Positions 1 through 64,000 of a stretch of 64,000 bases of DNA are shown one piece after another. Source of the stretch: Prevotellaceae bacterium (lineage in GTDB: Bacteria; Bacteroidota; Bacteroidia; Bacteroidales; UBA932). The stretch lies in NCBI GenBank assembly GCA_031258195.1, contig JAIRNF010000040.1:1-64000 (forward strand). Reading direction: 5' to 3'. Numbering within the stretch: position 1 is the stretch's first letter; every line of letters starts with the position of its first letter. The notes below the pieces were generated by a model. That model saw only the letters and a program-made list of their open reading frames with translations, did not search any database and was not told the DNA's origin. Position numbers and translations under genes: made by a program.

Positions 1-180
1 CGATCCCGTCGATACGGTCGGCTCCGTTCGCGAACGCGTTCTCGCCGCGCCCGACCCCGTGGCGCTTTTTATACCCGTAACTCGCCGCTCCGGCGCGGGC
101 TCCGAATCCGTCCGCGTCAGCGTCCGCCTTACCCTTAAGAACGGGCGTCGGCTCGCCCGCCGAACGGCTCCGTGCGAGCA
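1..180. other. GC-rich tract of foreign composition at the window edge
   Basis: By hand count about 70% of these bases are G or C, against roughly 40% in the rest of the window. One forward frame is open from base 2 to a TAA at 200-202 and could be the C-terminal 66 residues of a protein with GC-rich third codon positions. Other frames are also open, as expected at this composition, so coding is unproven. The tract ends abruptly at a 21-bp palindrome (180-200). It could be a horizontally acquired fragment or a chimeric contig end. Confidence 0.55.
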
Positions 181-200
181 TATCAATAAGTTATTGATAT
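180..200. repeat. Perfect 21-bp palindrome at the composition boundary
   Basis: ATATCAATAA, a central G, then TTATTGATAT: two perfect 10-bp arms. It lies exactly where the GC-rich tract changes to AT-rich DNA. It could be an operator, a recombination site or chance in AT-rich sequence. From 203 to about 390 I see no gene. Confidence 0.6.
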
Positions 201-394
201 AAAATAAGATTAGAATTAAATTGAACAACTAGTGAAAATAGAAAAATAGCACTATATTAACATTTTCTCTTAACAGATATCTATAATATTTAAATAAAGG
301 ATAAAAATGAATAGTGGATTAATGATTTGTGGAAGAGATTTTAACGTAGATTTTCACCACTTCCCTAAAATAAAATGATATACCAAAAAGAGCT

Positions 395-402
395 TATCTT
401 TG
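395..402 (+). promoter_or_regulatory. Putative Bacteroidota -7 promoter box for recQ
   Basis: TATCTTTG matches the Bacteroidota sigma-ABfr -7 consensus TAnnTTTG and lies 26 bases upstream of the recQ ATG. No clear -33 TTTG box is visible at the usual spacing. Confidence 0.5.
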
Positions 403-428
403 AAATAAAGATTTTTCTATAATAATAA

Positions 429-2339
429 ATGAGCACTTTTCTTCAAATACTACAAAAAGTATGGGGCTATTCCGGCTTTCGCCCCTTACAAGAAGATATC
501 ATCCGTTCGATATGCGAAGGACAGGATACTTTGGCGCTTATGCCTACAGGTGGAGGAAAGTCTATCACCTTTCAGCTGCCCGCGCTTGCAAAAGAAGGGA
601 TATGCCTTGTTATTACACCGCTTATAGCGCTAATGAAGGATCAGGTGGAAAGCCTGAAGGCGAAAGGGATTAAAGCTCTAGCCATCCATTCCGGAATGGA
701 TACACGAGAAATTAGCGTTGCATTAGACAACTGTATCTACGGTGACTACAAGTTCTTATACCTCTCGCCCGAACGTATCGGAACTGATATTTTTCGGCAA
801 CGAGTACAAAAAATGAATGTTTGCCTAATAACAGTTGACGAAGCTCATTGTATATCGCAATGGGGGTATGATTTCCGACCTTCATATTTGAAAATTGTCG
901 AGCTGCGCGATCTTATTCCATATGCTCCTATAGCTGCATTAACGGCAACGGCAACCCCAATCGTAGCCGATGATATAATGGATAAGCTGCGGTTTAAACG
1001 CAAGAACTTACTTAAAACCTCTTTTGAGCGTAAAAACCTTGCTTATATTGTCCGCAAAACAGACGATAAGCCTAAGTATCTTTTGAAAATAGCGGCGAAA
1101 ACTCCGGGAAGCGGAATTGTATATGTCAGAAGCCGTAAGCAGACAAAGGAGATATCTGAGCTATTACAAAAATCAGGTTTCAGCGCCGATTTTTACCATG
1201 CGGGATTAACGCCGGAACTTCGCTCGCAAAGGCAGGATAGCTGGAAATGGGGCAAGACTAAAATAATTGTAGCAACAAACGCTTTTGGTATGGGCATTGA
1301 TAAGCCCGATGTTCGTTTTACGGTACACATGGATGTACCCGACTCCATTGAAGCATACTTCCAAGAAGCGGGGCGCGCCGGTAGAGACGGACAGCCGGCA
1401 TATGCCGTATTGCTATACAACGATGCCGATAGAACGAAAGCAGATCAGCGAATAAGGGTAGAGTTCCCCCCTCTCGAAACGATAAAGAAGGTGTATCAAG
1501 CTGTTTGTACGTATTTAAACATTCCGTTTGGTGCCGGAAAGAACATATCATACGACTTTAACTTAAGCAGCTTCGCAATAGCTTACAAGATACATACCCT
1601 TACAGCATATAGCGCTTTACAGATACTACAACGCGAAGGCTATCTGGAACTAACAGATGAGATGAATAACCCGTCGCGGGTAATGTTTACAACTGGTAGA
1701 GATGAGCTATACAAGTTTCAGGTAAACCATGCCGACTTAGACGCTTTTATTAAGCTGCTGCTTAGGGCATACAGCGGTTTATTCTCAGAATACGTCAGGA
1801 TAAGCGAGGAGGTACTGGCAAAAACCGCCAACATAAGCCTTGATATGGTATATACTAATTTAAAGACACTATCGCGCTTGCATATTATATCGTATATTCC
1901 GCGTAAAAAAACACCCGTACTGTTTTTTAACGAGGAACGGCTTGAGGATGCAAATCTGCGCATCTCTAATGAGAGCTATGCTAAAAGAAAACAACGGCAG
2001 GAGGAAAGAATTGCACAGATGTTAGAGTACTCCTCATCTACCAGTAAATGCCGCAGCCAGCTTTTATTAGCATATTTCGGAGAAACCGCCACTTACCGTT
2101 GTGGTATTTGCGATGTATGCAAAGAGCGTAACGAAATAGGGTTAAGTACCTACGAATTCGATCTTATTTTGGATGAAATAAAAAAAGCGTTGCATGAGCG
2201 AACGCTTAAGCTGAATGAACTGGTTGACAACGTACAACAAAAAACCGATAAAACGATTAAAGTTATCCGTTGGCTATTGGATAACGGTAAGCTTATCCAG
2301 CAAGAGAACGGAGTATTAACATGGCATACCGACAGTTAA
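429..2339 (+). CDS. recQ: ATP-dependent DNA helicase RecQ (short form, no HRDC)
   Basis: This is a 3'-5' DNA helicase that unwinds recombination and stalled-fork intermediates in the cytoplasm. The order is superfamily 2 helicase core, zinc-binding RecQ-Ct, winged helix. Walker A TGGGKS is at residues 40-45, DEAH at 137-140, and motif VI (EAGRAGRDG) near 313-321. The zinc site is C541, C558, C561 and C564. The C-terminal 70 residues look like a winged helix, and no HRDC domain follows. At 636 aa this matches the HRDC-less RecQ type common in Bacteroidota. A -7 box at 395 suggests its own promoter. It converges on the minus-strand phosphatase gene. Confidence 0.95.
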   Translation: MSTFLQILQKVWGYSGFRPLQEDIIRSICEGQDTLALMPTGGGKSITFQLPALAKEGICLVITPLIALMKDQVESLKAKGIKALAIHSGMDTREISVALDNCIYGDYKFLYLSPERIGTDIFRQRVQKMNVCLITVDEAHCISQWGYDFRPSYLKIVELRDLIPYAPIAALTATATPIVADDIMDKLRFKRKNLLKTSFERKNLAYIVRKTDDKPKYLLKIAAKTPGSGIVYVRSRKQTKEISELLQKSGFSADFYHAGLTPELRSQRQDSWKWGKTKIIVATNAFGMGIDKPDVRFTVHMDVPDSIEAYFQEAGRAGRDGQPAYAVLLYNDADRTKADQRIRVEFPPLETIKKVYQAVCTYLNIPFGAGKNISYDFNLSSFAIAYKIHTLTAYSALQILQREGYLELTDEMNNPSRVMFTTGRDELYKFQVNHADLDAFIKLLLRAYSGLFSEYVRISEEVLAKTANISLDMVYTNLKTLSRLHIISYIPRKKTPVLFFNEERLEDANLRISNESYAKRKQRQEERIAQMLEYSSSTSKCRSQLLLAYFGETATYRCGICDVCKERNEIGLSTYEFDLILDEIKKALHERTLKLNELVDNVQQKTDKTIKVIRWLLDNGKLIQQENGVLTWHTDS

Positions 2340-2365
2340 GTCCGCCCGTTGATATGCCATGCCTT

Positions 2366-3121
2366 TTACTCCAACAGTATCGATCTTAACTTTGCCTGTT
2401 TTTCTATACTAAAATCCAACACCGTATTGGCATAGCCACAAACAGCTTCGTAATCTTTACCAATAACGGTAAATGCGGCGCTAAGATATTGCTCGTCGGC
2501 TAGCATGAGCACATTAAATGCTTTTCGTGCTGCTTCGGGAATAGTATTAACTTCTATCTTGCTTATAAAGTCTTTTAAATAATCGTTTGTTAGTAGGTAG
2601 CTGTTCAAAACATTATCCCACTGTACGCCCAGCAATGAAAGAAGAAGAGCGGCAGCGTATCCGGTGCGATCTTTTCCTGCCGTACAATGGAACAGTACCG
2701 GATAGTTCGATTCGTCAACCAGTAGCTTTAAGAACTCCGAATATTGCTTACCATAACCTGTTACAAACGAGCGATACGCGCTGCACATCAATGCTCGCGC
2801 ACCCGATTCTTCAAACTTACCCGACATTAAGTATGGCGCAAACGACTTAATATCACCGCTAAATATGGGTATTCTATACTTAGCCAACCCTTTCCGTTCA
2901 TAAATGGTAGGGCTGTCTTCAACCTCTTCGTCGTCTCTAAAGTCAACAATAGTTTTAATACCTAACTCGTCAAGCAATGCCCTACCCTCTTCTGTTATAC
3001 TATCCAGCTTGGCAGATCGGTACAACATATTCTGTTTAACTATTTTGCCGCTATTGGTTTTATACCCCCCAACATCTCTAAAATTTTCTACTCCAATATT
3101 CGCTAGTATTGTATTTTTCAT
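2366..3121 (-). CDS. Tyrosine/serine protein phosphatase (Y_phosphatase3-type)
   Basis: A 251-aa cytoplasmic phosphatase of the DSP-like Y_phosphatase3 family. The N-terminal NFRDVGGY (residues 13-20) is typical of this family. The P-loop signature HCTAGKDRTG at 145-154 carries the nucleophilic Cys146 and the phosphate-binding Arg152. A D-rich stretch near residues 60-70 (VDFRDDEEVED) is also characteristic. The substrate is unknown: these enzymes act on phosphotyrosine, phosphoserine or phosphoinositides. It lies 66 bases after the PG0541-like gene on the same strand and may be co-transcribed with the efflux operon, but the functional link is unclear. Confidence 0.88.
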   Translation of the reverse strand: MKNTILANIGVENFRDVGGYKTNSGKIVKQNMLYRSAKLDSITEEGRALLDELGIKTIVDFRDDEEVEDSPTIYERKGLAKYRIPIFSGDIKSFAPYLMSGKFEESGARALMCSAYRSFVTGYGKQYSEFLKLLVDESNYPVLFHCTAGKDRTGYAAALLLSLLGVQWDNVLNSYLLTNDYLKDFISKIEVNTIPEAARKAFNVLMLADEQYLSAAFTVIGKDYEAVCGYANTVLDFSIEKQAKLRSILLE

Positions 3122-3187
3122 AGTTAACTTCGCTTTATAAACGAGCGCATATGTCTTTTCAAGTAGTGGTTAGATATAAAATACAGC

Positions 3188-3481
3188 CTAAATCCCGTCT
3201 TCTACGTTCCAAACAAAAGCACGAATACCCTGTTCGGATGTCTTTTCGTCTAGCTTTTTTAGGCTCTTCAGGATAAGTTCCACTCTTTCGTCTTCCACAA
3301 CGGCAAGCATTGCAGAGTTCAGCTCGGGCCATGCGTGGCTACCAAAGTGAGGAGTTCCATCTACACTTCCACGACCATGAACGGTATCCCATTTAGTGTA
3401 GCCTCTAATCATACACTTGTCAAGAATAAATGTAATACGTTCTGTTAAAGCCTGGTTATATGCTATAAAAATCGCTTTCAT
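3188..3481 (-). CDS. PG0541-family transporter-associated protein (PII-like)
   Basis: A 97-aa protein matching the small PG0541 family found at the end of RND efflux operons in Bacteroidales. The motif GSHAWPELNSAMLAVVEDE (about 47-65) is characteristic, and the fold is thought to resemble nitrogen regulatory PII proteins. That suggests a ligand-sensing or regulatory partner for the pump, though its function is not established. It is the last gene of the TetR-TolC-MFP-RND operon. A 34-bp perfect palindrome lies between it and the pump gene. Confidence 0.85.
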   Translation of the reverse strand: MKAIFIAYNQALTERITFILDKCMIRGYTKWDTVHGRGSVDGTPHFGSHAWPELNSAMLAVVEDERVELILKSLKKLDEKTSEQGIRAFVWNVEDGI

Positions 3482-3500
3482 TTTTTATCTATGTTTTATA

Positions 3501-3534
3501 GATGTTGTTAGCCAGAATTCTGGCTAACAACATC
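3501..3534. repeat. 34-bp perfect palindrome between the RND pump and PG0541-like genes
   Basis: Two 17-bp arms (GATGTTGTTAGCCAGAA and its exact complement) meet with no spacer at 3517/3518. There is no T-run on the minus strand, so it is more likely an intercistronic mRNA-stabilising hairpin or a protein binding site than a strong terminator. Confidence 0.75.
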
Positions 3535-3543
3535 ACATTCTTT

Positions 3544-6500
3544 TTAAGAGTTTTCTCCTAATTCATTAAACTCGGCTTGCAGCTTAGCAATACGCTTACG
3601 CTCCTTTTTCATATAGCTAGCCCCAAACAGCGTATAAACTATAGGAATTACAACGAGGGTAAGAATAGTAGAGAAAGTTAAACCACCGATAACGGCAATA
3701 CCCATCGGTTTCCAAATAGCAGAACCTTCGCCGGAACCTATTGCTAACGGAAGCATACCAAGAATAGTTGTTAATGCCGTCATTAATACCGGACGTAAAC
3801 GCGATTTACCTGCTGCAATTACCGCCTGGCTAACCGCCATACCTCGCTCACGAAGCAGGTTGGTAAAGTCCACCATCACAATACCTGTTTTTACTACAAT
3901 ACCTACCAACATTACAGCCCCGATAAGAGCGATAAGGCTAAGCGGTGTATTTGTCATCCATAATGCAAAGAATACCCCCGTAAATGCGAATGGTAACGAA
4001 AGCATAATGATAAATGGCATACGTAACGACTCAAACTGTGTTGCCATTACAATATATACCAATACAACAATAAGCAATAGCAGAGTTCCCATATCCGCAA
4101 ATGATTCTTGCTGATCTTCGTATGTACCGCCTATATCAACATATACGCCAGCCGGAGTATCTAGCTTAGCAATTTCTTGCCGCATTCCGGCAACAACATC
4201 TCCTAATGCTGCCCCATATAAGTTTGAATGAACAGTAATAATACGCTGACGGTTTTCGCGCTCAATGGTTGGTGGTGTAAAGTATTCAACCACTCTACCA
4301 ACATCCTGAACACGTACTGCCTGCCCTTGATTATTATAGATTAAAATGTTTTCAATATCTTGTACGGACTCGCGGAATTTCTCGTCATACCGAACAACAA
4401 TGTCGTACTCATCCCCATCTTCACGGTAAAGGCTAGCTGTTAAACCGTTGATACGGTTACGAACATAGTTTGCGGCAGTACCCATATTCAAGCCATAATG
4501 CGCAAGCTTACGTCTATCAAATTCTACACGATATTGTAGCTGCATTGGATCGCGACTCAGTCGTGTATCACGCGCTCCTGTTACATTTTTGCTGATGCTA
4601 TCCGCCAACCTGTTAGCGTAAGCCGAAGTAACATCAAAATCGTACCCGAAAATTTGCACATCTACCGTATTACCACCAAAACTTCCTCCACTACTACCTC
4701 CAGGGGTTACAGTGTACTTCTCTACTTCCGGTATCTCGCTTAACTCATGACGAAGCAAATCTCCGATCTCGAAAATATCACGATCACGTTGTGTAGATTT
4801 TGTAAACCTCATCATATAGTTAATAATATGAGTACCCGACTTTCCGAAAGCGGCAAAGATATTACTACCGTCGGCAGCACCTGCACTTGTTGACAAAACC
4901 AATACTTCGGGATAGTCTTTTTTAATGATGCTATCTATCTTACGAGCTATAATTCTAGTAGATTCCAGCCCTGTACCTTGTGGTAATTCCACCGTAGCGC
5001 TCATTTGGGCATTATCCGACTCTGGTATGAATTCTGTAGGAACTTGGTTAATAAGAAAAAGACTTGCAATAAATACCAGCGCACATCCAATTATCATACC
5101 GGTACGATGGCGAATCGACCAAGTAAGCAGCTTAGCGTATCCGCTATCCAGCTTATCTAAAAATATATCAATGGGTTTAAATAGTATTCCTAAACCTTTA
5201 TAAGTATGCTCTCCTTTATCTCCTTTTAGCATCAACGCCGATAGAGTTGGGGTAAGGGTAATAGCGGCAACTGTAGAAATAGTAACAACAATAGACACAA
5301 TCCAACCGAACGGACGGAACATAATACCCGCCATACCTCCTACCATTGTTAACGGTAAGAATACCGCCACAACTGTTAGCGTTGTTGCAATAACGGCAAG
5401 CCAAACTTCGTTAGTACCATAAATTGAGGCTTCACGAGCCGAACTTCCGCGTTCTATATGCTTGGTAATATTTTCTAACACCACAATGGCATCGTCTACA
5501 ACCATACCGATAGCAATAGATAGCGAGCTGAGGGTAATAACGTTTATAGAGCCACCCGTTGCATACATGTATATAAATGCGGTGATTAACGATACCGGAA
5601 TTGTTAGCGCGATAATAAACGTGGCTCTCCAGCGTCCTAAGAAGAATAGCACAACCAATACTACGAATAGGAATGCATACATAACAGTCTCGCTCAAGCT
5701 GCTAATACTATCCTGTATGAATTCCGACGTATCAACAATAATTCCGAGCTTAATATCGGGAGGAAGAGATGGCTTTAAACGTTCTATTTCAGCCAATACT
5801 GAGCTAGCGACAGAAACGCTGTTTGCTCCTGATTGTTTTTGAACAATTATACGAACACCTTGTCCACCATCTATGCGCTCGTTAATTGTTTCTTTTTTTA
5901 GCGTATCTTTAATTGTAGCAACGTCAGACAGCAAAACCGTAGGCATACCTGGTCTGCTGATAACCACATCTCTCATCTCATCGCTATTGGCAAACTCTCC
6001 CTCAATACGTAGCGTATACGATTCAGATCCTACATCAAATGTACCACCCGGTACGTTAAGGTTTTCCGCCCCAATAACTTGTCCTATTTGTTCAATAGTA
6101 AGGCTATAAGCCTCCATCTTAACAGGGTCGAGGTTAACCTGCACCTCACGGATAGGCGCACCGCTAATACTTACGGCGCCTACCCCATCGATACGGTTCA
6201 AAGGGTTAGTCAGCTTATCTTCCAGAATTTTATTAATTGCAGCGTAGCTCTCTTCTGCCGTCGCCGATAGCACAACTACCGGAATCATGCTGGAGTTGAA
6301 CTTAAAGATAACCGGCTTATCAGAATCTTCGGGTAAGTAACCTTCTACAACCGATATGGCATCGCGTACATCGTTTGTTGCCTCGTCGAGGTTTATACCC
6401 CACTCAAACTCAACGTTTACAAGCGAAAAGTTATCGTAAGACTTAGATGTAAGCTTCTTAAGGTTGTTAACCGTATTTAATCGGTCTTCGAGTATCTTGG

Positions 6501-6690
6501 TAATATTTGTCTCGATATCGGCGGCACTTGCACCTTCATAAGTAGTAAATACGCTGACCGCAGGGATATCCATCTCAGGATATAGGTCGATTGCTAGATT
6601 TCGCATGGAGAACAAGCCGAATATTATCACACCTACAAAGATAATGATAGTGGACAGCGGTCTCCTAACGGAGGTTTCGTATATTTTCAT
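3544..6690 (-). CDS. Efflux RND transporter permease (AcrB/MexB-like)
   Basis: The 1048-aa inner-membrane proton-driven pump of a tripartite exporter, full length for the family. It begins with the usual first transmembrane segment (residues 10-30, FVGVIIFGLFSMRNLAIDLYP), a large periplasmic loop, then a transmembrane block containing GMVVDDAIVVLENI with the paired aspartates of the proton relay. A second periplasmic domain and C-terminal transmembrane block follow. It is downstream of the adaptor and TolC genes in one operon, so it probably exports drugs, bile salts or metabolites. The substrate cannot be told from sequence. Confidence 0.95.
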   Translation of the reverse strand: MKIYETSVRRPLSTIIIFVGVIIFGLFSMRNLAIDLYPEMDIPAVSVFTTYEGASAADIETNITKILEDRLNTVNNLKKLTSKSYDNFSLVNVEFEWGINLDEATNDVRDAISVVEGYLPEDSDKPVIFKFNSSMIPVVVLSATAEESYAAINKILEDKLTNPLNRIDGVGAVSISGAPIREVQVNLDPVKMEAYSLTIEQIGQVIGAENLNVPGGTFDVGSESYTLRIEGEFANSDEMRDVVISRPGMPTVLLSDVATIKDTLKKETINERIDGGQGVRIIVQKQSGANSVSVASSVLAEIERLKPSLPPDIKLGIIVDTSEFIQDSISSLSETVMYAFLFVVLVVLFFLGRWRATFIIALTIPVSLITAFIYMYATGGSINVITLSSLSIAIGMVVDDAIVVLENITKHIERGSSAREASIYGTNEVWLAVIATTLTVVAVFLPLTMVGGMAGIMFRPFGWIVSIVVTISTVAAITLTPTLSALMLKGDKGEHTYKGLGILFKPIDIFLDKLDSGYAKLLTWSIRHRTGMIIGCALVFIASLFLINQVPTEFIPESDNAQMSATVELPQGTGLESTRIIARKIDSIIKKDYPEVLVLSTSAGAADGSNIFAAFGKSGTHIINYMMRFTKSTQRDRDIFEIGDLLRHELSEIPEVEKYTVTPGGSSGGSFGGNTVDVQIFGYDFDVTSAYANRLADSISKNVTGARDTRLSRDPMQLQYRVEFDRRKLAHYGLNMGTAANYVRNRINGLTASLYREDGDEYDIVVRYDEKFRESVQDIENILIYNNQGQAVRVQDVGRVVEYFTPPTIERENRQRIITVHSNLYGAALGDVVAGMRQEIAKLDTPAGVYVDIGGTYEDQQESFADMGTLLLLIVVLVYIVMATQFESLRMPFIIMLSLPFAFTGVFFALWMTNTPLSLIALIGAVMLVGIVVKTGIVMVDFTNLLRERGMAVSQAVIAAGKSRLRPVLMTALTTILGMLPLAIGSGEGSAIWKPMGIAVIGGLTFSTILTLVVIPIVYTLFGASYMKKERKRIAKLQAEFNELGENS

Positions 6691-6733
6691 TGGTTATATT
6701 ATCTTTTTTTAGTACAACGTAAAGAACGACTAA

Positions 6734-6749
6734 AGTAGAAGCTTCTACT
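6734..6749. repeat. 16-bp perfect palindrome between the adaptor and pump genes
   Basis: AGTAGAAG followed by its exact complement CTTCTACT, in the 93-bp gap between the adaptor and permease genes. It is a possible intercistronic hairpin or operator and has no poly-T tail. Confidence 0.5.
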
Positions 6750-6783
6750 CGCGCGCTCTACATTAAATTTATCATTCTTAAGC

Positions 6784-7803
6784 TTAGTTCTGAATTTCAA
6801 CTTCCGTTTTATCCATCAAGCGTGTTGTTCCGGCAATTGCTACCTGATCGTTTTCTTCAACTCCCGAAAGAACCTCAAACTCATCTCCAACACGACGCCC
6901 AAGCTCTACGCTCTTACGATGTGCAACACCATTTTTTATTACAAATACATAACGCTCATTAGAACCTTCTTGCTTCTGAACGGCTTTATCCGGAATTGCT
7001 ACACGTGGTATAACATCGAATGTCATTTCTACGCGGGCAAACATACCGGGCTTAACCGTCATATCGCTGTTAGGTAGCGTGACTTCCACGGCAAATGTAC
7101 GAGTTAGCTGATTAACTGTAGGGTGTACTAAATATACCGTACCTTCAAAATCACGATCAGGGTACGTGTCAAGCTTTACTTTTACCTTCATGCCCTTCTT
7201 AACGCTAGGGTAAAATGTTTCTTGTACGTTAACCAATATCTTAACAGGCTGCATCCGCATAACGGTAACAACAGGTAGCGCTCCATACATATCGCCATCA
7301 TCGTAGTTGCGTGCTGTAACTATACCGCTTATTGGGCTGGTAAGCTGCATATTTTCTTTTAAATTATTAACCGATGTTGTTGATATATCTACTTGCGATT
7401 TAAGGTTATCATACTCTTGTTGAGAAATCGCACCCGCCTTCAACAAATTTTCAATACGCTTAAGATCTTGTTCTAAAGTTTTTAGCTGAACCGTTGCCTG
7501 ATTAAACTGAGTCTTATCCATTATTGCTAATACTTGACCGGCTCTTACAACATCCCCTACTTCTACATTTATTTTGTCGATACGAAGAGGCATAGACGGA
7601 CTAATATTATTTACCTTAAATCCTTCTACCGTTCCGGAGTATTCATAAATTTGATCAATAGGCTTCATAACTGCCGTAGCAACCTTTACAGCAACTTTAG
7701 AATTCTCTTCTACCGTTTCGGTTTCTGCTGTTTTTCCTTTGCATCCAACCAGTACGGTTAATGCGACAAGTGACATGTACTTTAAGATCGATACTGTTTT
7801 CAT
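6784..7803 (-). CDS. Efflux RND transporter periplasmic adaptor (membrane fusion lipoprotein)
   Basis: A 339-aa HlyD/AcrA-family adaptor linking the pump to the outer-membrane channel. The N-terminus has a lipoprotein signal with a lipobox ending at Cys21 (TVLVGC). Next come a biotinyl-lipoyl half-motif (VEVGDVVRAGQVLAIMD, about 81-97), a short alpha-helical hairpin (residues 100-145), the second lipoyl half (LTSPISGIVTARNYDDGD) and beta-barrel/MP domains (about 200-339). It lies between TolC and the permease in the operon, 41 bases after TolC. Confidence 0.94.
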   Translation of the reverse strand: MKTVSILKYMSLVALTVLVGCKGKTAETETVEENSKVAVKVATAVMKPIDQIYEYSGTVEGFKVNNISPSMPLRIDKINVEVGDVVRAGQVLAIMDKTQFNQATVQLKTLEQDLKRIENLLKAGAISQQEYDNLKSQVDISTTSVNNLKENMQLTSPISGIVTARNYDDGDMYGALPVVTVMRMQPVKILVNVQETFYPSVKKGMKVKVKLDTYPDRDFEGTVYLVHPTVNQLTRTFAVEVTLPNSDMTVKPGMFARVEMTFDVIPRVAIPDKAVQKQEGSNERYVFVIKNGVAHRKSVELGRRVGDEFEVLSGVEENDQVAIAGTTRLMDKTEVEIQN

Positions 7804-7844
7804 CTGTTTTTATTTTATCTTTTTAATATTTTCTAGTATTCAAA

Positions 7845-9218
7845 TTAAAAGCTGTTACCAAGCAACTTGATATAATCTGACTTAGCAGTTAGGTATGAAT
7901 ATATGGCGCTGTTGTAGTTTAACATTGCTTGGGTTAATGCCACTTCGGCATCGTTGAGCTCTACTAGTGTACCTAACCCGCTATCGTAACGGGTTTTTGA
8001 AATTTCGCAGGCTCTTTCTGCCAGGTTAACGCTGCTTATATTTGCTTCGATCTCTTCCACCGCATTACTCATCGTATTAAGCGCATTGCTGACCTGAACG
8101 TTTAAACCGCTTGTAACATATTCTTTCTGCAGGTGAAGCTGGTCGATAGCAAGCTTTGTTTGTTTCTCTTTATTTTTAAGGGTAAAGCCATTAAATATAG
8201 GAACGCTAAGCGACAGACCTATAGTTGGCGTGTCGTACCATATATATTTGCCAAATTTAAAGTTGTTATTCTGCGTTATAAGGTTATAAGAAAACGCCGC
8301 TCCTAAGGTTGGCATACGCTGTGTTTTCTGGAGCTGCAGCTGCTTCTGCAATAATCCTTCCTGCAGCGTTAGCTTGCGTAAGTCGGTATTCTTATCAAGC
8401 GTATAACCATATAAATTGTTATCTCTTTTATACTCGTCCTTAAACTCCATCAGATCTCCCTCTATAGCCAAAGTAATATCAAGAGGTAAGCCCATTAGCA
8501 GCTTAAGCTGTAAATCTGTAATAAGCAGGTTATTTTTAGCCTGTATGTATGAAGGGCGAATGTTGCTAACTTGTACTTCTGATCTTATCATATCGAACTC
8601 GGCAACTACTCCTTCGTTATATTTAAGCTTGATGTTGCGGTAGTTTTCTTCTGCGTTTTTCATGCTTGCCTCTATAACTTCAAAGCTGTTCTCTGCAAGC
8701 AAAGCCATGTAGTACGCTTTTTCAACTTCGTTCTTTAGAGCGACTTTAGATTCGCGAGATGCTTCTAAAGCCACTTCAACATTAAGGTTTGCCAGCTGTA
8801 TATTTTTGTATAATCCCATAGAGAAAAGGGGAACCGTAACATCTACGCCCGCCGTATAGCTATTCCTTAGCGAAGGGTTACGCATACCGTCGCCTTCTTT
8901 AAAGCCCAGCATAGAAGCCATGAATCCGGAAAAAAACATCGGACTGTCTTTTAATGCCCGTTGATAAGAGGCTGAACCCGATACGGAGGGAATAAGGTTT
9001 CCTATCGCTTCTTTTTTTGCATAGTTAGTACGTTCTATTTCTTTATCCGCAATTTTAATAGTAGGATTCTCACTTAAAGCAATCTCCAACGCTTTATCCA
9101 GCGTAATACTAAGCGTAGCACCCTGCGCTACAACTTCTTGGCTCTGCGCTTTCAGGCTCACTGTACCAACACAAAGCGCTACAAGTAGTAATGTAATTGT
9201 TTTCTGCATTCGTCTCAT
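7845..9218 (-). CDS. TolC-family outer membrane efflux channel
   Basis: A 457-aa outer-membrane channel protein. Residues 1-24 are a signal peptide ending near LKAQS. The rest shows the internally duplicated OEP architecture, with long coiled-coil stretches (for example residues 145-190 and 380-430). An internal ATG at 9209 is an alternative start. It follows the TetR gene by 38 bases and precedes the adaptor, completing a self-contained tripartite exporter. Confidence 0.93.
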   Translation of the reverse strand: MRRMQKTITLLLVALCVGTVSLKAQSQEVVAQGATLSITLDKALEIALSENPTIKIADKEIERTNYAKKEAIGNLIPSVSGSASYQRALKDSPMFFSGFMASMLGFKEGDGMRNPSLRNSYTAGVDVTVPLFSMGLYKNIQLANLNVEVALEASRESKVALKNEVEKAYYMALLAENSFEVIEASMKNAEENYRNIKLKYNEGVVAEFDMIRSEVQVSNIRPSYIQAKNNLLITDLQLKLLMGLPLDITLAIEGDLMEFKDEYKRDNNLYGYTLDKNTDLRKLTLQEGLLQKQLQLQKTQRMPTLGAAFSYNLITQNNNFKFGKYIWYDTPTIGLSLSVPIFNGFTLKNKEKQTKLAIDQLHLQKEYVTSGLNVQVSNALNTMSNAVEEIEANISSVNLAERACEISKTRYDSGLGTLVELNDAEVALTQAMLNYNSAIYSYLTAKSDYIKLLGNSF

Positions 9219-9256
9219 AAAAATTACTGTTCTCTGTTTATATTGTTGTATATATT

Positions 9257-9877
9257 TTAATCGTTTGCTTGATCATGTTTAATTTTAAAAGCCCCATCTA
9301 TACGCTCTATGCCTTTAGGCGTTGCTATACCTCTAAAAAACGTTACCACCAGCTTTCTAAGCGAATCGGGAGTAATAAGCTTTTCTAAGTCCTCACTTTT
9401 ATCGACTATGGTAACCAAGTCTTGAATTATAGTAGCTAGCATCTCCAGATTGCGCATTGGCAAAAACAGCCCCTCTTTTATACCTTCTTCAAGAAAAGAT
9501 GTAAGATGCTCTATCCTTGTTTTTCTAAGCGTTTCAACTATTCCTAAAAAAACTTTAGGGTGATACTTTTTTACTTCGTTAAAGAAGCGCCCTACGTTAT
9601 TAGACATTGCTGACATAGCAAAATCCACAAAATACCTTAAAATGTCTATCAAATCCGCATTTGATTCTTTCGCAACTTTAAGAAGTTCGTAGTGCGTCTT
9701 TTCTCCAAATCTTTCAAGACATAAAGTCAACAACTCGTCTTTATCCTTAATTTGTTCGTAAATCGTCCGTTTCGACATGCCAATATGTTCGGCTATATCA
9801 TTCATCGTAACGTTTCGAACACCCTTTTGAAAGAATAAGTAGCTGGCTTCCTGTATTATACGTTCTTTTTGTGTCAT
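9257..9877 (-). CDS. TetR/AcrR-family transcriptional regulator of the efflux operon
   Basis: A 206-aa dimeric repressor. The N-terminal helix-turn-helix (residues 5-50, with FFQKGVRNVTMNDIAEHIGMSKRTIY) is classic TetR; the rest is an all-helical ligand-binding domain. As first gene of the RND operon it most likely represses itself and the pump until an inducer binds. A 10-bp-arm inverted repeat at 9911-9940, overlapping the likely promoter, is the best operator candidate. Confidence 0.93.
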   Translation of the reverse strand: MTQKERIIQEASYLFFQKGVRNVTMNDIAEHIGMSKRTIYEQIKDKDELLTLCLERFGEKTHYELLKVAKESNADLIDILRYFVDFAMSAMSNNVGRFFNEVKKYHPKVFLGIVETLRKTRIEHLTSFLEEGIKEGLFLPMRNLEMLATIIQDLVTIVDKSEDLEKLITPDSLRKLVVTFFRGIATPKGIERIDGAFKIKHDQAND

Positions 9878-9901
9878 TCCCGCTCGTTTTTCGACAGCGC
9901 G

Positions 9902-9940
9902 AAGGTATAATGAAAACTTTAGAAACCAAAAAAGTTTTCA
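9902..9940 (-). promoter_or_regulatory. Putative promoter and TetR operator
   Basis: TGAAAACTTT (9911-9920) and its exact complement AAAGTTTTCA (9931-9940) form an inverted repeat with a 10-base spacer. On the minus strand a -7-like TACCTTCG (one mismatch to TAnnTTTG) lies at 9902-9909, directly downstream of the repeat, and a T-rich TTTTTTGG falls near -33. Repressor bound here would block transcription, as expected for autoregulation. Confidence 0.5.
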
Positions 9941-10018
9941 GGTTTTTACGCTTTTAACATATAGATAATATAGGGGTAACATTTACTAAATAGGATATAA
10001 AAAAGATGGGAGAAAATG

Positions 10019-10055
10019 AAGAAGCGGGGCTGAAACAAATTCAGCTCCGCTTCTT
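10019..10055 (-). terminator. Hairpin terminator after the peptidase gene
   Basis: A 16-bp stem with one G-T wobble (AAGAAGCGGGGCTGAA against TTCAGCTCCGCTTCTT) and a 5-base loop. It lies 63 bases past the stop of the minus-strand peptidase T-like gene. The minus-strand tail is only moderately T-rich. Confidence 0.7.
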
Positions 10056-10117
10056 ACTATTAATACTACTAACGGGGTTAATAACAACAATATTATGCTA
10101 TTACTGAAAGATAAATG

Positions 10118-11205
10118 TTAAAATTTGATTAGCCTGTAGGTAATTTCTATAGCGTTCTCGAGATCTTTCAAAAGTACAAACTCCTCATTTGTATGCTGTT
10201 TGTGTATTCCAACCCCAAGATTAATCGTTCTTATACCTCTTTCATTTAAAAGGTTAGCGTCGCATCCGCCCTGTGAGATACTTGCTTTTGGCTTTAGCCG
10301 CAACGACTTAAAAATATCTAATATTCTTTTATATGGCTCGGTGGTTACAACGAGATGATATGGTTTAAACTTCCAAGCCGCATCATACTCGACAGCTCCG
10401 CCATACTTTTCCGCCGCTTTCGCAAAAATTTGCTTTATTCTCTCGGCATGTTCTTCTACTAAGGTTCGGCTGAAAGATTGCAGCTCTCCGTGCGGCATAA
10501 TAAAGTTTGAAGCAGCATTTACAGCATTCTCGCCATCTGTAAAACCTATATTTGCAATAACATTAGTAGCAGTATTACCAAAAGGATAATTCGAGAAAGC
10601 TTCTACTGCTATTTGTGTTGCATTTGCGGAGCTATTGGAAATAAAACCTGCCCTTCCTTTTATTTTAACTTCGAACCCTATCACTCCTACCCCTTGGTCA
10701 ACAAAATGCCCCGGAACTAGCGGAGAGTCAAAAACAAATCCGGAGGCTATTGCTTTGTCTAGCTCAATATTTTTTGAGCCGAGCAAAGTAGTTTCTTCAC
10801 AAGTAGTAAACGCAATGGTAAATGGACGGATAGGAATATTTTGTTCTATAGCATTCTTTATAGCATAAAGAATAACCGCTATTCCCAATCTATTATCGGC
10901 ACCAAGAATCGTTGTGTCATCGGAAGTAATACGGTCATCCAGCAAAACCGGCTTAACGCCTTTCGTTGAGTAAATCGTATCCATGTGAGCGACAAGCACA
11001 AAATTGCCGCCTCCGTTTACTTTACAGATTATATTACCTGTATTGCTTCCGGTAACAGATGCGGTATTATCCTCATAGGGGGATAAGCCTAAGCTCCGCA
11101 AAAAACGAATAATATATTGGGCTGGACAACAGGTCTTTCTTTACCCGATACAGCGTCTATCTTAACAAGATCAAATAATAAACCGATTACATGCTGCAAA
11201 TTCAT
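10118..11205 (-). pseudogene. Peptidase T-like M20/M42 metallopeptidase, frameshifted near the N-terminus
   Basis: The main frame (10118-11101) encodes a di-zinc aminopeptidase of the peptidase T-like family: VLVAHMDT (zinc His and Asp), GADNRLG and TCEE (catalytic Glu) are in order. That frame has only a TTG start and lacks the first 35-40 residues. The missing part is present in another frame from an ATG at 11205, reading MNLQHVIGLLFDLVKIDAVS. The two frames are offset around 11119-11132. The ATG is only 9 bases after the YfcC stop, so the pair was an operon. It is either a true frameshift mutation or a sequencing indel. If intact, the product would be about 362 aa and would release amino acids from peptides. 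Confidence 0.8.
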
Positions 11206-11214
11206 AGGCTTATA

Positions 11215-12819
11215 CTAAAAGCCGTTAATATCCATTGTTACCGTGGGTATTAATAGTAGGAATCCTAAAATAATAAGTATGAGCATAAGAGGCCATATCC
11301 AGCGTAACCACTTACCATACTGAATACGGGCAATGCCTAACACGGCAATCAATACGCCCGATGTAGGTGTTATCATGTTGGTAAATCCGTCGCCAAACTG
11401 GAATGCCATAACGGTCGCCTGCCTTGATACGCCAATAAGATCGGAGAAAGGAGCCATAATAGGCATGGTTAATGCAGCCTTAGCGCTACCCGACGGAATA
11501 ACAATATTTATAAGGGTTTGAATACCATACATCACTCCTACGGACGCAACCCTCCCAGCCTCGTTCATTGCTTGCGAAAGGCTATAAAGAATGGTATTTA
11601 TAATCTTTCCGTCTTCGAGAATTACAATAATACCCCCAGCCAATCCAACAACCAGCGCAGCAGACATAATATCTTTAGCCCCTTCTATAAGCTGTTTGGC
11701 TATATTGTTAGCAGATAAACCAACGGCTATACCGCTAAGTAACCCTAACGCCAAGAAAAGAGCGCACAGCTCATCCAGATACCACTTGTACCCCATTACA
11801 CCCACTACCAGAAAAACAATAGTAAAGGCAAAAAGCGTTAGAATGAAAAAATGAACGGACTTGCGTAACGATAGAAAACCTATAATACCAAAGATTATCG
11901 TAATTATCGGTATCAGAAATGGTACCGTTACCGTTGTCGTACTATCGCCAATTGTTAGCGTAGATTCGGGATAATAGCACGAAAATATTGTAAGAGCTAT
12001 CAACGTCAGGATATAGCTTACCATAGCAGATTTCGGCTTAACGTATTCTATCGATTCCGCTTCGCCAGAAGTCTTTTCGCGCCAGTAACTATCTTCCTCA
12101 TACATTATAGATTTGGTGGGGCCTTTCTTTACCTTTTTTGCATACCTAAGCACTATGGCTATGGTTATTACATTTATAACCAGCCAGCAGAATAGCCTGT
12201 ACTCTATTCCAGAAAATAAGGGTAAGTCAGCCATGCCCTGTGCAATACCGATAGTAAAAGGATTAAGTACTGCGCCCGCAAAACCTACATGGGCTGCTAC
12301 ATATACCATACAAACCCCTACAATGGAATCGTAGCCCATTGAAATGGACAGCGGTATCAGTATGGCAACAAAGGCGATGGTTTCTTCGCTCATACCAAAC
12401 ACCGCACCAAAAATGCTAAACATTAGCATTATTGAGACAATAACGATATTGTTTACGCCCACTTTACGTAAAAAGCGGTTATTCTCCATACGCTTGGTGC
12501 GACGAAGAAAGGAAAGAATACCTGTATCTATAGCTCTGGTTGAGTTTACAATCCAAAATGCTCCGCCAATTACCAGAATAAACACAATAATCTTGGCTTG
12601 CCTGGTAAATCCCCTAACAAAAGAGGTAAGCACCTGCCACGTTTGCGGTTGATTATCGATATACCGGAACTCCAGCGTTGTTTGCTTTACACCATCGGTA
12701 GCTACTGTTTTTTCTACATATTCGCCGCCGGGGATAATCCATGTAAGTATGGCACAAAAAACAATAATAGCGAAGATGATAACGTAGGTATGTGGTACTG
12801 ATCGTTTTTTCTTACTCAT
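11215..12819 (-). CDS. YfcC-family (DcuC/ArcD-like) membrane transporter
   Basis: A 534-aa inner-membrane protein with about 12 hydrophobic segments, beginning with VPHTYVIIFAIIVFCAILTWIIPGGEY-type sequence (residues 8-34) typical of YfcC/AitC proteins. The repeated GMSEET and GSAKAAL re-entrant motifs are typical of this superfamily. The family carries amino acids or C4-dicarboxylates. Its pairing with a peptidase gene 9 bases downstream suggests uptake or exchange of amino acids or small peptides. The exact substrate is unknown. Confidence 0.9.
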   Translation of the reverse strand: MSKKKRSVPHTYVIIFAIIVFCAILTWIIPGGEYVEKTVATDGVKQTTLEFRYIDNQPQTWQVLTSFVRGFTRQAKIIVFILVIGGAFWIVNSTRAIDTGILSFLRRTKRMENNRFLRKVGVNNIVIVSIMLMFSIFGAVFGMSEETIAFVAILIPLSISMGYDSIVGVCMVYVAAHVGFAGAVLNPFTIGIAQGMADLPLFSGIEYRLFCWLVINVITIAIVLRYAKKVKKGPTKSIMYEEDSYWREKTSGEAESIEYVKPKSAMVSYILTLIALTIFSCYYPESTLTIGDSTTTVTVPFLIPIITIIFGIIGFLSLRKSVHFFILTLFAFTIVFLVVGVMGYKWYLDELCALFLALGLLSGIAVGLSANNIAKQLIEGAKDIMSAALVVGLAGGIIVILEDGKIINTILYSLSQAMNEAGRVASVGVMYGIQTLINIVIPSGSAKAALTMPIMAPFSDLIGVSRQATVMAFQFGDGFTNMITPTSGVLIAVLGIARIQYGKWLRWIWPLMLILIILGFLLLIPTVTMDINGF

Positions 12820-12877
12820 GGCGTATTTTATGCTTTATCTTTCGAAGTAAGTATTTTTCTACTTATCTACAAAATAA

Positions 12878-13480
12878 TTATTTGCGAGGTCGATTAAAGC
12901 GTTTAATAAAGGTTAGCCGCCCATTACCCGTAGCAAGCGATGTTTTACTCTCTTTTGCAAATGTTGTATATAGTATATTAGCGTATAGCCGCGCATTTAT
13001 CGACCATGTATCGGCATTATAGCCAACGGCAAACCGGGGGAAAATTGAAGGATAAACATCCAGCCCGTTGCTTTTATAACTATCAACATCTACTACTCCT
13101 ATACTACAGCCTAAGGCAATTGCCGCTGTAATATGAAATCGCTTTAATACCCACGTACGCGCATACCCAACGCTCATTCCCGGCTGTACGTTATCTACCT
13201 TAACTTGCGACTGTAATGAGGTGATTAAAGACAACGTGCTGTCTGCCCGAATCCTATTATAGTACAGACCTGCTCCTACCTGAAAATTTCCGGCTGAAAG
13301 TCGTTGTTTTTCATTTTAATCGAATGCCGCGTTATACGAATACTTATTACCGCTAAAAACATATTGCCCAAAAAAGCCAAGCCGCAATAAACCGATATCG
13401 GGACGAAGAACATACACATCATTTCCAGGATTATCGTTATCAATATAAAATCCGTTATACCTATGTAGAAACAAATCGAA
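12878..13480 (-). pseudogene. 3' half of a broken DUF4421-type gene
   Basis: Read on the minus strand from 13480, one frame gives FDLFLHRYNGFYIDND, then RPDIGLLRLGFFGQYVFSG, and continues to a C-terminal 118-aa open frame with alternating beta-strands, as in DUF4421 outer-membrane-barrel-like proteins. A TAA stop interrupts it at 13316-13318. The sequence upstream of 13480 is not gene but part of a palindromic element. The matching N-terminal half lies on the plus strand at 34526-34930 and ends at the exact homologous position. The function of DUF4421 is unknown. Confidence 0.8.
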
Positions 13481-13563
13481 CTATTACATATCACAAAAAA
13501 GAATTTTAAATCGTGCATCGCGATTCTCTTATCAGCAGATTTCTCGCTTCATTCGAAATGACG
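13481..13563 (-). repeat. Left fragment of a dispersed palindromic element (half 1)
   Basis: On the minus strand it begins GTCATTTCGAATGAAGCGAG and continues with a core resembling bases 55990-56080 of the intact element at 55990-56121. It stops where DUF4421 sequence begins. The missing right part is found at 34931-34979. Confidence 0.8.
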
Positions 13564-13619
13564 GTTTATCTTACATTTTTGTATCCTCTCCATTCGTCCC
13601 TTTTTATTCTGAAATAACT

Positions 13620-14945
13620 TTACTTTCTTCTGAATTTGTGCTTACCCCAGATTTCTTCCATAATCTCGAACGATTGCTCATTGCTTAGGTCGCCGCTTTG
13701 CTCTTGCTGTTTCTGAATAAATATGCAGTATGATATTTTACTTTCGCCTCTTACCACATCGTCAGACAAAGCTTCGCAGCTGGGGGCGCCACATGCTCCA
13801 CAATCGATATTTGGTAATTGCCTACGAAGTTTTTTGGCTCTCTCCATCTTTTCGATAGCTTTACCTATATCCTTATCGTACTTTACCATTGAGCGCTCTT
13901 CGATATTTCCGGCTTTAATCATATCGTAGGTGAAGGAGAATTCTGATGGCAGTTGGCTTACAGCCGGTGCTTTTTCTGCCATATGTTTCATATGCTCAAC
14001 GGCAAGGAATCTATTGCCGAGGGCGAGAATACCGCCCGGACAGCTTTCGTCGCAAGCCCGAATCTCTAAAAAGTCGAAGTTACAAGTATCTTCATCTTCC
14101 AGTTTATCCAAAAATTCTATTACGTTATCCATTCCGTCAATGGCCAAGCAGCGTCCCTTTATATTGCCGGCTTCGCCGTTGGTAAGCGTCCACCTAATAC
14201 TTTTATCGGATAGCTCGGAGGTATGCTTACATTGTATATCCGATGCCTTATTTTGCTTTATCTGGTGGTATGTCTTGTTGTATAAATCGTCCATATTCAG
14301 CACGCTTGTAATAACAGTTCCGTATTCGCCTACAGGGGCTCTTACCGCTGCTATTTTTGCAGCGCATGGTGTAATGTAGAATATGCCGATATCGTTTTCG
14401 TCCACACCCTTTTGCAGTAGCTGTTTTTTGCAGTATTCGGCTGTAATATCAACAGGGGCTTTTAGGTGCATAAGGTTATCTATCAGCGAGGGGTAATTTA
14501 CCTGTATTAACCTTACAATAGCCGGACAAAATGAAGATATTGTCGGCTTAGGATTATTTTCGATATATTGATCGATGGATTCTGCTAAAAAATCAACGCT
14601 GGTTTCAACCTCAACAATTTGTGTAAAGCCAATCTGGTATAGGGCGTGATATATATCGTCTTCCGATATTGTTTGAGGAAATTGTCCGGTAAAAAGACAT
14701 GGAATAAGTAAAACCCTGTGCTTATATGAAAAAATTTTATTAAAATCGTCGCTTTCAACCACTATTGCACGGGTTGGGCATGCGCGATAGCATTCGCCGC
14801 AGTCTATACACCAATCGGGGTACAGCTGTGCTTTGCCTTGCCGCACACGTAACGCTTCGGTAGGACATACTCTGATGCATCTAGAACACCCGATGCATAC
14901 ATCGTGTTCTATTTTTAATGCATGTTGAAAAGCCTCTCCCTTCAT
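13620..14945 (-). CDS. [FeFe]-hydrogenase-like iron-sulfur protein (putative sensory/accessory subunit)
   Basis: 441 aa. Two [4Fe-4S] ferredoxin motifs come first (Cys 17, 20, 23, 27 and 46, 49, 52, 56). Next is a domain homologous to the H-cluster domain of [FeFe] hydrogenase, then a C-terminal iron-sulfur motif (NIDCGACGAPSCEAL). The H-cluster loops are altered: SSFCPAI replaces TSCCPAW, TPCAAK is kept, and ACDESCPGG replaces the usual MACPGGC. This resembles group C sensory hydrogenases but without a PAS domain, so a redox- or H2-sensing role is inferred. It is third in the DRTGG-ATPase-FeS trio, 10 bases after the ATPase gene. Confidence 0.85.
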   Translation of the reverse strand: MKGEAFQHALKIEHDVCIGCSRCIRVCPTEALRVRQGKAQLYPDWCIDCGECYRACPTRAIVVESDDFNKIFSYKHRVLLIPCLFTGQFPQTISEDDIYHALYQIGFTQIVEVETSVDFLAESIDQYIENNPKPTISSFCPAIVRLIQVNYPSLIDNLMHLKAPVDITAEYCKKQLLQKGVDENDIGIFYITPCAAKIAAVRAPVGEYGTVITSVLNMDDLYNKTYHQIKQNKASDIQCKHTSELSDKSIRWTLTNGEAGNIKGRCLAIDGMDNVIEFLDKLEDEDTCNFDFLEIRACDESCPGGILALGNRFLAVEHMKHMAEKAPAVSQLPSEFSFTYDMIKAGNIEERSMVKYDKDIGKAIEKMERAKKLRRQLPNIDCGACGAPSCEALSDDVVRGESKISYCIFIQKQQEQSGDLSNEQSFEIMEEIWGKHKFRRK

Positions 14946-14955
14946 GGGTATATGT

Positions 14956-15369
14956 TTATGATAGCTTTACAATAATTTCGAGCTTAGTACCTTTTCCAAC
15001 TTTCGATTGGATGTTCAGCGAATCCGCATTTTCGCTGATGTTTGGTAGCCCCATTCCTGCTCCGAATCCCATTTGCCTCACCTCTTCCGATGCGGTTGAG
15101 TAACCCTTTTGCATTGCTAAAGAAATATCTGCAATTCCCGGTCCTTCATCATCCAGTATCATCTGAATTCTTTCGGGATCAATAGATACAACTATCTCGC
15201 CCTTATAAGCATGGGCTACAATATTTACCTCTGCCTCGTATAAGGCCACTACCACTCTTTTGATAATTACAGGAGGGACGCTAAGTTGTTTCAGCGTTTT
15301 CTTTATTTGACTCGAAGCCGTTCCGGCATTAGCAAAATCTCCCCCCTCTATATGATAGTTAAGTACCAT
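14956..15369 (-). CDS. RsbW/SpoIIAB-like anti-sigma-type ATP-binding protein
   Basis: A 137-aa GHKL ATPase (HATPase_c). The N box is EAEVNIVAHAY (about residue 68), the G1 box DDEGPGIAD (about 94), and the G2 region GFGAGMGLPNISENAD (about 112-127). Such proteins are serine kinases that act on regulatory partners. In many anaerobes a copy sits in hydrogenase loci next to DRTGG and iron-sulfur proteins, where the role is thought to be regulatory. It starts 7 bases after the DRTGG gene stop. Confidence 0.88.
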   Translation of the reverse strand: MVLNYHIEGGDFANAGTASSQIKKTLKQLSVPPVIIKRVVVALYEAEVNIVAHAYKGEIVVSIDPERIQMILDDEGPGIADISLAMQKGYSTASEEVRQMGFGAGMGLPNISENADSLNIQSKVGKGTKLEIIVKLS

Positions 15370-15376
15370 AGATCTG

Positions 15377-15721
15377 CTAGAAAATACCTTTTAATCCTGC
15401 TTCAAAGAGTATGCCCGATGCTTTAAACATAGAGTAGTTGCTTTTCATCAGCAACATATCATTTTCTTCAGCAAGTTTAATCATATCGGGCGTAACCTCT
15501 TTATTCCGCACAAAAAGAATATACGGTATATCAGACATTTCTGCCGTTCTTATTGACTGAATATTTACAAGTCCTGTAATAAGAAGAACGTCGCTTACCT
15601 TAAGGGTTAATACATCGCTCATAAGATCGGAGGCAAAACAAAAGTCAATTGCTTCGTTTAGCTTACGAGCGCCGCATAGTATTTGAGCATCTGTGAGCCC
15701 TGCAATTTCTTTAAGCGTCAT
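15377..15721 (-). CDS. DRTGG-domain protein (hydrogenase-locus accessory)
   Basis: A 114-aa cytoplasmic protein consisting of one DRTGG domain, a fold also found in some phosphotransacetylases and CBS-domain pyrophosphatases. The repeated VLLITGLVNIQSIRTAEMSDI and TPDMIKLAEENDM segments fit the family. It is first in the minus-strand trio. A second DRTGG gene lies at 35066, and both probably belonged to one hydrogenase operon. The biochemical role is unknown; nucleotide sensing is a guess. Confidence 0.85.
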   Translation of the reverse strand: MTLKEIAGLTDAQILCGARKLNEAIDFCFASDLMSDVLTLKVSDVLLITGLVNIQSIRTAEMSDIPYILFVRNKEVTPDMIKLAEENDMLLMKSNYSMFKASGILFEAGLKGIF

Positions 15722-15825
15722 AAAGATTAGGATTGTTTTGTCAAAGATGCTAAAATAAAAAGAGATTTACAATACTTTATTGCTATTATTTATGAGGTAA
15801 TAATGTCTGTCGTAACTTAAAAACG

Positions 15826-15833
15826 TATCTTTG
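15826..15833 (+). promoter_or_regulatory. Putative -7 promoter box for the rhomboid gene
   Basis: TATCTTTG followed by GCATC, a typical Bacteroidota -7 box and start region, 83 bases before the proposed ATG at 15916. No clear -33 box. Confidence 0.5.
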
Positions 15834-15915
15834 CATCTTCTGAAAATACGGCAAAAGATTTATTGGTCTTATCATCAGAAGGCGTAGTGCTTAATTGTCG
15901 TTTTATGAAAATGCT

Positions 15916-16575
15916 ATGGACGAGATACTAAAAATTATATTTCCGCATAAAGGATACATTGCAACTCCGATATTGATTTACCTGAACGGTCTTATTTTTC
16001 TGGCAATGGTTTTTCTGGGATTCGGCTTTCTTTCTTTTGGCGTAGATGCATTAACGGAGTGGGGGGCGAATTCGCGACCGCTCGTTGCCAGGGGCGATTG
16101 GTGGAGGTTATTCAGCTATCAGTTTTTACACGCCGATTCTTTTCATATTTTGGGAAATATGACAGGGCTGTTTTTAGCAGGGCTTATACTGGAACCGCAG
16201 GTAGGAACAGGACGATTTATACTTGTCTATTTGGCAAGCGGAATTATTGCAGGTCTTGCCAGCATTGGATGCTACGAGACTACTCCGAGTGTAGGAGCGT
16301 CGGGTGCTATTTTCGGGCTATACGGGTTAGCGTTGGCTCTAATTCAAAATAAGCTGTTCCCCTCAGATTGGAAGTATGTTTTTCTGATTACAGCCGCATC
16401 AATGGCAGGCTACGGGTTTTTGATAGGCTTATTTGGCGGGATAGATAATGCCGCGCATTTTGGCGGTTTACTAACCGGATATATATTAGGTTTGGAATTT
16501 ACGCCGGCTATTCGGAAGCGGGTTGTAGCCCAAGTCCGGCAGAGCCCTGAGTCCGACTCAAATTATAGGTATTAA
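15916..16575 (+). CDS. Rhomboid-family intramembrane serine protease
   Basis: About 219 aa with six hydrophobic segments. The catalytic serine is in GASGAIFG (about two-thirds along) and the catalytic histidine in AAHFGGLLTGY. The upstream HILGNMTGLF carries the conserved His-Asn of the oxyanion region, and WWRLFSYQFLH forms the L1 loop. The enzyme cleaves transmembrane helices within the inner membrane; targets are unknown. The frame stays open upstream to a TTG at 15895, but the ATG at 15916 (MDEILKIIF) is the more likely start. Confidence 0.9.
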   Translation: MDEILKIIFPHKGYIATPILIYLNGLIFLAMVFLGFGFLSFGVDALTEWGANSRPLVARGDWWRLFSYQFLHADSFHILGNMTGLFLAGLILEPQVGTGRFILVYLASGIIAGLASIGCYETTPSVGASGAIFGLYGLALALIQNKLFPSDWKYVFLITAASMAGYGFLIGLFGGIDNAAHFGGLLTGYILGLEFTPAIRKRVVAQVRQSPESDSNYRY

Positions 16576-16608
16576 AAATAAAAAAGACTTTTTCAGGTAT
16601 TAAAATAA

Positions 16609-18555
16609 ATGATTTCAGTTAATAATATAGTAGTTTCTTTTGGCGGATTTACGCTGCTCAACAATATCTCATTCATGATTAATCCCCGAGACCGTATAGG
16701 TTTAGTAGGAAAGAACGGAGCAGGTAAATCTACGCTTTTAAAAATATTGATAGGTCAGCAACCTCCTACAGCCGGTGTTGTTTCAAAATCGGCAGACACA
16801 ACCGTTGGATATCTTGCCCAACAGATGAAGATAACCGATGGCAAAACAGTTTTTGAAGAAACAATGACTGCTTTTGCTCACCTACAGGAGTTGGAACAGA
16901 AAATAGAGCGTGTTACACAACAGCTGACCGAACAAACAGATTACGAGTCGGATGCGTATGCTAAGCTCATTCAGGATTTATCTGAGGCTAGCGAACGCTA
17001 TCATATGCTGGGTGGCGATAGCAGAGACGAAGAGATAGAGCGAACGTTATTGGGCTTAGGTTTTAAACGAAGCGATTTTGATCGCCCGACTGCTGAGTTT
17101 AGCGGTGGATGGCGTATGCGTATAGAGCTGGCAAAAATTCTGCTTACTAAGCCGAACGTTATTCTGCTTGATGAGCCCACAAACCACCTTGATATTGAAT
17201 CAATACAATGGCTGGAAAACTATTTAAGCGATTATTACGGAGCAGTAGTACTGATATCGCACGATCGTGCTTTTCTCGATAACGTAACTAGCCGTACTGT
17301 AGAGATTCTGTTGGGTAAAGTTCACGATTACGAAGTCCCGTATTCAAAATACGTTGTGCTTCGCAAAGAGCGTAGAGAGCGGCAGCTGGCGGCATACGAA
17401 AACCAGCGTAAAATGATAGAAGATACGCAAGATTTTATTAACCGTTTTCGCTATAAGCCCTCGAAATCGAATCAGGTGCAGTCGCGTATAAAGCAGCTCG
17501 AAAAGGTTGAAATTATTGAAATTGATGATGAAGATAACTCATCGTTGCATATAAAATTTCCGCCTGCGCCACGCTCCGGTCAAATCGTTTTCGAAGCAAA
17601 AGATGTTGCAAAACGATATGGAGGTCATACCGTATTTTCTAAGGCAAACCTAATTATTGAAAGGGGGGAGCGCGTAGCATTGGTTGGAAGAAACGGAGAG
17701 GGAAAAACTACCTTATCCCGCATCTTAATTGGTGATCTTCCTTATGAAGAGGGTGAGGCAAAGCTAGGATACAACGTTAACCTAGGCTACTATGCCCAGA
17801 ATCAGGACGATTTGATGGATGGAGAAATCACAGTACTTGATACGCTAGATCGAGTTGCTGTTGGTGATATACGAACCAAGTTACGTGATATTCTAGGCGC
17901 ATTCCTGTTTAGAGGAGAAGATGTAGATAAAAAGGTTAAGGTACTTTCAGGAGGTGAACGATCTCGTTTAGCAATGGCTCGATTAATGCTAGAACCTCAT
18001 AACTTACTAGTACTCGATGAGCCTACCAACCATATGGATATGCGTTCGAAAGATATACTGAAAAGCGCGTTAATGGCATATGATGGCACTTTGGTTGTCG
18101 TATCTCATGATCGTGAATTCTTAGACGGTTTAGTAGATAAGGTTTACGAATTTAGGGATGGTCGGGTAAGGGAATATTTAGGTGGTATATACGATTTTCT
18201 ACAATACCGTGAGCTGGAGGATTTAAGAGAGCTTGAACGTAAAGCTGTGGTAGAGAAAGGCGAATCAAGATCAGCTGAAGAAAGTAACAGCCAACAAAGC
18301 AAGTTAGAGCGTAAGGAATTTGATAGGCAGTTGCGACGAATTACCAATAAGATAGAAGAAGTAGAAAAAAATATAGAAAAGTTAGAAGCAGAAATAGCCC
18401 AAATGGATGAGCAGCTGGCAAATCCAATCGGAAACTTCGGTGGAGATGAGTTCTTTAAGCAGTATAACGGGCTAAAGTTGGAGCTGGAAAAGGCAATGCA
18501 GAGCTGGGATGCTTTGCATTTAGAGCTGGAAGAGGTAGAAAAGCAATGTCCGTAA
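16609..18555 (+). CDS. ABC-F family ATPase (Uup-like)
   Basis: A 648-aa soluble twin-ATPase protein with no transmembrane segment. The first domain has Walker A GKNGAGKST (about 37-45), signature FSGGWRMR and LLDEPTNHLD. The second has GRNGEGKTT, LSGGERSR and LVLDEPTNHMD. A linker of charged residues (about 235-300) lies between them, and a C-terminal coiled coil (about 555-648) resembles that of Uup/YdiF. Such proteins act on ribosomes or in DNA repair. It is followed after 24 bases by rlmB, consistent with a translation-related role. Confidence 0.9.
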   Translation: MISVNNIVVSFGGFTLLNNISFMINPRDRIGLVGKNGAGKSTLLKILIGQQPPTAGVVSKSADTTVGYLAQQMKITDGKTVFEETMTAFAHLQELEQKIERVTQQLTEQTDYESDAYAKLIQDLSEASERYHMLGGDSRDEEIERTLLGLGFKRSDFDRPTAEFSGGWRMRIELAKILLTKPNVILLDEPTNHLDIESIQWLENYLSDYYGAVVLISHDRAFLDNVTSRTVEILLGKVHDYEVPYSKYVVLRKERRERQLAAYENQRKMIEDTQDFINRFRYKPSKSNQVQSRIKQLEKVEIIEIDDEDNSSLHIKFPPAPRSGQIVFEAKDVAKRYGGHTVFSKANLIIERGERVALVGRNGEGKTTLSRILIGDLPYEEGEAKLGYNVNLGYYAQNQDDLMDGEITVLDTLDRVAVGDIRTKLRDILGAFLFRGEDVDKKVKVLSGGERSRLAMARLMLEPHNLLVLDEPTNHMDMRSKDILKSALMAYDGTLVVVSHDREFLDGLVDKVYEFRDGRVREYLGGIYDFLQYRELEDLRELERKAVVEKGESRSAEESNSQQSKLERKEFDRQLRRITNKIEEVEKNIEKLEAEIAQMDEQLANPIGNFGGDEFFKQYNGLKLELEKAMQSWDALHLELEEVEKQCP

Positions 18556-18579
18556 GATATATAATCCACTAAAACAATC

Positions 18580-19359
18580 ATGAATAAAGAAGAACAAGGT
18601 AACAGCATAGAAAATCCGGAACAGGGTAGCTACATTTTTGGCATACGCCCTATTATGGTAGCAATAGAGGCGGGAAAAGAGATAGAAAAAGTTTACATGA
18701 ACAAGGATGCTCAGGGAGAACTTTTTCGGCAGCTCTCAAACATGCTTAGCAAAAACAATATTCGTACGCAATGGGTTCCCGTAGAGCGCTTAAATCGTAT
18801 TACTCGCAAAAATCATCAGGGGGCGGTTGCTGTGCTATCGGCTGTTAGCTATGCTTCTTTAGAGGATGTTGTCGCTCAGGTTATAGATAAGGGAGAAGTT
18901 CCGCTAGTGCTTATTCTGGATGGTGTAACCGATGTTCGTAACTTTGGGGCAATAGTTCGTTCTGCCGAATGCGCCGGAGTTCATGCTGTGATTATGCCGG
19001 CGAAAGGTGCTGCGCCTATTAGTGCCGATGCTATGAAAACTTCTGCCGGGGCGTTGAATTTTGTTCCGGTTTGCCGGGTAAATAATATCCGCACAGCTAT
19101 TTATTTTCTTAAAGATAATGGTTTTAGCATTATTGCAGCAACAGAAAAGGCTACCGATAGCTATTTTTCAACAAGCTATATAGAACCAACAGCCATAATT
19201 TTAGGTTCTGAAGATACAGGTATTTCTAAGGCTAGCCTGGAGCTGGCAGACCTACTTGTTAAAATTCCGATTTTAGGTAAGATAGAATCATTAAATGTCT
19301 CGGCAGCGGCAGCGGTTATTATGTTTGAGGCAGTAAAGCAACGCATAGTGAATCGCTGA
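18580..19359 (+). CDS. rlmB: 23S rRNA 2'-O-ribose methyltransferase RlmB (TrmH/SpoU family)
   Basis: 259 aa. The N-terminal substrate-binding domain (residues 15-85, IFGIRPIMVAIEAGKEIEKVYM) precedes a SPOUT methyltransferase domain. The three SpoU motifs are present: DGVTDVRNFGAIVRSAE, ILGSEDTGIS and IPILGKIESLNVSAAAAVIMFEA. It uses S-adenosylmethionine to 2'-O-methylate G2251-equivalent rRNA. It lies 24 bases after the ABC-F gene. Its stop is TGA, rare in this window. Confidence 0.92.
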   Translation: MNKEEQGNSIENPEQGSYIFGIRPIMVAIEAGKEIEKVYMNKDAQGELFRQLSNMLSKNNIRTQWVPVERLNRITRKNHQGAVAVLSAVSYASLEDVVAQVIDKGEVPLVLILDGVTDVRNFGAIVRSAECAGVHAVIMPAKGAAPISADAMKTSAGALNFVPVCRVNNIRTAIYFLKDNGFSIIAATEKATDSYFSTSYIEPTAIILGSEDTGISKASLELADLLVKIPILGKIESLNVSAAAAVIMFEAVKQRIVNR

Positions 19360-19410
19360 TTGTTGATAAGTTCTTATGAACACTAATGCTAAAAAATCGT
19401 ATTATTGTAA

Positions 19411-21438
<2,028 letters not shown>

Positions 21439-21440
21439 AT

Positions 21441-21977
21441 ATGTTTAGCAAGCTAAAAGATAAAAAAGGAAAGCAGGCGTTAGAGAAGAAGCTGCATCAC
21501 TTTAAAAGAAATGTAGTGTTTCATAATCTGGATAATACTAAAACGCTTAGTGTACTTTATAAGTACGAAAGCAAGCATTCTGCAGATTTTATATCTAAGC
21601 TTTTTCAGGAGTTTTCTTCGTACGGAATCAAGTGCGAAGCTATAGGTTTTTTTAATGAAAAGAATTTGCCTTTAGAGTATGCTCCTAGGGCTTCTCATGT
21701 TGTAATTTGTCAAGCAGATCTGGCATGGTCGGGCATTCCAAAATCGGAAGAAGTAGAAAAGTTTATTAATGTTGAATACGATATTTTGTTGGATTTATCA
21801 CGAAGCGATGCATTAATTTTTAAGTATATTGCCTCTCTTTCTAAGGCGCAATTTAAAATTGGAAGCGTTGAATATCGTAATAACCCTTACGATTTTATTT
21901 TTATAGAAGATACAAATAGCGATCAATCTTTTGTCGATCAGGTTTTCCGATTCTTAAGATCGATAAAAACAGCATAA
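21441..21977 (+). CDS. DUF6913 family protein
   Basis: A 178-aa cytoplasmic protein resembling the Bacteroidota-specific DUF6913 family. It has a basic start (KLKDKKGKQALEKKLHHFKR), then a mixed alpha/beta body including YDILLDLSRSDALIFKYIASLSKAQFKIG (about 113-141). No catalytic motif is visible and the function is unknown. It is tightly coupled to ligA (2-base spacing) and 23 bases upstream of the TPR gene. Confidence 0.78.
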   Translation: MFSKLKDKKGKQALEKKLHHFKRNVVFHNLDNTKTLSVLYKYESKHSADFISKLFQEFSSYGIKCEAIGFFNEKNLPLEYAPRASHVVICQADLAWSGIPKSEEVEKFINVEYDILLDLSRSDALIFKYIASLSKAQFKIGSVEYRNNPYDFIFIEDTNSDQSFVDQVFRFLRSIKTA

Positions 21978-22000
21978 GCTATAAAAGAATACTTTTTGAC

Positions 22001-23404
22001 ATGGAATATGGCGAAATCGATATAACATCTCTAATTGAGCGTTATGAAAAAATGCATCAAGATGGACAGTTATGCTATTTTGATGTAGAAGATTTCGAGT
22101 CTATAATATCTTATTACCTATACAAAAATAGTACCGAACGAGCGCGCATAGCAATAGACGATGGTATGCATCTTCACCCGAGTTCGCTGGAGTTGAAGCT
22201 AAAGCTAATCGAAGTTGAGGTTGAGGATGAATGTTGGCAGAATGCTCTCTCGTTAATAGGCGAAATAAAAAGTTACGCGTTTAGCTTCAAGGCGGAAATA
22301 GCTGTGCTTGAAGCGCGGGCTATGCTTTTGCAGCAAAATGTTGATGAAGCAATAGCTACAATAGACCATTTGATTGAAACTCACCTTAATGTAAAAGATA
22401 TAGATTTACAAACGTTTGCCGGAGATTTACTTAATGTTTCTGAGTACGCGCATGCCGCCCGTTATCTTGAGTTTATGCGTAAGCATTATGGTAACATTGG
22501 TAACCTTTTACTTGATTTAGCCTATTGTTATGAAAGGCTAGACGATAGAGAGCGTGCAATTAAAATTTATCAGAAATACCTAGACGAAAATCCGTTTAGC
22601 ACGTTGGCATGGTTTGAGCTGGCAAAGCTATACGAACAAGACAGACAGTATGGCAACGCGATACAAGCGTACGATTTTGTACTAACAATAGATTCTGCGT
22701 ATTTTGATGCATACTGTGCTAAAGCCGACTTACAGATAGCGGAAGGTGAACATATAAAAGCCATAGAAACATTACAAAGCTTATTAGATGAAGATATCAA
22801 CAATACCAGAGCGTTGTATGTAATAGGCGAGTGCTACGAAAAGTTAGGGAGCCTAAATGATGCATTAAAAAGCTATTTACAGCTTATCGAGTATAACGAT
22901 ATCTATGCCGATGCCTATTACGCTGCTGCTTTTGTTTTAAAAGACTTAGGTCGGATTCAGGAGTGCATGTCTTTCTTAAAAAAAGCTACCGTTCTAGAGC
23001 CTACCAGCAGCGAGTATTTTTATGGGCTAGGCAAAGTAATGATGGAGTACGGACAGTATAACGAAGCCATAAACGCCTTTAAAGGTGCGTTAGAGAACGA
23101 TAAGTACGATTTTGAATCGTGGTTGTTATTGGCGGAGTTATATGCATCAATGGATTTCGGTAAGGCATTGTCGCTGCTGGAGCAAGCGTCTGACTATCTT
23201 TACGACATACCAGAGATAAGTTATAGAATTGCTGCGCTATACTTCTTAACCGCCGAGATGGATAAGTGCGTTGAGCATTTCGAACGGGCTGTATTGCTGG
23301 ATGCAGAAAAAGCTGACGGGTTTTTCGATATCTGTCCCGCGGCAAGGCATGATGAAAGAATAATGACAGTATATATAAATAATAAAATCAAAAACTCTAT
23401 ATGA
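22001..23404 (+). CDS. Tetratricopeptide repeat protein
   Basis: 467 aa made largely of TPR units, for example NLLLDLAYCYERLDDRERAIKIYQKYLDENP and TSSEYFYGLGKVMMEYGQYNEAINAFKGAL. No signal peptide is seen, so it is probably a cytoplasmic scaffold. The partners are unknown. Its TGA stop overlaps the ATG of the next gene (ATGA at 23401-23404), which implies translational coupling and shows that TGA is a real stop here. Confidence 0.88.
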   Translation: MEYGEIDITSLIERYEKMHQDGQLCYFDVEDFESIISYYLYKNSTERARIAIDDGMHLHPSSLELKLKLIEVEVEDECWQNALSLIGEIKSYAFSFKAEIAVLEARAMLLQQNVDEAIATIDHLIETHLNVKDIDLQTFAGDLLNVSEYAHAARYLEFMRKHYGNIGNLLLDLAYCYERLDDRERAIKIYQKYLDENPFSTLAWFELAKLYEQDRQYGNAIQAYDFVLTIDSAYFDAYCAKADLQIAEGEHIKAIETLQSLLDEDINNTRALYVIGECYEKLGSLNDALKSYLQLIEYNDIYADAYYAAAFVLKDLGRIQECMSFLKKATVLEPTSSEYFYGLGKVMMEYGQYNEAINAFKGALENDKYDFESWLLLAELYASMDFGKALSLLEQASDYLYDIPEISYRIAALYFLTAEMDKCVEHFERAVLLDAEKADGFFDICPAARHDERIMTVYINNKIKNSI

Positions 23405-24159
23405 TTCACCACCTTCCCCATGTTCCTGAGCGAACAGAAAAACCTAGATCCGTTGGGCTTACAATAGTTATGGATAAAGGGTTAAGCGTTAGAGAAGCAG
23501 AAAACCTAGTCGATTCTTCGGCAGATTATATTGATTTTTTAAAGCTTGGATTTGGGACAGCGCTTGTATCTAAAAAGTTAGAAGAAAAAATTAAAGTATA
23601 TCAATCTGCCGGACTTAAGGTCCATTTTGGCGGAACGATGTTCGAACTTTTTATCATTCGTGGTTTATTTGACGAGTTTCGGAAGCTTGTTGATAGATAT
23701 AATGTTGATCTGGTTGAAGTTTCTGACGGTTCGATGGAAATGAACCACGATCAAAAATGCGAGTATATCCGGATTTTATCAAAAGAGCGTACCGTTATTT
23801 CCGAAGTTGGCTCTAAGCAAGCAGGCGTTATAATTCCTGACGAAGATTGGGTTAGCATGATGAATACGGAGTTGCAAGCCGGCTCATTTAAGGTTATTGC
23901 CGAAGCCCGCGAAGCAGGTAATACCGGTATCTATAAATCTGATGGTTCGCTCGAAAAGCATCTTGTAGATTCTATTATCCATAACGTACCTATAGATGAC
24001 GTAATTTGGGAAACTCCTGCAAAATCACAGCAAGTTGCCTTTGTAAAGATGTTTGGTGCTAATGTAAACCTTGGTAATATTGCTCCTACAGAAGTTATAT
24101 CGCTCGAAACAATTCGCAGAGGGCTTAGAGGTGATACTTTCTTTCACTTTCTTCCGTAA
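23401..24159 (+). CDS. Phosphosulfolactate synthase-like protein (ComA family)
   Basis: A 252-aa TIM-barrel enzyme of the ComA family, which adds sulfite to phosphoenolpyruvate in coenzyme M and sulfolactate synthesis. Family-typical blocks are GLTIVMDKGLS (near residue 20), DYIDFLKLGFGT, VHFGGTMFEL, VEVSDGSMEM and GLRGDTFF at the C-terminus. Bacteroidota carry this homologue without making coenzyme M, so the real product may be a sulfolactate-type or sulfonolipid-related compound. It is translationally coupled to the TPR gene. Confidence 0.85.
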   Translation: MIHHLPHVPERTEKPRSVGLTIVMDKGLSVREAENLVDSSADYIDFLKLGFGTALVSKKLEEKIKVYQSAGLKVHFGGTMFELFIIRGLFDEFRKLVDRYNVDLVEVSDGSMEMNHDQKCEYIRILSKERTVISEVGSKQAGVIIPDEDWVSMMNTELQAGSFKVIAEAREAGNTGIYKSDGSLEKHLVDSIIHNVPIDDVIWETPAKSQQVAFVKMFGANVNLGNIAPTEVISLETIRRGLRGDTFFHFLP

Positions 24160-24193
24160 GACTCATTTTATAGAATAGTACTTTTCCTTACCC

Positions 24194-24258
24194 GTCATTT
24201 CGAACGAAGTGAGAAATCTATTGAATTATAGCGGATTTCCCATTTCGTTCGAAATGAT
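24194..24258. repeat. Dispersed palindromic element
   Basis: GTCATTTCGAACGAAGTGAG on the left is matched in reverse complement by a degenerate arm ending GTTCGAAATGAT on the right. It lies between the ComA-like gene and the promoter of the nuclease gene, and belongs to the same family as the copies at 46417, 48038 and 55990. Confidence 0.75.
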
Positions 24259-24270
24259 AATAAGATTCTG

Positions 24271-24278
24271 TACATTTG
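24271..24278 (+). promoter_or_regulatory. Putative -7 promoter box for the AddB-like gene
   Basis: TACATTTG, 17 bases before the ATG at 24296. It argues against the upstream in-frame ATG at 24209, which lies inside a palindromic element. Confidence 0.55.
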
Positions 24279-24295
24279 TGTATAAATCTTTTAGC

Positions 24296-27163
24296 ATGTC
24301 TTGTACGCCATTTCTTCAAAATATAGCCGTAGATTTGTGGAATCGGTTTGGCACTCAGCTGTCAGACCTCACAATTGTACTCCCTACACGCAGAGCGAAG
24401 CTATATCTTACCGAATACTTTGCGCAACTTATTGAGAAGCCGATTTGGCAACCTACATATATGACCATAGAGGAGCTGATGGCGAGCAATTCCAGCCTAA
24501 AGTTGGCTGATACATACCAGCTTCTAATTGAGCTATATAAGGTTTATATAAAGCATAAGCAATCTGGAGAGACATTCGATCATTTCTACTTTTGGGGCGA
24601 AGCCATGCTTGCCGATTTCGATAGCATAGATAAATATCGTATAAATGCAAAATCGTTGTTTCAGAATCTTGCCGACCAAAAAGAGCTAAGTGGCGATTTT
24701 TCTTTTTTAGATGAGGAACAAATACAGCTTATTCAATCGTTCTGGCAGTCGTTTAATCCTAATTTAAAAGATAGTATACAGCAACGATTTCTGGAAATAT
24801 GGAATGTGCTTTATCCCGTATATGCTGATTTTAAGAATAGCCTTCGGGATAAAGGTATTGCCTATGAAGGGATGATTTCAAGGCGGCTGGTAGAAGACAT
24901 GGAGGAAGGGAAGATATCCGAAACCTTTAATGGTATGTTTGCATTTATAGGTTTGAACGCTCTGAACGAATGCGAAAAAAGCCTACTTCGTTTTCTGAAA
25001 AAGCAGCAAAAAGCTCTATTCTACTGGGATTACGATAAATACTATACAACGGATGTACAGCAAGAAGCAGGACAATTTATCCGAAAAAATATTAGAGAGT
25101 TTTCTCCTGAAAAAGTAAAGGACTCTTTTCAATCTTTCAAGCTGCCAAAAGATATAAGAGCAATAGCGTCTACAGGGGAAGTAATGCAGGCAAAAGTTGC
25201 ACCATTGCTGCTTGAAGAGCTGAAGAGCGCTCAGAAAGATAAAGCTGAAGAAGCAGCAAGAACGGCAATTGTCCTCTCTAACGAAAACCTTTTAATGCCT
25301 TTGCTATATGCGCTTCCGGACGAAGACGTTAATGTTACGATGGGCTATCCATTCAGCCATACTGCCGTATTCAGCCTGTCAGACCTATTGATACAGCTGC
25401 AGCGTAATAGCAAAACTCCAAAGAACGGAAACGTGTCTTTTTATCATAAAGATGTACAAGCAGTACTTAGCCATCCGTACATTAAAGGTCTGACGGGAAG
25501 CACAAGCGATTCGCTACTTCAAAATATAGTAAAGAATAACAGGGTTTATATCGGAGAAAAGTTCTTTGAACAAAACAGCTCTGTACAACAGATTTTTAGA
25601 GGTATATCCGACTATACCTCAATGATAGACTATCTCTCAGCAATTTTTAATCAGCTTGTCGATATTAAGTTAGAGGATGATACGGCACTTCGTAAAGAGT
25701 ATATATACTATTTTTTGTCTTCTATCCATAAGCTGAAAAAAGCGATTAACGATGAAAAATTGACTATTGGGCTACCCGTTTTTCTTAGCCTGCTACATAT
25801 CAGCCTTCGTAACATCCGTATTCCATTTACAGGCGAACCATTATCGGGTATTCAGGTAATGGGGGTTCTTGAAACCCGCGCTCTCGATTTTAAGAACGTT
25901 ATTATCCTTTCATTCAGCGAGGGAGTATTTCCTGCTCCAATATCGTCGGCATCATTTATTCCACACAATCTTCGAAAAGGCTTTGGTTTGCCTGTAATAG
26001 AAGAGCATGAAGCTATGTATGCCTATAATTTCTACAGGCTAGTACAAAGAGCAAAAAACGTTAGATTGATCTATAGCGCTAGGACTGACGGGAGCGATAT
26101 CGGAGAGCCCAGCCGTTATTTGTATCAGCTGAAAATGGAGTCGGAGCATACGGTAAAGGAGGAAACGTTCTCTTACAGCATAACAATTGATAAAAAAGAG
26201 CCCATTGTTATAGAGAAATCAAAAGAGCTGCTTGGTAAGCTGGAAAGCCGTGCTACGGCAGGCTTGTCGCCAAGTGCTATAAGCACATATATAGCATGCC
26301 CTTTACAATTTTATTTCAAGTATCTGTTGGCTATAAAAGAGCAGGACGAGGTTGAAGAGGATGTAAATATGGTGTTGTTTGGTAATATCCTTCACCATAC
26401 TATCGAGAAATTGTACCATCCGTACCTTAACAAAGCTCTTGGTAGAGAAACAATATATTCACTTAGCCGCGATACCGATAGAATTAAAGCTGCCGTTAAT
26501 GTTTCGTTTGCTGAGGTTTACTATTGCAGCGACAGCTTACCCGACGATTTTGAACAAAACGGTCGTTTATCCATTATTAGAGATATGGTGATGCGTTATG
26601 TTCGGGGTATTCTAAAGTACGATATGACGAAAACGCCCTTTGTGTTAAAAATGCTGGAGAATGAAATAAAGCTTCCGTATGTTTTTTTTACGGCAAACGG
26701 CAAGCAAAAAGAAATTTATCTAAAGGGAATACTCGATAGGGTGGACGAAGTAAATGGAAATATGCATATTGTTGACTATAAAACGGGAAAGAATAAGCGG
26801 GAATTTAAAGGCGTAGATGCCTTGTTTTCCGATTCGAATGACGAGCAGAATGGAGCTGTTTTTCAAACTTTTTTATATGCGTTGATGTATGAAAAAGAAA
26901 ATGGTACAAGTAAGCTGGTAGTTCCTACGCTATATTTTATTCGCGACATGTATGGCGGCGATTACAGCGCTAAAGTTATCGAACGTAAATCGCGCAGTGT
27001 ACAAGAAGAGGTAAGCGATTTTTCTTTTTACCGGAATGAATTTACCCAAAGATTCGATCGGCTTTTGTCCGATCTTTTTGATGCTGAGCAGCCGTTTGTA
27101 CAAACCAACGATACGCAAATTTGCGCGACAAGGTGTCCGTTTAAGATAATTTGTAATAGATAA
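24296..27163 (+). CDS. PD-(D/E)XK nuclease/helicase-like protein (AddB-like)
   Basis: About 955 aa. The N-terminal half resembles an inactivated UvrD-type helicase, as in AddB: LTIVLPTRRAK stands where Walker A would be. The C-terminus is a RecB-type nuclease with GNILHHTIEKLYHPYL, GILDRVDEV and IVDYKTGK catalytic elements. An iron-sulfur staple is likely, formed by a Cys in IACPLQFYFKYLL and C-x3-C-x5-C at the extreme C-terminus. It processes double-strand breaks. No addA gene is in the window. Confidence 0.87.
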   Translation: MSCTPFLQNIAVDLWNRFGTQLSDLTIVLPTRRAKLYLTEYFAQLIEKPIWQPTYMTIEELMASNSSLKLADTYQLLIELYKVYIKHKQSGETFDHFYFWGEAMLADFDSIDKYRINAKSLFQNLADQKELSGDFSFLDEEQIQLIQSFWQSFNPNLKDSIQQRFLEIWNVLYPVYADFKNSLRDKGIAYEGMISRRLVEDMEEGKISETFNGMFAFIGLNALNECEKSLLRFLKKQQKALFYWDYDKYYTTDVQQEAGQFIRKNIREFSPEKVKDSFQSFKLPKDIRAIASTGEVMQAKVAPLLLEELKSAQKDKAEEAARTAIVLSNENLLMPLLYALPDEDVNVTMGYPFSHTAVFSLSDLLIQLQRNSKTPKNGNVSFYHKDVQAVLSHPYIKGLTGSTSDSLLQNIVKNNRVYIGEKFFEQNSSVQQIFRGISDYTSMIDYLSAIFNQLVDIKLEDDTALRKEYIYYFLSSIHKLKKAINDEKLTIGLPVFLSLLHISLRNIRIPFTGEPLSGIQVMGVLETRALDFKNVIILSFSEGVFPAPISSASFIPHNLRKGFGLPVIEEHEAMYAYNFYRLVQRAKNVRLIYSARTDGSDIGEPSRYLYQLKMESEHTVKEETFSYSITIDKKEPIVIEKSKELLGKLESRATAGLSPSAISTYIACPLQFYFKYLLAIKEQDEVEEDVNMVLFGNILHHTIEKLYHPYLNKALGRETIYSLSRDTDRIKAAVNVSFAEVYYCSDSLPDDFEQNGRLSIIRDMVMRYVRGILKYDMTKTPFVLKMLENEIKLPYVFFTANGKQKEIYLKGILDRVDEVNGNMHIVDYKTGKNKREFKGVDALFSDSNDEQNGAVFQTFLYALMYEKENGTSKLVVPTLYFIRDMYGGDYSAKVIERKSRSVQEEVSDFSFYRNEFTQRFDRLLSDLFDAEQPFVQTNDTQICATRCPFKIICNR

Positions 27164-27226
27164 CCCTGCTATGTATTGTTATTTTGACTAAATTTAAAGT
27201 TTATTTCGCCTAAAGGATAGAGATTT

Positions 27227-29290
27227 ATGAATTCTTCATCGCCTCGTAACTATAAAATACTGCTATGTTTCATAATAGCGGGCATACTCATAATATTTGC
27301 CCTTCCGCGAGAAGCACAATTCGGCTACGAGTTTAGCAAAGGAAAGCCGTGGACGCATGAAAACCTAGTGGCGCCTTTCGATTTTCCTATCTATAAATCT
27401 GCCGAAGAGTTGGCGCAAGAAAAGAAGGTTGTAGAGCAAACCTATACCCCTTATTTTAAAGCGGATAGTGCTGTTATTCAGAAAAATGTAAAACAGTTGT
27501 CGGATGATTTCGATAAGCTGAATTTGGGGCTTAATGCAAATCTTAAAAAAACTTTAGCTGATGAGCTGGGCTTAATATACAAACGAGGAGTATGGAAAAA
27601 AGAAGAGCTTCCTGCAAATTTTCAGGAAAGATCTATGCTTATTGTTTCTATTATAAATGACAATGAATCTGAGGACCAGCCGGCATCCCAGCTATACACA
27701 AACGAAAGCGCCCATACCTATCTACGTAGAAAAGTTCAGGATTGTTGCGGAATAGATCAGCTTATTTTGCTGACATCGGCTATTGATCTGAGGAAATATA
27801 TAGAGCCTAACCTAAGCTACGATGCCAAAACTACCCAGCAGGTTAAAGATAATGAGCTGGCAAATATCCCGATAACAAAGGGAGGCGTGAAAGAAGGCGA
27901 CAAGATAATTGATGAAGGCGAGGTTGTTGGTGCTACAGAGTACCAGCTATTAGATTCGTTGCGTAAGGAGTATAAAGGAAAAACGGGCTACACGGGCAAT
28001 TTCTGGCTATTGTTTTTAGGACAGATTTTGCTTGTATCGATGTGCTTAGCTACATTATGTATCCTCTTGAAGCTATTACGCTCTGATGTATTATTAAGAG
28101 TGATGAGCGTTGTATTTATACTAATGCTTATTGTCTTATTTTCGTTCTTATTTTTCTTTGTACAGAAGGCAGGAATTAGCGCGCAAAAGCCATGGTTTAA
28201 TGTTTTTATTGTTCCAATAACAATTATACCGATATATATCAGCACATTTTTTAGCGTTCGTCCGGCAATTATTACATACTGGGTCGTGCTAATGCTATTT
28301 GGATTTTACGCTCCCGATAGCTTCGAGTTCATATTCTTGAGCTTTGTTGCGGGGGTAGCATCCGTTATCAGCTTCAGAACAATGTACAGACGAGGGCGAT
28401 TGTTTGTCTCTATGGGGATGGTACTGGCTGCTTACGTTGTATCATATCTGGCTATTCACTCTGTACAAGATGGCTCTTTTGGCGATATCAGCTGGATATA
28501 CTTGCTTAACTTCGGACTAAACACATTCTTCCTGTTAACGGCATATCAGCTGGTATATTTATTCGAAAAGATGTTTGGCTTTTTATCTAATGTTACGTTG
28601 ATGGAGCTAAGCGACACCAACCGTAAATTGCTACGTACGTTGGCAGAGAATGCTCCCGGAACATTTCAGCATTCGATGCAGGTTGCAAATCTTGCCGAAG
28701 ATGTGATTCGCGAGATAGGCGGAAATCCGCTACTGGTTCGTTGTGGTGCACTTTATCACGATATTGGAAAGTTGGAAAATCCGGCATACTTTATAGAGAA
28801 TCAAGCATCGGGATTTAATCCGCATGAGCTGCTGGAACCGGAGCAAAGCGCTGCAATTCTTATCGGTCATGTTGAATATGGAGTACAGCTGGCAAAGAAG
28901 TATAATTTGCCAAATGCAATAGTAGATTTTATTCGTACGCACCACGGTACATCCAGAACGTTTTATTTTTATAGTAAGTATAAAGAGAAGCATCCCGACG
29001 CTACCGATTTTTCTATGTTCGAGTATCCCGGACCATCGCCAATGAGCAAAGAAACAGCCGTAGTTATGATGGCTGATAGCGTTGAGGCGGCATCGCGTAC
29101 GTTGTCTCCTATAAATGTTGAAACTATAGATAATCTGGTAGAAAAGATTATAAACGGACAACGACAGAACGGCTATTTCGATAATGTTAGTATGACGTTT
29201 AAGGATATAACAGAGGCAAAACGTATCCTTAAAAAGAAGTTGGGCAATATTTATCATGCCCGTATCGAATATCCGGAAGAAAAAAGTTAG
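27227..29290 (+). CDS. PgpH-like membrane HD phosphohydrolase (7TMR-HDED/7TM-7TMR_HD)
   Basis: 687 aa. An N-terminal membrane anchor (residues 8-25) precedes an extracytoplasmic 7TMR-HDED domain (about 35-260). About seven transmembrane helices follow (270-460), then a cytoplasmic HD domain with HSMQVANLAEDV, YHDIGKLENP and RTHHGT metal-binding motifs. Members such as Listeria PgpH hydrolyse cyclic di-AMP; that activity is inferred here. It lies upstream of the hydrogenase-like pair with a 55-base gap that contains a likely promoter. Confidence 0.9.
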   Translation: MNSSSPRNYKILLCFIIAGILIIFALPREAQFGYEFSKGKPWTHENLVAPFDFPIYKSAEELAQEKKVVEQTYTPYFKADSAVIQKNVKQLSDDFDKLNLGLNANLKKTLADELGLIYKRGVWKKEELPANFQERSMLIVSIINDNESEDQPASQLYTNESAHTYLRRKVQDCCGIDQLILLTSAIDLRKYIEPNLSYDAKTTQQVKDNELANIPITKGGVKEGDKIIDEGEVVGATEYQLLDSLRKEYKGKTGYTGNFWLLFLGQILLVSMCLATLCILLKLLRSDVLLRVMSVVFILMLIVLFSFLFFFVQKAGISAQKPWFNVFIVPITIIPIYISTFFSVRPAIITYWVVLMLFGFYAPDSFEFIFLSFVAGVASVISFRTMYRRGRLFVSMGMVLAAYVVSYLAIHSVQDGSFGDISWIYLLNFGLNTFFLLTAYQLVYLFEKMFGFLSNVTLMELSDTNRKLLRTLAENAPGTFQHSMQVANLAEDVIREIGGNPLLVRCGALYHDIGKLENPAYFIENQASGFNPHELLEPEQSAAILIGHVEYGVQLAKKYNLPNAIVDFIRTHHGTSRTFYFYSKYKEKHPDATDFSMFEYPGPSPMSKETAVVMMADSVEAASRTLSPINVETIDNLVEKIINGQRQNGYFDNVSMTFKDITEAKRILKKKLGNIYHARIEYPEEKS

Positions 29291-29345
29291 CTATTTGTCT
29301 TTTCTATTTGCTAAATTTGTGCGGTAGGATTAGCGCTTAAATACA

Positions 29346-30851
29346 ATGGTGGAAGTTGAAAATGGCTCCAGCCTCGACATCGGTGAAATTCCAATAGTAT
29401 CATACAACCAATTCTATGCCGAAGTGGACAGGTTGATGGAAAATACTAGCGTACACTGCGTATCATACTACGCAGTCCCCTCCGATGATAATTTTACGTT
29501 TTACTGCTGCTTAGCCGATGACGAAGAGCATAAGCTATATGTATTGGGACACGAGCAAAAGAAGGAGAATGTAACCTTACCTTCGTTAACAAGCAAGCAC
29601 TACGCGTTTCATTGTTTCGAACGTGAGATACATGAGAATTTCGGCATAAATTTCTCCGATCATCCCTGGCTAAAACCTATCAGATATCCTGCTAATCGCT
29701 ATAATCAGCATAATGTTATAGAGAATTATCCTTTCTACTCTATTGATAGCGATGAGCTGCACGAAGTTGGTGTAGGACCAATACACGCAGGCGTTATCGA
29801 ACCGGGACATTTTCGCTTTATCTGTAACGGCGAGAAAGTCTTACACCTTGAGATCATGCTTGGTTATCAGCACAGAGGCGTAGAAGAGCTAATGCTGACA
29901 AAGCACACCACCTTGCGACGCTCTATTTTAGTTGAAAGCATTGCGGGAGATACAGCTATTGGGCATTCGTTGGCTTTTGCTATGAATATGGAGTCGTTGG
30001 CGGGTATTGATGTGCCGGATAGATTACAGCTAGAGCGAATAATAGCGTTAGAACTGGAGCGTATTGCTATTCATATCGGAGATACCGGCGCGTTGTGCAT
30101 GGATATTGCCTACCAGCTGGGGCAGGTAGCATGCGAAGCATTGCGAACTATTGTTATCAATACAACACAGCTATGGTGCGGTAATCGGTTTGGTAAAGGG
30201 TTTATTCGTCCGGCAGGGTCTGGCTATCCGCTTACGTCGGAGGTTGCCCGGCAGGTACTCGAAAATATGGAAACGGTAGAACAGCGGTACAAGCAGCTTA
30301 CGAATCGTATTTATACTTTACCCAGCGTACTTGCCCGTTTTGAGGAGATAGGGATACTTACCCCAAAGCAAGCGCATTTAACAGGTATAGTGGGGCCTGC
30401 CGCTAAGGCATCAAGCCATAAGCGCGATATACGTTTTAGCCATCCATTTCAGTACTATAGACACTTAGAGTTCTTGCCTGTAGTAATGGAAACGGGAGAT
30501 GTACTTTCCAGAGCAATGATGCGTAGATACGAAGTTGAGCAATCGATAGAGCTGGTTAAGCTGCTGCTGAAGAAGCGTCAATCAATGATTAGTGAAGAAG
30601 TACCTAAGCCAAACTACAGCTTACAGCTGAAGCCGAATACATTTTCCATCTCGTTGGTAGAAGGTTGGCGAGGAGAGATATGCCATTCTGCTATAACCGA
30701 CGAGAATGGAAATATTGTTCACTATAAAGTAAAAGACCCCTCATTGCACAGTTGGATGGGATTAGCGCTGGCGGTAAGGAATCAGGAGATATCCGATTTT
30801 CCTATATGTAACAAGAGCTTTAACCTGTCTTATTGTGGACACGATTTATAG
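29346..30851 (+). CDS. HycE/NuoCD-like large subunit lacking NiFe ligands
   Basis: 501 aa. The N-terminal third resembles a 30-kDa (NuoC-like) domain, ending around EREIHENFGINFSDHPWLKPIRYP. The rest is the 49-kDa/hydrogenase large-subunit fold (VGVGPIHAGVIEPGHFRF, LEIMLGYQHRGVEELM). The N-terminal CxxC that binds nickel in HycE is replaced by GDTAIGH (201-207), and the C-terminal DPCxxC by PICNKSFNLSYCGHDL (486-501). It therefore should not bind a NiFe site. This resembles energy-converting hydrogenase-related (Ehr) or complex I-type proteins. TAAATTTG at 29312-29319 may be its promoter. The small subunit gene follows after 6 bases. Confidence 0.85.
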   Translation: MVEVENGSSLDIGEIPIVSYNQFYAEVDRLMENTSVHCVSYYAVPSDDNFTFYCCLADDEEHKLYVLGHEQKKENVTLPSLTSKHYAFHCFEREIHENFGINFSDHPWLKPIRYPANRYNQHNVIENYPFYSIDSDELHEVGVGPIHAGVIEPGHFRFICNGEKVLHLEIMLGYQHRGVEELMLTKHTTLRRSILVESIAGDTAIGHSLAFAMNMESLAGIDVPDRLQLERIIALELERIAIHIGDTGALCMDIAYQLGQVACEALRTIVINTTQLWCGNRFGKGFIRPAGSGYPLTSEVARQVLENMETVEQRYKQLTNRIYTLPSVLARFEEIGILTPKQAHLTGIVGPAAKASSHKRDIRFSHPFQYYRHLEFLPVVMETGDVLSRAMMRRYEVEQSIELVKLLLKKRQSMISEEVPKPNYSLQLKPNTFSISLVEGWRGEICHSAITDENGNIVHYKVKDPSLHSWMGLALAVRNQEISDFPICNKSFNLSYCGHDL

Positions 30852-30857
30852 ACGAAT

Positions 30858-31622
30858 ATGTTAAAGGAGTTAAAGATATTATTTAGGCACGGTAAGCAGT
30901 ACATTACAGATTTAGAGGGTGTGGAGCTAACGCCCCTTTTTCGGGGGCGCCCGGAGATCGCCACTACCATTACCGCCTCCGAAGCAAAAGAGTTAGAAGC
31001 GCTATGCCCTACAAATGCTATAAGCGTAGTGCCTTTTTCTATCAACCTTGGCAAGTGCGTTTTTTGTAAAGAGTGCCATTTTTACACCCCTGAAAAAATT
31101 AGGTTTACTAACGATCATAAAATCGCAACCAACGATTTGAATCGGCTCATTGTAAAGGCAGGCGACAGGGATGCCATAGAATTAGACGCGTCGTTAGTTC
31201 GTAAAGAAATAACGTCTTATTTTGGTAAAGCCCTTAAGCTACGGCAGGTTTCGGCAGCCGGAGACAACTCTGCCGAGATGGAGCTGAACGCAGCAGGAAA
31301 CGTAAACTTCGATGTGGGGAGATATGGGATGGAGTTTGTCGCTTCTCCCCGCCACGCCGACGGGTTAGTAATAACAGGACCCATTTCAGAAAATATGGCA
31401 GAACCGCTAGAAATATGCTACAATGCAACGCCATCGCCTAAAATACTGATTTTGGCAGGAACGGATGCCATAAGCGGCGGCATATTTGCCGATAGTAAGG
31501 CGGTTAATCGTGGCTTTTTATCAAAGTATCATGTCGATTTATATGTACCGGGTAACCCGCCGCATCCGTTAACGTTTATCAACGGTATTCTGTCTCTTAC
31601 CGGAAGGTTGAAAAAGAAATAA
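30858..31622 (+). CDS. HyfI/NuoB-like small subunit with a ferredoxin domain, no proximal-cluster cysteines
   Basis: 254 aa. The N-terminal 90 residues carry one ferredoxin-like [4Fe-4S] motif (Cys50 with Cys67, 70, 73). The C-terminal part is clearly NuoB/HyfI-like (FVASPRHADGLVITGPIS). All four ligands of the proximal [4Fe-4S] cluster are gone: SCNGCE-type sequence is GDNSAE (135-140), GxCG is GTDA (201-204) and PGCPP is PGNPP (231-235). The electron path of a normal hydrogenase or complex I would be broken. It is co-transcribed with the large subunit. No membrane subunit genes are in the window. Confidence 0.83.
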   Translation: MLKELKILFRHGKQYITDLEGVELTPLFRGRPEIATTITASEAKELEALCPTNAISVVPFSINLGKCVFCKECHFYTPEKIRFTNDHKIATNDLNRLIVKAGDRDAIELDASLVRKEITSYFGKALKLRQVSAAGDNSAEMELNAAGNVNFDVGRYGMEFVASPRHADGLVITGPISENMAEPLEICYNATPSPKILILAGTDAISGGIFADSKAVNRGFLSKYHVDLYVPGNPPHPLTFINGILSLTGRLKKK

Positions 31623-31638
31623 CTAAAGCCAACAAGAT

Positions 31639-33687
31639 ATGAAAACATTCTTTCCTCTCAGCATTTTTGTAGCATTACTGCTAAGCGCATGTGGTGGTAC
31701 TTCGTCAGATCAAAGTTCTGTAAAAACTTCAAACATAGAAAAAGAAATGGTTCAGCAAACCTTAGATTCACTTAAATCACGCTATCCGGGTATTGATATA
31801 AACCGTGCTACGAGAGGCGTAGAGCAGGTTGCGTTGCTATGGCAATCGACAGATGGCAGCGAGCAGGAGTTTATGCGGCTCTGTACTAATAATTATGTGA
31901 ATGATAAGCAGGAACGAGAAGAGCTGTTTAATACGTTATCTAACGCTTTCGAGAGCTTGTTCGGTAGCTTCAATAAGGTTGGTGTCGACCTTAAGCTGCC
32001 AATGCATTTGGCGGACGTTAATATGCTGGAAGTAGATCAAATACTTGGGGGGTACGATGTGTCGGCGCATTTTACCGACGATATGTACGCCAATAAGGTG
32101 GCATTTATTACTATGCTTAACTTCCCGGCATATAATCTTAAGGAAAAAACAGATATGGCTTCAAGCTGGTCTCGCTTAGATTGGGCATACGCACGTATGG
32201 GCGATATGTTTACATCCCGTGTTCCGGCGGAGCTGCAGCAAAAGGCTTCGGAGGCAACTACTATAGCAGATGTTTATATCTCAGAGTATAATATTATGAT
32301 GGGGCGTCTGCTGAATAATGAAGGGAAGAAGCCTTTTCCAGAGAATATGAAGCTGATAAGCCATTGGAATTTACGCGATGAGCTGAAGTCTAACTACGCA
32401 GATAAAGAGTTAGGTTTAGAAAAACAGCAAATGATTTACGAAGTAATGAAGCGTATTGTTACCCAAGAAATACCTGAAGTTGTAATTAATAATCCGGAAG
32501 TTGACTGGAATCCGATGACCAATAAGGTTTACGAGCAGGGTAAGGAGATAAGCGTAGTGCCGGAGCCTAACGTTCGTTATCAGCATTTGCTGAATAACTT
32601 TATCGCCCAAAAGGCGCAAGATCCGTATAATAACCAATATCCAACATTTATTCAGCGCGCGTTCGATAAGAGCATGGAGTTCTCTAAGGAAGATGTGGAA
32701 CGTATTTTTGTTGAGTTTATTTCTTCTCCGCAGGTTAAAGATGTTGCGGCGTTAATAGAAAAAAACTTGGGGCGTAAGCTTCAGCCTTTTGATATTTGGT
32801 ACGACGGTTTTAAGCCGCGCAGCAATATCTCGGAAGAGGAGCTGAATGTTAAGACCCGTAAGCTATATCCTAATAAAGAGGCGTTACAGGCAGGATTACC
32901 TGTAATTTTACGCAAGTTGGGTTTTTCGTCGGCGGAAGCAGACCGTATTTGCTCTAAAATACAGGTTGATGCGTCGAGAGGCGCAGGGCATGCGTGGGGC
33001 GCAGCAATGAAAGGCGAGAAGGCTCGTTTACGCAGCAGAATAGCAGTGGATGGATTAGACTACAAAGGCTATAATATTGCTGTACACGAATTTGGGCACA
33101 ACGTAGAGCAGACCATCAGCCTATATGATGTAGATTGCTATATGCTGAATGGAGTACCAAACACGGCTTTTACGGAGGCGTTAGCGTTTGTTTTCCAGAA
33201 ACGTGACTTAGACCTGCTTGGTATGTCTAACGCAGATCCTATGCGCGATTACTTGCAAACGCTGGATAATTTCTGGGGATGTTACGAAATTATGGGTGTC
33301 TCGTTAGTTGATATGAAGGTTTGGGAATGGATGTATGCAAACCCAAACGCGACGAAAGAGCAGCTGAAAGAAAACGTAATTCGTATTGCGCAGGACGTAT
33401 GGAATATTTACTACGCACCCATACTGGGAGAGGAGAATTCTCCGATTTTAGGCATCTACTCTCATATGATAGATTCTCCGTTATACTTGGCAAACTACCC
33501 TATGGGGCATCTTATAGAGTTTCAGCTGGAGAACCACTTGAAGGGAAAATCGTTCGCTGATGAAATTAGCCGTATCTACCGCTTAGGCACGTTAATCCCT
33601 CAGGAGTGGATGAGGCAAGCCGTTGGTAACGACCTGTCGTCGAAGCCGATGCTGGAGGCGGCTGCGGAAGCCATAAAACACTTCTAA
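31639..33687 (+). CDS. Putative zinc metallopeptidase lipoprotein (HEFGH gluzincin)
   Basis: 682 aa. A lipoprotein signal ends at Cys18 (LLLSACGG), so the protein is probably anchored facing the periplasm or surface. The zinc motif HEFGH starts at His483, and a downstream glutamate in TAFTEALAF (Glu513) fits a gluzincin third ligand. The body is mostly helical and I cannot assign it to a named peptidase family with confidence; an M2/M3-like fold is plausible. It starts 16 bases after the HyfI-like gene and is followed by the amidase gene. Confidence 0.8.
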   Translation: MKTFFPLSIFVALLLSACGGTSSDQSSVKTSNIEKEMVQQTLDSLKSRYPGIDINRATRGVEQVALLWQSTDGSEQEFMRLCTNNYVNDKQEREELFNTLSNAFESLFGSFNKVGVDLKLPMHLADVNMLEVDQILGGYDVSAHFTDDMYANKVAFITMLNFPAYNLKEKTDMASSWSRLDWAYARMGDMFTSRVPAELQQKASEATTIADVYISEYNIMMGRLLNNEGKKPFPENMKLISHWNLRDELKSNYADKELGLEKQQMIYEVMKRIVTQEIPEVVINNPEVDWNPMTNKVYEQGKEISVVPEPNVRYQHLLNNFIAQKAQDPYNNQYPTFIQRAFDKSMEFSKEDVERIFVEFISSPQVKDVAALIEKNLGRKLQPFDIWYDGFKPRSNISEEELNVKTRKLYPNKEALQAGLPVILRKLGFSSAEADRICSKIQVDASRGAGHAWGAAMKGEKARLRSRIAVDGLDYKGYNIAVHEFGHNVEQTISLYDVDCYMLNGVPNTAFTEALAFVFQKRDLDLLGMSNADPMRDYLQTLDNFWGCYEIMGVSLVDMKVWEWMYANPNATKEQLKENVIRIAQDVWNIYYAPILGEENSPILGIYSHMIDSPLYLANYPMGHLIEFQLENHLKGKSFADEISRIYRLGTLIPQEWMRQAVGNDLSSKPMLEAAAEAIKHF

Positions 33688-33714
33688 CCTACTAATTAAC
33701 TAAAATATATTACC

Positions 33715-34503
33715 ATGAAAAAGAGCTTACTACCTATTCTCGTTGTATTGTCAACGTTATTATTGTTCGGCGCGTGTAATAATGCGAAGAACGTTATAGG
33801 GTATAATCCCGCTAAAAAGAGCTTTCATAAATCACCTAATATCAGTGAGAGAATGCCTTCTCATGTTATTTTGCATCACGCAGGATGAAACTTTGATACG
33901 GCTTATATGCTCTTGGCAACAACGTTCGGAAAAGTCAGCTCTCACTACCTGGTAGATACAGATGGTACAATTTTGCGGCTGGTTGACGAGAGAGATAGAG
34001 GTCACCATGCCGATGTTTCGTCTTGGTTCTCAATGCACGATCTGAATAGCGCGGCTATCGGTATAGAGATTACCAATAGCGGTTTCGAGCCTTTTTCCGA
34101 ACGCCGGATAGATTCTGTTTTGGTTATACTGAAGAGTATAAAAGAACGCTATAAAATGCCTGCTCGTAACTTTATCGGACATATGGATATTGCTCCGGGG
34201 CGCAAAGTCGATCCCAACAAATACTTTCCTTGGAAACGTTTAGCAGCAGAAGGTTACGGCTTATGGTACGATGAGGATAAGGCAAAGCAAATGAGCGAAG
34301 ATCCTACAGCTGTAGCCAGCTTAAGAGATTCGATGATAAACTTTGTGTTGCTTGGTTACGGAGTAAAGAAGCCTGAGATAACAATCGAAGCATTTAAGTC
34401 GCGCTATACCGTAGCTGATAAATCGGGCAAGCTAAGTGATTACGATAAGCACGTATTACGGCTTTTGGCGGATCAGGTAATGGAAGATGCTCAGAAAGAG
34501 TAA
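33715..34503 (+). pseudogene. N-acetylmuramoyl-L-alanine amidase (AmpD/Amidase_2), interrupted by TGA
   Basis: The reading frame begins at an ATG at 33715 with a lipoprotein signal (FGACNN) and reaches SHVILHHAG. An in-frame TGA at 33886-33888 follows, then NFDTAYMLLATTFGKVSSHYLVDTDG and the rest of an amidase domain. Zinc-ligand motifs HH (before the stop) and GHMDIAPGRKVDP are present. The downstream part alone starts with an ATG at 33907 but lacks the first zinc ligand and the signal. It would cleave the amide bond between MurNAc and the stem peptide. It is a nonsense mutant or carries a base error. Confidence 0.8.
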
Positions 34504-34525
34504 GATACTTTTATTAAATACCCGA

Positions 34526-34930
34526 ATGCCGCGTATTTTCTATAGCATATATATTTATGCGGCATTTGTTTTATGTCGCGATAGATTGAAAAGGCATATA
34601 CGGCACAAAACAGCTTTACTGCTTGTAGTATTATTGCGTACCGCATTTTAGTGCATGGCTCAAAAAGACAGCCTTTACATCGGTTCGTTCGAGCAGGATA
34701 TAGCCGCACGCGCCTTTATTTCGCGAATGTTTACGGTACTTGCGTACGAAGACGAATCGAGTAATAAGGTGGAATATAAGCCCGATAGTCCGCTTAATAT
34801 AGGGCTTGGTTTTTCGTATAGAAAAATAGGCTTTAGCGCTTCATACGGAGTAAATCTCGCAAGTAACAAAAGTAAGGGAAAGACAAAGGCTCCGGAGCCG
34901 CGGTATCGTTACTACGGGCGAAAGATAATG
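34526..34930 (+). pseudogene. 5' half of a broken DUF4421-type gene
   Basis: From an ATG at 34526 the frame gives a hydrophobic leader (KTALLLVVLLRTAF), an in-frame TAG at 34649-34651, then CMAQKDSLYIGSFEQDIAARAFISR, a stretch resembling the DUF4421 N-terminus (PLNIGLGFSYRKIGFSASYGV), and YYGRKIM. At 34931 it changes to palindromic-element sequence. The continuation, FDLFLHRYNGFYIDND, is at 13480 on the minus strand and joins in frame. It is an exported beta-barrel-like protein of unknown function. Confidence 0.8.
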
Positions 34931-34979
34931 TTGATTTGTACTACTAATGAAGAGATTTCTCGTTTCGCTCGAAATGACA
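34931..34979 (+). repeat. Right fragment of a dispersed palindromic element (half 2)
   Basis: It runs from TTGATTTGTACTACTAATGA to CGCTCGAAATGAC and matches the right-hand part of the intact element at 55990-56121. It lacks the left arm, which is found at 13481-13563. Confidence 0.8.
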
Positions 34980-35065
34980 GCTTTTTGTGACGATTTTTTA
35001 TTTTTAAATATTTAAATTATTTATATTTTTGAATTCCGGGCTATATAAACTAAACTATTAAGGAG

Positions 35066-35401
35066 ATGAATGTTGCAACTATAGCTGAGAAGCTGTTTTT
35101 AAAAGTATTCGGCGGAAATGAAGGATTGACAAATGAAGTAAGCGGAGGCTACACATCAGATTTATTAAGCGATGTAATGGGGCATGCCAACGCCGGAGAT
35201 GTTTGGATAACACTTCAAACGCACAAAAACATTGCTGCAATCGCATCGCTAAAAGAAGTTGCCGCAGTTATACTGGTTAAAGGATTTGAGCCCGATACCG
35301 ATACGCTTGCACAAGCTAACGAAGAAGGCATTCCGCTGCTGGGTACTACCGACGAAACGTTTGAAATTACCGGCAAGCTATACCGCTTACTGAACGGATA
35401 A
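35066..35401 (+). CDS. DRTGG-domain protein (second copy, hydrogenase operon)
   Basis: 111 aa, a single DRTGG domain with a longer N-terminal part (MNVATIAEKLFLKVFGGNEGLTNEVSGGYTSDLLSDVMGHANAG) that carries the YTSDLLSDVM family signature. It is preceded by AAGGAG, an unusual purine-rich leader for this genome. It opens the plus-strand part of the hydrogenase operon, 10 bases before the PHP gene. The role is unknown. Confidence 0.87.
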   Translation: MNVATIAEKLFLKVFGGNEGLTNEVSGGYTSDLLSDVMGHANAGDVWITLQTHKNIAAIASLKEVAAVILVKGFEPDTDTLAQANEEGIPLLGTTDETFEITGKLYRLLNG

Positions 35402-35411
35402 AACGCTTACC

Positions 35412-36158
35412 ATGCAAACATTTCGGGCAGACCTTCATATACACACCGTCCTATCTCCATGCGGAGATATGGATATGACCCCCCGAAATATTGTTCAGCT
35501 GGCAAAGCAACGAGGAATGAATATTATCGGGATAAGCGACCATAATTCGACTTTGCAGGCAAACCTAATTAAACAGCTGGGAGAACAAGAAAACATACTA
35601 GCGCTATGCGGTGCAGAGGTAACTACTAAAGAGGAAGTACACTGCCTGTGCTTTTTCGATAAAGACGAAGAACTTTCCTCCTTTCAGCGGTTCATAAACG
35701 AACGACTTTCCAATATTCCAAACAACGTCGATTATTTCGGCTATCAGGTAGTTGTAAACGAGAATAACGAAATACTCGACGAAATAGGCGTGCTGCTTAC
35801 CGCTGCTATAAACGCAAGCATTGAGGAGATAGAAGCGAAAGTGCATAAACTAAACGGTATCTTTATTCCTGCACATATCAACAAATCTCAAAACAGCTTG
35901 CTAAGCCAGCTGGGATTTCTTCCTAAAGGGTTGAATGTAGATGCACTTGAACTGTCGAGGCATATAAAGGTTGAGGACTTTATAGCAACAAACGCATACT
36001 TAAGCAAATACTCATTCATTCAAAGCTCCGACGCTCACTTTCCCGATGATATTGGAAAAGTATATACAGAGTTTTATATGGAAGAGCCTACGTTTAACGA
36101 ACTACGTATGGCGCTCCGCAAAGAAAACGGCAGAAGCATTGTTGGTCACAACGCCTAA
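35412..36158 (+). CDS. PHP-domain metal-dependent phosphoesterase
   Basis: A 248-aa cytoplasmic PHP hydrolase. Motif DLHIHTVLSPCGD (7-19) supplies metal-binding His residues; GISDHNST, PAHINKS and SSDAHFPDDIG complete the active site. PHP proteins of this type are recurrent in hydrogenase operons of anaerobes and may hydrolyse a nucleotide or signal phosphoester. The substrate here is unknown. It is followed after 9 bases by the histidine kinase-like ATPase. Confidence 0.88.
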   Translation: MQTFRADLHIHTVLSPCGDMDMTPRNIVQLAKQRGMNIIGISDHNSTLQANLIKQLGEQENILALCGAEVTTKEEVHCLCFFDKDEELSSFQRFINERLSNIPNNVDYFGYQVVVNENNEILDEIGVLLTAAINASIEEIEAKVHKLNGIFIPAHINKSQNSLLSQLGFLPKGLNVDALELSRHIKVEDFIATNAYLSKYSFIQSSDAHFPDDIGKVYTEFYMEEPTFNELRMALRKENGRSIVGHNA

Positions 36159-36167
36159 TTTGCACAA

Positions 36168-36722
36168 ATGAAAGATCTTTCGCTACATATTCTGGATATT
36201 GTACAAAACTCCATCAGCGCCAAGGCAACGCTGATAGAAATTGAGGTTAACGAGCAGCCAAACAACGATACTTTAACAATTACCATCACCGACAATGGAA
36301 AGGGTATGACACCCGAACAGGTAATAAAAGTTACCGACCCCTACTTTACTTCTCGTACCAGCCGAAAAGTTGGGCTGGGTATTCCTCTTTTTAAACAGAA
36401 TGCCGAACAAAGCGGCGGGAAGCTTAGTATTATATCAACTATAGATGTTGGAACTCAGATTATTGCGCAATTTGGCTATAGCCATATCGACAGACCTGCT
36501 TTAGGCAATATTGCCAACGCCATTAGCTTGCTGGTAATGTCGAACCCCGCTATCGACTTCATTTATACACATACAATTAACAAAGAATCATATCTATTTG
36601 ATACTCGCGAAGTAAAGGAAATTCTAGGCGATACGCCCATTAACAATACACAAGTGGTTAAAATGGTCGAAGGGATGATTGCTGAAAATATTAACGATTT
36701 GCAACAAAATAGTAACAAGTAA
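36168..36722 (+). CDS. Histidine kinase-like ATP-binding protein
   Basis: A 184-aa GHKL ATPase without a dimerisation histidine domain. The N box is LDIVQNSISA (about 10-19), G1 DNGKGMTP, and G2 GLGIPLFKQNAEQSGGKLSI. The C-terminal 60 residues are a separate small domain. It belongs to the hydrogenase locus set (DRTGG, PHP, ATPase) and probably acts as a regulatory kinase or ATP-dependent switch. It is distinct from the shorter RsbW-like ATPase at 14956. Confidence 0.87.
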   Translation: MKDLSLHILDIVQNSISAKATLIEIEVNEQPNNDTLTITITDNGKGMTPEQVIKVTDPYFTSRTSRKVGLGIPLFKQNAEQSGGKLSIISTIDVGTQIIAQFGYSHIDRPALGNIANAISLLVMSNPAIDFIYTHTINKESYLFDTREVKEILGDTPINNTQVVKMVEGMIAENINDLQQNSNK

Positions 36723-36731
36723 ATCGAATTA

Positions 36732-36763
36732 TTTGAAAAATAGTATAACTATCTGTACATTTG
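36732..36763 (+). promoter_or_regulatory. Promoter with -33 and -7 boxes for the hydrogenase structural genes
   Basis: TTTG at 36732-36735 and TACATTTG at 36756-36763 with a 20-base spacer fit the Bacteroidota consensus TTTG-N19-21-TAnnTTTG. It lies 70 bases before the ferredoxin-like gene and could drive the structural genes independently of the accessory genes. Confidence 0.65.
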
Positions 36764-36833
36764 TTCAGTTTAACTATAAATTCATAACAAAAACTAAAAT
36801 AACACTTCAAATTTAAAACTAGGAGGGCTCCCT

Positions 36834-37238
36834 ATGGCAAAAGTAAAGTCTCTGGAAGACTTAAAAAAGTTGAAAACACAGCTGGAGAACAATCTTAACT
36901 TACGCGAGAAAAGCGATAACCCTGATGGGTATGTACAGGTAAAAGTAGCAATGGCGACATGCGGAATCGCTGCTGGTGCTAGAGATGTAATGAATCGCTT
37001 TATAGAAAAAGCCAACGAAGAAAAGGTTGATCTAATTGTAACTCAAACAGGCTGTATGGGCTACTGCTACGCAGAACCAACTGCAGAAGTAAAACTTCCA
37101 GGCAAAGACCCAATAGTATTTGGCTATCTCAATCCTCAGAAGGTTGACGAAATTATTGATAAGTATATCAAGAATGGCGAGCTGATAGAGGGTATCATTC
37201 CCGTTAACTATCAAACAATAGATAAAGACAATATATAG
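36834..37238 (+). CDS. (2Fe-2S) ferredoxin domain protein of the hydrogenase operon
   Basis: A 134-aa thioredoxin-like [2Fe-2S] ferredoxin. Ligands are probably the Cys in MATCGIAAGA (about residue 43) and the Cys residues in TGCMGYCYAEPTAEV. An N-terminal helical stretch (VKSLEDLKKLKTQLENN) precedes them. It carries electrons within, or to, the NADH- and ferredoxin-linked hydrogenase and resembles the small ferredoxin subunit found beside HydB in Bacteroidales and Clostridia. A GGAGGG sequence precedes the ATG. Confidence 0.88.
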   Translation: MAKVKSLEDLKKLKTQLENNLNLREKSDNPDGYVQVKVAMATCGIAAGARDVMNRFIEKANEEKVDLIVTQTGCMGYCYAEPTAEVKLPGKDPIVFGYLNPQKVDEIIDKYIKNGELIEGIIPVNYQTIDKDNI

Positions 37239-37369
37239 CATGGGTGTTGCGGGATTAATCCTCAACCTGTAAAGGAGAGGTAAATCTGTACCCGTTGTAT
37301 GTCGTATATCTTGACCTCACTATAAATACATGTAAATAAACCTAAAACTACTCAACCCTCAGAAAAAAC

Positions 37370-39160
37370 ATGGCACAGTACAAAATGCATTTGTTGGTAT
37401 GCGGAGGTACGGGTTGTAGAGCCTCGGAAAGCACTAAGTTGGTCGAAAATCTACAAACGGTACTTAGAACAAATGGGCTTGACAACGAAGTACAGGTTGT
37501 AACAACCGGATGCTTCGGATTTTGCGAAAAAGGTCCAATTGTAAAAGTAATGCCCGACAATACGTTCTACGTTGAAGTAAAACCTAAAGATGCGGAAGAA
37601 ATTATCAACGAGCACGCAATTAAGGGGCGTAAAGTTAGCCGATTACTATATGTAGATCCCAAAAAAGAAGAGGCGGTAAGCGATTCTAAGCACATGGGGT
37701 TCTACCAAAAGCAAATTCGTATAGCTTTACGTAACTGCGGATTTATTAACCCCGAAAACATCGACGAATATATTGCTCGCGATGGTTATGCCGCCTTAGG
37801 AAAGGCATTGACAGAATATTCTCCGGAGCAAACTATCGATGTTATTAAGAAATCGGGGCTACGCGGACGCGGTGGGGCAGGATTCCCAACAGGATTAAAA
37901 TGGGAGTTTGCATCAAAATATAAAGACAACGAGAAATATGTTGTTTGTAACGCCGACGAAGGAGATCCCGGCGCATTCATGGATCGTTCGATACTTGAAG
38001 GCGACCCCCACTCTATTCTCGAGGCAATGATTATTTGCGGATATTGTATCGGAGCGCGTAACGGCTTAATATATATCAGGGCAGAATATCCGCTGGCTAT
38101 TCAACGGCTAAAAATTGCTATTAATCAGGCAAGAGAATATGGTCTGCTCGGCGAAAACATTCTAGGCTCATCGCTTAGCTTCGATATAGAAATACGTTAC
38201 GGAGCAGGAGCCTTTGTTTGCGGAGAAGAAACCGCATTAATTCACTCAATGGAAGGTGAGCGTGGAGAGCCAACCGTAAAACCACCATTCCCCGCAGAAG
38301 CCGGCTATCTGGGTAAGCCAACCAACGTAAATAACGTTGAAACATACGCCAGCGTTCCCGTTATTATTCTTAAAGGTGCCGATTGGTTCTCTAGCATTGG
38401 AACCGAAAAATCTAAAGGAACAAAAGTATTTGCCCTTGCCGGAAAAATTAATAACGTAGGTCTTATAGAAGTACCAATGGGTACCACTCTACGCGAAGTA
38501 ATTTTTGAAATCGGCGGTGGCATTAAAAACGGTAAAGCTTTTAAAGCAGTACAAACCGGAGGTCCTTCCGGAGGTTGCCTTACTGAAAAACACCTTGATA
38601 TCCCCATTGATTTCGAGAATCTTGTTGCTTCAGGCTCCATGATGGGATCGGGCGGTATGATTGTAATGGACGAGGACGACTGTATGGTTTCCGTTGCAAA
38701 ATTTTACCTTGAGTTTACCGTTGAAGAATCGTGCGGTAAATGCGCCCCATGCCGTGTAGGTAATAAGCGTATGCAAGAAATACTCGATCAACTTACAAAA
38801 GGAAACGGAACTTCCGAGATGATCGATCAGCTCTATAATTTAGGTAGCGTTATTAAAGATACCGCTTTATGTGGGCTCGGGCAAACTTCTCCGAACCCTG
38901 TTCTTTCTACCTTACAGAATTTTCATAACGAATACGTTGCTCATGTTGAGGGTAGATGCCCTGCAGGTCAATGCCGTGCATTTATCCAGTTCTTAATCAT
39001 TGCTAAAAAATGTACCGGCTGTACGGCATGTACAAGAGTTTGTCCGACAGGAGCAATTACAGGCGAAAGAAAGCAACCGCACACTATTGATCAACTTGCC
39101 TGCATAAAGTGCGGAGTATGCCAGCGGAAGTGTAAGTTTAACGCTATTGAAGTAATGTAG
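37370..39160 (+). CDS. hydB: Electron-bifurcating [FeFe] hydrogenase flavoprotein subunit HydB (NuoF-like)
   Basis: 596 aa. An N-terminal [2Fe-2S] thioredoxin-like domain (LLVCGGTGCRASES) is followed by the NADH/FMN-binding NuoF core (GLRGRGGAGFPTGLKWEF, NADEGDPGAFMDR), an SLBB domain, a [4Fe-4S] site (SCGKCAPCRVGNKRM) and two C-terminal [4Fe-4S] motifs (CTGCTACTRVCP and CIKCGVCQRKC). It oxidises or reduces NAD(H) and relays electrons between NADH, ferredoxin and HydA. The stop is 6 bases before the hydA ATG. Confidence 0.95.
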   Translation: MAQYKMHLLVCGGTGCRASESTKLVENLQTVLRTNGLDNEVQVVTTGCFGFCEKGPIVKVMPDNTFYVEVKPKDAEEIINEHAIKGRKVSRLLYVDPKKEEAVSDSKHMGFYQKQIRIALRNCGFINPENIDEYIARDGYAALGKALTEYSPEQTIDVIKKSGLRGRGGAGFPTGLKWEFASKYKDNEKYVVCNADEGDPGAFMDRSILEGDPHSILEAMIICGYCIGARNGLIYIRAEYPLAIQRLKIAINQAREYGLLGENILGSSLSFDIEIRYGAGAFVCGEETALIHSMEGERGEPTVKPPFPAEAGYLGKPTNVNNVETYASVPVIILKGADWFSSIGTEKSKGTKVFALAGKINNVGLIEVPMGTTLREVIFEIGGGIKNGKAFKAVQTGGPSGGCLTEKHLDIPIDFENLVASGSMMGSGGMIVMDEDDCMVSVAKFYLEFTVEESCGKCAPCRVGNKRMQEILDQLTKGNGTSEMIDQLYNLGSVIKDTALCGLGQTSPNPVLSTLQNFHNEYVAHVEGRCPAGQCRAFIQFLIIAKKCTGCTACTRVCPTGAITGERKQPHTIDQLACIKCGVCQRKCKFNAIEVM

Positions 39161-39166
39161 AGAACC

Positions 39167-40939
39167 ATGGAGAAAATAAAGCTAACTATAGATAAAAGAA
39201 CGGTTGAGGTGGAGAAAGGCACCACCGTTTACCAAGCAGCAAAGCAAATAGGAGTAAATATTCCTGTGCTATGCTATATGAATCTGGGGCATTTGGGTAT
39301 AGAGAACCGCCCCGGCGGATGTAGAGTTTGCGTTGTTGAGGTTGAAGGACGTAAGAACCTAGCCCCTTCGTGCTCTACGCTATGTACAGAGGGTATGGTT
39401 GTAAAAACTAACAGCCCACGCGTACTTAATGCACGTAAAACAGTTCTAGAGCTAATTCTTTCAGACCATCCGAAAGATTGTTTAGTCTGCGCAAAATCGG
39501 GCAACTGCGAGCTGCAAGAGCTGGCTATTAAGCTGGGGATCCGCGAAATACCCGGAGAGAAATATTCAGAAATGTCAACCTATCGTCCCGATACATCACC
39601 ATCTATTATTCGCGATTTGGATAAATGCGTAATGTGCAGACGATGCGAAACCATGTGTAATAAAGTGCAGACTGTAGGAGCGCTAAATGCCATTAACCGT
39701 GGCTTTATGGCTGTTGTAGCACCTGCTTTTGAGCGTAATTTAGAAAATTCTCCTTGTACATTCTGCGGTCAATGCGTTGCAGTATGCCCCACCGGAGCGC
39801 TTACAGAAGTTAACCATACCAACCAGCTAATAAGAGCGCTTGCCGATCCTACAAAAACGGTAGTTGTACAAACAGCTCCTGCCGTACGTGCAGCATTGGG
39901 CGAAGAGTTTGGAATGGAACCGGGAACGTTAGTTACCGGTAAAATGGCTGCCGCATTACGTACTCTTGGCTTCGACTATGTATTCGACACAGATTTTGCT
40001 GCCGACCTTACCATTATGGAGGAAGGAACGGAGTTGCTTAACCGCATCGGTAAGTTTTTAGAAGGCGATAAGGATGTAAAACTCCCTATCTTAACATCAT
40101 GTTGCCCTGCATGGGTAAACTTCTTTGAATGTAACTACCCCGATATGCTGGATGTGCCGTCAACCGCACGCTCTCCGCAACAAATGTTCGGGTCGGTTGC
40201 CAAAGCATACCTTGCCGATAAGCTGGGTGTAAAGCGCGAAGATATGGTAGTAGTGTCAATAATGCCTTGCTTGGCTAAGAAATACGAGTGCCAGCGCGAT
40301 GAGTTTAAGATAGATGGTAATCCAGATGTAGATTTCTCAATCTCTACCAGAGAGCTTGCAGCACTCATAAAAGGTGCGAACATCAGCTTTACCAGCCTTC
40401 CTGACGAAGACTTCGATAATCCTTTAGGAGAATCGACAGGTGCAGCAGTAATATTCGGTGCTACAGGTGGAGTTATTGAAGCAGCAGTAAGAACTGCTTA
40501 CGAAGTTTTCACCAAGAAAAAGTTGGATAGAGTTGATTTTACCGAGCTACGTGGCTTGGAGGGAATCCGTTCTGCAAGCATAGACTTTAACGGAACTACC
40601 ATAAATATTGGTATTGCCCACGGTTTAGGTAATGCGCGTAAGCTGCTGGATGGCATCCGTGCAGGTATGTACAACTTCCACGCAATAGAAATAATGGCAT
40701 GCCCCGGTGGATGTATTGGTGGAGGCGGTCAGCCTTACCACCATGGTAACAGCGAAATTATTAAGGCTCGTCATCAAGCTATTTATCGCGAAGATGCCGA
40801 AAAGCCTATACGTAAATCGCACGAAAACCCATACATCGTTAAACTTTACGAAGAGTTCTTAGGAAGCCCGATGAGCGAAAAAGCGCATCATTTGCTTCAC
40901 ACCCACTACTTCGATAAAAGCAAACAAAAGCAAGATTAA
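39167..40939 (+). CDS. hydA: Catalytic [FeFe] hydrogenase HydA (group A)
   Basis: 590 aa. An N-terminal [2Fe-2S] domain (PVLCYMNLG, GGCRVCVVEVEG), a His-Cys [4Fe-4S] site (DHPKDCLVCAKSGNCELQ) and two [4Fe-4S] motifs (CVMCRRCETMC and CTFCGQCVAVCP) lead to the H-cluster domain. All three H-cluster loops are intact: TSCCPAW, MPCLAKKYE and MACPGGCIGGGGQP. It makes or consumes H2, coupled through HydB and HydC to NAD(H) and ferredoxin. No maturases (HydE, HydF, HydG) are in the window. Confidence 0.96.
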   Translation: MEKIKLTIDKRTVEVEKGTTVYQAAKQIGVNIPVLCYMNLGHLGIENRPGGCRVCVVEVEGRKNLAPSCSTLCTEGMVVKTNSPRVLNARKTVLELILSDHPKDCLVCAKSGNCELQELAIKLGIREIPGEKYSEMSTYRPDTSPSIIRDLDKCVMCRRCETMCNKVQTVGALNAINRGFMAVVAPAFERNLENSPCTFCGQCVAVCPTGALTEVNHTNQLIRALADPTKTVVVQTAPAVRAALGEEFGMEPGTLVTGKMAAALRTLGFDYVFDTDFAADLTIMEEGTELLNRIGKFLEGDKDVKLPILTSCCPAWVNFFECNYPDMLDVPSTARSPQQMFGSVAKAYLADKLGVKREDMVVVSIMPCLAKKYECQRDEFKIDGNPDVDFSISTRELAALIKGANISFTSLPDEDFDNPLGESTGAAVIFGATGGVIEAAVRTAYEVFTKKKLDRVDFTELRGLEGIRSASIDFNGTTINIGIAHGLGNARKLLDGIRAGMYNFHAIEIMACPGGCIGGGGQPYHHGNSEIIKARHQAIYREDAEKPIRKSHENPYIVKLYEEFLGSPMSEKAHHLLHTHYFDKSKQKQD

Positions 40940-40977
40940 CAACTAACATATCTGATAACACTAAATATTAATACAAT

Positions 40978-41460
40978 ATGTGTGCACTAAAAGAGGCATT
41001 AAGTCCTGTTAACATAAAAACCATAAAGGATATTTGCCAATCATATAATAATAATGCCGGCAACCTGATTAACATCCTTCACAGAGTACAGGAAGAGTTT
41101 GGATATTTACCGATAGAAGTTCAGGAAGCTGTTGCCCGCGAACTGTCCATTTCGGTAGCAAAAATATACGGAGTGGTTTCATTCTATACCTTCTTTACCA
41201 TGAAACCTAAGGGTAAATACCCTATATCTGTATGTTTAGGAACCGCCTGCTATGTACGCGGTTCAGAACCTATACTGGAAGAGCTAAAGAAAACGCTTGC
41301 CATAAACGTTGGAGAAACAACGCCCGACGGATTCTTCTCTCTCGATAGCTTACGCTGCGTTGGAGCCTGCGGACTTGCTCCGGTAGTTATCGTTGGAGAA
41401 AAGGTATATGGACGCGTAGAAGTACACGATATCGGAAAAATTCTGAGTGAATACAAGTAG
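40978..41460 (+). CDS. hydC: Hydrogenase subunit HydC (NuoE-like)
   Basis: A 160-aa thioredoxin-like [2Fe-2S] protein. An N-terminal helical bundle (residues 1-75, NNNAGNLINILHRVQEEFGYLPIEVQEAVA) precedes ligand Cys residues in CLGTACYVRG and LRCVGACGLAP. It passes electrons between HydB flavin and HydA. It is the last gene of the operon and is followed by a strong terminator, so HydC follows HydA here. Confidence 0.94.
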   Translation: MCALKEALSPVNIKTIKDICQSYNNNAGNLINILHRVQEEFGYLPIEVQEAVARELSISVAKIYGVVSFYTFFTMKPKGKYPISVCLGTACYVRGSEPILEELKKTLAINVGETTPDGFFSLDSLRCVGACGLAPVVIVGEKVYGRVEVHDIGKILSEYK

Positions 41461-41489
41461 CCCATAGGCTCTCTGATATTTATCGTCGG

Positions 41490-41526
41490 GAGGCTGTTCA
41501 AAAAGTTTTGAACAGCCTCTTTTTTA
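41490..41526 (+). terminator. Rho-independent terminator of the hydrogenase operon
   Basis: GAGGCTGTTCAAAA and its exact complement, with a two-base centre, are followed directly by a T-run (TCTTTTTTATT). It starts 30 bases past the hydC stop. A similar truncated motif occurs at 58915. Confidence 0.88.
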
Positions 41527-41720
41527 TTACTCCCCCTTTTAACGCTCAACGTAGATTCTTGCTGCATATAAACTAAATTTCACTCCCATTTTTAACCATA
41601 CTATTTTGAATATCAACATTGTATCAAACAAAAAAAGATTTGATTTGTTACGGCATACATTAGGCGAAAATGCCAACGGCTTATAATCAACTTATTTTAT
41701 TAACTAAAAAATAAACAGCA

Positions 41721-42209
41721 ATGAAAAGAATTCTACTAATTATTACCTGCTTAATGTTATCAGGTATTACGCTACAATCTTGTAAGCAAAACGATCAAAA
41801 GATTCAAGAGAATGTACAAAAAGAATTAAGAGATCACAACTACAACAGCGTATATGTTAACGTAAATAACGGAGTAGCTACCTTAATCGGTACCGCTAAT
41901 ACTGACGATGAGAGAAGAGTTATTGAAAGTCGTGTTAAAGATGTAAAGAATGTAAAATCTGTTATCAACAACATCCAGATTCCGGCAACTCAGATAAACA
42001 CAGCCCCGGCAGTTCATTCAGACCAAACAATCAAAACAAATATTGAGTCAAGACTTAATTCAGACGGATTCAAAAATGTAAAGGTTGAAGTTAATAACGG
42101 CGAAGTAACGCTTACCGGCAACCTAAAAAGAAGCGATTTAACCAAAGTTATGCAGATTGCAAACGAATCGAACCCTAGAAAAGTTAATAACCAGCTAACA
42201 TTACAGTAA
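41721..42209 (+). CDS. BON-domain lipoprotein
   Basis: 162 aa. A lipoprotein signal ends at Cys20 (TLQSC). Two BON domains follow (about 27-88 and 102-162), each with the VxVNNGxxTLxGxx core (VYVNVNNGVATLIGTA and VKVEVNNGEVTLTGNL). BON proteins bind membranes and help keep the envelope stable under osmotic stress. The stop overlaps the next ATG (TAATG), coupling it to the LysM protein. Confidence 0.9.
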   Translation: MKRILLIITCLMLSGITLQSCKQNDQKIQENVQKELRDHNYNSVYVNVNNGVATLIGTANTDDERRVIESRVKDVKNVKSVINNIQIPATQINTAPAVHSDQTIKTNIESRLNSDGFKNVKVEVNNGEVTLTGNLKRSDLTKVMQIANESNPRKVNNQLTLQ

Positions 42210-42577
42210 TGGCGCTTAAAGAAAAATATGACAACTTGATAAATTATGCACAGCAACCTAAGGTTGATAATTTATCGATATCAGAAAATAATAACGTTCT
42301 ATGTATATCAGGCTCTGCAAGCAATGAGGTAAAAGATCATATATGGAGACTCTACAACCAAATTGACCCTGATATGAGAGCGGGAGATTTAGTACTCGAT
42401 ATAAAGGTTGATAACAATTCTGAAGAAATATACGAAATAAAATCGGGAGATAGTCTAAGTAAAATTGCACAGAAGTATCCTAACATGACATGGCAAAAGA
42501 TTTACGAAGCTAATAAGGACACGATTAAAGATCCGAATGTTATTATGCCGGGACAAAAAATTAAAATCCCGAAATAA
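42209..42577 (+). CDS. BON-LysM protein (Kbp/YgaU-like)
   Basis: 122 aa. An N-terminal BON-like segment (about 18-70, SENNNVLCISGSASNEVKDHIW) is followed by one LysM domain (74-122, YEIKSGDSLSKIAQKYP ... NVIMPGQKIKIPK). This is the arrangement of Kbp/YgaU, a cytoplasmic potassium-binding protein of E. coli. No signal peptide is visible. It is translationally coupled to the BON lipoprotein. Confidence 0.85.
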   Translation: MALKEKYDNLINYAQQPKVDNLSISENNNVLCISGSASNEVKDHIWRLYNQIDPDMRAGDLVLDIKVDNNSEEIYEIKSGDSLSKIAQKYPNMTWQKIYEANKDTIKDPNVIMPGQKIKIPK

Positions 42578-42595
42578 AGGGATTTTACGGTTAAC

Positions 42596-42740
42596 AAAAA
42601 GAGGGTATATTGAAAGTCTATAAACCGTCATTCCGACCAAGGGGAGGAATCTCTTGAAAAGCAGCAATACTTTCAATGAGGAGATGTCTCACTCCATTCG
42701 ACATGAGGAAGAAGTTGGACTTTCAATACACCCTCTTTTT
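42596..42740. terminator. Nested inverted repeat between convergent genes
   Basis: Two 23-bp arms (42596-42618 and 42718-42740, one mismatch, AAAAAGAGGG-type ends) enclose a degenerate copy of the GTCATTCCGA palindromic element. The outer arms end in A and T runs, so the structure can terminate transcription from both sides. Confidence 0.65.
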
Positions 42741-42752
42741 ATTTTCTAAGCA

Positions 42753-42953
42753 TTACTTCTTCTCTGCCTTTTTTTCAGCTGCCGTTTCCTTTTCGCTAGC
42801 GGAATTTACCTGCTCTTCGTGATGCTCATCATGATACTCGGTTTTCTCTTTAATCTCCGACTCTACCAGCTGCGGTTTGTTCTTAGCGTATTCTTCACGC
42901 CCTTGAGCCTTTTTATTCTTAATAATTTTTACAATAGCTTTTTCTCTGTTCAT
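42753..42953 (-). CDS. Small, highly charged hypothetical protein
   Basis: 66 aa, almost entirely charged: a basic N-terminus (REKAIVKIIKNKKAQGREEYAKNK) and a Glu/Lys/Ala/His-rich C-terminus (EYHDEHHEEQ, AAEKKAEKK). Probably disordered or helical. No family is recognised. It has its own orientation, starts with ATG and converges on the LysM gene. The function is unknown and the evidence for coding is moderate. Confidence 0.6.
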   Translation of the reverse strand: MNREKAIVKIIKNKKAQGREEYAKNKPQLVESEIKEKTEYHDEHHEEQVNSASEKETAAEKKAEKK

Positions 42954-43078
42954 ATATATACTTTTTAGGTAATCAAAAAAAATACAGCAATAATATGTTT
43001 CAACCCTTAAACGAAAAAGCGTAATTTAGCTATCATAAAATAAAAAAGCATTTCTCTTTCAAAATACCTACTATTTAG

Positions 43079-43086
43079 TATTTTTG
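43079..43086 (+). promoter_or_regulatory. Putative -7 promoter box for the SDR gene
   Basis: TATTTTTG, 24 bases before the ATG at 43111. An in-frame upstream start at 43084 would fall inside this box and is rejected. Confidence 0.5.
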
Positions 43087-43110
43087 CTTACAACAATCAA
43101 TAATCAAAGG

Positions 43111-43923
43111 ATGCATTCGTTAAAAGATAAGGTTGTAATTATTACCGGGGCTTCATCCGGTATTGGTTTGGCTTGCGCTAAAGAGTTATTCGCACACGGA
43201 GCAAAACTTGTTTTGGCATCTAGGAATATAGACGCCTTAGAAAATCTCGCCAACCAGCTCAACATTGATAGTAAACAAGCCATTGCCGTAAAAACAGATG
43301 TTACAATAGAGGAAGATTGTAAACGACTTATAAATACCACCCTTGAAAACTTTGGCAGAATAGATATACTGATCAACAATGCCGGGATATCTATGCGTGC
43401 ATCATTTGCGGATGTAAAAGTTGAAGTGCTGAAACGCTTAATGGATGTTAACTTTTGGGGAACTGTTTACTGTACAAAATATGCGTATCCATACTTAATA
43501 CAGACAAAAGGATCGTTAGTCGGCATCTCATCTGTAGCTGGAATACACGGGTTGCCGGGACGCACAGGATATTCTGCATCTAAATTTGCTATGCAGGGAC
43601 TTCTCGATACGATAAGAATAGAAACGCTAAAAAAAGGATTACATGTAATGGTTGCCATACCAACCTTTACAGCCTCTAACGTCCGTTTCTCTGCACTTAC
43701 AGCCGACGGTTCAACCCAGGGAGAAACCCCTAGAGACGAGGGTAAAATGATGAGTGCAGAGGAAACCGCCATGCGTATTATTAAAGGAATAAGAAAGCGT
43801 AAACGCATGCTTACAATGAGTGTGGCAGGAAGACTTACTCCTTTTGTTCGGATGTTCTTTCTTAATTTCGTCGATAATCTGTACTACAAACAAATGAAAA
43901 AAGAGCCGGACTCTCCGATATAA
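43111..43923 (+). CDS. SDR-family NAD(P)-dependent oxidoreductase
   Basis: 270 aa. Rossmann motif TGASSGIG (about 11-18), the NNAG motif in DILINNAGIS, a catalytic serine in GISSVAG and the YSASK catalytic tetrad are all present. The extended C-terminal part (about 190-270, ending near FFLNFVDNLYYKQMKKEPD) suggests the DHRS7-like group that acts on lipids or steroids, possibly membrane-associated. The substrate is unknown. A thioesterase gene follows on the same strand. Confidence 0.9.
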   Translation: MHSLKDKVVIITGASSGIGLACAKELFAHGAKLVLASRNIDALENLANQLNIDSKQAIAVKTDVTIEEDCKRLINTTLENFGRIDILINNAGISMRASFADVKVEVLKRLMDVNFWGTVYCTKYAYPYLIQTKGSLVGISSVAGIHGLPGRTGYSASKFAMQGLLDTIRIETLKKGLHVMVAIPTFTASNVRFSALTADGSTQGETPRDEGKMMSAEETAMRIIKGIRKRKRMLTMSVAGRLTPFVRMFFLNFVDNLYYKQMKKEPDSPI

Positions 43924-43946
43924 TAAGAACCGGCGAATACCAATCT

Positions 43947-43980
43947 ACGATTTACGATTACCCACTAACGATTTACGATT
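43947..43980. repeat. Short direct repeat upstream of the thioesterase gene
   Basis: ACGATTTACGATT occurs at 43947-43959 and again at 43968-43980, directly abutting the next start codon region. Each copy is itself built from ACGATTT units. No function is assigned. Confidence 0.5.
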
Positions 43981-43981
43981 T

Positions 43982-44392
43982 ATGCACATTACCGAAACCA
44001 CTCTTCAAGTACAATACTACGAAACCGACCAAATGGGTGTAGCGCATCACTCAAACTACATTAGATATTATGAAACCGCCCGAACGGATTTTATTAAATC
44101 GCTAGGTCTGAGCTATCGTCAGCTGGAAGAGTCCGGTACTGCAATGCCCATAATAAATGTAAATTGCAGGTATATACAACCTGCTACATACGACGAAACT
44201 TTAACTATAAAAACAATATTAAAAGAGCTGCCAACCAGCCGGATAACCTTCTATTACGAAGTTTACAATCAGGCGGGAAAGCTCATAAACGAAGGGCATA
44301 CCGTACTAGCGTTCATTAATCAGGAAGCTCAACGCCCGAGCAGGGTTCCCGAGATTTTAATGGAGCGGCTAAGACCTCTGTTTTCTAAATAA
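43982..44392 (+). CDS. Acyl-CoA thioesterase (4HBT/YbgC family)
   Basis: A 136-aa hotdog-fold enzyme. The N-terminal YYETDQMGVAHHSNYIRYYETARTDF (about 12-37) contains the catalytic aspartate and the HxNY family signature. It hydrolyses acyl-CoA or acyl-carrier thioesters. The stop is 3 bases from the cardiolipin synthase ATG, which suggests a joint lipid-metabolism role. Confidence 0.9.
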   Translation: MHITETTLQVQYYETDQMGVAHHSNYIRYYETARTDFIKSLGLSYRQLEESGTAMPIINVNCRYIQPATYDETLTIKTILKELPTSRITFYYEVYNQAGKLINEGHTVLAFINQEAQRPSRVPEILMERLRPLFSK

Positions 44393-44395
44393 AAA

Positions 44396-45880
44396 ATGAG
44401 CTTTAACGATATATTACGCTACGTAGGAAATAATATATTCTTCCTACTTTCCATAATCAACTATGGAATGGCTATTATCATCGTTACTCTTATGGTGTAT
44501 CGTCGTCGCGATCCTGTAAAAACAATGTCGTGGACATTAGTTCTCGTTCTTGTACCTTTTGCCGGGATTATTCTTTACATTTTCTTCGGTCAAAACTTCC
44601 GTAAAGAAAAAATATTCAACAGGATGGCGGTACAAACCGTTAAAATTGTTGACGATTTGAGCAAACGGCAAGCCATTCGCTTACTTAAAAATCAGATACC
44701 ATACGATGATGCGGAGCTGATTGACTATAAAAATATCATTACGCTTTTACTCAACAACAGCAAGTCTCCCATAAGTACAAACAACGATATCGAGATGTAC
44801 TTTAACGGTACCGATATGTTTAACAACTTTAAAAAAGCCATACTCGAGGCAAAGGAACATATACACATTCAATTCTATATTCTCTCACCCGATAAAATAG
44901 GTAATGAAATAAAAAACCTGCTTATAAAAAAAGCGCAAGAAGGTGTTGCAGTACGCGTACTTTACGATGATGTAGGCAGCTGGAATCTTTGCAGAAAATA
45001 CATCAAATCGCTTCGTAAAGCGGGAGTTGAGATTTATCCTTTTATGAAAGTAGTATTTCCTTGGCTTACAAGCAAGGTAAACTACCGTAACCATCGTAAA
45101 ATAACCGTTATTGACGGGAAAGTAGGTTTTGTTGGCGGAATGAACGTTGCCGATAGGTACAAAGATGGCAATAAACTGTTTAAATGGTGGCGGGATACCC
45201 ATATGCGGGTTATAGGTGATGCCGCTCAAAGCCTGCAATACCAGTTTCTATTGGATTGGTATTTTGTTACCAAGCAGCTGCTGATAGATCAAAAAAACAG
45301 CACCTGCTTTCCGGATAGCGAAAGCATAGGTAACGCCAAAGTGCAAATCGCGGCATCCGGTCCCGATAGCGATTGGGCTAACATAATGCAGGCATACTTT
45401 GCAGCAATCTCTAAGGCTAAGAAGTATATCTATATTACCACCCCCTACTTTATGCCTAACGAAAGTATAATTACCGCCATTAAAGTAGCCTCGCTTAGCG
45501 GCATTGATGTAAGGCTTATGCTATCAGAAAAATCGGATGCCAGAATTTCTCAATGGTGTACCATGTCGTATCTAAGCGAGCTGCTAGAAGCAGGTGTAAA
45601 AGTTTACCTGTACCGTAAGGGGTTTAACCACTCTAAAACGCTGGTTATCGACGGTTATTTTACTTCTGTCGGCTCTGTAAATATGGATAATCGCAGCTTT
45701 GAGCATAATTTCGAGGTAACTGCTATTATGTACGACAAAGATATTGCCCGTAAAATGGAAGACCAGTTTAAGAAAGATATAAACAGCAGCCGGCACGTAA
45801 ATCTACAGCAATGGGAAGAACGTTCGATAATGAGTAAGTTTAGCGAAGGCTTTGCTCGCCTGTTCTCACCGTTGCTATAA
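44396..45880 (+). CDS. cls: Cardiolipin synthase (phospholipase D family)
   Basis: 494 aa. Two N-terminal transmembrane helices (about 10-38 and 42-64) precede two HKD motifs: NHRKITVIDGKVGFVGG (about 224) and NHSKTLVIDGYFTSVGS (about 406). The enzyme condenses two phosphatidylglycerols into cardiolipin at the inner membrane. It is co-transcribed with the thioesterase. The length is normal. Confidence 0.94.
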   Translation: MSFNDILRYVGNNIFFLLSIINYGMAIIIVTLMVYRRRDPVKTMSWTLVLVLVPFAGIILYIFFGQNFRKEKIFNRMAVQTVKIVDDLSKRQAIRLLKNQIPYDDAELIDYKNIITLLLNNSKSPISTNNDIEMYFNGTDMFNNFKKAILEAKEHIHIQFYILSPDKIGNEIKNLLIKKAQEGVAVRVLYDDVGSWNLCRKYIKSLRKAGVEIYPFMKVVFPWLTSKVNYRNHRKITVIDGKVGFVGGMNVADRYKDGNKLFKWWRDTHMRVIGDAAQSLQYQFLLDWYFVTKQLLIDQKNSTCFPDSESIGNAKVQIAASGPDSDWANIMQAYFAAISKAKKYIYITTPYFMPNESIITAIKVASLSGIDVRLMLSEKSDARISQWCTMSYLSELLEAGVKVYLYRKGFNHSKTLVIDGYFTSVGSVNMDNRSFEHNFEVTAIMYDKDIARKMEDQFKKDINSSRHVNLQQWEERSIMSKFSEGFARLFSPLL

Positions 45881-45991
45881 GCCTATAACTCCTCAAAGAG
45901 GTTAAGAGAAGCTTAAGGTTTGACGTTTAAAGTTTAAGCCATTCAAAAAAATCATTTTTAAATTTTTGCATCCTCTAACTTTTTAACTGTA

Positions 45992-46408
45992 ATGAAATCA
46001 TACCGCAAAGAGCTTTGGTTCGAAACTATTAAACGTAGAGAGTACATCAACATTACGCGCGATGTAGAGCAATGCCTCTACGAAAGTAGAATCAAAGAAG
46101 GATTATTGCTATGCAATGCCATGCACATTACGGCAAGCGTTTTTATTAATGATGATGAAAGCGGATTACACCACGATTTTGAGGTATGGCTAGAGAAGCT
46201 AGCTCCCGAAAAACCTCACAGCCAATATAAGCACAATGGCTTCGAAGATAATGGCGATGCCCATCTTAAGCGTAGCGTCATGGGTCGCGAAGTAGTTGTT
46301 GCTGTTACCAACGGCAAGCTCGACTTAGGACCTTGGGAGCAAATCTTTTACGGAGAATTCGATGGTAAACGCCGTAAGCGTGTATTGGTAAAAATTATTG
46401 GAGAGTAA
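45992..46408 (+). CDS. yjbQ: YjbQ-family protein (secondary thiamine-phosphate synthase-like)
   Basis: A 138-aa UPF0047/YjbQ protein with the conserved [45 protein letters not shown] and [14 protein letters not shown] blocks. Members show weak thiamine-phosphate synthase activity in E. coli, and the physiological role is unsettled. It stands alone, bordered downstream by a palindromic element. Confidence 0.92.
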
Positions 46409-46416
46409 ACAGCCGC

Positions 46417-46482
46417 CGTCATTTCGAACGTAGCGAGAAATCTACAGAATGTGAGCGATTTCTCGCTACGTTCGAAATGACG
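46417..46482. repeat. Dispersed palindromic element (compact copy)
   Basis: Near-perfect 26-bp arms (CGTCATTTCGAACGTAGCGA ... TCGCTACGTTCGAAATGACG) separated by a short loop. It is 9 bases past the yjbQ stop and could form a very stable hairpin. Confidence 0.85.
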
Positions 46483-46524
46483 ATTAGAAATACTACATTT
46501 ATCAACCTAAAACTTAAACAAACC

Positions 46525-48027
46525 ATGAAAAAGAAGCTGGTATGCCTGCAGTTGATATTCCTATTTATTATAGGATTTATGCTGCCCTCTTTTGCGCAGA
46601 ACGATGCAGAAATCACCAAAGAAGTTGAGAAGTACGCACAGCAGGTAATGACCGACTGGGGTATTCCGGGTATGGGGCTCGGTATTATAAAAGACGGTAA
46701 AACTATATACCTTAAGGGATTGGGGTTAAAGGCTGTGGATATGCAAGCTCCTGTTGATGAAAATACATCCTTTCAGATTGCATCGGTGTCAAAATCATTC
46801 ACTGCCGCAATTATTTCCATGCTTGCCGATGAAGGTAAGCTTAAGTGGGACGACCCTGTAATTAAGCATCTGCCGGATTTTAAGCTGTACGATAAGTGGG
46901 CGACAGAGAATTTGCAAATCCGCGATATTATGACCCACCGTACCGGATTGCCCGAACAAAGCCTTACCTATATATCTAAGCTGGGCTATATGCGTAAAGA
47001 TACCTACCATATACTACAGCTGATTGAGCCTGCCAGTAGCCCGCGTACAACCTACGCCTACAATAATGCAACCTTCGTAATTGCCGAACAGCTAATTGAG
47101 CGATTAACCGGAAAGACATGGGAAGAAAATATACAAGAACGCATTTTCAATCCTCTAGGTATGCATAGCTCAACTTATAATGGAGACGGCTTTTTAGCTG
47201 CAACAAACGCCGCACATCCACATGGCATGAGCTATAAAGATGGAAAAATAACCTCATCCCGTATTCAGGGTGAGAACCGTGCACTTGAGTGGCTTACAGG
47301 TCTTGGTCCGGCAGGGTCTATCGTATCAACTGCAAACGATATGCTTAAATGGATAGACTTTCACCTACATAATAAAGTAGCTGACGGAAAGCCATTGATA
47401 TCAAAAGAAAATTTCGACTTCCTGCACTACGGACAAACCATTATACGTCAAGATAGCACGCGTACGTCTATATACGGACAATGCTGGTTTATGGAACAAA
47501 ACAACCGTTATCGCATGATATTCCACACCGGTACGGCTCGGGGATTTACCGCTCTATGCGCTATGGTTCCAGAACTTGACTTAGGCACTATTATTCTGGT
47601 AAATTCAAGCACTCCATCTGAATCTCGCTATGCAATAATGCGTCGTTTAGTAGATTTATATTTGAATGACGGCGTAATGACCAACTACAATAAAGAGGCA
47701 TTAGATACATACAAAAAAGACCGCGAAAAGCCCCGTTCCGAGCGTACAGCTCCGCCGTTTGTTCCAGCCCTTAAGCTTGATGAATATGTGGACATCTATA
47801 CCAATACCCCTATTCTTGGGGATATTGAGATTAAGCTGACGAACGATGCGCTTAATATAACCATTGGCTCTAAACGTATAACAAAACCTATGAGCCATGT
47901 GAGCGGCAACCGATTCCAGTTTAGTAACGACGGCTCAACGTTTAACGTAACCTTTAGCGATGATTATAACGGAAAAATTACCGGCTTAACGGTTGGTGAT
48001 GAGTTACCCGCCTGGAGCAAAAAATAG
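46525..48027 (+). CDS. Exported serine hydrolase (class C beta-lactamase fold)
   Basis: 500 aa. The ATG at 46525 gives a clean signal peptide (MKKKLVCLQLIFLFIIGFML, cleaved after FAQ). The SxxK motif is SVSK in IASVSKSFTAAI, the YxN element is YNNATF and a late HTG motif is HTGTARGFTA. The C-terminal 100 residues form a DUF3471-like domain. It is probably a periplasmic peptidase or esterase rather than a drug-resistance enzyme. An upstream in-frame ATG at 46477 overlaps the palindromic element and is rejected. Confidence 0.9.
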   Translation: MKKKLVCLQLIFLFIIGFMLPSFAQNDAEITKEVEKYAQQVMTDWGIPGMGLGIIKDGKTIYLKGLGLKAVDMQAPVDENTSFQIASVSKSFTAAIISMLADEGKLKWDDPVIKHLPDFKLYDKWATENLQIRDIMTHRTGLPEQSLTYISKLGYMRKDTYHILQLIEPASSPRTTYAYNNATFVIAEQLIERLTGKTWEENIQERIFNPLGMHSSTYNGDGFLAATNAAHPHGMSYKDGKITSSRIQGENRALEWLTGLGPAGSIVSTANDMLKWIDFHLHNKVADGKPLISKENFDFLHYGQTIIRQDSTRTSIYGQCWFMEQNNRYRMIFHTGTARGFTALCAMVPELDLGTIILVNSSTPSESRYAIMRRLVDLYLNDGVMTNYNKEALDTYKKDREKPRSERTAPPFVPALKLDEYVDIYTNTPILGDIEIKLTNDALNITIGSKRITKPMSHVSGNRFQFSNDGSTFNVTFSDDYNGKITGLTVGDELPAWSKK

Positions 48028-48037
48028 CTAACAACAT

Positions 48038-48119
48038 CGTCATTTCGAGCGTAGCGAGAAATCTGTTAAATAGGAGCAGTATGCTGAATAGGAGATTTCT
48101 CGCTACGCTCGAAATGACG
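48038..48119. repeat. Dispersed palindromic element
   Basis: CGTCATTTCGAGCGTAGCGA on the left and its exact complement on the right, with a 30-base centre. It lies 11 bases after the serine hydrolase stop and before the 3' end of the TlpA-like pseudogene. Confidence 0.85.
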
Positions 48120-48168
48120 AAAAGATTCGGCTACGCTATAAGCCATTTTAACGACAGAATATTAATCT

Positions 48169-48963
48169 TTATTTAAGCAACTTTATAATTTCTGACACCA
48201 ACTTATCCAAGCTATCCTCGCCATTGCCAACCGAAGTATATTTAATTACTCCTGCTTGGTCTATTATAATATTTATAGGAATTGTCTCTTTGTTTGCGAA
48301 TTGATTAAAGATTTTAAATTCTGGATCAATGCCGGCATCAAAAACAATACCATCATCTCTTAGCTTTTGCATTCTCTTTGCTACAACATTCTTTTTTCTC
48401 CGATAGAAATGGGTAAAAAAATAAAATCATCGTTTCTATATGGTTCAAGAATTTTCTCCGGTATATCATAAAACTCCATTAAGCAGGGAGCACACCATGT
48501 TGCCCAAAAGTTTAAATGAATAACTTTTCCTCTTAAATCCGCTATACTTACTTTCTCGCCATTAATCATTTCAACAGTAAATAAGGTAACGGTATCATTT
48601 ATCCGTAAATTAAAAATGGCTTCGTCATTTTCATTTTTTCCCCTTTCTTCCGGGACCTTCTCTCTGGATAATTTCTCTTTTAGCTCATTGTCCGTTAATA
48701 GCTCAATAGTAACTACAAACTCTTTGTCGCCAATTTTATACCCAAACTTTTTAGCCGACTCATTTCTTTGCTCCCCAGATACACCCCTTATTCATAGACT
48801 TAACATAACCTTGCTCAAATAGCTCATTAAACTTTTCGCTGGTTATAATCTCATTATTATCAACAATAATCACATATTCGGGTTTCTCTTTTTGATTTTC
48901 TTGTTGTGCAAACAAGAAAAAAGATAAAAGAAGCGTAAGATTAAGAAGAAGTAGCTTTTTCAT
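48169..48963 (-). pseudogene. TlpA-like thioredoxin-fold protein with two frameshifts
   Basis: Reading from 48963: a signal peptide (KKLLLLNLTLLLSFFLFAQQ) and an N-terminal domain, a frameshift at GGGG (plus-strand CCCC, 48784-48787), then [18 protein letters not shown] and the thioredoxin domain with FWATWCAPC and LPISIGEK. A second frameshift occurs in a run of six A (48392-48397), then RMQKLRDDGIVFDAG to the end. Joined, it would be a periplasmic redox or peroxiredoxin-like AhpC/TSA protein of about 265 aa. Both breaks are in homopolymers, so sequencing error is possible. Confidence 0.82.
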
Positions 48964-49100
48964 AGTAGTAGGTTTATACAGAAATGAGAATAGATATATA
49001 ACATGTATGCATTACGAAGCCAATAATAAATATACGAAATTTTCGTAATAAACTAATAATAAGCAGCTATACATTGTCACTTTTTATCTGTACGTTAATA

Positions 49101-49137
49101 AACAAAAAGCCCTGCCGCAAGCGCAACCAGGGCTTTT
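49101..49137 (-). terminator. Terminator of the rpsF-rpsR-rplI operon
   Basis: AAAAGCCCTG (49105-49114) pairs with CAGGGCTTTT (49128-49137), and on the minus strand the stem is followed by TTTTTG. It lies 22 bases past the rplI stop. Confidence 0.85.
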
Positions 49138-49158
49138 CGTAATAATCTGTAATACTAT

Positions 49159-49608
49159 TTATTCTGATACTACTTCAAACTTAATGTTTGCCTTAATTTC
49201 GCGGTGTAGCTTAATGGTGGCGTCGTAAGTTCCAACTTCCTTAACGTTATCTTCGCCTACGATGGCAATATTCTTACGGTCGATATCATAACCTTGAGCA
49301 GCCAATGCCTCGGCAATCTGAATGTTATTAACCGAACCAAATATCTTACCTGTACTGCTGGTTTTAGCACCAACCTTTATAGTTAGCCCTTCAAGCTTAG
49401 CAACCAACGCTGTTGCCTCTTCGCGAATCTTAGCCTCTTTATGGGCGCGTTGCTTCATATTCTCGGCATGAACTTTCTTTGCCGAAGCGGTAGCCATAAC
49501 GGCAAATCCCCGAGGAATTAGGTAGTTTGTTGCATAACCGTTCTTAACGGTTACCACGTCGTCTTTATGACCTAGATTTGCAACGTCTTGCTTTAGTATA
49601 ATTTCCAT
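49159..49608 (-). CDS. rplI: 50S ribosomal protein L9
   Basis: 149 aa, normal length. The N-terminal domain MEIILKQDVANLGHKDDVVTVKNGYATNYLIPRGFA is diagnostic for L9, followed by the long connecting helix and the C-terminal RNA-binding domain (GKIFGSVNNIQIAEAL). Last gene of the rpsF-rpsR-rplI operon. Confidence 0.97.
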   Translation of the reverse strand: MEIILKQDVANLGHKDDVVTVKNGYATNYLIPRGFAVMATASAKKVHAENMKQRAHKEAKIREEATALVAKLEGLTIKVGAKTSSTGKIFGSVNNIQIAEALAAQGYDIDRKNIAIVGEDNVKEVGTYDATIKLHREIKANIKFEVVSE

Positions 49609-49629
49609 TACTATTCTCTCCTATTCCTT

Positions 49630-49902
49630 TTACTTCAACATATCGGTTACGAATGGCAGTAAAGCAAGGTGGCGCGCACGCTTAACTGCTTGTGATACCT
49701 TTCTTTGGAATTTTAAAGATGTTCCGGTTAAACGGCGGGGAAGAATCTTTCCTTGCTCATTTAAGAACTTCTTTAAAAATTCGGGATCTTTGTAATCCAC
49801 ATACTTAATACCGGTTTTTTTAAAACGGCAGTATTTTTTCTTTTTCACCTCAACGGTTGGAGGCGTCAAATATCTGATTTCGCTTTGATTTGCTGTACTC
49901 AT
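49630..49902 (-). CDS. rpsR: 30S ribosomal protein S18
   Basis: 90 aa with the S18 core [61 protein letters not shown]. Only one cysteine is present in this region, so this is the non-zinc form. It lies 8 bases after rpsF and 21 bases before rplI. Confidence 0.97.
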
Positions 49903-49910
49903 AACTCTAA

Positions 49911-50258
49911 TTAGTCTTTCTTTTGTTCACCTTTATTTGCTCTTTTCTTTTCGGCATACTCTATGGCATGCTTATCCATTCTGAATGTTAAGAAACGGAT
50001 AATACGCTCGTCACGACGATACTGGGTTTCCAGCTTGTCGATTAGCGTTCCTTCCGACTTAAACTCAATAAGATAGTAAAATCCAGTGGACTTTTTCTGA
50101 ATTGGGTAAGCCAGCTTTTTCAAGCCCCAATCTTCTTCGTGAACGATTTCGCCGCCATTTTCGGCGATAATGTCACGATACTTTTTTACCGCTTCCTTCA
50201 TCTGGGCTTCAGACAAAACGGGAGTTGCAATGAAAACGGTTTCGTAACTGTTTAACAT
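49911..50258 (-). CDS. rpsF: 30S ribosomal protein S6
   Basis: 115 aa with S6 features: [49 protein letters not shown], and an extended basic tail ([12 protein letters not shown]). First gene of the operon, with a consensus promoter 39-69 bases upstream (50297-50327). Confidence 0.97.
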
Positions 50259-50296
50259 AGTGATAATTTTAATGTTTGTGTTTATTTTTCGAGCCG

Positions 50297-50327
50297 CAAA
50301 GGTAAGAAAAAGAATTTAAACCGCAAA
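50297..50327 (-). promoter_or_regulatory. Consensus Bacteroidota promoter for rpsF
   Basis: On the minus strand TTTG (50327-50324) and TACCTTTG (50304-50297) are separated by exactly 19 bases, an ideal sigma-ABfr promoter for the ribosomal operon. Confidence 0.85.
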
Positions 50328-50384
50328 TAACGCATACGCCCGCAGAAAGGATCAACAAATGTATCAAAAGAAAACAGCTGCTTG

Positions 50385-50695
50385 TGGAAACCTCCGGTAG
50401 CTCCCTGGAAAACTTCCACTTTTTAACACAACTACTTTATTATAAATATATTATATCAATTATAGATGAAAACCAAGTTTCCACCTATAATCTATTAAGT
50501 ACTGTATTATTAAAAAATATATTATTGGTTTAAAGATAGCTTTATACAAAATATTGTGATAGCTGGAAACCAGGTTTCCAGCTAGTCTCTCTAAATATCA
50601 TTTGATAATATATATAATAATCAACAATATACATATATATTATCGTGATGTTTTGAAAAAGTGGAAGTTTTCCAGGGAGCTACCGGAGGTTTCCA
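50385..50695. repeat. 311-bp structure bounded by perfect 40-bp inverted repeats
   Basis: Bases 50385-50424 and 50656-50695 are exact reverse complements over all 40 positions. The AT-rich interior holds a perfect 25-bp palindrome at 50560-50584 (TAGCTGGAAACC, A, GGTTTCCAGCTA). The motif TGGAA-N3-TTCCA and its halves recur in each arm, near 50490, and just outside at 50695-50725. No ORF is present. It could be a MITE, a cruciform-forming regulatory or replication site, or a multi-site operator. Confidence 0.85.
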
Positions 50696-50808
50696 AAGTT
50701 TCTAACGTTTCCAGAACTTCCAATCACCATCATAATAGAAAGCTTGCATTCTTCAATAAAGCACATGGGCGATTGTAAAATAAATCTTTAAGCTATCGAA
50801 ACTTTTAC

Positions 50809-50816
50809 TATCTTTG
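50809..50816 (+). promoter_or_regulatory. Putative -7 promoter box for the ABC-F leader
   Basis: TATCTTTG followed by CACC, 29 bases before a five-codon leader ORF and 132 bases before the ABC-F start codon. The long leader is unusual for this window. Confidence 0.65.
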
Positions 50817-50844
50817 CACCCGGTATTAACAAATACTTACTACG

Positions 50845-50946
50845 ATGAGAGTTAACAGTTAATAGTTGGTTTACTAAACCGACACCCCCTTTAAAATAAA
50901 CGTTTCGGTTTAACCGTGCCGCACCAGGCATTCTAATTAACTGTTA
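50845..50946 (+). promoter_or_regulatory. Leader peptide and alternative hairpins (putative attenuator)
   Basis: ATG at 50845 opens a five-codon ORF, MRVNS, ending TAA at 50860-50862. Its end overlaps TAACAGTTAAT (50853-50863), an exact complement of ATTAACTGTTA (50936-50946) just before the ABC-F ATG at 50948. GGTTT-ACT-AAACC (50868-50880) and AAACCGA with TCGGTTT (50876-50882, 50905-50911) give competing pairings. This fits ribosome-stalling control of an ABC-F gene. Confidence 0.6.
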
Positions 50947-50947
50947 T

Positions 50948-52534
50948 ATGAGTATTATTATCAACGACTTGTCGTATGTTCATCCCGACAAACAACTTTT
51001 ATTCAACAACATTACGTTTTCTGTTTCCGATACTGAGAGCTGCTCGGTTATTGGAGATAACGGTATAGGAAAATCTATGCTGCTTAAAATTATCGCCGGA
51101 AAGTTGGAAGCCGCTACAGGTAGCGTAGCTTGCTCTTCACAACCCTATTACATTCCACAGCATATCGGGTTGTTAGGGCAAACCATTGCCGAAGCATTAC
51201 AGATAGCTGATAAGCTGAAATCTCTGAGAGCCATTGCCAACGGTAGTATTGAGGCTAAAGCCTACGAAACGCTAGGCGACGATTGGGATATTGAGAGCCG
51301 CACTATAAAAGCGTTGGAACATTGGAGTTTTCCGAATCTGAATCTTGGCACATCTATGGATAATCTTAGCGGGGGCGAACGCACAAAAGTATTTCTTGCC
51401 GGATTGCTCATTCACCAGCCCGATATCATCTTACTTGATGAGCCTACCAACCACTTAGACCATACCAGCCGTATGCTTTTATACAAGTTTATAGAGCAAA
51501 GCAGCTCTAGTATTATAATCGTTAGCCACGATATCAACCTGCTCAACCGTATTGATACAACCTACGAAATGCGGAACAACGGTGTTAAGCTATATAGTGG
51601 GAATTACTCATTTTACGAAGAGCAAAAAGCCATTGAGATAGGAGCGCTAAAACAAGGTATTGATGCGGAGTATAGGGCTATGCGATTAGCAAAGAAGAAA
51701 GCGCAGGAGGTAAAAGAACGGCAAGAGAAAAGAAATAGCCAAGGCGAAAAAAATAAAGATCAGCTGCCGCGTAGCTTACGTAAAAAAGCAAAAAATAGTG
51801 GTGAAAACACAGCGTCGAGGCTTAAGGATAAGCACAGCAAAATAGTAGAAGACCATAAAAACACGCTTACTGAACTCAAGCTGAAACGCGGTAATACCAA
51901 CGAGCTGAAGATAGATTTCGACGATGCAAACCTGCGTAGTGGTAAGCAGCTGGTTGTTGCAGAACAGATCAGATACAGCTATCCGAATAGCAAGCCTTTA
52001 TGGGATGAACCTATGGATATAGAAGTTTTAAGCGGCGACCGCATACATATAAAGGGCAACAACGGTTCGGGTAAAACTACCTTGCTGAAGCTACTGCTTG
52101 GTCACCTGCAACCCACAGAAGGCAGCATCAAACGCGCTGAGTTCAGCTATGTATATCTCGACCAAAGCTATCAGGAAACGGATGCCGACTATACTGTCTT
52201 ACAAATGGCAGAGCGGTACAATACCCAGCATCTCGCAGACCACGAGCTAAAACTCCGGCTTAACAGGTTCTTATTTCCTATAGACACATGGGATAAAAGC
52301 TGTAAAATGCTTAGCGGCGGCGAAAGAATGAGGCTATACCTCTGCTGCCTGATGATTAGCAACCATACCCCCGACCTATTTATACTAGACGAGCCTACCA
52401 ACAACCTCGATATCTCGAGCCTGAAAATCCTTACCAGTAACATTAAAGTTTACGAAGGGACTGTATTGGTAATTTCGCACGATTTGCATTTTGTAAATGA
52501 AATAGGCATTGATAAAGAAATTGCCCTTATATAA
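50948..52534 (+). CDS. ABC-F family ATPase, candidate ribosome-protection protein
   Basis: A 528-aa soluble twin-ATPase. Domain 1 has GDNGIGKS (about 36-43), LSGGERTK and LLDEPTNHLDHTSR. A long, highly charged linker (about 235-320, rich in Lys, Glu and Arg) precedes domain 2 with GNNGSGKTT, LSGGERMR and LDEPTNNLD. The first Walker A ends Ser-Met rather than Ser-Thr. Its length and linker resemble ribosome-protection ABC-F proteins that displace antibiotics, and an attenuator-like leader supports drug-inducible control. Substrate specificity cannot be read from the sequence. Confidence 0.87.
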   Translation: MSIIINDLSYVHPDKQLLFNNITFSVSDTESCSVIGDNGIGKSMLLKIIAGKLEAATGSVACSSQPYYIPQHIGLLGQTIAEALQIADKLKSLRAIANGSIEAKAYETLGDDWDIESRTIKALEHWSFPNLNLGTSMDNLSGGERTKVFLAGLLIHQPDIILLDEPTNHLDHTSRMLLYKFIEQSSSSIIIVSHDINLLNRIDTTYEMRNNGVKLYSGNYSFYEEQKAIEIGALKQGIDAEYRAMRLAKKKAQEVKERQEKRNSQGEKNKDQLPRSLRKKAKNSGENTASRLKDKHSKIVEDHKNTLTELKLKRGNTNELKIDFDDANLRSGKQLVVAEQIRYSYPNSKPLWDEPMDIEVLSGDRIHIKGNNGSGKTTLLKLLLGHLQPTEGSIKRAEFSYVYLDQSYQETDADYTVLQMAERYNTQHLADHELKLRLNRFLFPIDTWDKSCKMLSGGERMRLYLCCLMISNHTPDLFILDEPTNNLDISSLKILTSNIKVYEGTVLVISHDLHFVNEIGIDKEIALI

Positions 52535-52539
52535 AAATA

Positions 52540-52642
52540 CGTCATGTCGAACGAAGTGAGGCATCTGCCGAATAGAGAATTAAGATGCAAGTATCAATCC
52601 TAACATTAAGTAAGCAGATTCTTCCTTGTGGTCGGCATGACG
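52540..52642. repeat. Palindromic element, tandem copy 1
   Basis: CGTCATGTCGAACGAAGTGA to GGTCGGCATGACG, with a central segment GAATAGAGAATTAAGATGCA. It is nearly identical to copy 2, which begins 113 bases later. It lies 5 bases after the ABC-F stop. Confidence 0.82.
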
Positions 52643-52652
52643 GTAAATCTAA

Positions 52653-52755
52653 CGTCATGCCGAACGAAGTGAGGCATCTGCCGAATGGAGAATTAAAATG
52701 CAAGTATCAATCCTAGTATGAAGTAAGCAAATTCCTCCTTGTAGTCGGAATGACG
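52653..52755. repeat. Palindromic element, tandem copy 2
   Basis: A direct repeat of copy 1 at a 113-base period, differing at scattered positions only. The two copies and the slyD promoter fill the intergenic gap 52535-52899. Confidence 0.82.
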
Positions 52756-52857
52756 TCAGAACGGTAGCTTAACCTCTCATATAACCTATCGCAAATAAAT
52801 TCGTTTGTATTAACACTTAACACATTAGGCTTATCGATGTATTACAGAGAAATAAGC

Positions 52858-52865
52858 TACCTTTG
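52858..52865 (+). promoter_or_regulatory. Putative -7 promoter box for slyD
   Basis: TACCTTTG followed by CACC, 34 bases before the slyD ATG. Confidence 0.6.
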
Positions 52866-52899
52866 CACCTTAATTATACACATAACATCTCTTTAACGA

Positions 52900-53448
52900 A
52901 TGAAAATAGAAAAATACAAAGTAGCATCTGTAAGCTACATATTAAAAAGCGGTGGCGAAGTTGTTGAGACTGTTGATGCACAGAACCCTATGACTTTTAT
53001 TTTTGGAGTGGGCTACCTTCTTCCAAAATTCGAAGATAATATAGAGCACAAATCTCCCGGCGATAAGTTCGATTTTGAATTACCTTGCGAAGATGCATAC
53101 GGCGCTATCGTTCCCGATGCCATTGTTGAGCTAAACAAAGATATGTTTACCGAAGAAAACGGACAAGTAAACGAAGAGCTGTTTAAAGTAGGAACCATTA
53201 TTCCTCTTCGCGATAACGAAGGTAACCGTTTTGATGGTCGTGTTACCGAGGTTAAAGACAACAGCCTGATGATAGACCTTAACCATCCGATGGCAGGTAA
53301 AGATCTGCATTTTACAGGAGAGGTTATTGAAGTTCGTAATGCTACCGAGCAAGAGCTGGCATCGTTGGAAAGCGGTTGCGGTTGCGGCTGTGGTTGCGGA
53401 GGCGATGGCTGTGGCGATGGTGATTGCGGCGGACATCATCACCATTAA
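52900..53448 (+). CDS. slyD: FKBP-type peptidyl-prolyl isomerase SlyD-like
   Basis: 182 aa. The FKBP core is interrupted by an insert-in-flap chaperone domain (about 70-130), as in SlyD. The C-terminal tail (about 159-182) is made almost wholly of Gly, Cys, Asp and His and ends in four histidines, typical of a nickel-binding SlyD. In E. coli SlyD feeds nickel to NiFe-hydrogenase maturation. Here the nearby catalytic hydrogenase is the iron-only type, so the metal role may be general. No signal peptide. Confidence 0.9.
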   Translation: MKIEKYKVASVSYILKSGGEVVETVDAQNPMTFIFGVGYLLPKFEDNIEHKSPGDKFDFELPCEDAYGAIVPDAIVELNKDMFTEENGQVNEELFKVGTIIPLRDNEGNRFDGRVTEVKDNSLMIDLNHPMAGKDLHFTGEVIEVRNATEQELASLESGCGCGCGCGGDGCGDGDCGGHHHH

Positions 53449-53573
53449 ATATTAACAATACTAGCATTTAAGCAAATAGAACAAAGATTTAAAGAACAAA
53501 GAATAAAGACTATTACTAATTAGAGTATATAAAATCTTTGCTCTTTTATCTTTTCTTCTTTAATCTATACAGA

Positions 53574-55958
53574 ATGTTTAAGCATATCATATCTTTAATC
53601 GACAAGACGTTATGGAAATATCGCTTACCGATTTTAGTATCTATACCTCTACTATGGTATGCTTTCTGTTTACCCAGAGAGCTTTTCAACGACCCGTGCA
53701 GCACCGTTTTAGAAGACACTAACGGAGAACTGCTGGGTGCTAAAATTGCAGCAGATGGACAATGGCGTTTCCCGATGGGAGAAAAAGTACCAGATAAATT
53801 TGCCAAAGCCATTGTTGCCTATGAAGACAGGCGCTTTTACTCCCATCAAGGTTTCGATTTTATTGCTATTGGGCGCGCTTTAGTGCAAAATATAAAAACT
53901 AAAAGTATAGCCGAAGGCGGTAGTACGCTTAGCATGCAGGTAATACGCCTTTCGCGAAAAGGTAAATCGCGTAACATTAAAGAGAAAATAGTAGAGCTAA
54001 TACTAGCCTCCAGATTAGAGCTACGCTACACTAAAGACGAAATACTTGCCCTGTATGCTGCCAATGCACCATTCGGTGGAAATGTTGTAGGTGTAGAAGC
54101 AGCAGCATGGCGCTACTATGGTCGTTCTGCCAACGATTTGTCGTGGGGAGAGGCAGCAACATTAGCCGTATTACCTAACGCTCCGTCAATTATCCATCCC
54201 GGCAGAAACAGAGAACAGCTGCTTGCCAAAAGAAACCGGCTAATAGATATGCTAAGAGACGATGGGCATCTGGATTCTGAAAGTGCGGAACTGGCAAAAC
54301 ACGAACCTCTTCCTATTCAGCCTATACCCTTACCTATGGATGCTCAGCACCTGCTAGACAGAGTTGCTGTTAACCATAAGGGTAAAAGAGTACAAAGCAC
54401 TATTGACCAGCATTTGCAAAATCGTACAGGTAAGCTGCTAAACAGGTATGTTGCCGATTTTCGTTCGAATAAAATCAACAATGCTGCTGCTATTGTTGTA
54501 GAAATTAAAACGGGTAATGTAATAGCCTATGTTGGCAATGCAACAGACGACGGAGAAGGCGAACATGGCTCTAATGTAGATATAATAATGGCTCCGAGAA
54601 GTACAGGCAGCATACTTAAACCTTTTCTATTTGCCGCGATGATAGACGAAGGCTCTATTCTATCAACAACGCTTATACCCGATTATCCGTTACATATTGC
54701 TGGTTTTTCGCCAAACAACTACAACAAAACGTTTGATGGTGCAGTAACGGCAAAAGCAGCGTTGGCTAGATCTTTAAACGTTCCGTCCGTACGTATGCTG
54801 CAAAGCTACAACGTAGAAAAATTCCACCGCTTGCTGAAACAGCTGGGCATGACTACGCTTACCAAACCGTCAAGCCATTACGGATTATCGCTTATACTTG
54901 GCGGGGCAGAAGGCAGACTATGGGATATTACTAATATGTATGTGTATATGGCTCGTACATTAAACCATTTCAGGGAAAATGAGAGCATGTACGATCCTGC
55001 CGATTTGAATAGTATTAATTTTTATAAGAATATAGAAAAAGCCAGAACTGGCAAACTAGAAAAAAGTACCCTGCTAAGTGCAGCAGCCTGCTGGCAAACT
55101 GTTGAAGCATTATCGGAAGTTAACAGACCCGAAGAAGAAGCATCGTGGAAAGTATTCTCATCGAGCAGAAAAGTAGCATGGAAAACAGGTACAAGCTACG
55201 GCAACCGTGATGCCTGGGCTGTTGGCATTACTCCGCATTATGCTGTTGGCGTATGGGTAGGTAACGCAAATGGCGAAGGACGCCCGCTACTGACAGGCGT
55301 AGGATATGCAGCTCCATTGCTTTTTGAACTATTCGGCTTACTACCAAAATCGAACGAATGGTTTAATAGACCGTATGATGAGCTGAGGAAGATTGCAGTA
55401 TGCGGTAAGAGCGGTTACCCTGCATCCGACTTATGCGAGCAGATTGACTCTATGTGGGTAGCCGAAAAAGGAACGGATCCGCAACCTTGCCCCCATCATA
55501 TACGAGTTCACTTAGATCAAGAAGAGCGTTATAGAGTAAGTAGCGATTGCTATCCGGTAAGCCAGATGGTAACAAAATCGTGGTTTGTGCTTCCCCCCGC
55601 GCAAGAGTGGTATTACCGTAACTCACATCCCGATTACCGTACGCTACCACCGCTGCATCCAAAATGTTTAAATACGGAATCTTACAATCCTATTGAGTTG
55701 ATATACCCCTCCAGAAATACCGAAATCGTTATTGCAAAGCAGCTGGATGGCGAGGAAGGGAAAGTTGTATTTCAGGCTGCACACCGCGATAGAAATGCCA
55801 CTATATTTTGGCATATAGACGATGAATATGCCGGCACTACAATTAATGAACATCGTATTGCGCTTGCTCTCCAAGCGGGCAACCACAGGCTGCATCTTAT
55901 CGATGAAAATGGCAACACGCTTACTATGCGTTTTACAGTTAAGGATAAAGAAGATTAA
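53574..55958 (+). CDS. pbpC: Penicillin-binding protein 1C (bifunctional glycosyltransferase/transpeptidase)
   Basis: About 794 aa. A membrane anchor (about 14-33) precedes the GT51 glycosyltransferase domain (EDRRFYSHQGFDF, GGSTLSMQVIRL, NAPFGGNVVGVEAA). The transpeptidase follows, with SxxK in RSTGSILKPF and KTGT in WKTGTSYGNRDAW. The C-terminal ~90 residues form the PBP1C BiPBP_C domain. It polymerises and crosslinks peptidoglycan. An upstream in-frame TTG at 53538 is less likely than the ATG at 53574. Confidence 0.94.
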   Translation: MFKHIISLIDKTLWKYRLPILVSIPLLWYAFCLPRELFNDPCSTVLEDTNGELLGAKIAADGQWRFPMGEKVPDKFAKAIVAYEDRRFYSHQGFDFIAIGRALVQNIKTKSIAEGGSTLSMQVIRLSRKGKSRNIKEKIVELILASRLELRYTKDEILALYAANAPFGGNVVGVEAAAWRYYGRSANDLSWGEAATLAVLPNAPSIIHPGRNREQLLAKRNRLIDMLRDDGHLDSESAELAKHEPLPIQPIPLPMDAQHLLDRVAVNHKGKRVQSTIDQHLQNRTGKLLNRYVADFRSNKINNAAAIVVEIKTGNVIAYVGNATDDGEGEHGSNVDIIMAPRSTGSILKPFLFAAMIDEGSILSTTLIPDYPLHIAGFSPNNYNKTFDGAVTAKAALARSLNVPSVRMLQSYNVEKFHRLLKQLGMTTLTKPSSHYGLSLILGGAEGRLWDITNMYVYMARTLNHFRENESMYDPADLNSINFYKNIEKARTGKLEKSTLLSAAACWQTVEALSEVNRPEEEASWKVFSSSRKVAWKTGTSYGNRDAWAVGITPHYAVGVWVGNANGEGRPLLTGVGYAAPLLFELFGLLPKSNEWFNRPYDELRKIAVCGKSGYPASDLCEQIDSMWVAEKGTDPQPCPHHIRVHLDQEERYRVSSDCYPVSQMVTKSWFVLPPAQEWYYRNSHPDYRTLPPLHPKCLNTESYNPIELIYPSRNTEIVIAKQLDGEEGKVVFQAAHRDRNATIFWHIDDEYAGTTINEHRIALALQAGNHRLHLIDENGNTLTMRFTVKDKED

Positions 55959-55989
55959 GCCATCATTCCAAGCGTAATGAGGGATTTGT

Positions 55990-56121
55990 CGTCATTTCGA
56001 GCGCAGCGAGAAATCTCCTGAAACGAGAATCACGATACACGATTTAAAAATTCTTTTTCTTGATACCTAATATCTAATTTGTGCCGCTAATGAACAGATT
56101 TCTCGCTGCGCTCGAAATGAC
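55990..56121. repeat. Intact long palindromic element (reference copy)
   Basis: Left arm CGTCATTTCGAGCGCAGCGA and right arm TCGCTGCGCTCGAAATGAC surround an 80-base centre with CACGATTTAAAAATTC and CTAATTTGTGCCGCTAATGA. Both split fragments at 13481-13563 and 34931-34979 align to this copy end to end. A short degenerate extra arm precedes it at 55963. Confidence 0.85.
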
Positions 56122-56133
56122 ATTCTATACCAA

Positions 56134-57102
56134 TTAGTCTTTAAATACCGCCACTACGCTTTCTCCCGTAGATTTAGCCCAACCTCTATGCATTCCGTTT
56201 GTGCTAAACTCTAAAGCAATACTGCCATCTTTATCCACACAAATAACACCGCCCCCGCTATAGCCTTTAAGATTATTCATCTTCTTATGAATAACCTCGC
56301 CTGCGGCTTCTTGCACAGACATCCCCTTATACTCCATTAACCGAGCGATATCGCTTGCTACGGTGTAACGAATAAAGAACTCTCCATGCCCTGTTCCGGA
56401 AACAGCGCACGAAGTATTACTGGCATATGTTCCTGCACCAATAATCGGAACATCTCCCACCCTGCCATATTTCTTACCGCTCATACCGCCTGTAGAGGTT
56501 GCTGCTGCAAGGCTACCATGTTGGTCTAACGCCACGCAGCCAACTGTTCCAAATTTTTCGTTCTTGTCCTTATCAAACATTTCAACCATTGCCAGCTCAT
56601 CTTTTGATACTCTAAAATAGCCACTATCAACCATCTCTAAGCCCTGCTCTCTGGCAAACTTCGAAGCGCCAATACCCGTAAGTATTACATGTGGAGAATT
56701 ATCCATTACCGCTTTTGCAGCCTTAATCGGATTCTTTATATCACCAACATTTATTACCGCACCGGCATCAAGATCAATACCACTCATTATGGCAGCATCC
56801 AGCTCATTTCTATTATCGGCGGTAAATACAGCGCCACGCCCGGCATTAAACAAAGGGCAGTCCTCTAAATAAACCACAACAGCCTCCACGGCATCTAGCG
56901 ATGTACCGCCTTTTTCTAGTATAGCAACACCTATATCAAGCGCCCTTTGCAGCCCTTGTTTATATCGCTGCTCTCTCTCGGGCGATATCCTGTCTCGAGA
57001 CATTGCTCCTGCCCCGCCGTGAAGAGCGATAGACCACTTCCCTTGCGCCATACATGGGAATGACAATACAATAAATGTAAGAAAGATGAAAACTTTTTTC
57101 AT
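56134..57102 (-). CDS. Isoaspartyl peptidase/L-asparaginase (Ntn-hydrolase, exported)
   Basis: 322 aa. A signal peptide (residues 1-19, ending PCMAQ) directs it to the periplasm. SIALHGGAGAM (about 24-34) is typical of the family. The autocatalytic nucleophile is the threonine of GTVGCVALD (about residue 191), and GTGHGEFFIR closes the active site. It cleaves beta-aspartyl dipeptides and asparagine. It is a single gene with no operon partner. Confidence 0.93.
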   Translation of the reverse strand: MKKVFIFLTFIVLSFPCMAQGKWSIALHGGAGAMSRDRISPEREQRYKQGLQRALDIGVAILEKGGTSLDAVEAVVVYLEDCPLFNAGRGAVFTADNRNELDAAIMSGIDLDAGAVINVGDIKNPIKAAKAVMDNSPHVILTGIGASKFAREQGLEMVDSGYFRVSKDELAMVEMFDKDKNEKFGTVGCVALDQHGSLAAATSTGGMSGKKYGRVGDVPIIGAGTYASNTSCAVSGTGHGEFFIRYTVASDIARLMEYKGMSVQEAAGEVIHKKMNNLKGYSGGGVICVDKDGSIALEFSTNGMHRGWAKSTGESVVAVFKD

Positions 57103-57252
57103 ACTAATCAGCTTAAATTATACCTTACTAAAAGCAATACAAGATATAAACTATTTGCAATAGCTGTTGTAAAGCATGCAAAATTTATAGAGTGTTGTTT
57201 TAAATACGCATTAAATTGGTGAATAGGTTATATTTTTTTACAAAAAATACAC

Positions 57253-57260
57253 TACCTTTG
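57253..57260 (+). promoter_or_regulatory. Putative -7 promoter box for the antiporter gene
   Basis: TACCTTTG preceded by a T-rich tract (57232-57239), 107 bases before the proposed ATG at 57368. Confidence 0.5.
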
Positions 57261-57367
57261 AAAGTGGATGTGTTTTAAGTATCTTATACCTCCGCATATC
57301 CGCCTAAACCCAACAACCACTTATTTTAGGTTTAACCCCCTTGATGGGATATAATTCAGCTATTTGC

Positions 57368-58876
57368 ATGTTAATATCAACCGCAAACATTATATTAATT
57401 GGTTCCATTCTCCTATTCGGGAGTATTTTAGCAAGTAAAACAGGATATAAATTTGGCGTACCCACCCTTCTTTTATTTTTAGCAGTAGGGATGATTGCCG
57501 GCGAAGACGGCTTAGGGATTCGTTTTGATAATCCTCAGGTTGCTCAGTTCATCGGTATGGTTGCTCTTATCGTTATTTTGTTCTCCGGGGGTATGGATAC
57601 CAAGTATGAAGAGATAAAGCCCATTGCCCGGCAGGGCGTTATCCTTGCCACAATAGGCGTGCTTCTAACAGCCTTAATTACAGGTGTATTTATCTACTGG
57701 TTGACAAACGAAATCTTTACAAGCGTTGTATTTTCTTTTGCCGAATCGCTACTGCTGGCATCCGTAATGTCTTCTACCGATTCGGCATCGGTATTTGCAA
57801 TTCTGCGCTCAAAAGGCTTATCGTTAAAGCAAAACATGCGTCCTCTACTTGAGCTGGAAAGTGGTAGCAACGACCCCATGGCGTATATGCTTACCATTGT
57901 TTGTATTCAGCTGGTTAAGGCAGAAATGACAAGCGTATGGCAGATTACCGGTATGTTTTTCTATCAGCTCATTGTGGGTGCCGTTGCCGGATATATTATT
58001 GCTAAAATAACCATTCGTATTATCAATAAAATAAACCTCGACAACAACTCGCTATATCCCGTGCTGTTAATGGCATTGATGTTCTTTATCTATTCTTTTA
58101 CGGATCTTATAAAAGCGAACGGATATCTTGCCGTATATATCGGCGGACTTGTTGTGGGTAACTCCCGTTTCGTTCATAAACGTACAACCAAGAATATTTT
58201 CGATGGGTTTGCATGGCTTGCCCAAATCGTAATGTTCTTAACGTTAGGGCTTCTTGTAAATCCATCGGAGCTACTGCCCATTGCAGGTATTGGGCTACTA
58301 ATTGGTGTATTTACGATTTTAGTATCGCGCCCGGCTGCTGTTTGGGTATCGCTGCTTCCGTTTACAAAAATGACCAAGAAGGCAAAGATATTTACATCGT
58401 GGGTTGGGCTGCGTGGTGCCGTACCTATTATTTTTGCAACCTATCCGCTAACGGCAGGGTTAGATCAGGCAAAACCCATCTTTAATATCGTATTCTTCAT
58501 AACCATTGTTTCGCTGTTAGTACAAGGTACTTCTATTCCTTATGTAGCAAGATTACTAGGGCTATCGGACGATTCTACCAACGATAAGCAGCTCTCTGAA
58601 TTCGATGTAGAATTTTCGGAAGAGATAAAGTCTTCTATGACCGAAATAGCCGTTACGAAGAACTTTTTAAGTAACGGCAAAAGGCTTATGGATACACCGA
58701 TGCCGGAAAATACGTTGGTTGTAATGGTTAAGCGCGAAGGACGCTACTTTGTACCAAAAGGAAATACGGAGTTGGCAGAGGGAGATATATTGCTGCTAAT
58801 TTCTGATAACGAATCGTCTTTACGCGATACCTATAAAAAGTTAGGTGTTGAGAATTACCCGTTTCAGAAAAATTAG
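57368..58876 (+). CDS. Potassium/proton antiporter (CPA1/NhaP2 type with TrkA_C domain)
   Basis: About 502 aa. Twelve or so transmembrane helices (about 5-390) include the CPA motif SSTDSASVFAIL and ELESGSNDPMAYM, with the paired acidic ion-binding residues. A cytoplasmic RCK_C/TrkA_C domain (about 430-500, GKRLMDTPMPENTLVVMVKREG) would sense nucleotides or ions. The start at MLISTANIILIGS matches family N-termini; in-frame TTG/ATG codons at 57341/57344 add nine residues and are less likely. Confidence 0.9.
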   Translation: MLISTANIILIGSILLFGSILASKTGYKFGVPTLLLFLAVGMIAGEDGLGIRFDNPQVAQFIGMVALIVILFSGGMDTKYEEIKPIARQGVILATIGVLLTALITGVFIYWLTNEIFTSVVFSFAESLLLASVMSSTDSASVFAILRSKGLSLKQNMRPLLELESGSNDPMAYMLTIVCIQLVKAEMTSVWQITGMFFYQLIVGAVAGYIIAKITIRIINKINLDNNSLYPVLLMALMFFIYSFTDLIKANGYLAVYIGGLVVGNSRFVHKRTTKNIFDGFAWLAQIVMFLTLGLLVNPSELLPIAGIGLLIGVFTILVSRPAAVWVSLLPFTKMTKKAKIFTSWVGLRGAVPIIFATYPLTAGLDQAKPIFNIVFFITIVSLLVQGTSIPYVARLLGLSDDSTNDKQLSEFDVEFSEEIKSSMTEIAVTKNFLSNGKRLMDTPMPENTLVVMVKREGRYFVPKGNTELAEGDILLLISDNESSLRDTYKKLGVENYPFQKN

Positions 58877-58937
58877 CGGTTACTAAAGCTATAATTTTGA
58901 ATTAAAGGAAAAGGCTGTCCAAAAAGTTTAACCTTTT

Positions 58938-59043
58938 CGTCATGTCAAACGAAGTGAGAACCGTTAACCGGCGAAGCCAGATATCCTCACTCAGAGTACT
59001 GCTACTATTTATTAAAGAGATTCCTCGCTCTGTTCGGAATGAC
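58938..59043. repeat. Dispersed palindromic element (degenerate copy)
   Basis: CGTCATGTCAAACGAAGTGA to TTCGGAATGACGG with a diverged centre. It lies between two convergent genes. Confidence 0.65.
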
Positions 59044-59090
59044 GGTTTACAGACTTCTAGGGAATATTTCTAACTTTTTATTCTATGTTC

Positions 59091-60026
59091 TTAGAACATT
59101 CTAACATCATGCTTATCTCTATCCCAAGTAACCGAAAGCGTTATAGAATGCGAGCCTGATAAATGCTTATAGGTATCTCCAAAGCTTTGTTGATAACGGT
59201 ATGCCAAGCTAACCTCCTTGCTGATAAATACCCCCGCCTCCGCTTTAATTGCCTTATCGTATCCGTAGCCAACGCCAACCGCAACCCGTTTCTTATAGTC
59301 TCCTCTAACCATAAACTCATAACCAAAAGACGTATTGCCCGAAAACTGGAGTAAGGCATTAGGCATAATACTTACATCGTCAGATACTTTAAAAACATAC
59401 CCTCCGGTAAGATAAAACCGCAGCTGATCGAACTTAAATGCGTTCTTTATCTTCGGTTCGCTTGCACCCTCCTCCCAATTATTTGTAAGCAGCTGCGGCA
59501 TCGATAACCCGACATAGTAGCTGTCTGTATAAAGCATAGCGCCAAAACCGGAGTTAAAGCCCCAAACCCTGAGTTCGCTTTTGCTAAACATCGGGTCGTT
59601 CGGATCGTCTATTCCGGTAACAAGATCCTCGCTCACGGTTAAGGCACTTAAGCTTAACCCCAAAGACAGGTTGAGGTCGTCGGTAAGCTTAAAGCTATGT
59701 GAATAAATTCCGCCAAACTGAATAATATCGGTAACACCATAACCTTCGTGATAAAACCATCCTCCTATTCCTCCGGAATTAGGTAAACCCGTTAAGAATT
59801 GAAGAACTTGCATTTTAGGAGCGCCGTCCATACCGACCCATTGCCAATCTGCGCTAAGAGATAACCGTCTATAGGTATTTTCAACAGAGCCTACATAAGC
59901 AGGGTTAACCATTAGCTCTCTGTTCCGATAGCTAAGAGTCCCTTGCTCATTTCCAAAATGAGGTTGCGCAAACGACACAATACTCGTGAGAAAAACTAGC
60001 CCAAGTGTATATGTATATTTTATCAT
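59091..60026 (-). CDS. PorP/SprF-family type IX secretion-associated outer membrane protein
   Basis: 311 aa. A signal peptide ends at SFAQP (about residue 20). The rest is beta-barrel: FGNEQGTLSYRNRELMVNPAYVGSVENTYRRLSLSADWQWVG and GGWFYHEGYGVTDI are diagnostic of PorP/SprF. These proteins help anchor surface adhesins or partner type IX secretion and gliding machinery. No other T9SS genes are in the window. Confidence 0.92.
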   Translation of the reverse strand: MIKYTYTLGLVFLTSIVSFAQPHFGNEQGTLSYRNRELMVNPAYVGSVENTYRRLSLSADWQWVGMDGAPKMQVLQFLTGLPNSGGIGGWFYHEGYGVTDIIQFGGIYSHSFKLTDDLNLSLGLSLSALTVSEDLVTGIDDPNDPMFSKSELRVWGFNSGFGAMLYTDSYYVGLSMPQLLTNNWEEGASEPKIKNAFKFDQLRFYLTGGYVFKVSDDVSIMPNALLQFSGNTSFGYEFMVRGDYKKRVAVGVGYGYDKAIKAEAGVFISKEVSLAYRYQQSFGDTYKHLSGSHSITLSVTWDRDKHDVRMF

Positions 60027-60335
60027 TCGTAATATTGATCATATATTTGCTAAAGATCTATTAAAGAAATGTGTAGATACTTAACTTATTTTTCATACTT
60101 CTACGTTATTAACAACAACAGATATGAAAAAAAGTTTTCTTGCTTCTCAAATATCTTATAAGATAATCTCAAAACGATATATGTTAAACAAACAAATATA
60201 CAGCTAGTTTAAATACTTAAGCAATTTTTACTTCAAATTATCTATAAATAGCATACCGCCAGAGGAATAAGCAAATACTATATAATGTTGTTATTAAACA
60301 GCGATATACCCTTCTAATACTTACTGAGTAATCGC
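60027..60335. other. Divergent AT-rich intergenic region
   Basis: About 310 bases between the divergent PorP and PepD genes. There is a perfect 14-bp palindrome TATCTTATAAGATA at 60152-60165 and no ORF. It probably holds the promoters for both genes. No RNA gene was recognised. Confidence 0.5.
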
Positions 60336-60343
60336 TATTTTTG
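60336..60343 (+). promoter_or_regulatory. Putative -7 promoter box for pepD
   Basis: TATTTTTG, 21 bases before the pepD ATG. Confidence 0.5.
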
Positions 60344-60363
60344 TAGTATAAGATTGTGAGGAA

Positions 60364-61824
60364 ATGAATATACAAGATTTAGAACCTAAAGGCGTATTTA
60401 CGTATTTCGCAGAAATATGCAAGATACCAAGACCCTCAAAAAAAGAGGAAAAAATTATTGCTTACCTACTTGACTTTGCTAAAGAGCAAGGGCTTGAGGC
60501 AAAAAAAGATGATGCCGGAAATATTCTTATTATAAAGCTGGCAACACCCGAAATGGAAAACAGAAAAACAGTCGTGCTTCAAAGCCATATGGATATGGTA
60601 TGCGAGAAGAACGATGATGTTAGCTTTAATTTTGACACAGACCCCATTCAGGCTTATGTTGATGGCGAGTGGGTAAAAGCAAAAGGAACCACTTTAGGTG
60701 CCGATTGCGGTATTGGTATGGCTGCACAGCTGGCAATACTTACCGACAATAACATTAAGCATGGACCTATAGAATGCCTTTTTACTGTTGACGAAGAAAC
60801 GGGTTTAACCGGTGCCGCGGAGCTACAGCCCGGCTTCCTAACCGGTAAAATATTGTTGAATCTCGACTCTGAAGACGAGGGCGAAATATTTATAGGTTGC
60901 GCAGGCGGTATTGATACCATCGCCTTATTTAAGCATAAAAGAGAGCCTATCCCCTCTGACTATAATGTAGCGCTAAAAATAAAGGTAAGAGGTTTAAAAG
61001 GCGGACACTCGGGAGACGATATTAATAAAGGTCTGGGCAATGCCAATAAAATACTAAACCGTTTCTTATGGCGCGCTCGTAGCAAATACGATCTTCGCTT
61101 AAGTAGCCTCGATGGTGGAAACTTAAGAAACGCTATCGCTCGCGAAGCAACCGCTATTTTTACCATCCATAAAGATGATAAAACAGAGCTTATAAAAGAC
61201 CTAGAATCATACAATAATATTATCAAAAACGAATTTAGGGTAACAGAGCCTTCGTTAAATGTGTCTATTGAAGACTGCCCAATGCCCGATTATGTAATTG
61301 ATGAAACGTGCCAGTTCGATCTATTCAACGCTTTATATGCTTGCCCTCATGGCGTACTGGCTATGAGCCAAGAAATAGAAGGGCTGGTTGAAACATCGAC
61401 CAACCTTGCATCGGTTAAGTTTGTACATAACGACCAGATTATTATAAGCACAAGCCAAAGAAGTTCGGTAAATACAGCTAAGCAAGATGTTGTAAACATG
61501 GTTAGAAGCGTTTTCAGCCTTGCTAATGCTAACGTAAAGAGCGGCGACGGCTATCCGGGTTGGACACCAAATAAGAATTCGGAAATTTTAAAAATAGCGG
61601 AAAAAGTTTACACCTCTACTTTTAATACCGCTCCGGCTGTAAAGGCTATACACGCGGGATTAGAGTGTGGTCTCTTCCTCGAAAAGTACTCCGATCTGGA
61701 TATGATTTCATTTGGACCTACGCTAAGGGGAGTACATTCTCCAGACGAGCGTCTTAACATAGAATCCACCCAAAAGTTTTGGTTATTCCTGTGTAATCTT
61801 TTAGAAGAGATACCTGTTAAATAG
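60364..61824 (+). CDS. pepD: Aminoacyl-histidine dipeptidase PepD (M20 family)
   Basis: A 486-aa cytosolic di-zinc peptidase. Zinc and catalytic residues lie in QSHMDMVCE (about 78), GADCGIGMA (about 115), DEETGLTGA (about 143) and HAGLECGLF (near the C-terminus). KGGHSGDDI marks the dimerisation/lid domain. It hydrolyses Xaa-His and other dipeptides for amino-acid use, in keeping with a peptide-fermenting lifestyle. It is a single gene with its own promoter and is followed by a broken secreted protease. Confidence 0.95.
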   Translation: MNIQDLEPKGVFTYFAEICKIPRPSKKEEKIIAYLLDFAKEQGLEAKKDDAGNILIIKLATPEMENRKTVVLQSHMDMVCEKNDDVSFNFDTDPIQAYVDGEWVKAKGTTLGADCGIGMAAQLAILTDNNIKHGPIECLFTVDEETGLTGAAELQPGFLTGKILLNLDSEDEGEIFIGCAGGIDTIALFKHKREPIPSDYNVALKIKVRGLKGGHSGDDINKGLGNANKILNRFLWRARSKYDLRLSSLDGGNLRNAIAREATAIFTIHKDDKTELIKDLESYNNIIKNEFRVTEPSLNVSIEDCPMPDYVIDETCQFDLFNALYACPHGVLAMSQEIEGLVETSTNLASVKFVHNDQIIISTSQRSSVNTAKQDVVNMVRSVFSLANANVKSGDGYPGWTPNKNSEILKIAEKVYTSTFNTAPAVKAIHAGLECGLFLEKYSDLDMISFGPTLRGVHSPDERLNIESTQKFWLFLCNLLEEIPVK

Positions 61825-61843
61825 TACATTACTAAATACATAT

Positions 61844-64000
61844 ATGGATTACATGCGTAATCTTATGCATCGTTTCACTTGTCTTTGCCGTACCAGTAAG
61901 TGGTCAGACTGCCGGTTTACACGTATATAGTGGTCAAATTCGTGTAAAAATGGAGTCTGACGATATACTCCCTCCATCACTCCACTCAGGTGTTGCAAGG
62001 CAAGCTATGCCTAGAAATACAGGAATAGAAAAATTCGACCTATTAAACGAGCAATATAGCGCATCAACCTACCTTCGCGTATTCCCTATACGAAGAAAAG
62101 CATAGGCAGTACGATTTACATTTATGGTACGATATATTTATTGATCAATATGCCGACCCTTCTGCTGTAGCTGCAGAATACGCTGCCGTAGAGGGGGTAC
62201 TGGCTGCAGAACCTATATACCGTATTGCTCAAAAAGGTATTATTGAAGATTTTGTCGCAGAGCAATCCGGCGCAGGCACCGCTCCTTTTAACGACCCTGA
62301 ATTTGTTAAACAATGGAGCTATGAAAATGATGGTTCTCTGAAAGAAGTTGTTGCAGACGTTGATATAGATATTACCGAAACCTGGAAGATTACAACCGGA
62401 AATTCCAATGTCATAGTTTGCGTAATAGATGATGGCGTTGACTTTACCCATGCAGATCTGGCAGCCAACATGTGGCGTAATCCCGATGAAATAGCCGGAA
62501 ACGGAGTTGATAACGACGAGAACGGCTTTAATTTTGTAACTAAGTATGGCGAAATCATCCCCGGTGACCATGGCGCCCTTGTTGCAGGAATTATTGCTGC
62601 GGCAAATAATAATGGTATTGGAGTATCAGGTATTGCAGGCGGTAACGGTAGTGGTAATGGAGTAAGAATTATGTCCGCTCAAACCTTCAGATGGGCATCT
62701 TCTGTAAGTGCCGGATCTGCATATGTATATGCTGCCGATAACGGAGTTGTTATTGCCCAAGGTAGTTGGAGGTATTCCGTTGCCGGTATCCAAAAATGAG
62801 GCGGATGCAGAAGCCATAAGATATTTTATTGAACAAGCCGATCGAGATCACGAAGGAAATCCCCGTCCTAACACACCTATGGTTGGTGGAATTGCAATAT
62901 TTTCGGCAGGCAATGCCGGAGATAACTCTCTATTTTATCCGGCTGCCGCCGATAACGTTATCGCTGTTGCTTCTGTTGGAGTATCAGGAAAAAAACCTGC
63001 CTACTCTAACTTTGGTGCTTGGGTCAACATTTCAGCTCATGGCGGCGACGCAATCAACGGACAACCAACTATCTATGGAACCACGACAAACAACAGCTAC
63101 GGCTATAATCATGGTACATCGTTTGCTTGCCCTCATGTATCGCGCGTTGCAGCGTTAATACTATCTAAATACGGGCATAGCGGTTATACCCCCGATTCGT
63201 TAAGGGTAAGGTTAGAAGCTACAACAACACCGCTATTCGATCTAGAGCCTAACTTTGCACAGTTTATGGGATCGGGATTGCTTAATGCTGCAAACGCATT
63301 ACAGCCTTTTGTACCTGTAACAAGTATCACCCTTCCTAGCACAATTGAGCTGAAGATAGGCGAAATATATACCCCTAAAGGATTTATACTGCCTGACAAC
63401 GCTACCGACCAACGTATAAAATGGAGTGGCGCCAACCCTGATATCGTACCTGTTGATCTGAGAGGAAGGTTAATGGGGCTTCAAAAAGGTACAACCACTA
63501 TAAAAGCCTCATCTTACGATGAAAAATACGCTACAACTTGTACCGTTATAGTGCGACCAACAGCTGTTAGCGAGCTACATTTAACTCCTGATGAGCTGAA
63601 CCTGTCTGTAGGCGAAACATATCAACTGGAAGCCGTTGTCATTCCAAATAATGCGGCAAATCCCACAATAAGCAAGAACGGTAGCAATGGCTCTATTGTC
63701 AGCGTAGATGATACGGGGTTTATTACAGCCCCAAAAGAAGGAGTAGCAACAATTACGGCAAAAAGTGTTGCTGGCGATATTACGGACAAGTGTATTGTAA
63801 CCGTTACACCTATTGTAAGCGGTATTTCTATCTCGCCTAAGAAGATAACGCTTACAATAGGAGAGCAAGAGGCTATACATGCCGAAATAACACCGAAAAA
63901 TGCTGCTCGTAGCGAAATTCTCTGGAAAAGCTCAGACCCCAACCATGTAGTGGTTGATGAAAACGGTGTTGTTACCGCAGTAAAAGCAGGGAGGTATGGC
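61844..64000 (+). pseudogene. S8 subtilisin-like serine peptidase with Ig-like repeats, three frameshifts, truncated by the window end
   Basis: Joining three frame changes (about 61867-61885, 62081-62092 and the AAAAA at 62792-62796) gives a signal peptide (VSLVFAVPVSGQ), a pro-region (KHRQYDLHLWYDIFIDQ) and a subtilase domain. The Asp is in VIDDGVDFTHADL, the His in DHGALVAGI and the Ser in GTSFACPHVS. From 63310 to the end come Big_2-type repeats with VTSITL, LNLSVGETYQL and ISISPKKITLTIGE blocks. HGTHVAG is changed to HGALVAG. It is a decayed secreted protease or a mis-sequenced one. Confidence 0.83.

Follow-up and report, generated by a model that had tools for sequence, protein, structure and literature searches.

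The hyfG-hyfHI locus

The window (the whole 64,000-nucleotide stretch analyzed here, from a Prevotellaceae bacterium) carries hyfG and hyfHI as a tandem pair on its forward strand (Table 1). Matches of HyfG to the Pfam families Complex1_49kDa (1.7e-29) and Complex1_30kDa (1.4e-8), together with the Oxidored_q6 match of HyfHI, confirm the original identification of a hydrogenase/complex I-like core pair, and the best PDB sequence match of HyfG was E. coli HycE (7z0s_E, 1.8e-37). AlphaFold2 models built from alignments reached a mean pLDDT of 87.0 for HyfG and 91.8 for HyfHI; with HycE, the former gave an alignment of 473 residues (Z 39.6, 2.7 Å), and with HycG (7z0t_G) the latter gave one of 139 residues (Z 18.2, 2.2 Å), indicating that both folds have been kept despite the loss of metal ligands. 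This Bacteroidales genome also carries, at positions 23401-24159 of the window, a ComA-like phosphosulfolactate synthase gene (Pfam PF02679, 5e-83), with an NCBIfam score that falls short of the cut-off.

Table 1. Features of the core pair and of the hydrogenase cluster downstream, by position in the window.
Feature	Positions	Strand	Basis
hyfG, fused NuoC/NuoD (HycE/HyfG-like) large subunit without NiFe ligands, 501 aa	29346..30851	+	Pfam PF00329 and PF00346
IAGDTAIGH, first NiFe CxxC site of HyfG, both cysteines replaced (A, T)	29940..29966	+	alignment with N2- and NiFe-bearing relatives
NKSFNLSYCGHDL, HyfG C-terminus replacing DPCxxC	30810..30848	+	alignment
hyfHI, one-cluster ferredoxin domain (HycF/HyfH/NuoI-like) fused to NuoB/HycG-like small subunit, 254 aa	30858..31622	+	Pfam PF01058 (Oxidored_q6), 1.1e-19
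Retained [4Fe-4S] ligands C50, C67, C70, C73 (N6b type) of HyfHI	31005..31076	+	all four in 104/104 N2-less homologues
GDNSAE, with D136 and A139 at proximal ligand positions 1 and 2 of HyfHI	31260..31277	+	alignment
GTDA, with D203 at proximal ligand position 3 of HyfHI	31458..31469	+	alignment
PGNPP, with N233 at proximal ligand position 4 of HyfHI	31548..31562	+	alignment
DRTGG-PHP-HATPase-NuoE-HydB-HydA ([FeFe] hydrogenase) cluster, possible unproven partner	35066..40939	+	Pfam; same NuoE-HydB-HydA in L069

Alignment with hydrogenases of the same order placed IAGDTAIGH of HyfG opposite ICGICSxSH, and NLSYCGHDL at its end opposite DPCxxCTxR. The position and motif originally assigned to the first NiFe site were thereby confirmed, as was the absence of DPCxxC from the C-terminus. 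Every NiFe ligand is gone, and HyfG does not have the CxxC...CxxC pattern of group 4 [NiFe] hydrogenases (Hyc/Hyf/Mbh/Ech).

In HyfHI, D136, A139, D203, and N233 replace the four proximal (N2) cysteines, leaving no cysteine at the site, and the four-cysteine proximal [4Fe-4S] set of a group 4 [NiFe] hydrogenase is lacking. The ferredoxin part holds one complete [4Fe-4S] set, the second ferredoxin cluster (N6a type) also being gone. Thus the loss of all four proximal cysteines and the retention of a ferredoxin-type cluster (C50/C67/C70/C73) were both called correctly from the sequence, the loss of the N6a-type cluster having gone unmentioned, and the ligand alignment supports a core pair unable to hold either NiFe or a normal proximal cluster. 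Expressed in terms of complex I, whose equivalent subunits we take to be NuoI and NuoB, HyfHI retains the N6b-type cluster and has lost N6a and N2.

Conservation of the ligand replacements

A clear HyfG orthologue is present in 69 of 295 genomes of the order. An alignment scan of named genomes with HyfHI returned 541 relatives; a single-sequence scan of genome contigs found none. The best 80 of the 541 come from Bacteroidales, Chitinophagaceae (Niastella vici, Flavihumibacter profundi), Chryseolinea serpens, and Saprospiraceae, and also include records titled Delongbacteria and Marinimicrobia.

Conservation was counted over 104 distinct HyfHI rows lacking the proximal ligand set (N2-less), from Bacteroidota and a few other phyla. 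Ligand position 1 is an acid (Asp or Glu) in all 104, position 3 is Asp in 101, and position 4 is Asn in 103; position 2, Ala in the window copy, is Cys in 70. The same rows show no variation at ten further residues (K127, R129, E140, E142, N148, R155, R165, H166, D168, and H236). Estimated for close pairs by the Nei-Gojobori method, dN/dS ranges from 0.015 to 0.25. Near-fixed replacements combined with such ratios show constraint, not decay. The original prediction had named two findings that would undo it, (i) close homologues retaining the cysteines, which would make this copy a degenerate outlier, and (ii) dN/dS near 1; instead, the loss is common to the nearest 104 homologues, which rules out the outlier, and selection is purifying. 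Its description of the proximal loss as unusual stands relative to known Ehr complexes, hydrogenases, and complex I, but not within Bacteroidota, where this is the common form.

The membrane arm is encoded at a second locus

The pair had been described as unaccompanied by membrane subunits, which is true of the window but not of the genome. Among 119 distinct loci, 110 have hyfF immediately upstream of hyfG, and the usual gene order, where flanks allow it to be read, is hyfB-C-E-F-G-HI. In the window genome this operon is split, and the search for HyfB/HyfC/HyfF-like genes that had been proposed located an intact hyfBCEF set on another contig (G000:C30:43877-49123; L074 5878-11124, minus strand). 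This genome encodes just two PF00361 proteins, HyfB and HyfF, and a single PF00146 protein, HyfC; HyfG and HyfHI are its sole NuoD and NuoB homologues. No complex I was found there, the two PF00361 proteins falling short of a full set of antiporter subunits L/M/N; Rnf/Nqr-type genes are also present (two PF03116 matches). All genomes queried for hyfC, including those with split pairs, have it (ten handles, two apparently representing one genome), and the HyfC proteins closest to that of the window genome (64% and 60%) belong to termite-gut Prevotellaceae whose pairs are also split. Together with the set on C30, this rules out an orphan pair without a membrane arm. On the grounds of homology and single-copy occurrence, we infer that HyfG and HyfHI of the window assemble with HyfBCEF of C30 into one complex.

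A transposase-like frame (L074 11316-11924) just upstream of hyfB is a possible trace of operon rearrangement. Many N2-less operons (L088, L097, L110, L114, L116, and others) have two tandem hyfB-like antiporter subunits; the window genome has one.

We examined positions of HyfB and HyfF that align with the channel Lys and Glu residues of complex I antiporter subunits. In the N2-less clade, E138, K217, K248, K294, K345, and E400 of HyfB and E122, K208, K326, and E381 of HyfF are conserved at or near 100%, and E183, R186, D190, H195, E197, H202, and E203 in the HyfC loop are invariant. Judged by these residues, the ion-moving half of the complex is under full constraint.

N2-bearing relatives

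Seventeen fusion-type rows have all four proximal cysteines: nine belong to a related clade within the same phylum, and the others are L166-L168, L162, L018, L049, L170, and L171. Those with a readable large subunit share the GDT/GDS..H and LSYxG site of HyfG, so loss of the NiFe site probably preceded that of N2. In L166-L168, N2 is kept and the N6a ligands are gone, which shows that partly wired forms exist.

The HyfHI tree unites all 104 N2-less fusions in one clade (support 100/98), whereas in the HyfG tree N2-bearing L018 and L049 fall inside the N2-less clade. A tree built without the ligand columns was poorly resolved, and the placement of L018, L049, and L162 is unsettled both there and in the HyfG tree. 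A single loss of N2 therefore fits the HyfHI tree but not the HyfG tree, and there may have been more than one loss, or regains. L033, a small subunit-HyfB-C-E-F-G operon, is an independent N2-less case that points the same way as the window clade: its proximal site reads D/C/D/D, and its small subunit lacks a ferredoxin domain, although a ferredoxin subunit could be encoded separately.

At L062 (G246:C140, 11452-16023), NuoEF-fusion, HoxU-, HoxY-, and HoxH-like genes come after N2-bearing hyfBCEFG-HI in the same orientation, which places an Ehr-type complex beside a NAD-type [NiFe] hydrogenase, an arrangement reminiscent of the proposed ancestry of complex I. SulP and HTH-PTS_EIIA genes lie just upstream of N2-bearing hyf operons at L186-L189, L192, and L199. 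In a comparison of the flanks of N2-less loci, no steady neighbor gene was found. Following hyfHI in L116 (9750-10310) and L087 (2424-2966) is a small protein with membrane-like helices at its start and no Pfam match, which by blastp resembles part of SulP, probably the STAS part.

Proposed mechanism and alternatives

The architecture is secure; the mechanism proposed here, including ion translocation and its direction, the way it is coupled, and what the single cluster does, is inferred. Our preferred reading, which we hold tentatively and rate somewhat short of an even chance, is that HyfB-C-E-F-G-HI form a six-subunit Ehr-type complex acting as an ion-gradient-coupled, conformationally driven device whose electron wire has been cut. 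HyfG and HyfHI would be its soluble arm, the membrane arm being supplied by hyfBCEF on the other contig. As the half-channel and E-channel residues are kept, the membrane arm would still translocate ions (H+ and/or Na+), and conformational changes would link the movement of these ions in HyfB, HyfF, and HyfC to HyfG/HyfHI. Electrons would be unable to reach the old NiFe/quinone site, since the Ni ligands are gone and so are the proximal (N2) cluster and the first ferredoxin cluster; the one [4Fe-4S] cluster that remains in HyfHI may have a structural or a redox-sensing role. The relay of formate hydrogenlyase runs through HycF and the proximal cluster in steps each shorter than 14 Å (PMC9474812); because that relay needs the proximal cluster, its removal would cut the remaining cluster off from the HyfG site, from which coupling without electron flow through the core follows as a plausible consequence. 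DAB2 (PMC13144422) provides a precedent, in that an antiporter subunit of the complex I type there drives a reaction that is not redox chemistry.

Support for a non-redox device thus comes from the patterned, near-fixed loss of ligands with a lone cluster present in all 104 rows, from the operon layout, the sole hyfBCEF set, the intact ion-path residues, and the low dN/dS, and from the L033 operon and the DAB2 precedent. The earlier suggestion, that of an ion-translocating complex whose electrons no longer pass through this site, is consistent with all of the data. The strict conservation of the lone cluster, however, counts against a non-redox reading, as it is more easily explained if the cluster is redox active, and the presence of the same HyfG site in N2-bearing sisters means that this site may have electron-requiring chemistry in those sisters. 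In a bolder version, which strikes us as doubtful, a large Bacteroidota clade (and a few other phyla) would possess a complex I-superfamily machine without any core electron transfer, coupled to an ion gradient, in which Asp, Asp, and Asn have turned the former N2/NiFe region into a polar or hard-metal site.

The strongest alternative is a pump powered by oxidation and reduction of the single cluster alone, in which ferredoxin or the neighboring [FeFe] hydrogenase HydABC exchanges electrons with the HyfHI [4Fe-4S] cluster, the old active site being unused. Besides the fully conserved cluster cysteines (104/104), it can draw on several gene neighborhoods: HydABC lies ~5-8 kb downstream in the window on the same strand, L069 has NuoE-HydB-HydA immediately after hyfHI in the same orientation, and a HoxEF-U-Y-H hydrogenase follows hyfHI in N2-bearing L062. 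HydA is also somewhat commoner in genomes with Hyf (57/69 versus 141/226, p 0.002). But direct adjacency of HydABC was seen in one relative only, 12 of the 69 carriers have no HydA, which rules out obligatory coupling to the [FeFe] hydrogenase, and the relatives include Niastella and Chryseolinea, which are aerobes. Moreover, a one-electron cluster without an exit path would turn over only if both its donor and its acceptor docked there, and we regard such a pump as unlikely. An electron path could alternatively survive through a rebuilt N2 site, its Asp and Asn (with Cys in many relatives) still holding an Fe-S cluster or other metal. [4Fe-4S] clusters with one Asp ligand do exist, and the near-fixation of acid, acid, and amide at ligands 1, 3, and 4, with Cys at ligand 2 in 70/104, suggests function; yet the window copy has D/A/D/N with zero cysteines, a ligand set for which we know of no Fe-S cluster, and the NiFe ligands and N6a cluster were lost too, making this explanation very unlikely.

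The remaining alternatives put the function elsewhere or deny it. Ion flux through the complex might power or regulate SulP-type bicarbonate/anion transport, or vectorial CO2 hydration. Just upstream of hyfB in N2-bearing sister loci, SulP occurs in 5 and HTH-PTS_EIIA in 11; L199 has a SulP-STAS-EIIA fusion placed between its hyfG and hyfHI, and SulP directly follows hyfHI in N2-less L135/L137 and N2-bearing L191 (Pfam on L137). The DAB2 precedent (PMC13144422) counts for carbon uptake as well. SulP is nevertheless absent from the window genome, a linked full SulP occurs in only 2 of ~104 N2-less loci, and across the order it is strongly anti-correlated with the complex (9/69 versus 137/226 genomes; Fisher 9e-13, uncorrected for phylogeny or lifestyle), which could reflect lifestyle or functional replacement. 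SulP as an obligatory partner is thus ruled out, and a role in carbon or anion uptake seems distinctly improbable, if somewhat less so than a rebuilt cluster site. Finally, a hydrogenase remnant decaying under relaxed selection might be imagined from the simultaneous loss of several metal sites and the split operon of the window genome, but the low dN/dS in close pairs, the open frames, and the residues invariant across many families already refute it, and we give it almost no weight.

Significance and comparison with known systems

The way in which electron transfer powers ion pumping in complex I and its relatives is a matter of continuing debate. A natural, widely distributed complex that has the pumping machinery and the adaptor subunits but neither the catalytic site nor the terminal cluster lends itself to asking what the adaptor can do in the absence of electrons, and the N2-bearing sisters of the same operon are a built-in comparison. 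If the Asp/Asp/Asn non-redox machine were real, nature would have uncoupled the ion-pumping half of complex I from redox chemistry within a full-length assembly. For annotation, hydrogenase-4 or NADH dehydrogenase labels in many Bacteroidota should not be taken as H2 or NADH metabolism.

In the literature, Ehr complexes are defined as group 4-like without Ni-Fe ligands (PMC6349859, PMC7304191). By its predicted subunits, the HyfBCEFGHI complex is an Ehr complex under this definition: the large subunit is homologous to those of group 4 [NiFe] hydrogenases (HycE sequence and model matches), the Ni- and Fe-coordinating residues are absent, and antiporter-like and NuoH-like membrane subunits are encoded with the complex, in the window genome at the second locus. 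For Ehr, charge translocation coupled to cytoplasmic redox chemistry is suspected, not proven. As far as the available text goes, Ehr shares with the complex the hydrogenase-like large and small subunits, both kinds of membrane subunit, and the missing Ni-Fe ligands; unlike Ehr as described there, where N2 loss is not mentioned, the whole clade studied here is also without N2 and the first ferredoxin cluster and has its ferredoxin domain fused to the small subunit. In the papers covered by our literature search, no Ehr without the proximal cluster is described.

E. coli formate hydrogenlyase/hydrogenase-4 (Hyc/Hyf; PDB 7z0s) resembles the complex in its subunit set (B/C/E/F/G/I in hydrogenase-4 naming) and folds (Z 39.6 and 18), but here there is no NiFe site, no proximal cluster, and one HycF cluster in place of two, and the operon lacks formate dehydrogenase and HycB. 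With respiratory complex I (NuoB/NuoCD/NuoH/NuoL-N) it shares the core folds and the ion-path Lys and Glu residues of the antiporter-like subunits, whereas N2, the N module, and the NuoD motif around the quinone-site Tyr are absent, so that the N2 cluster and quinone site that mark NuoB and NuoD of complex I are both missing. DAB2/MpsAB (PMC13144422, PMC6689103) provides a precedent for the way the complex may work, joining a NuoL-like subunit, a complex I-type ion channel, to non-redox cytoplasmic chemistry, although its DabA (PF10070) is carbonic anhydrase-like and belongs to a different family from HyfG and HyfHI.
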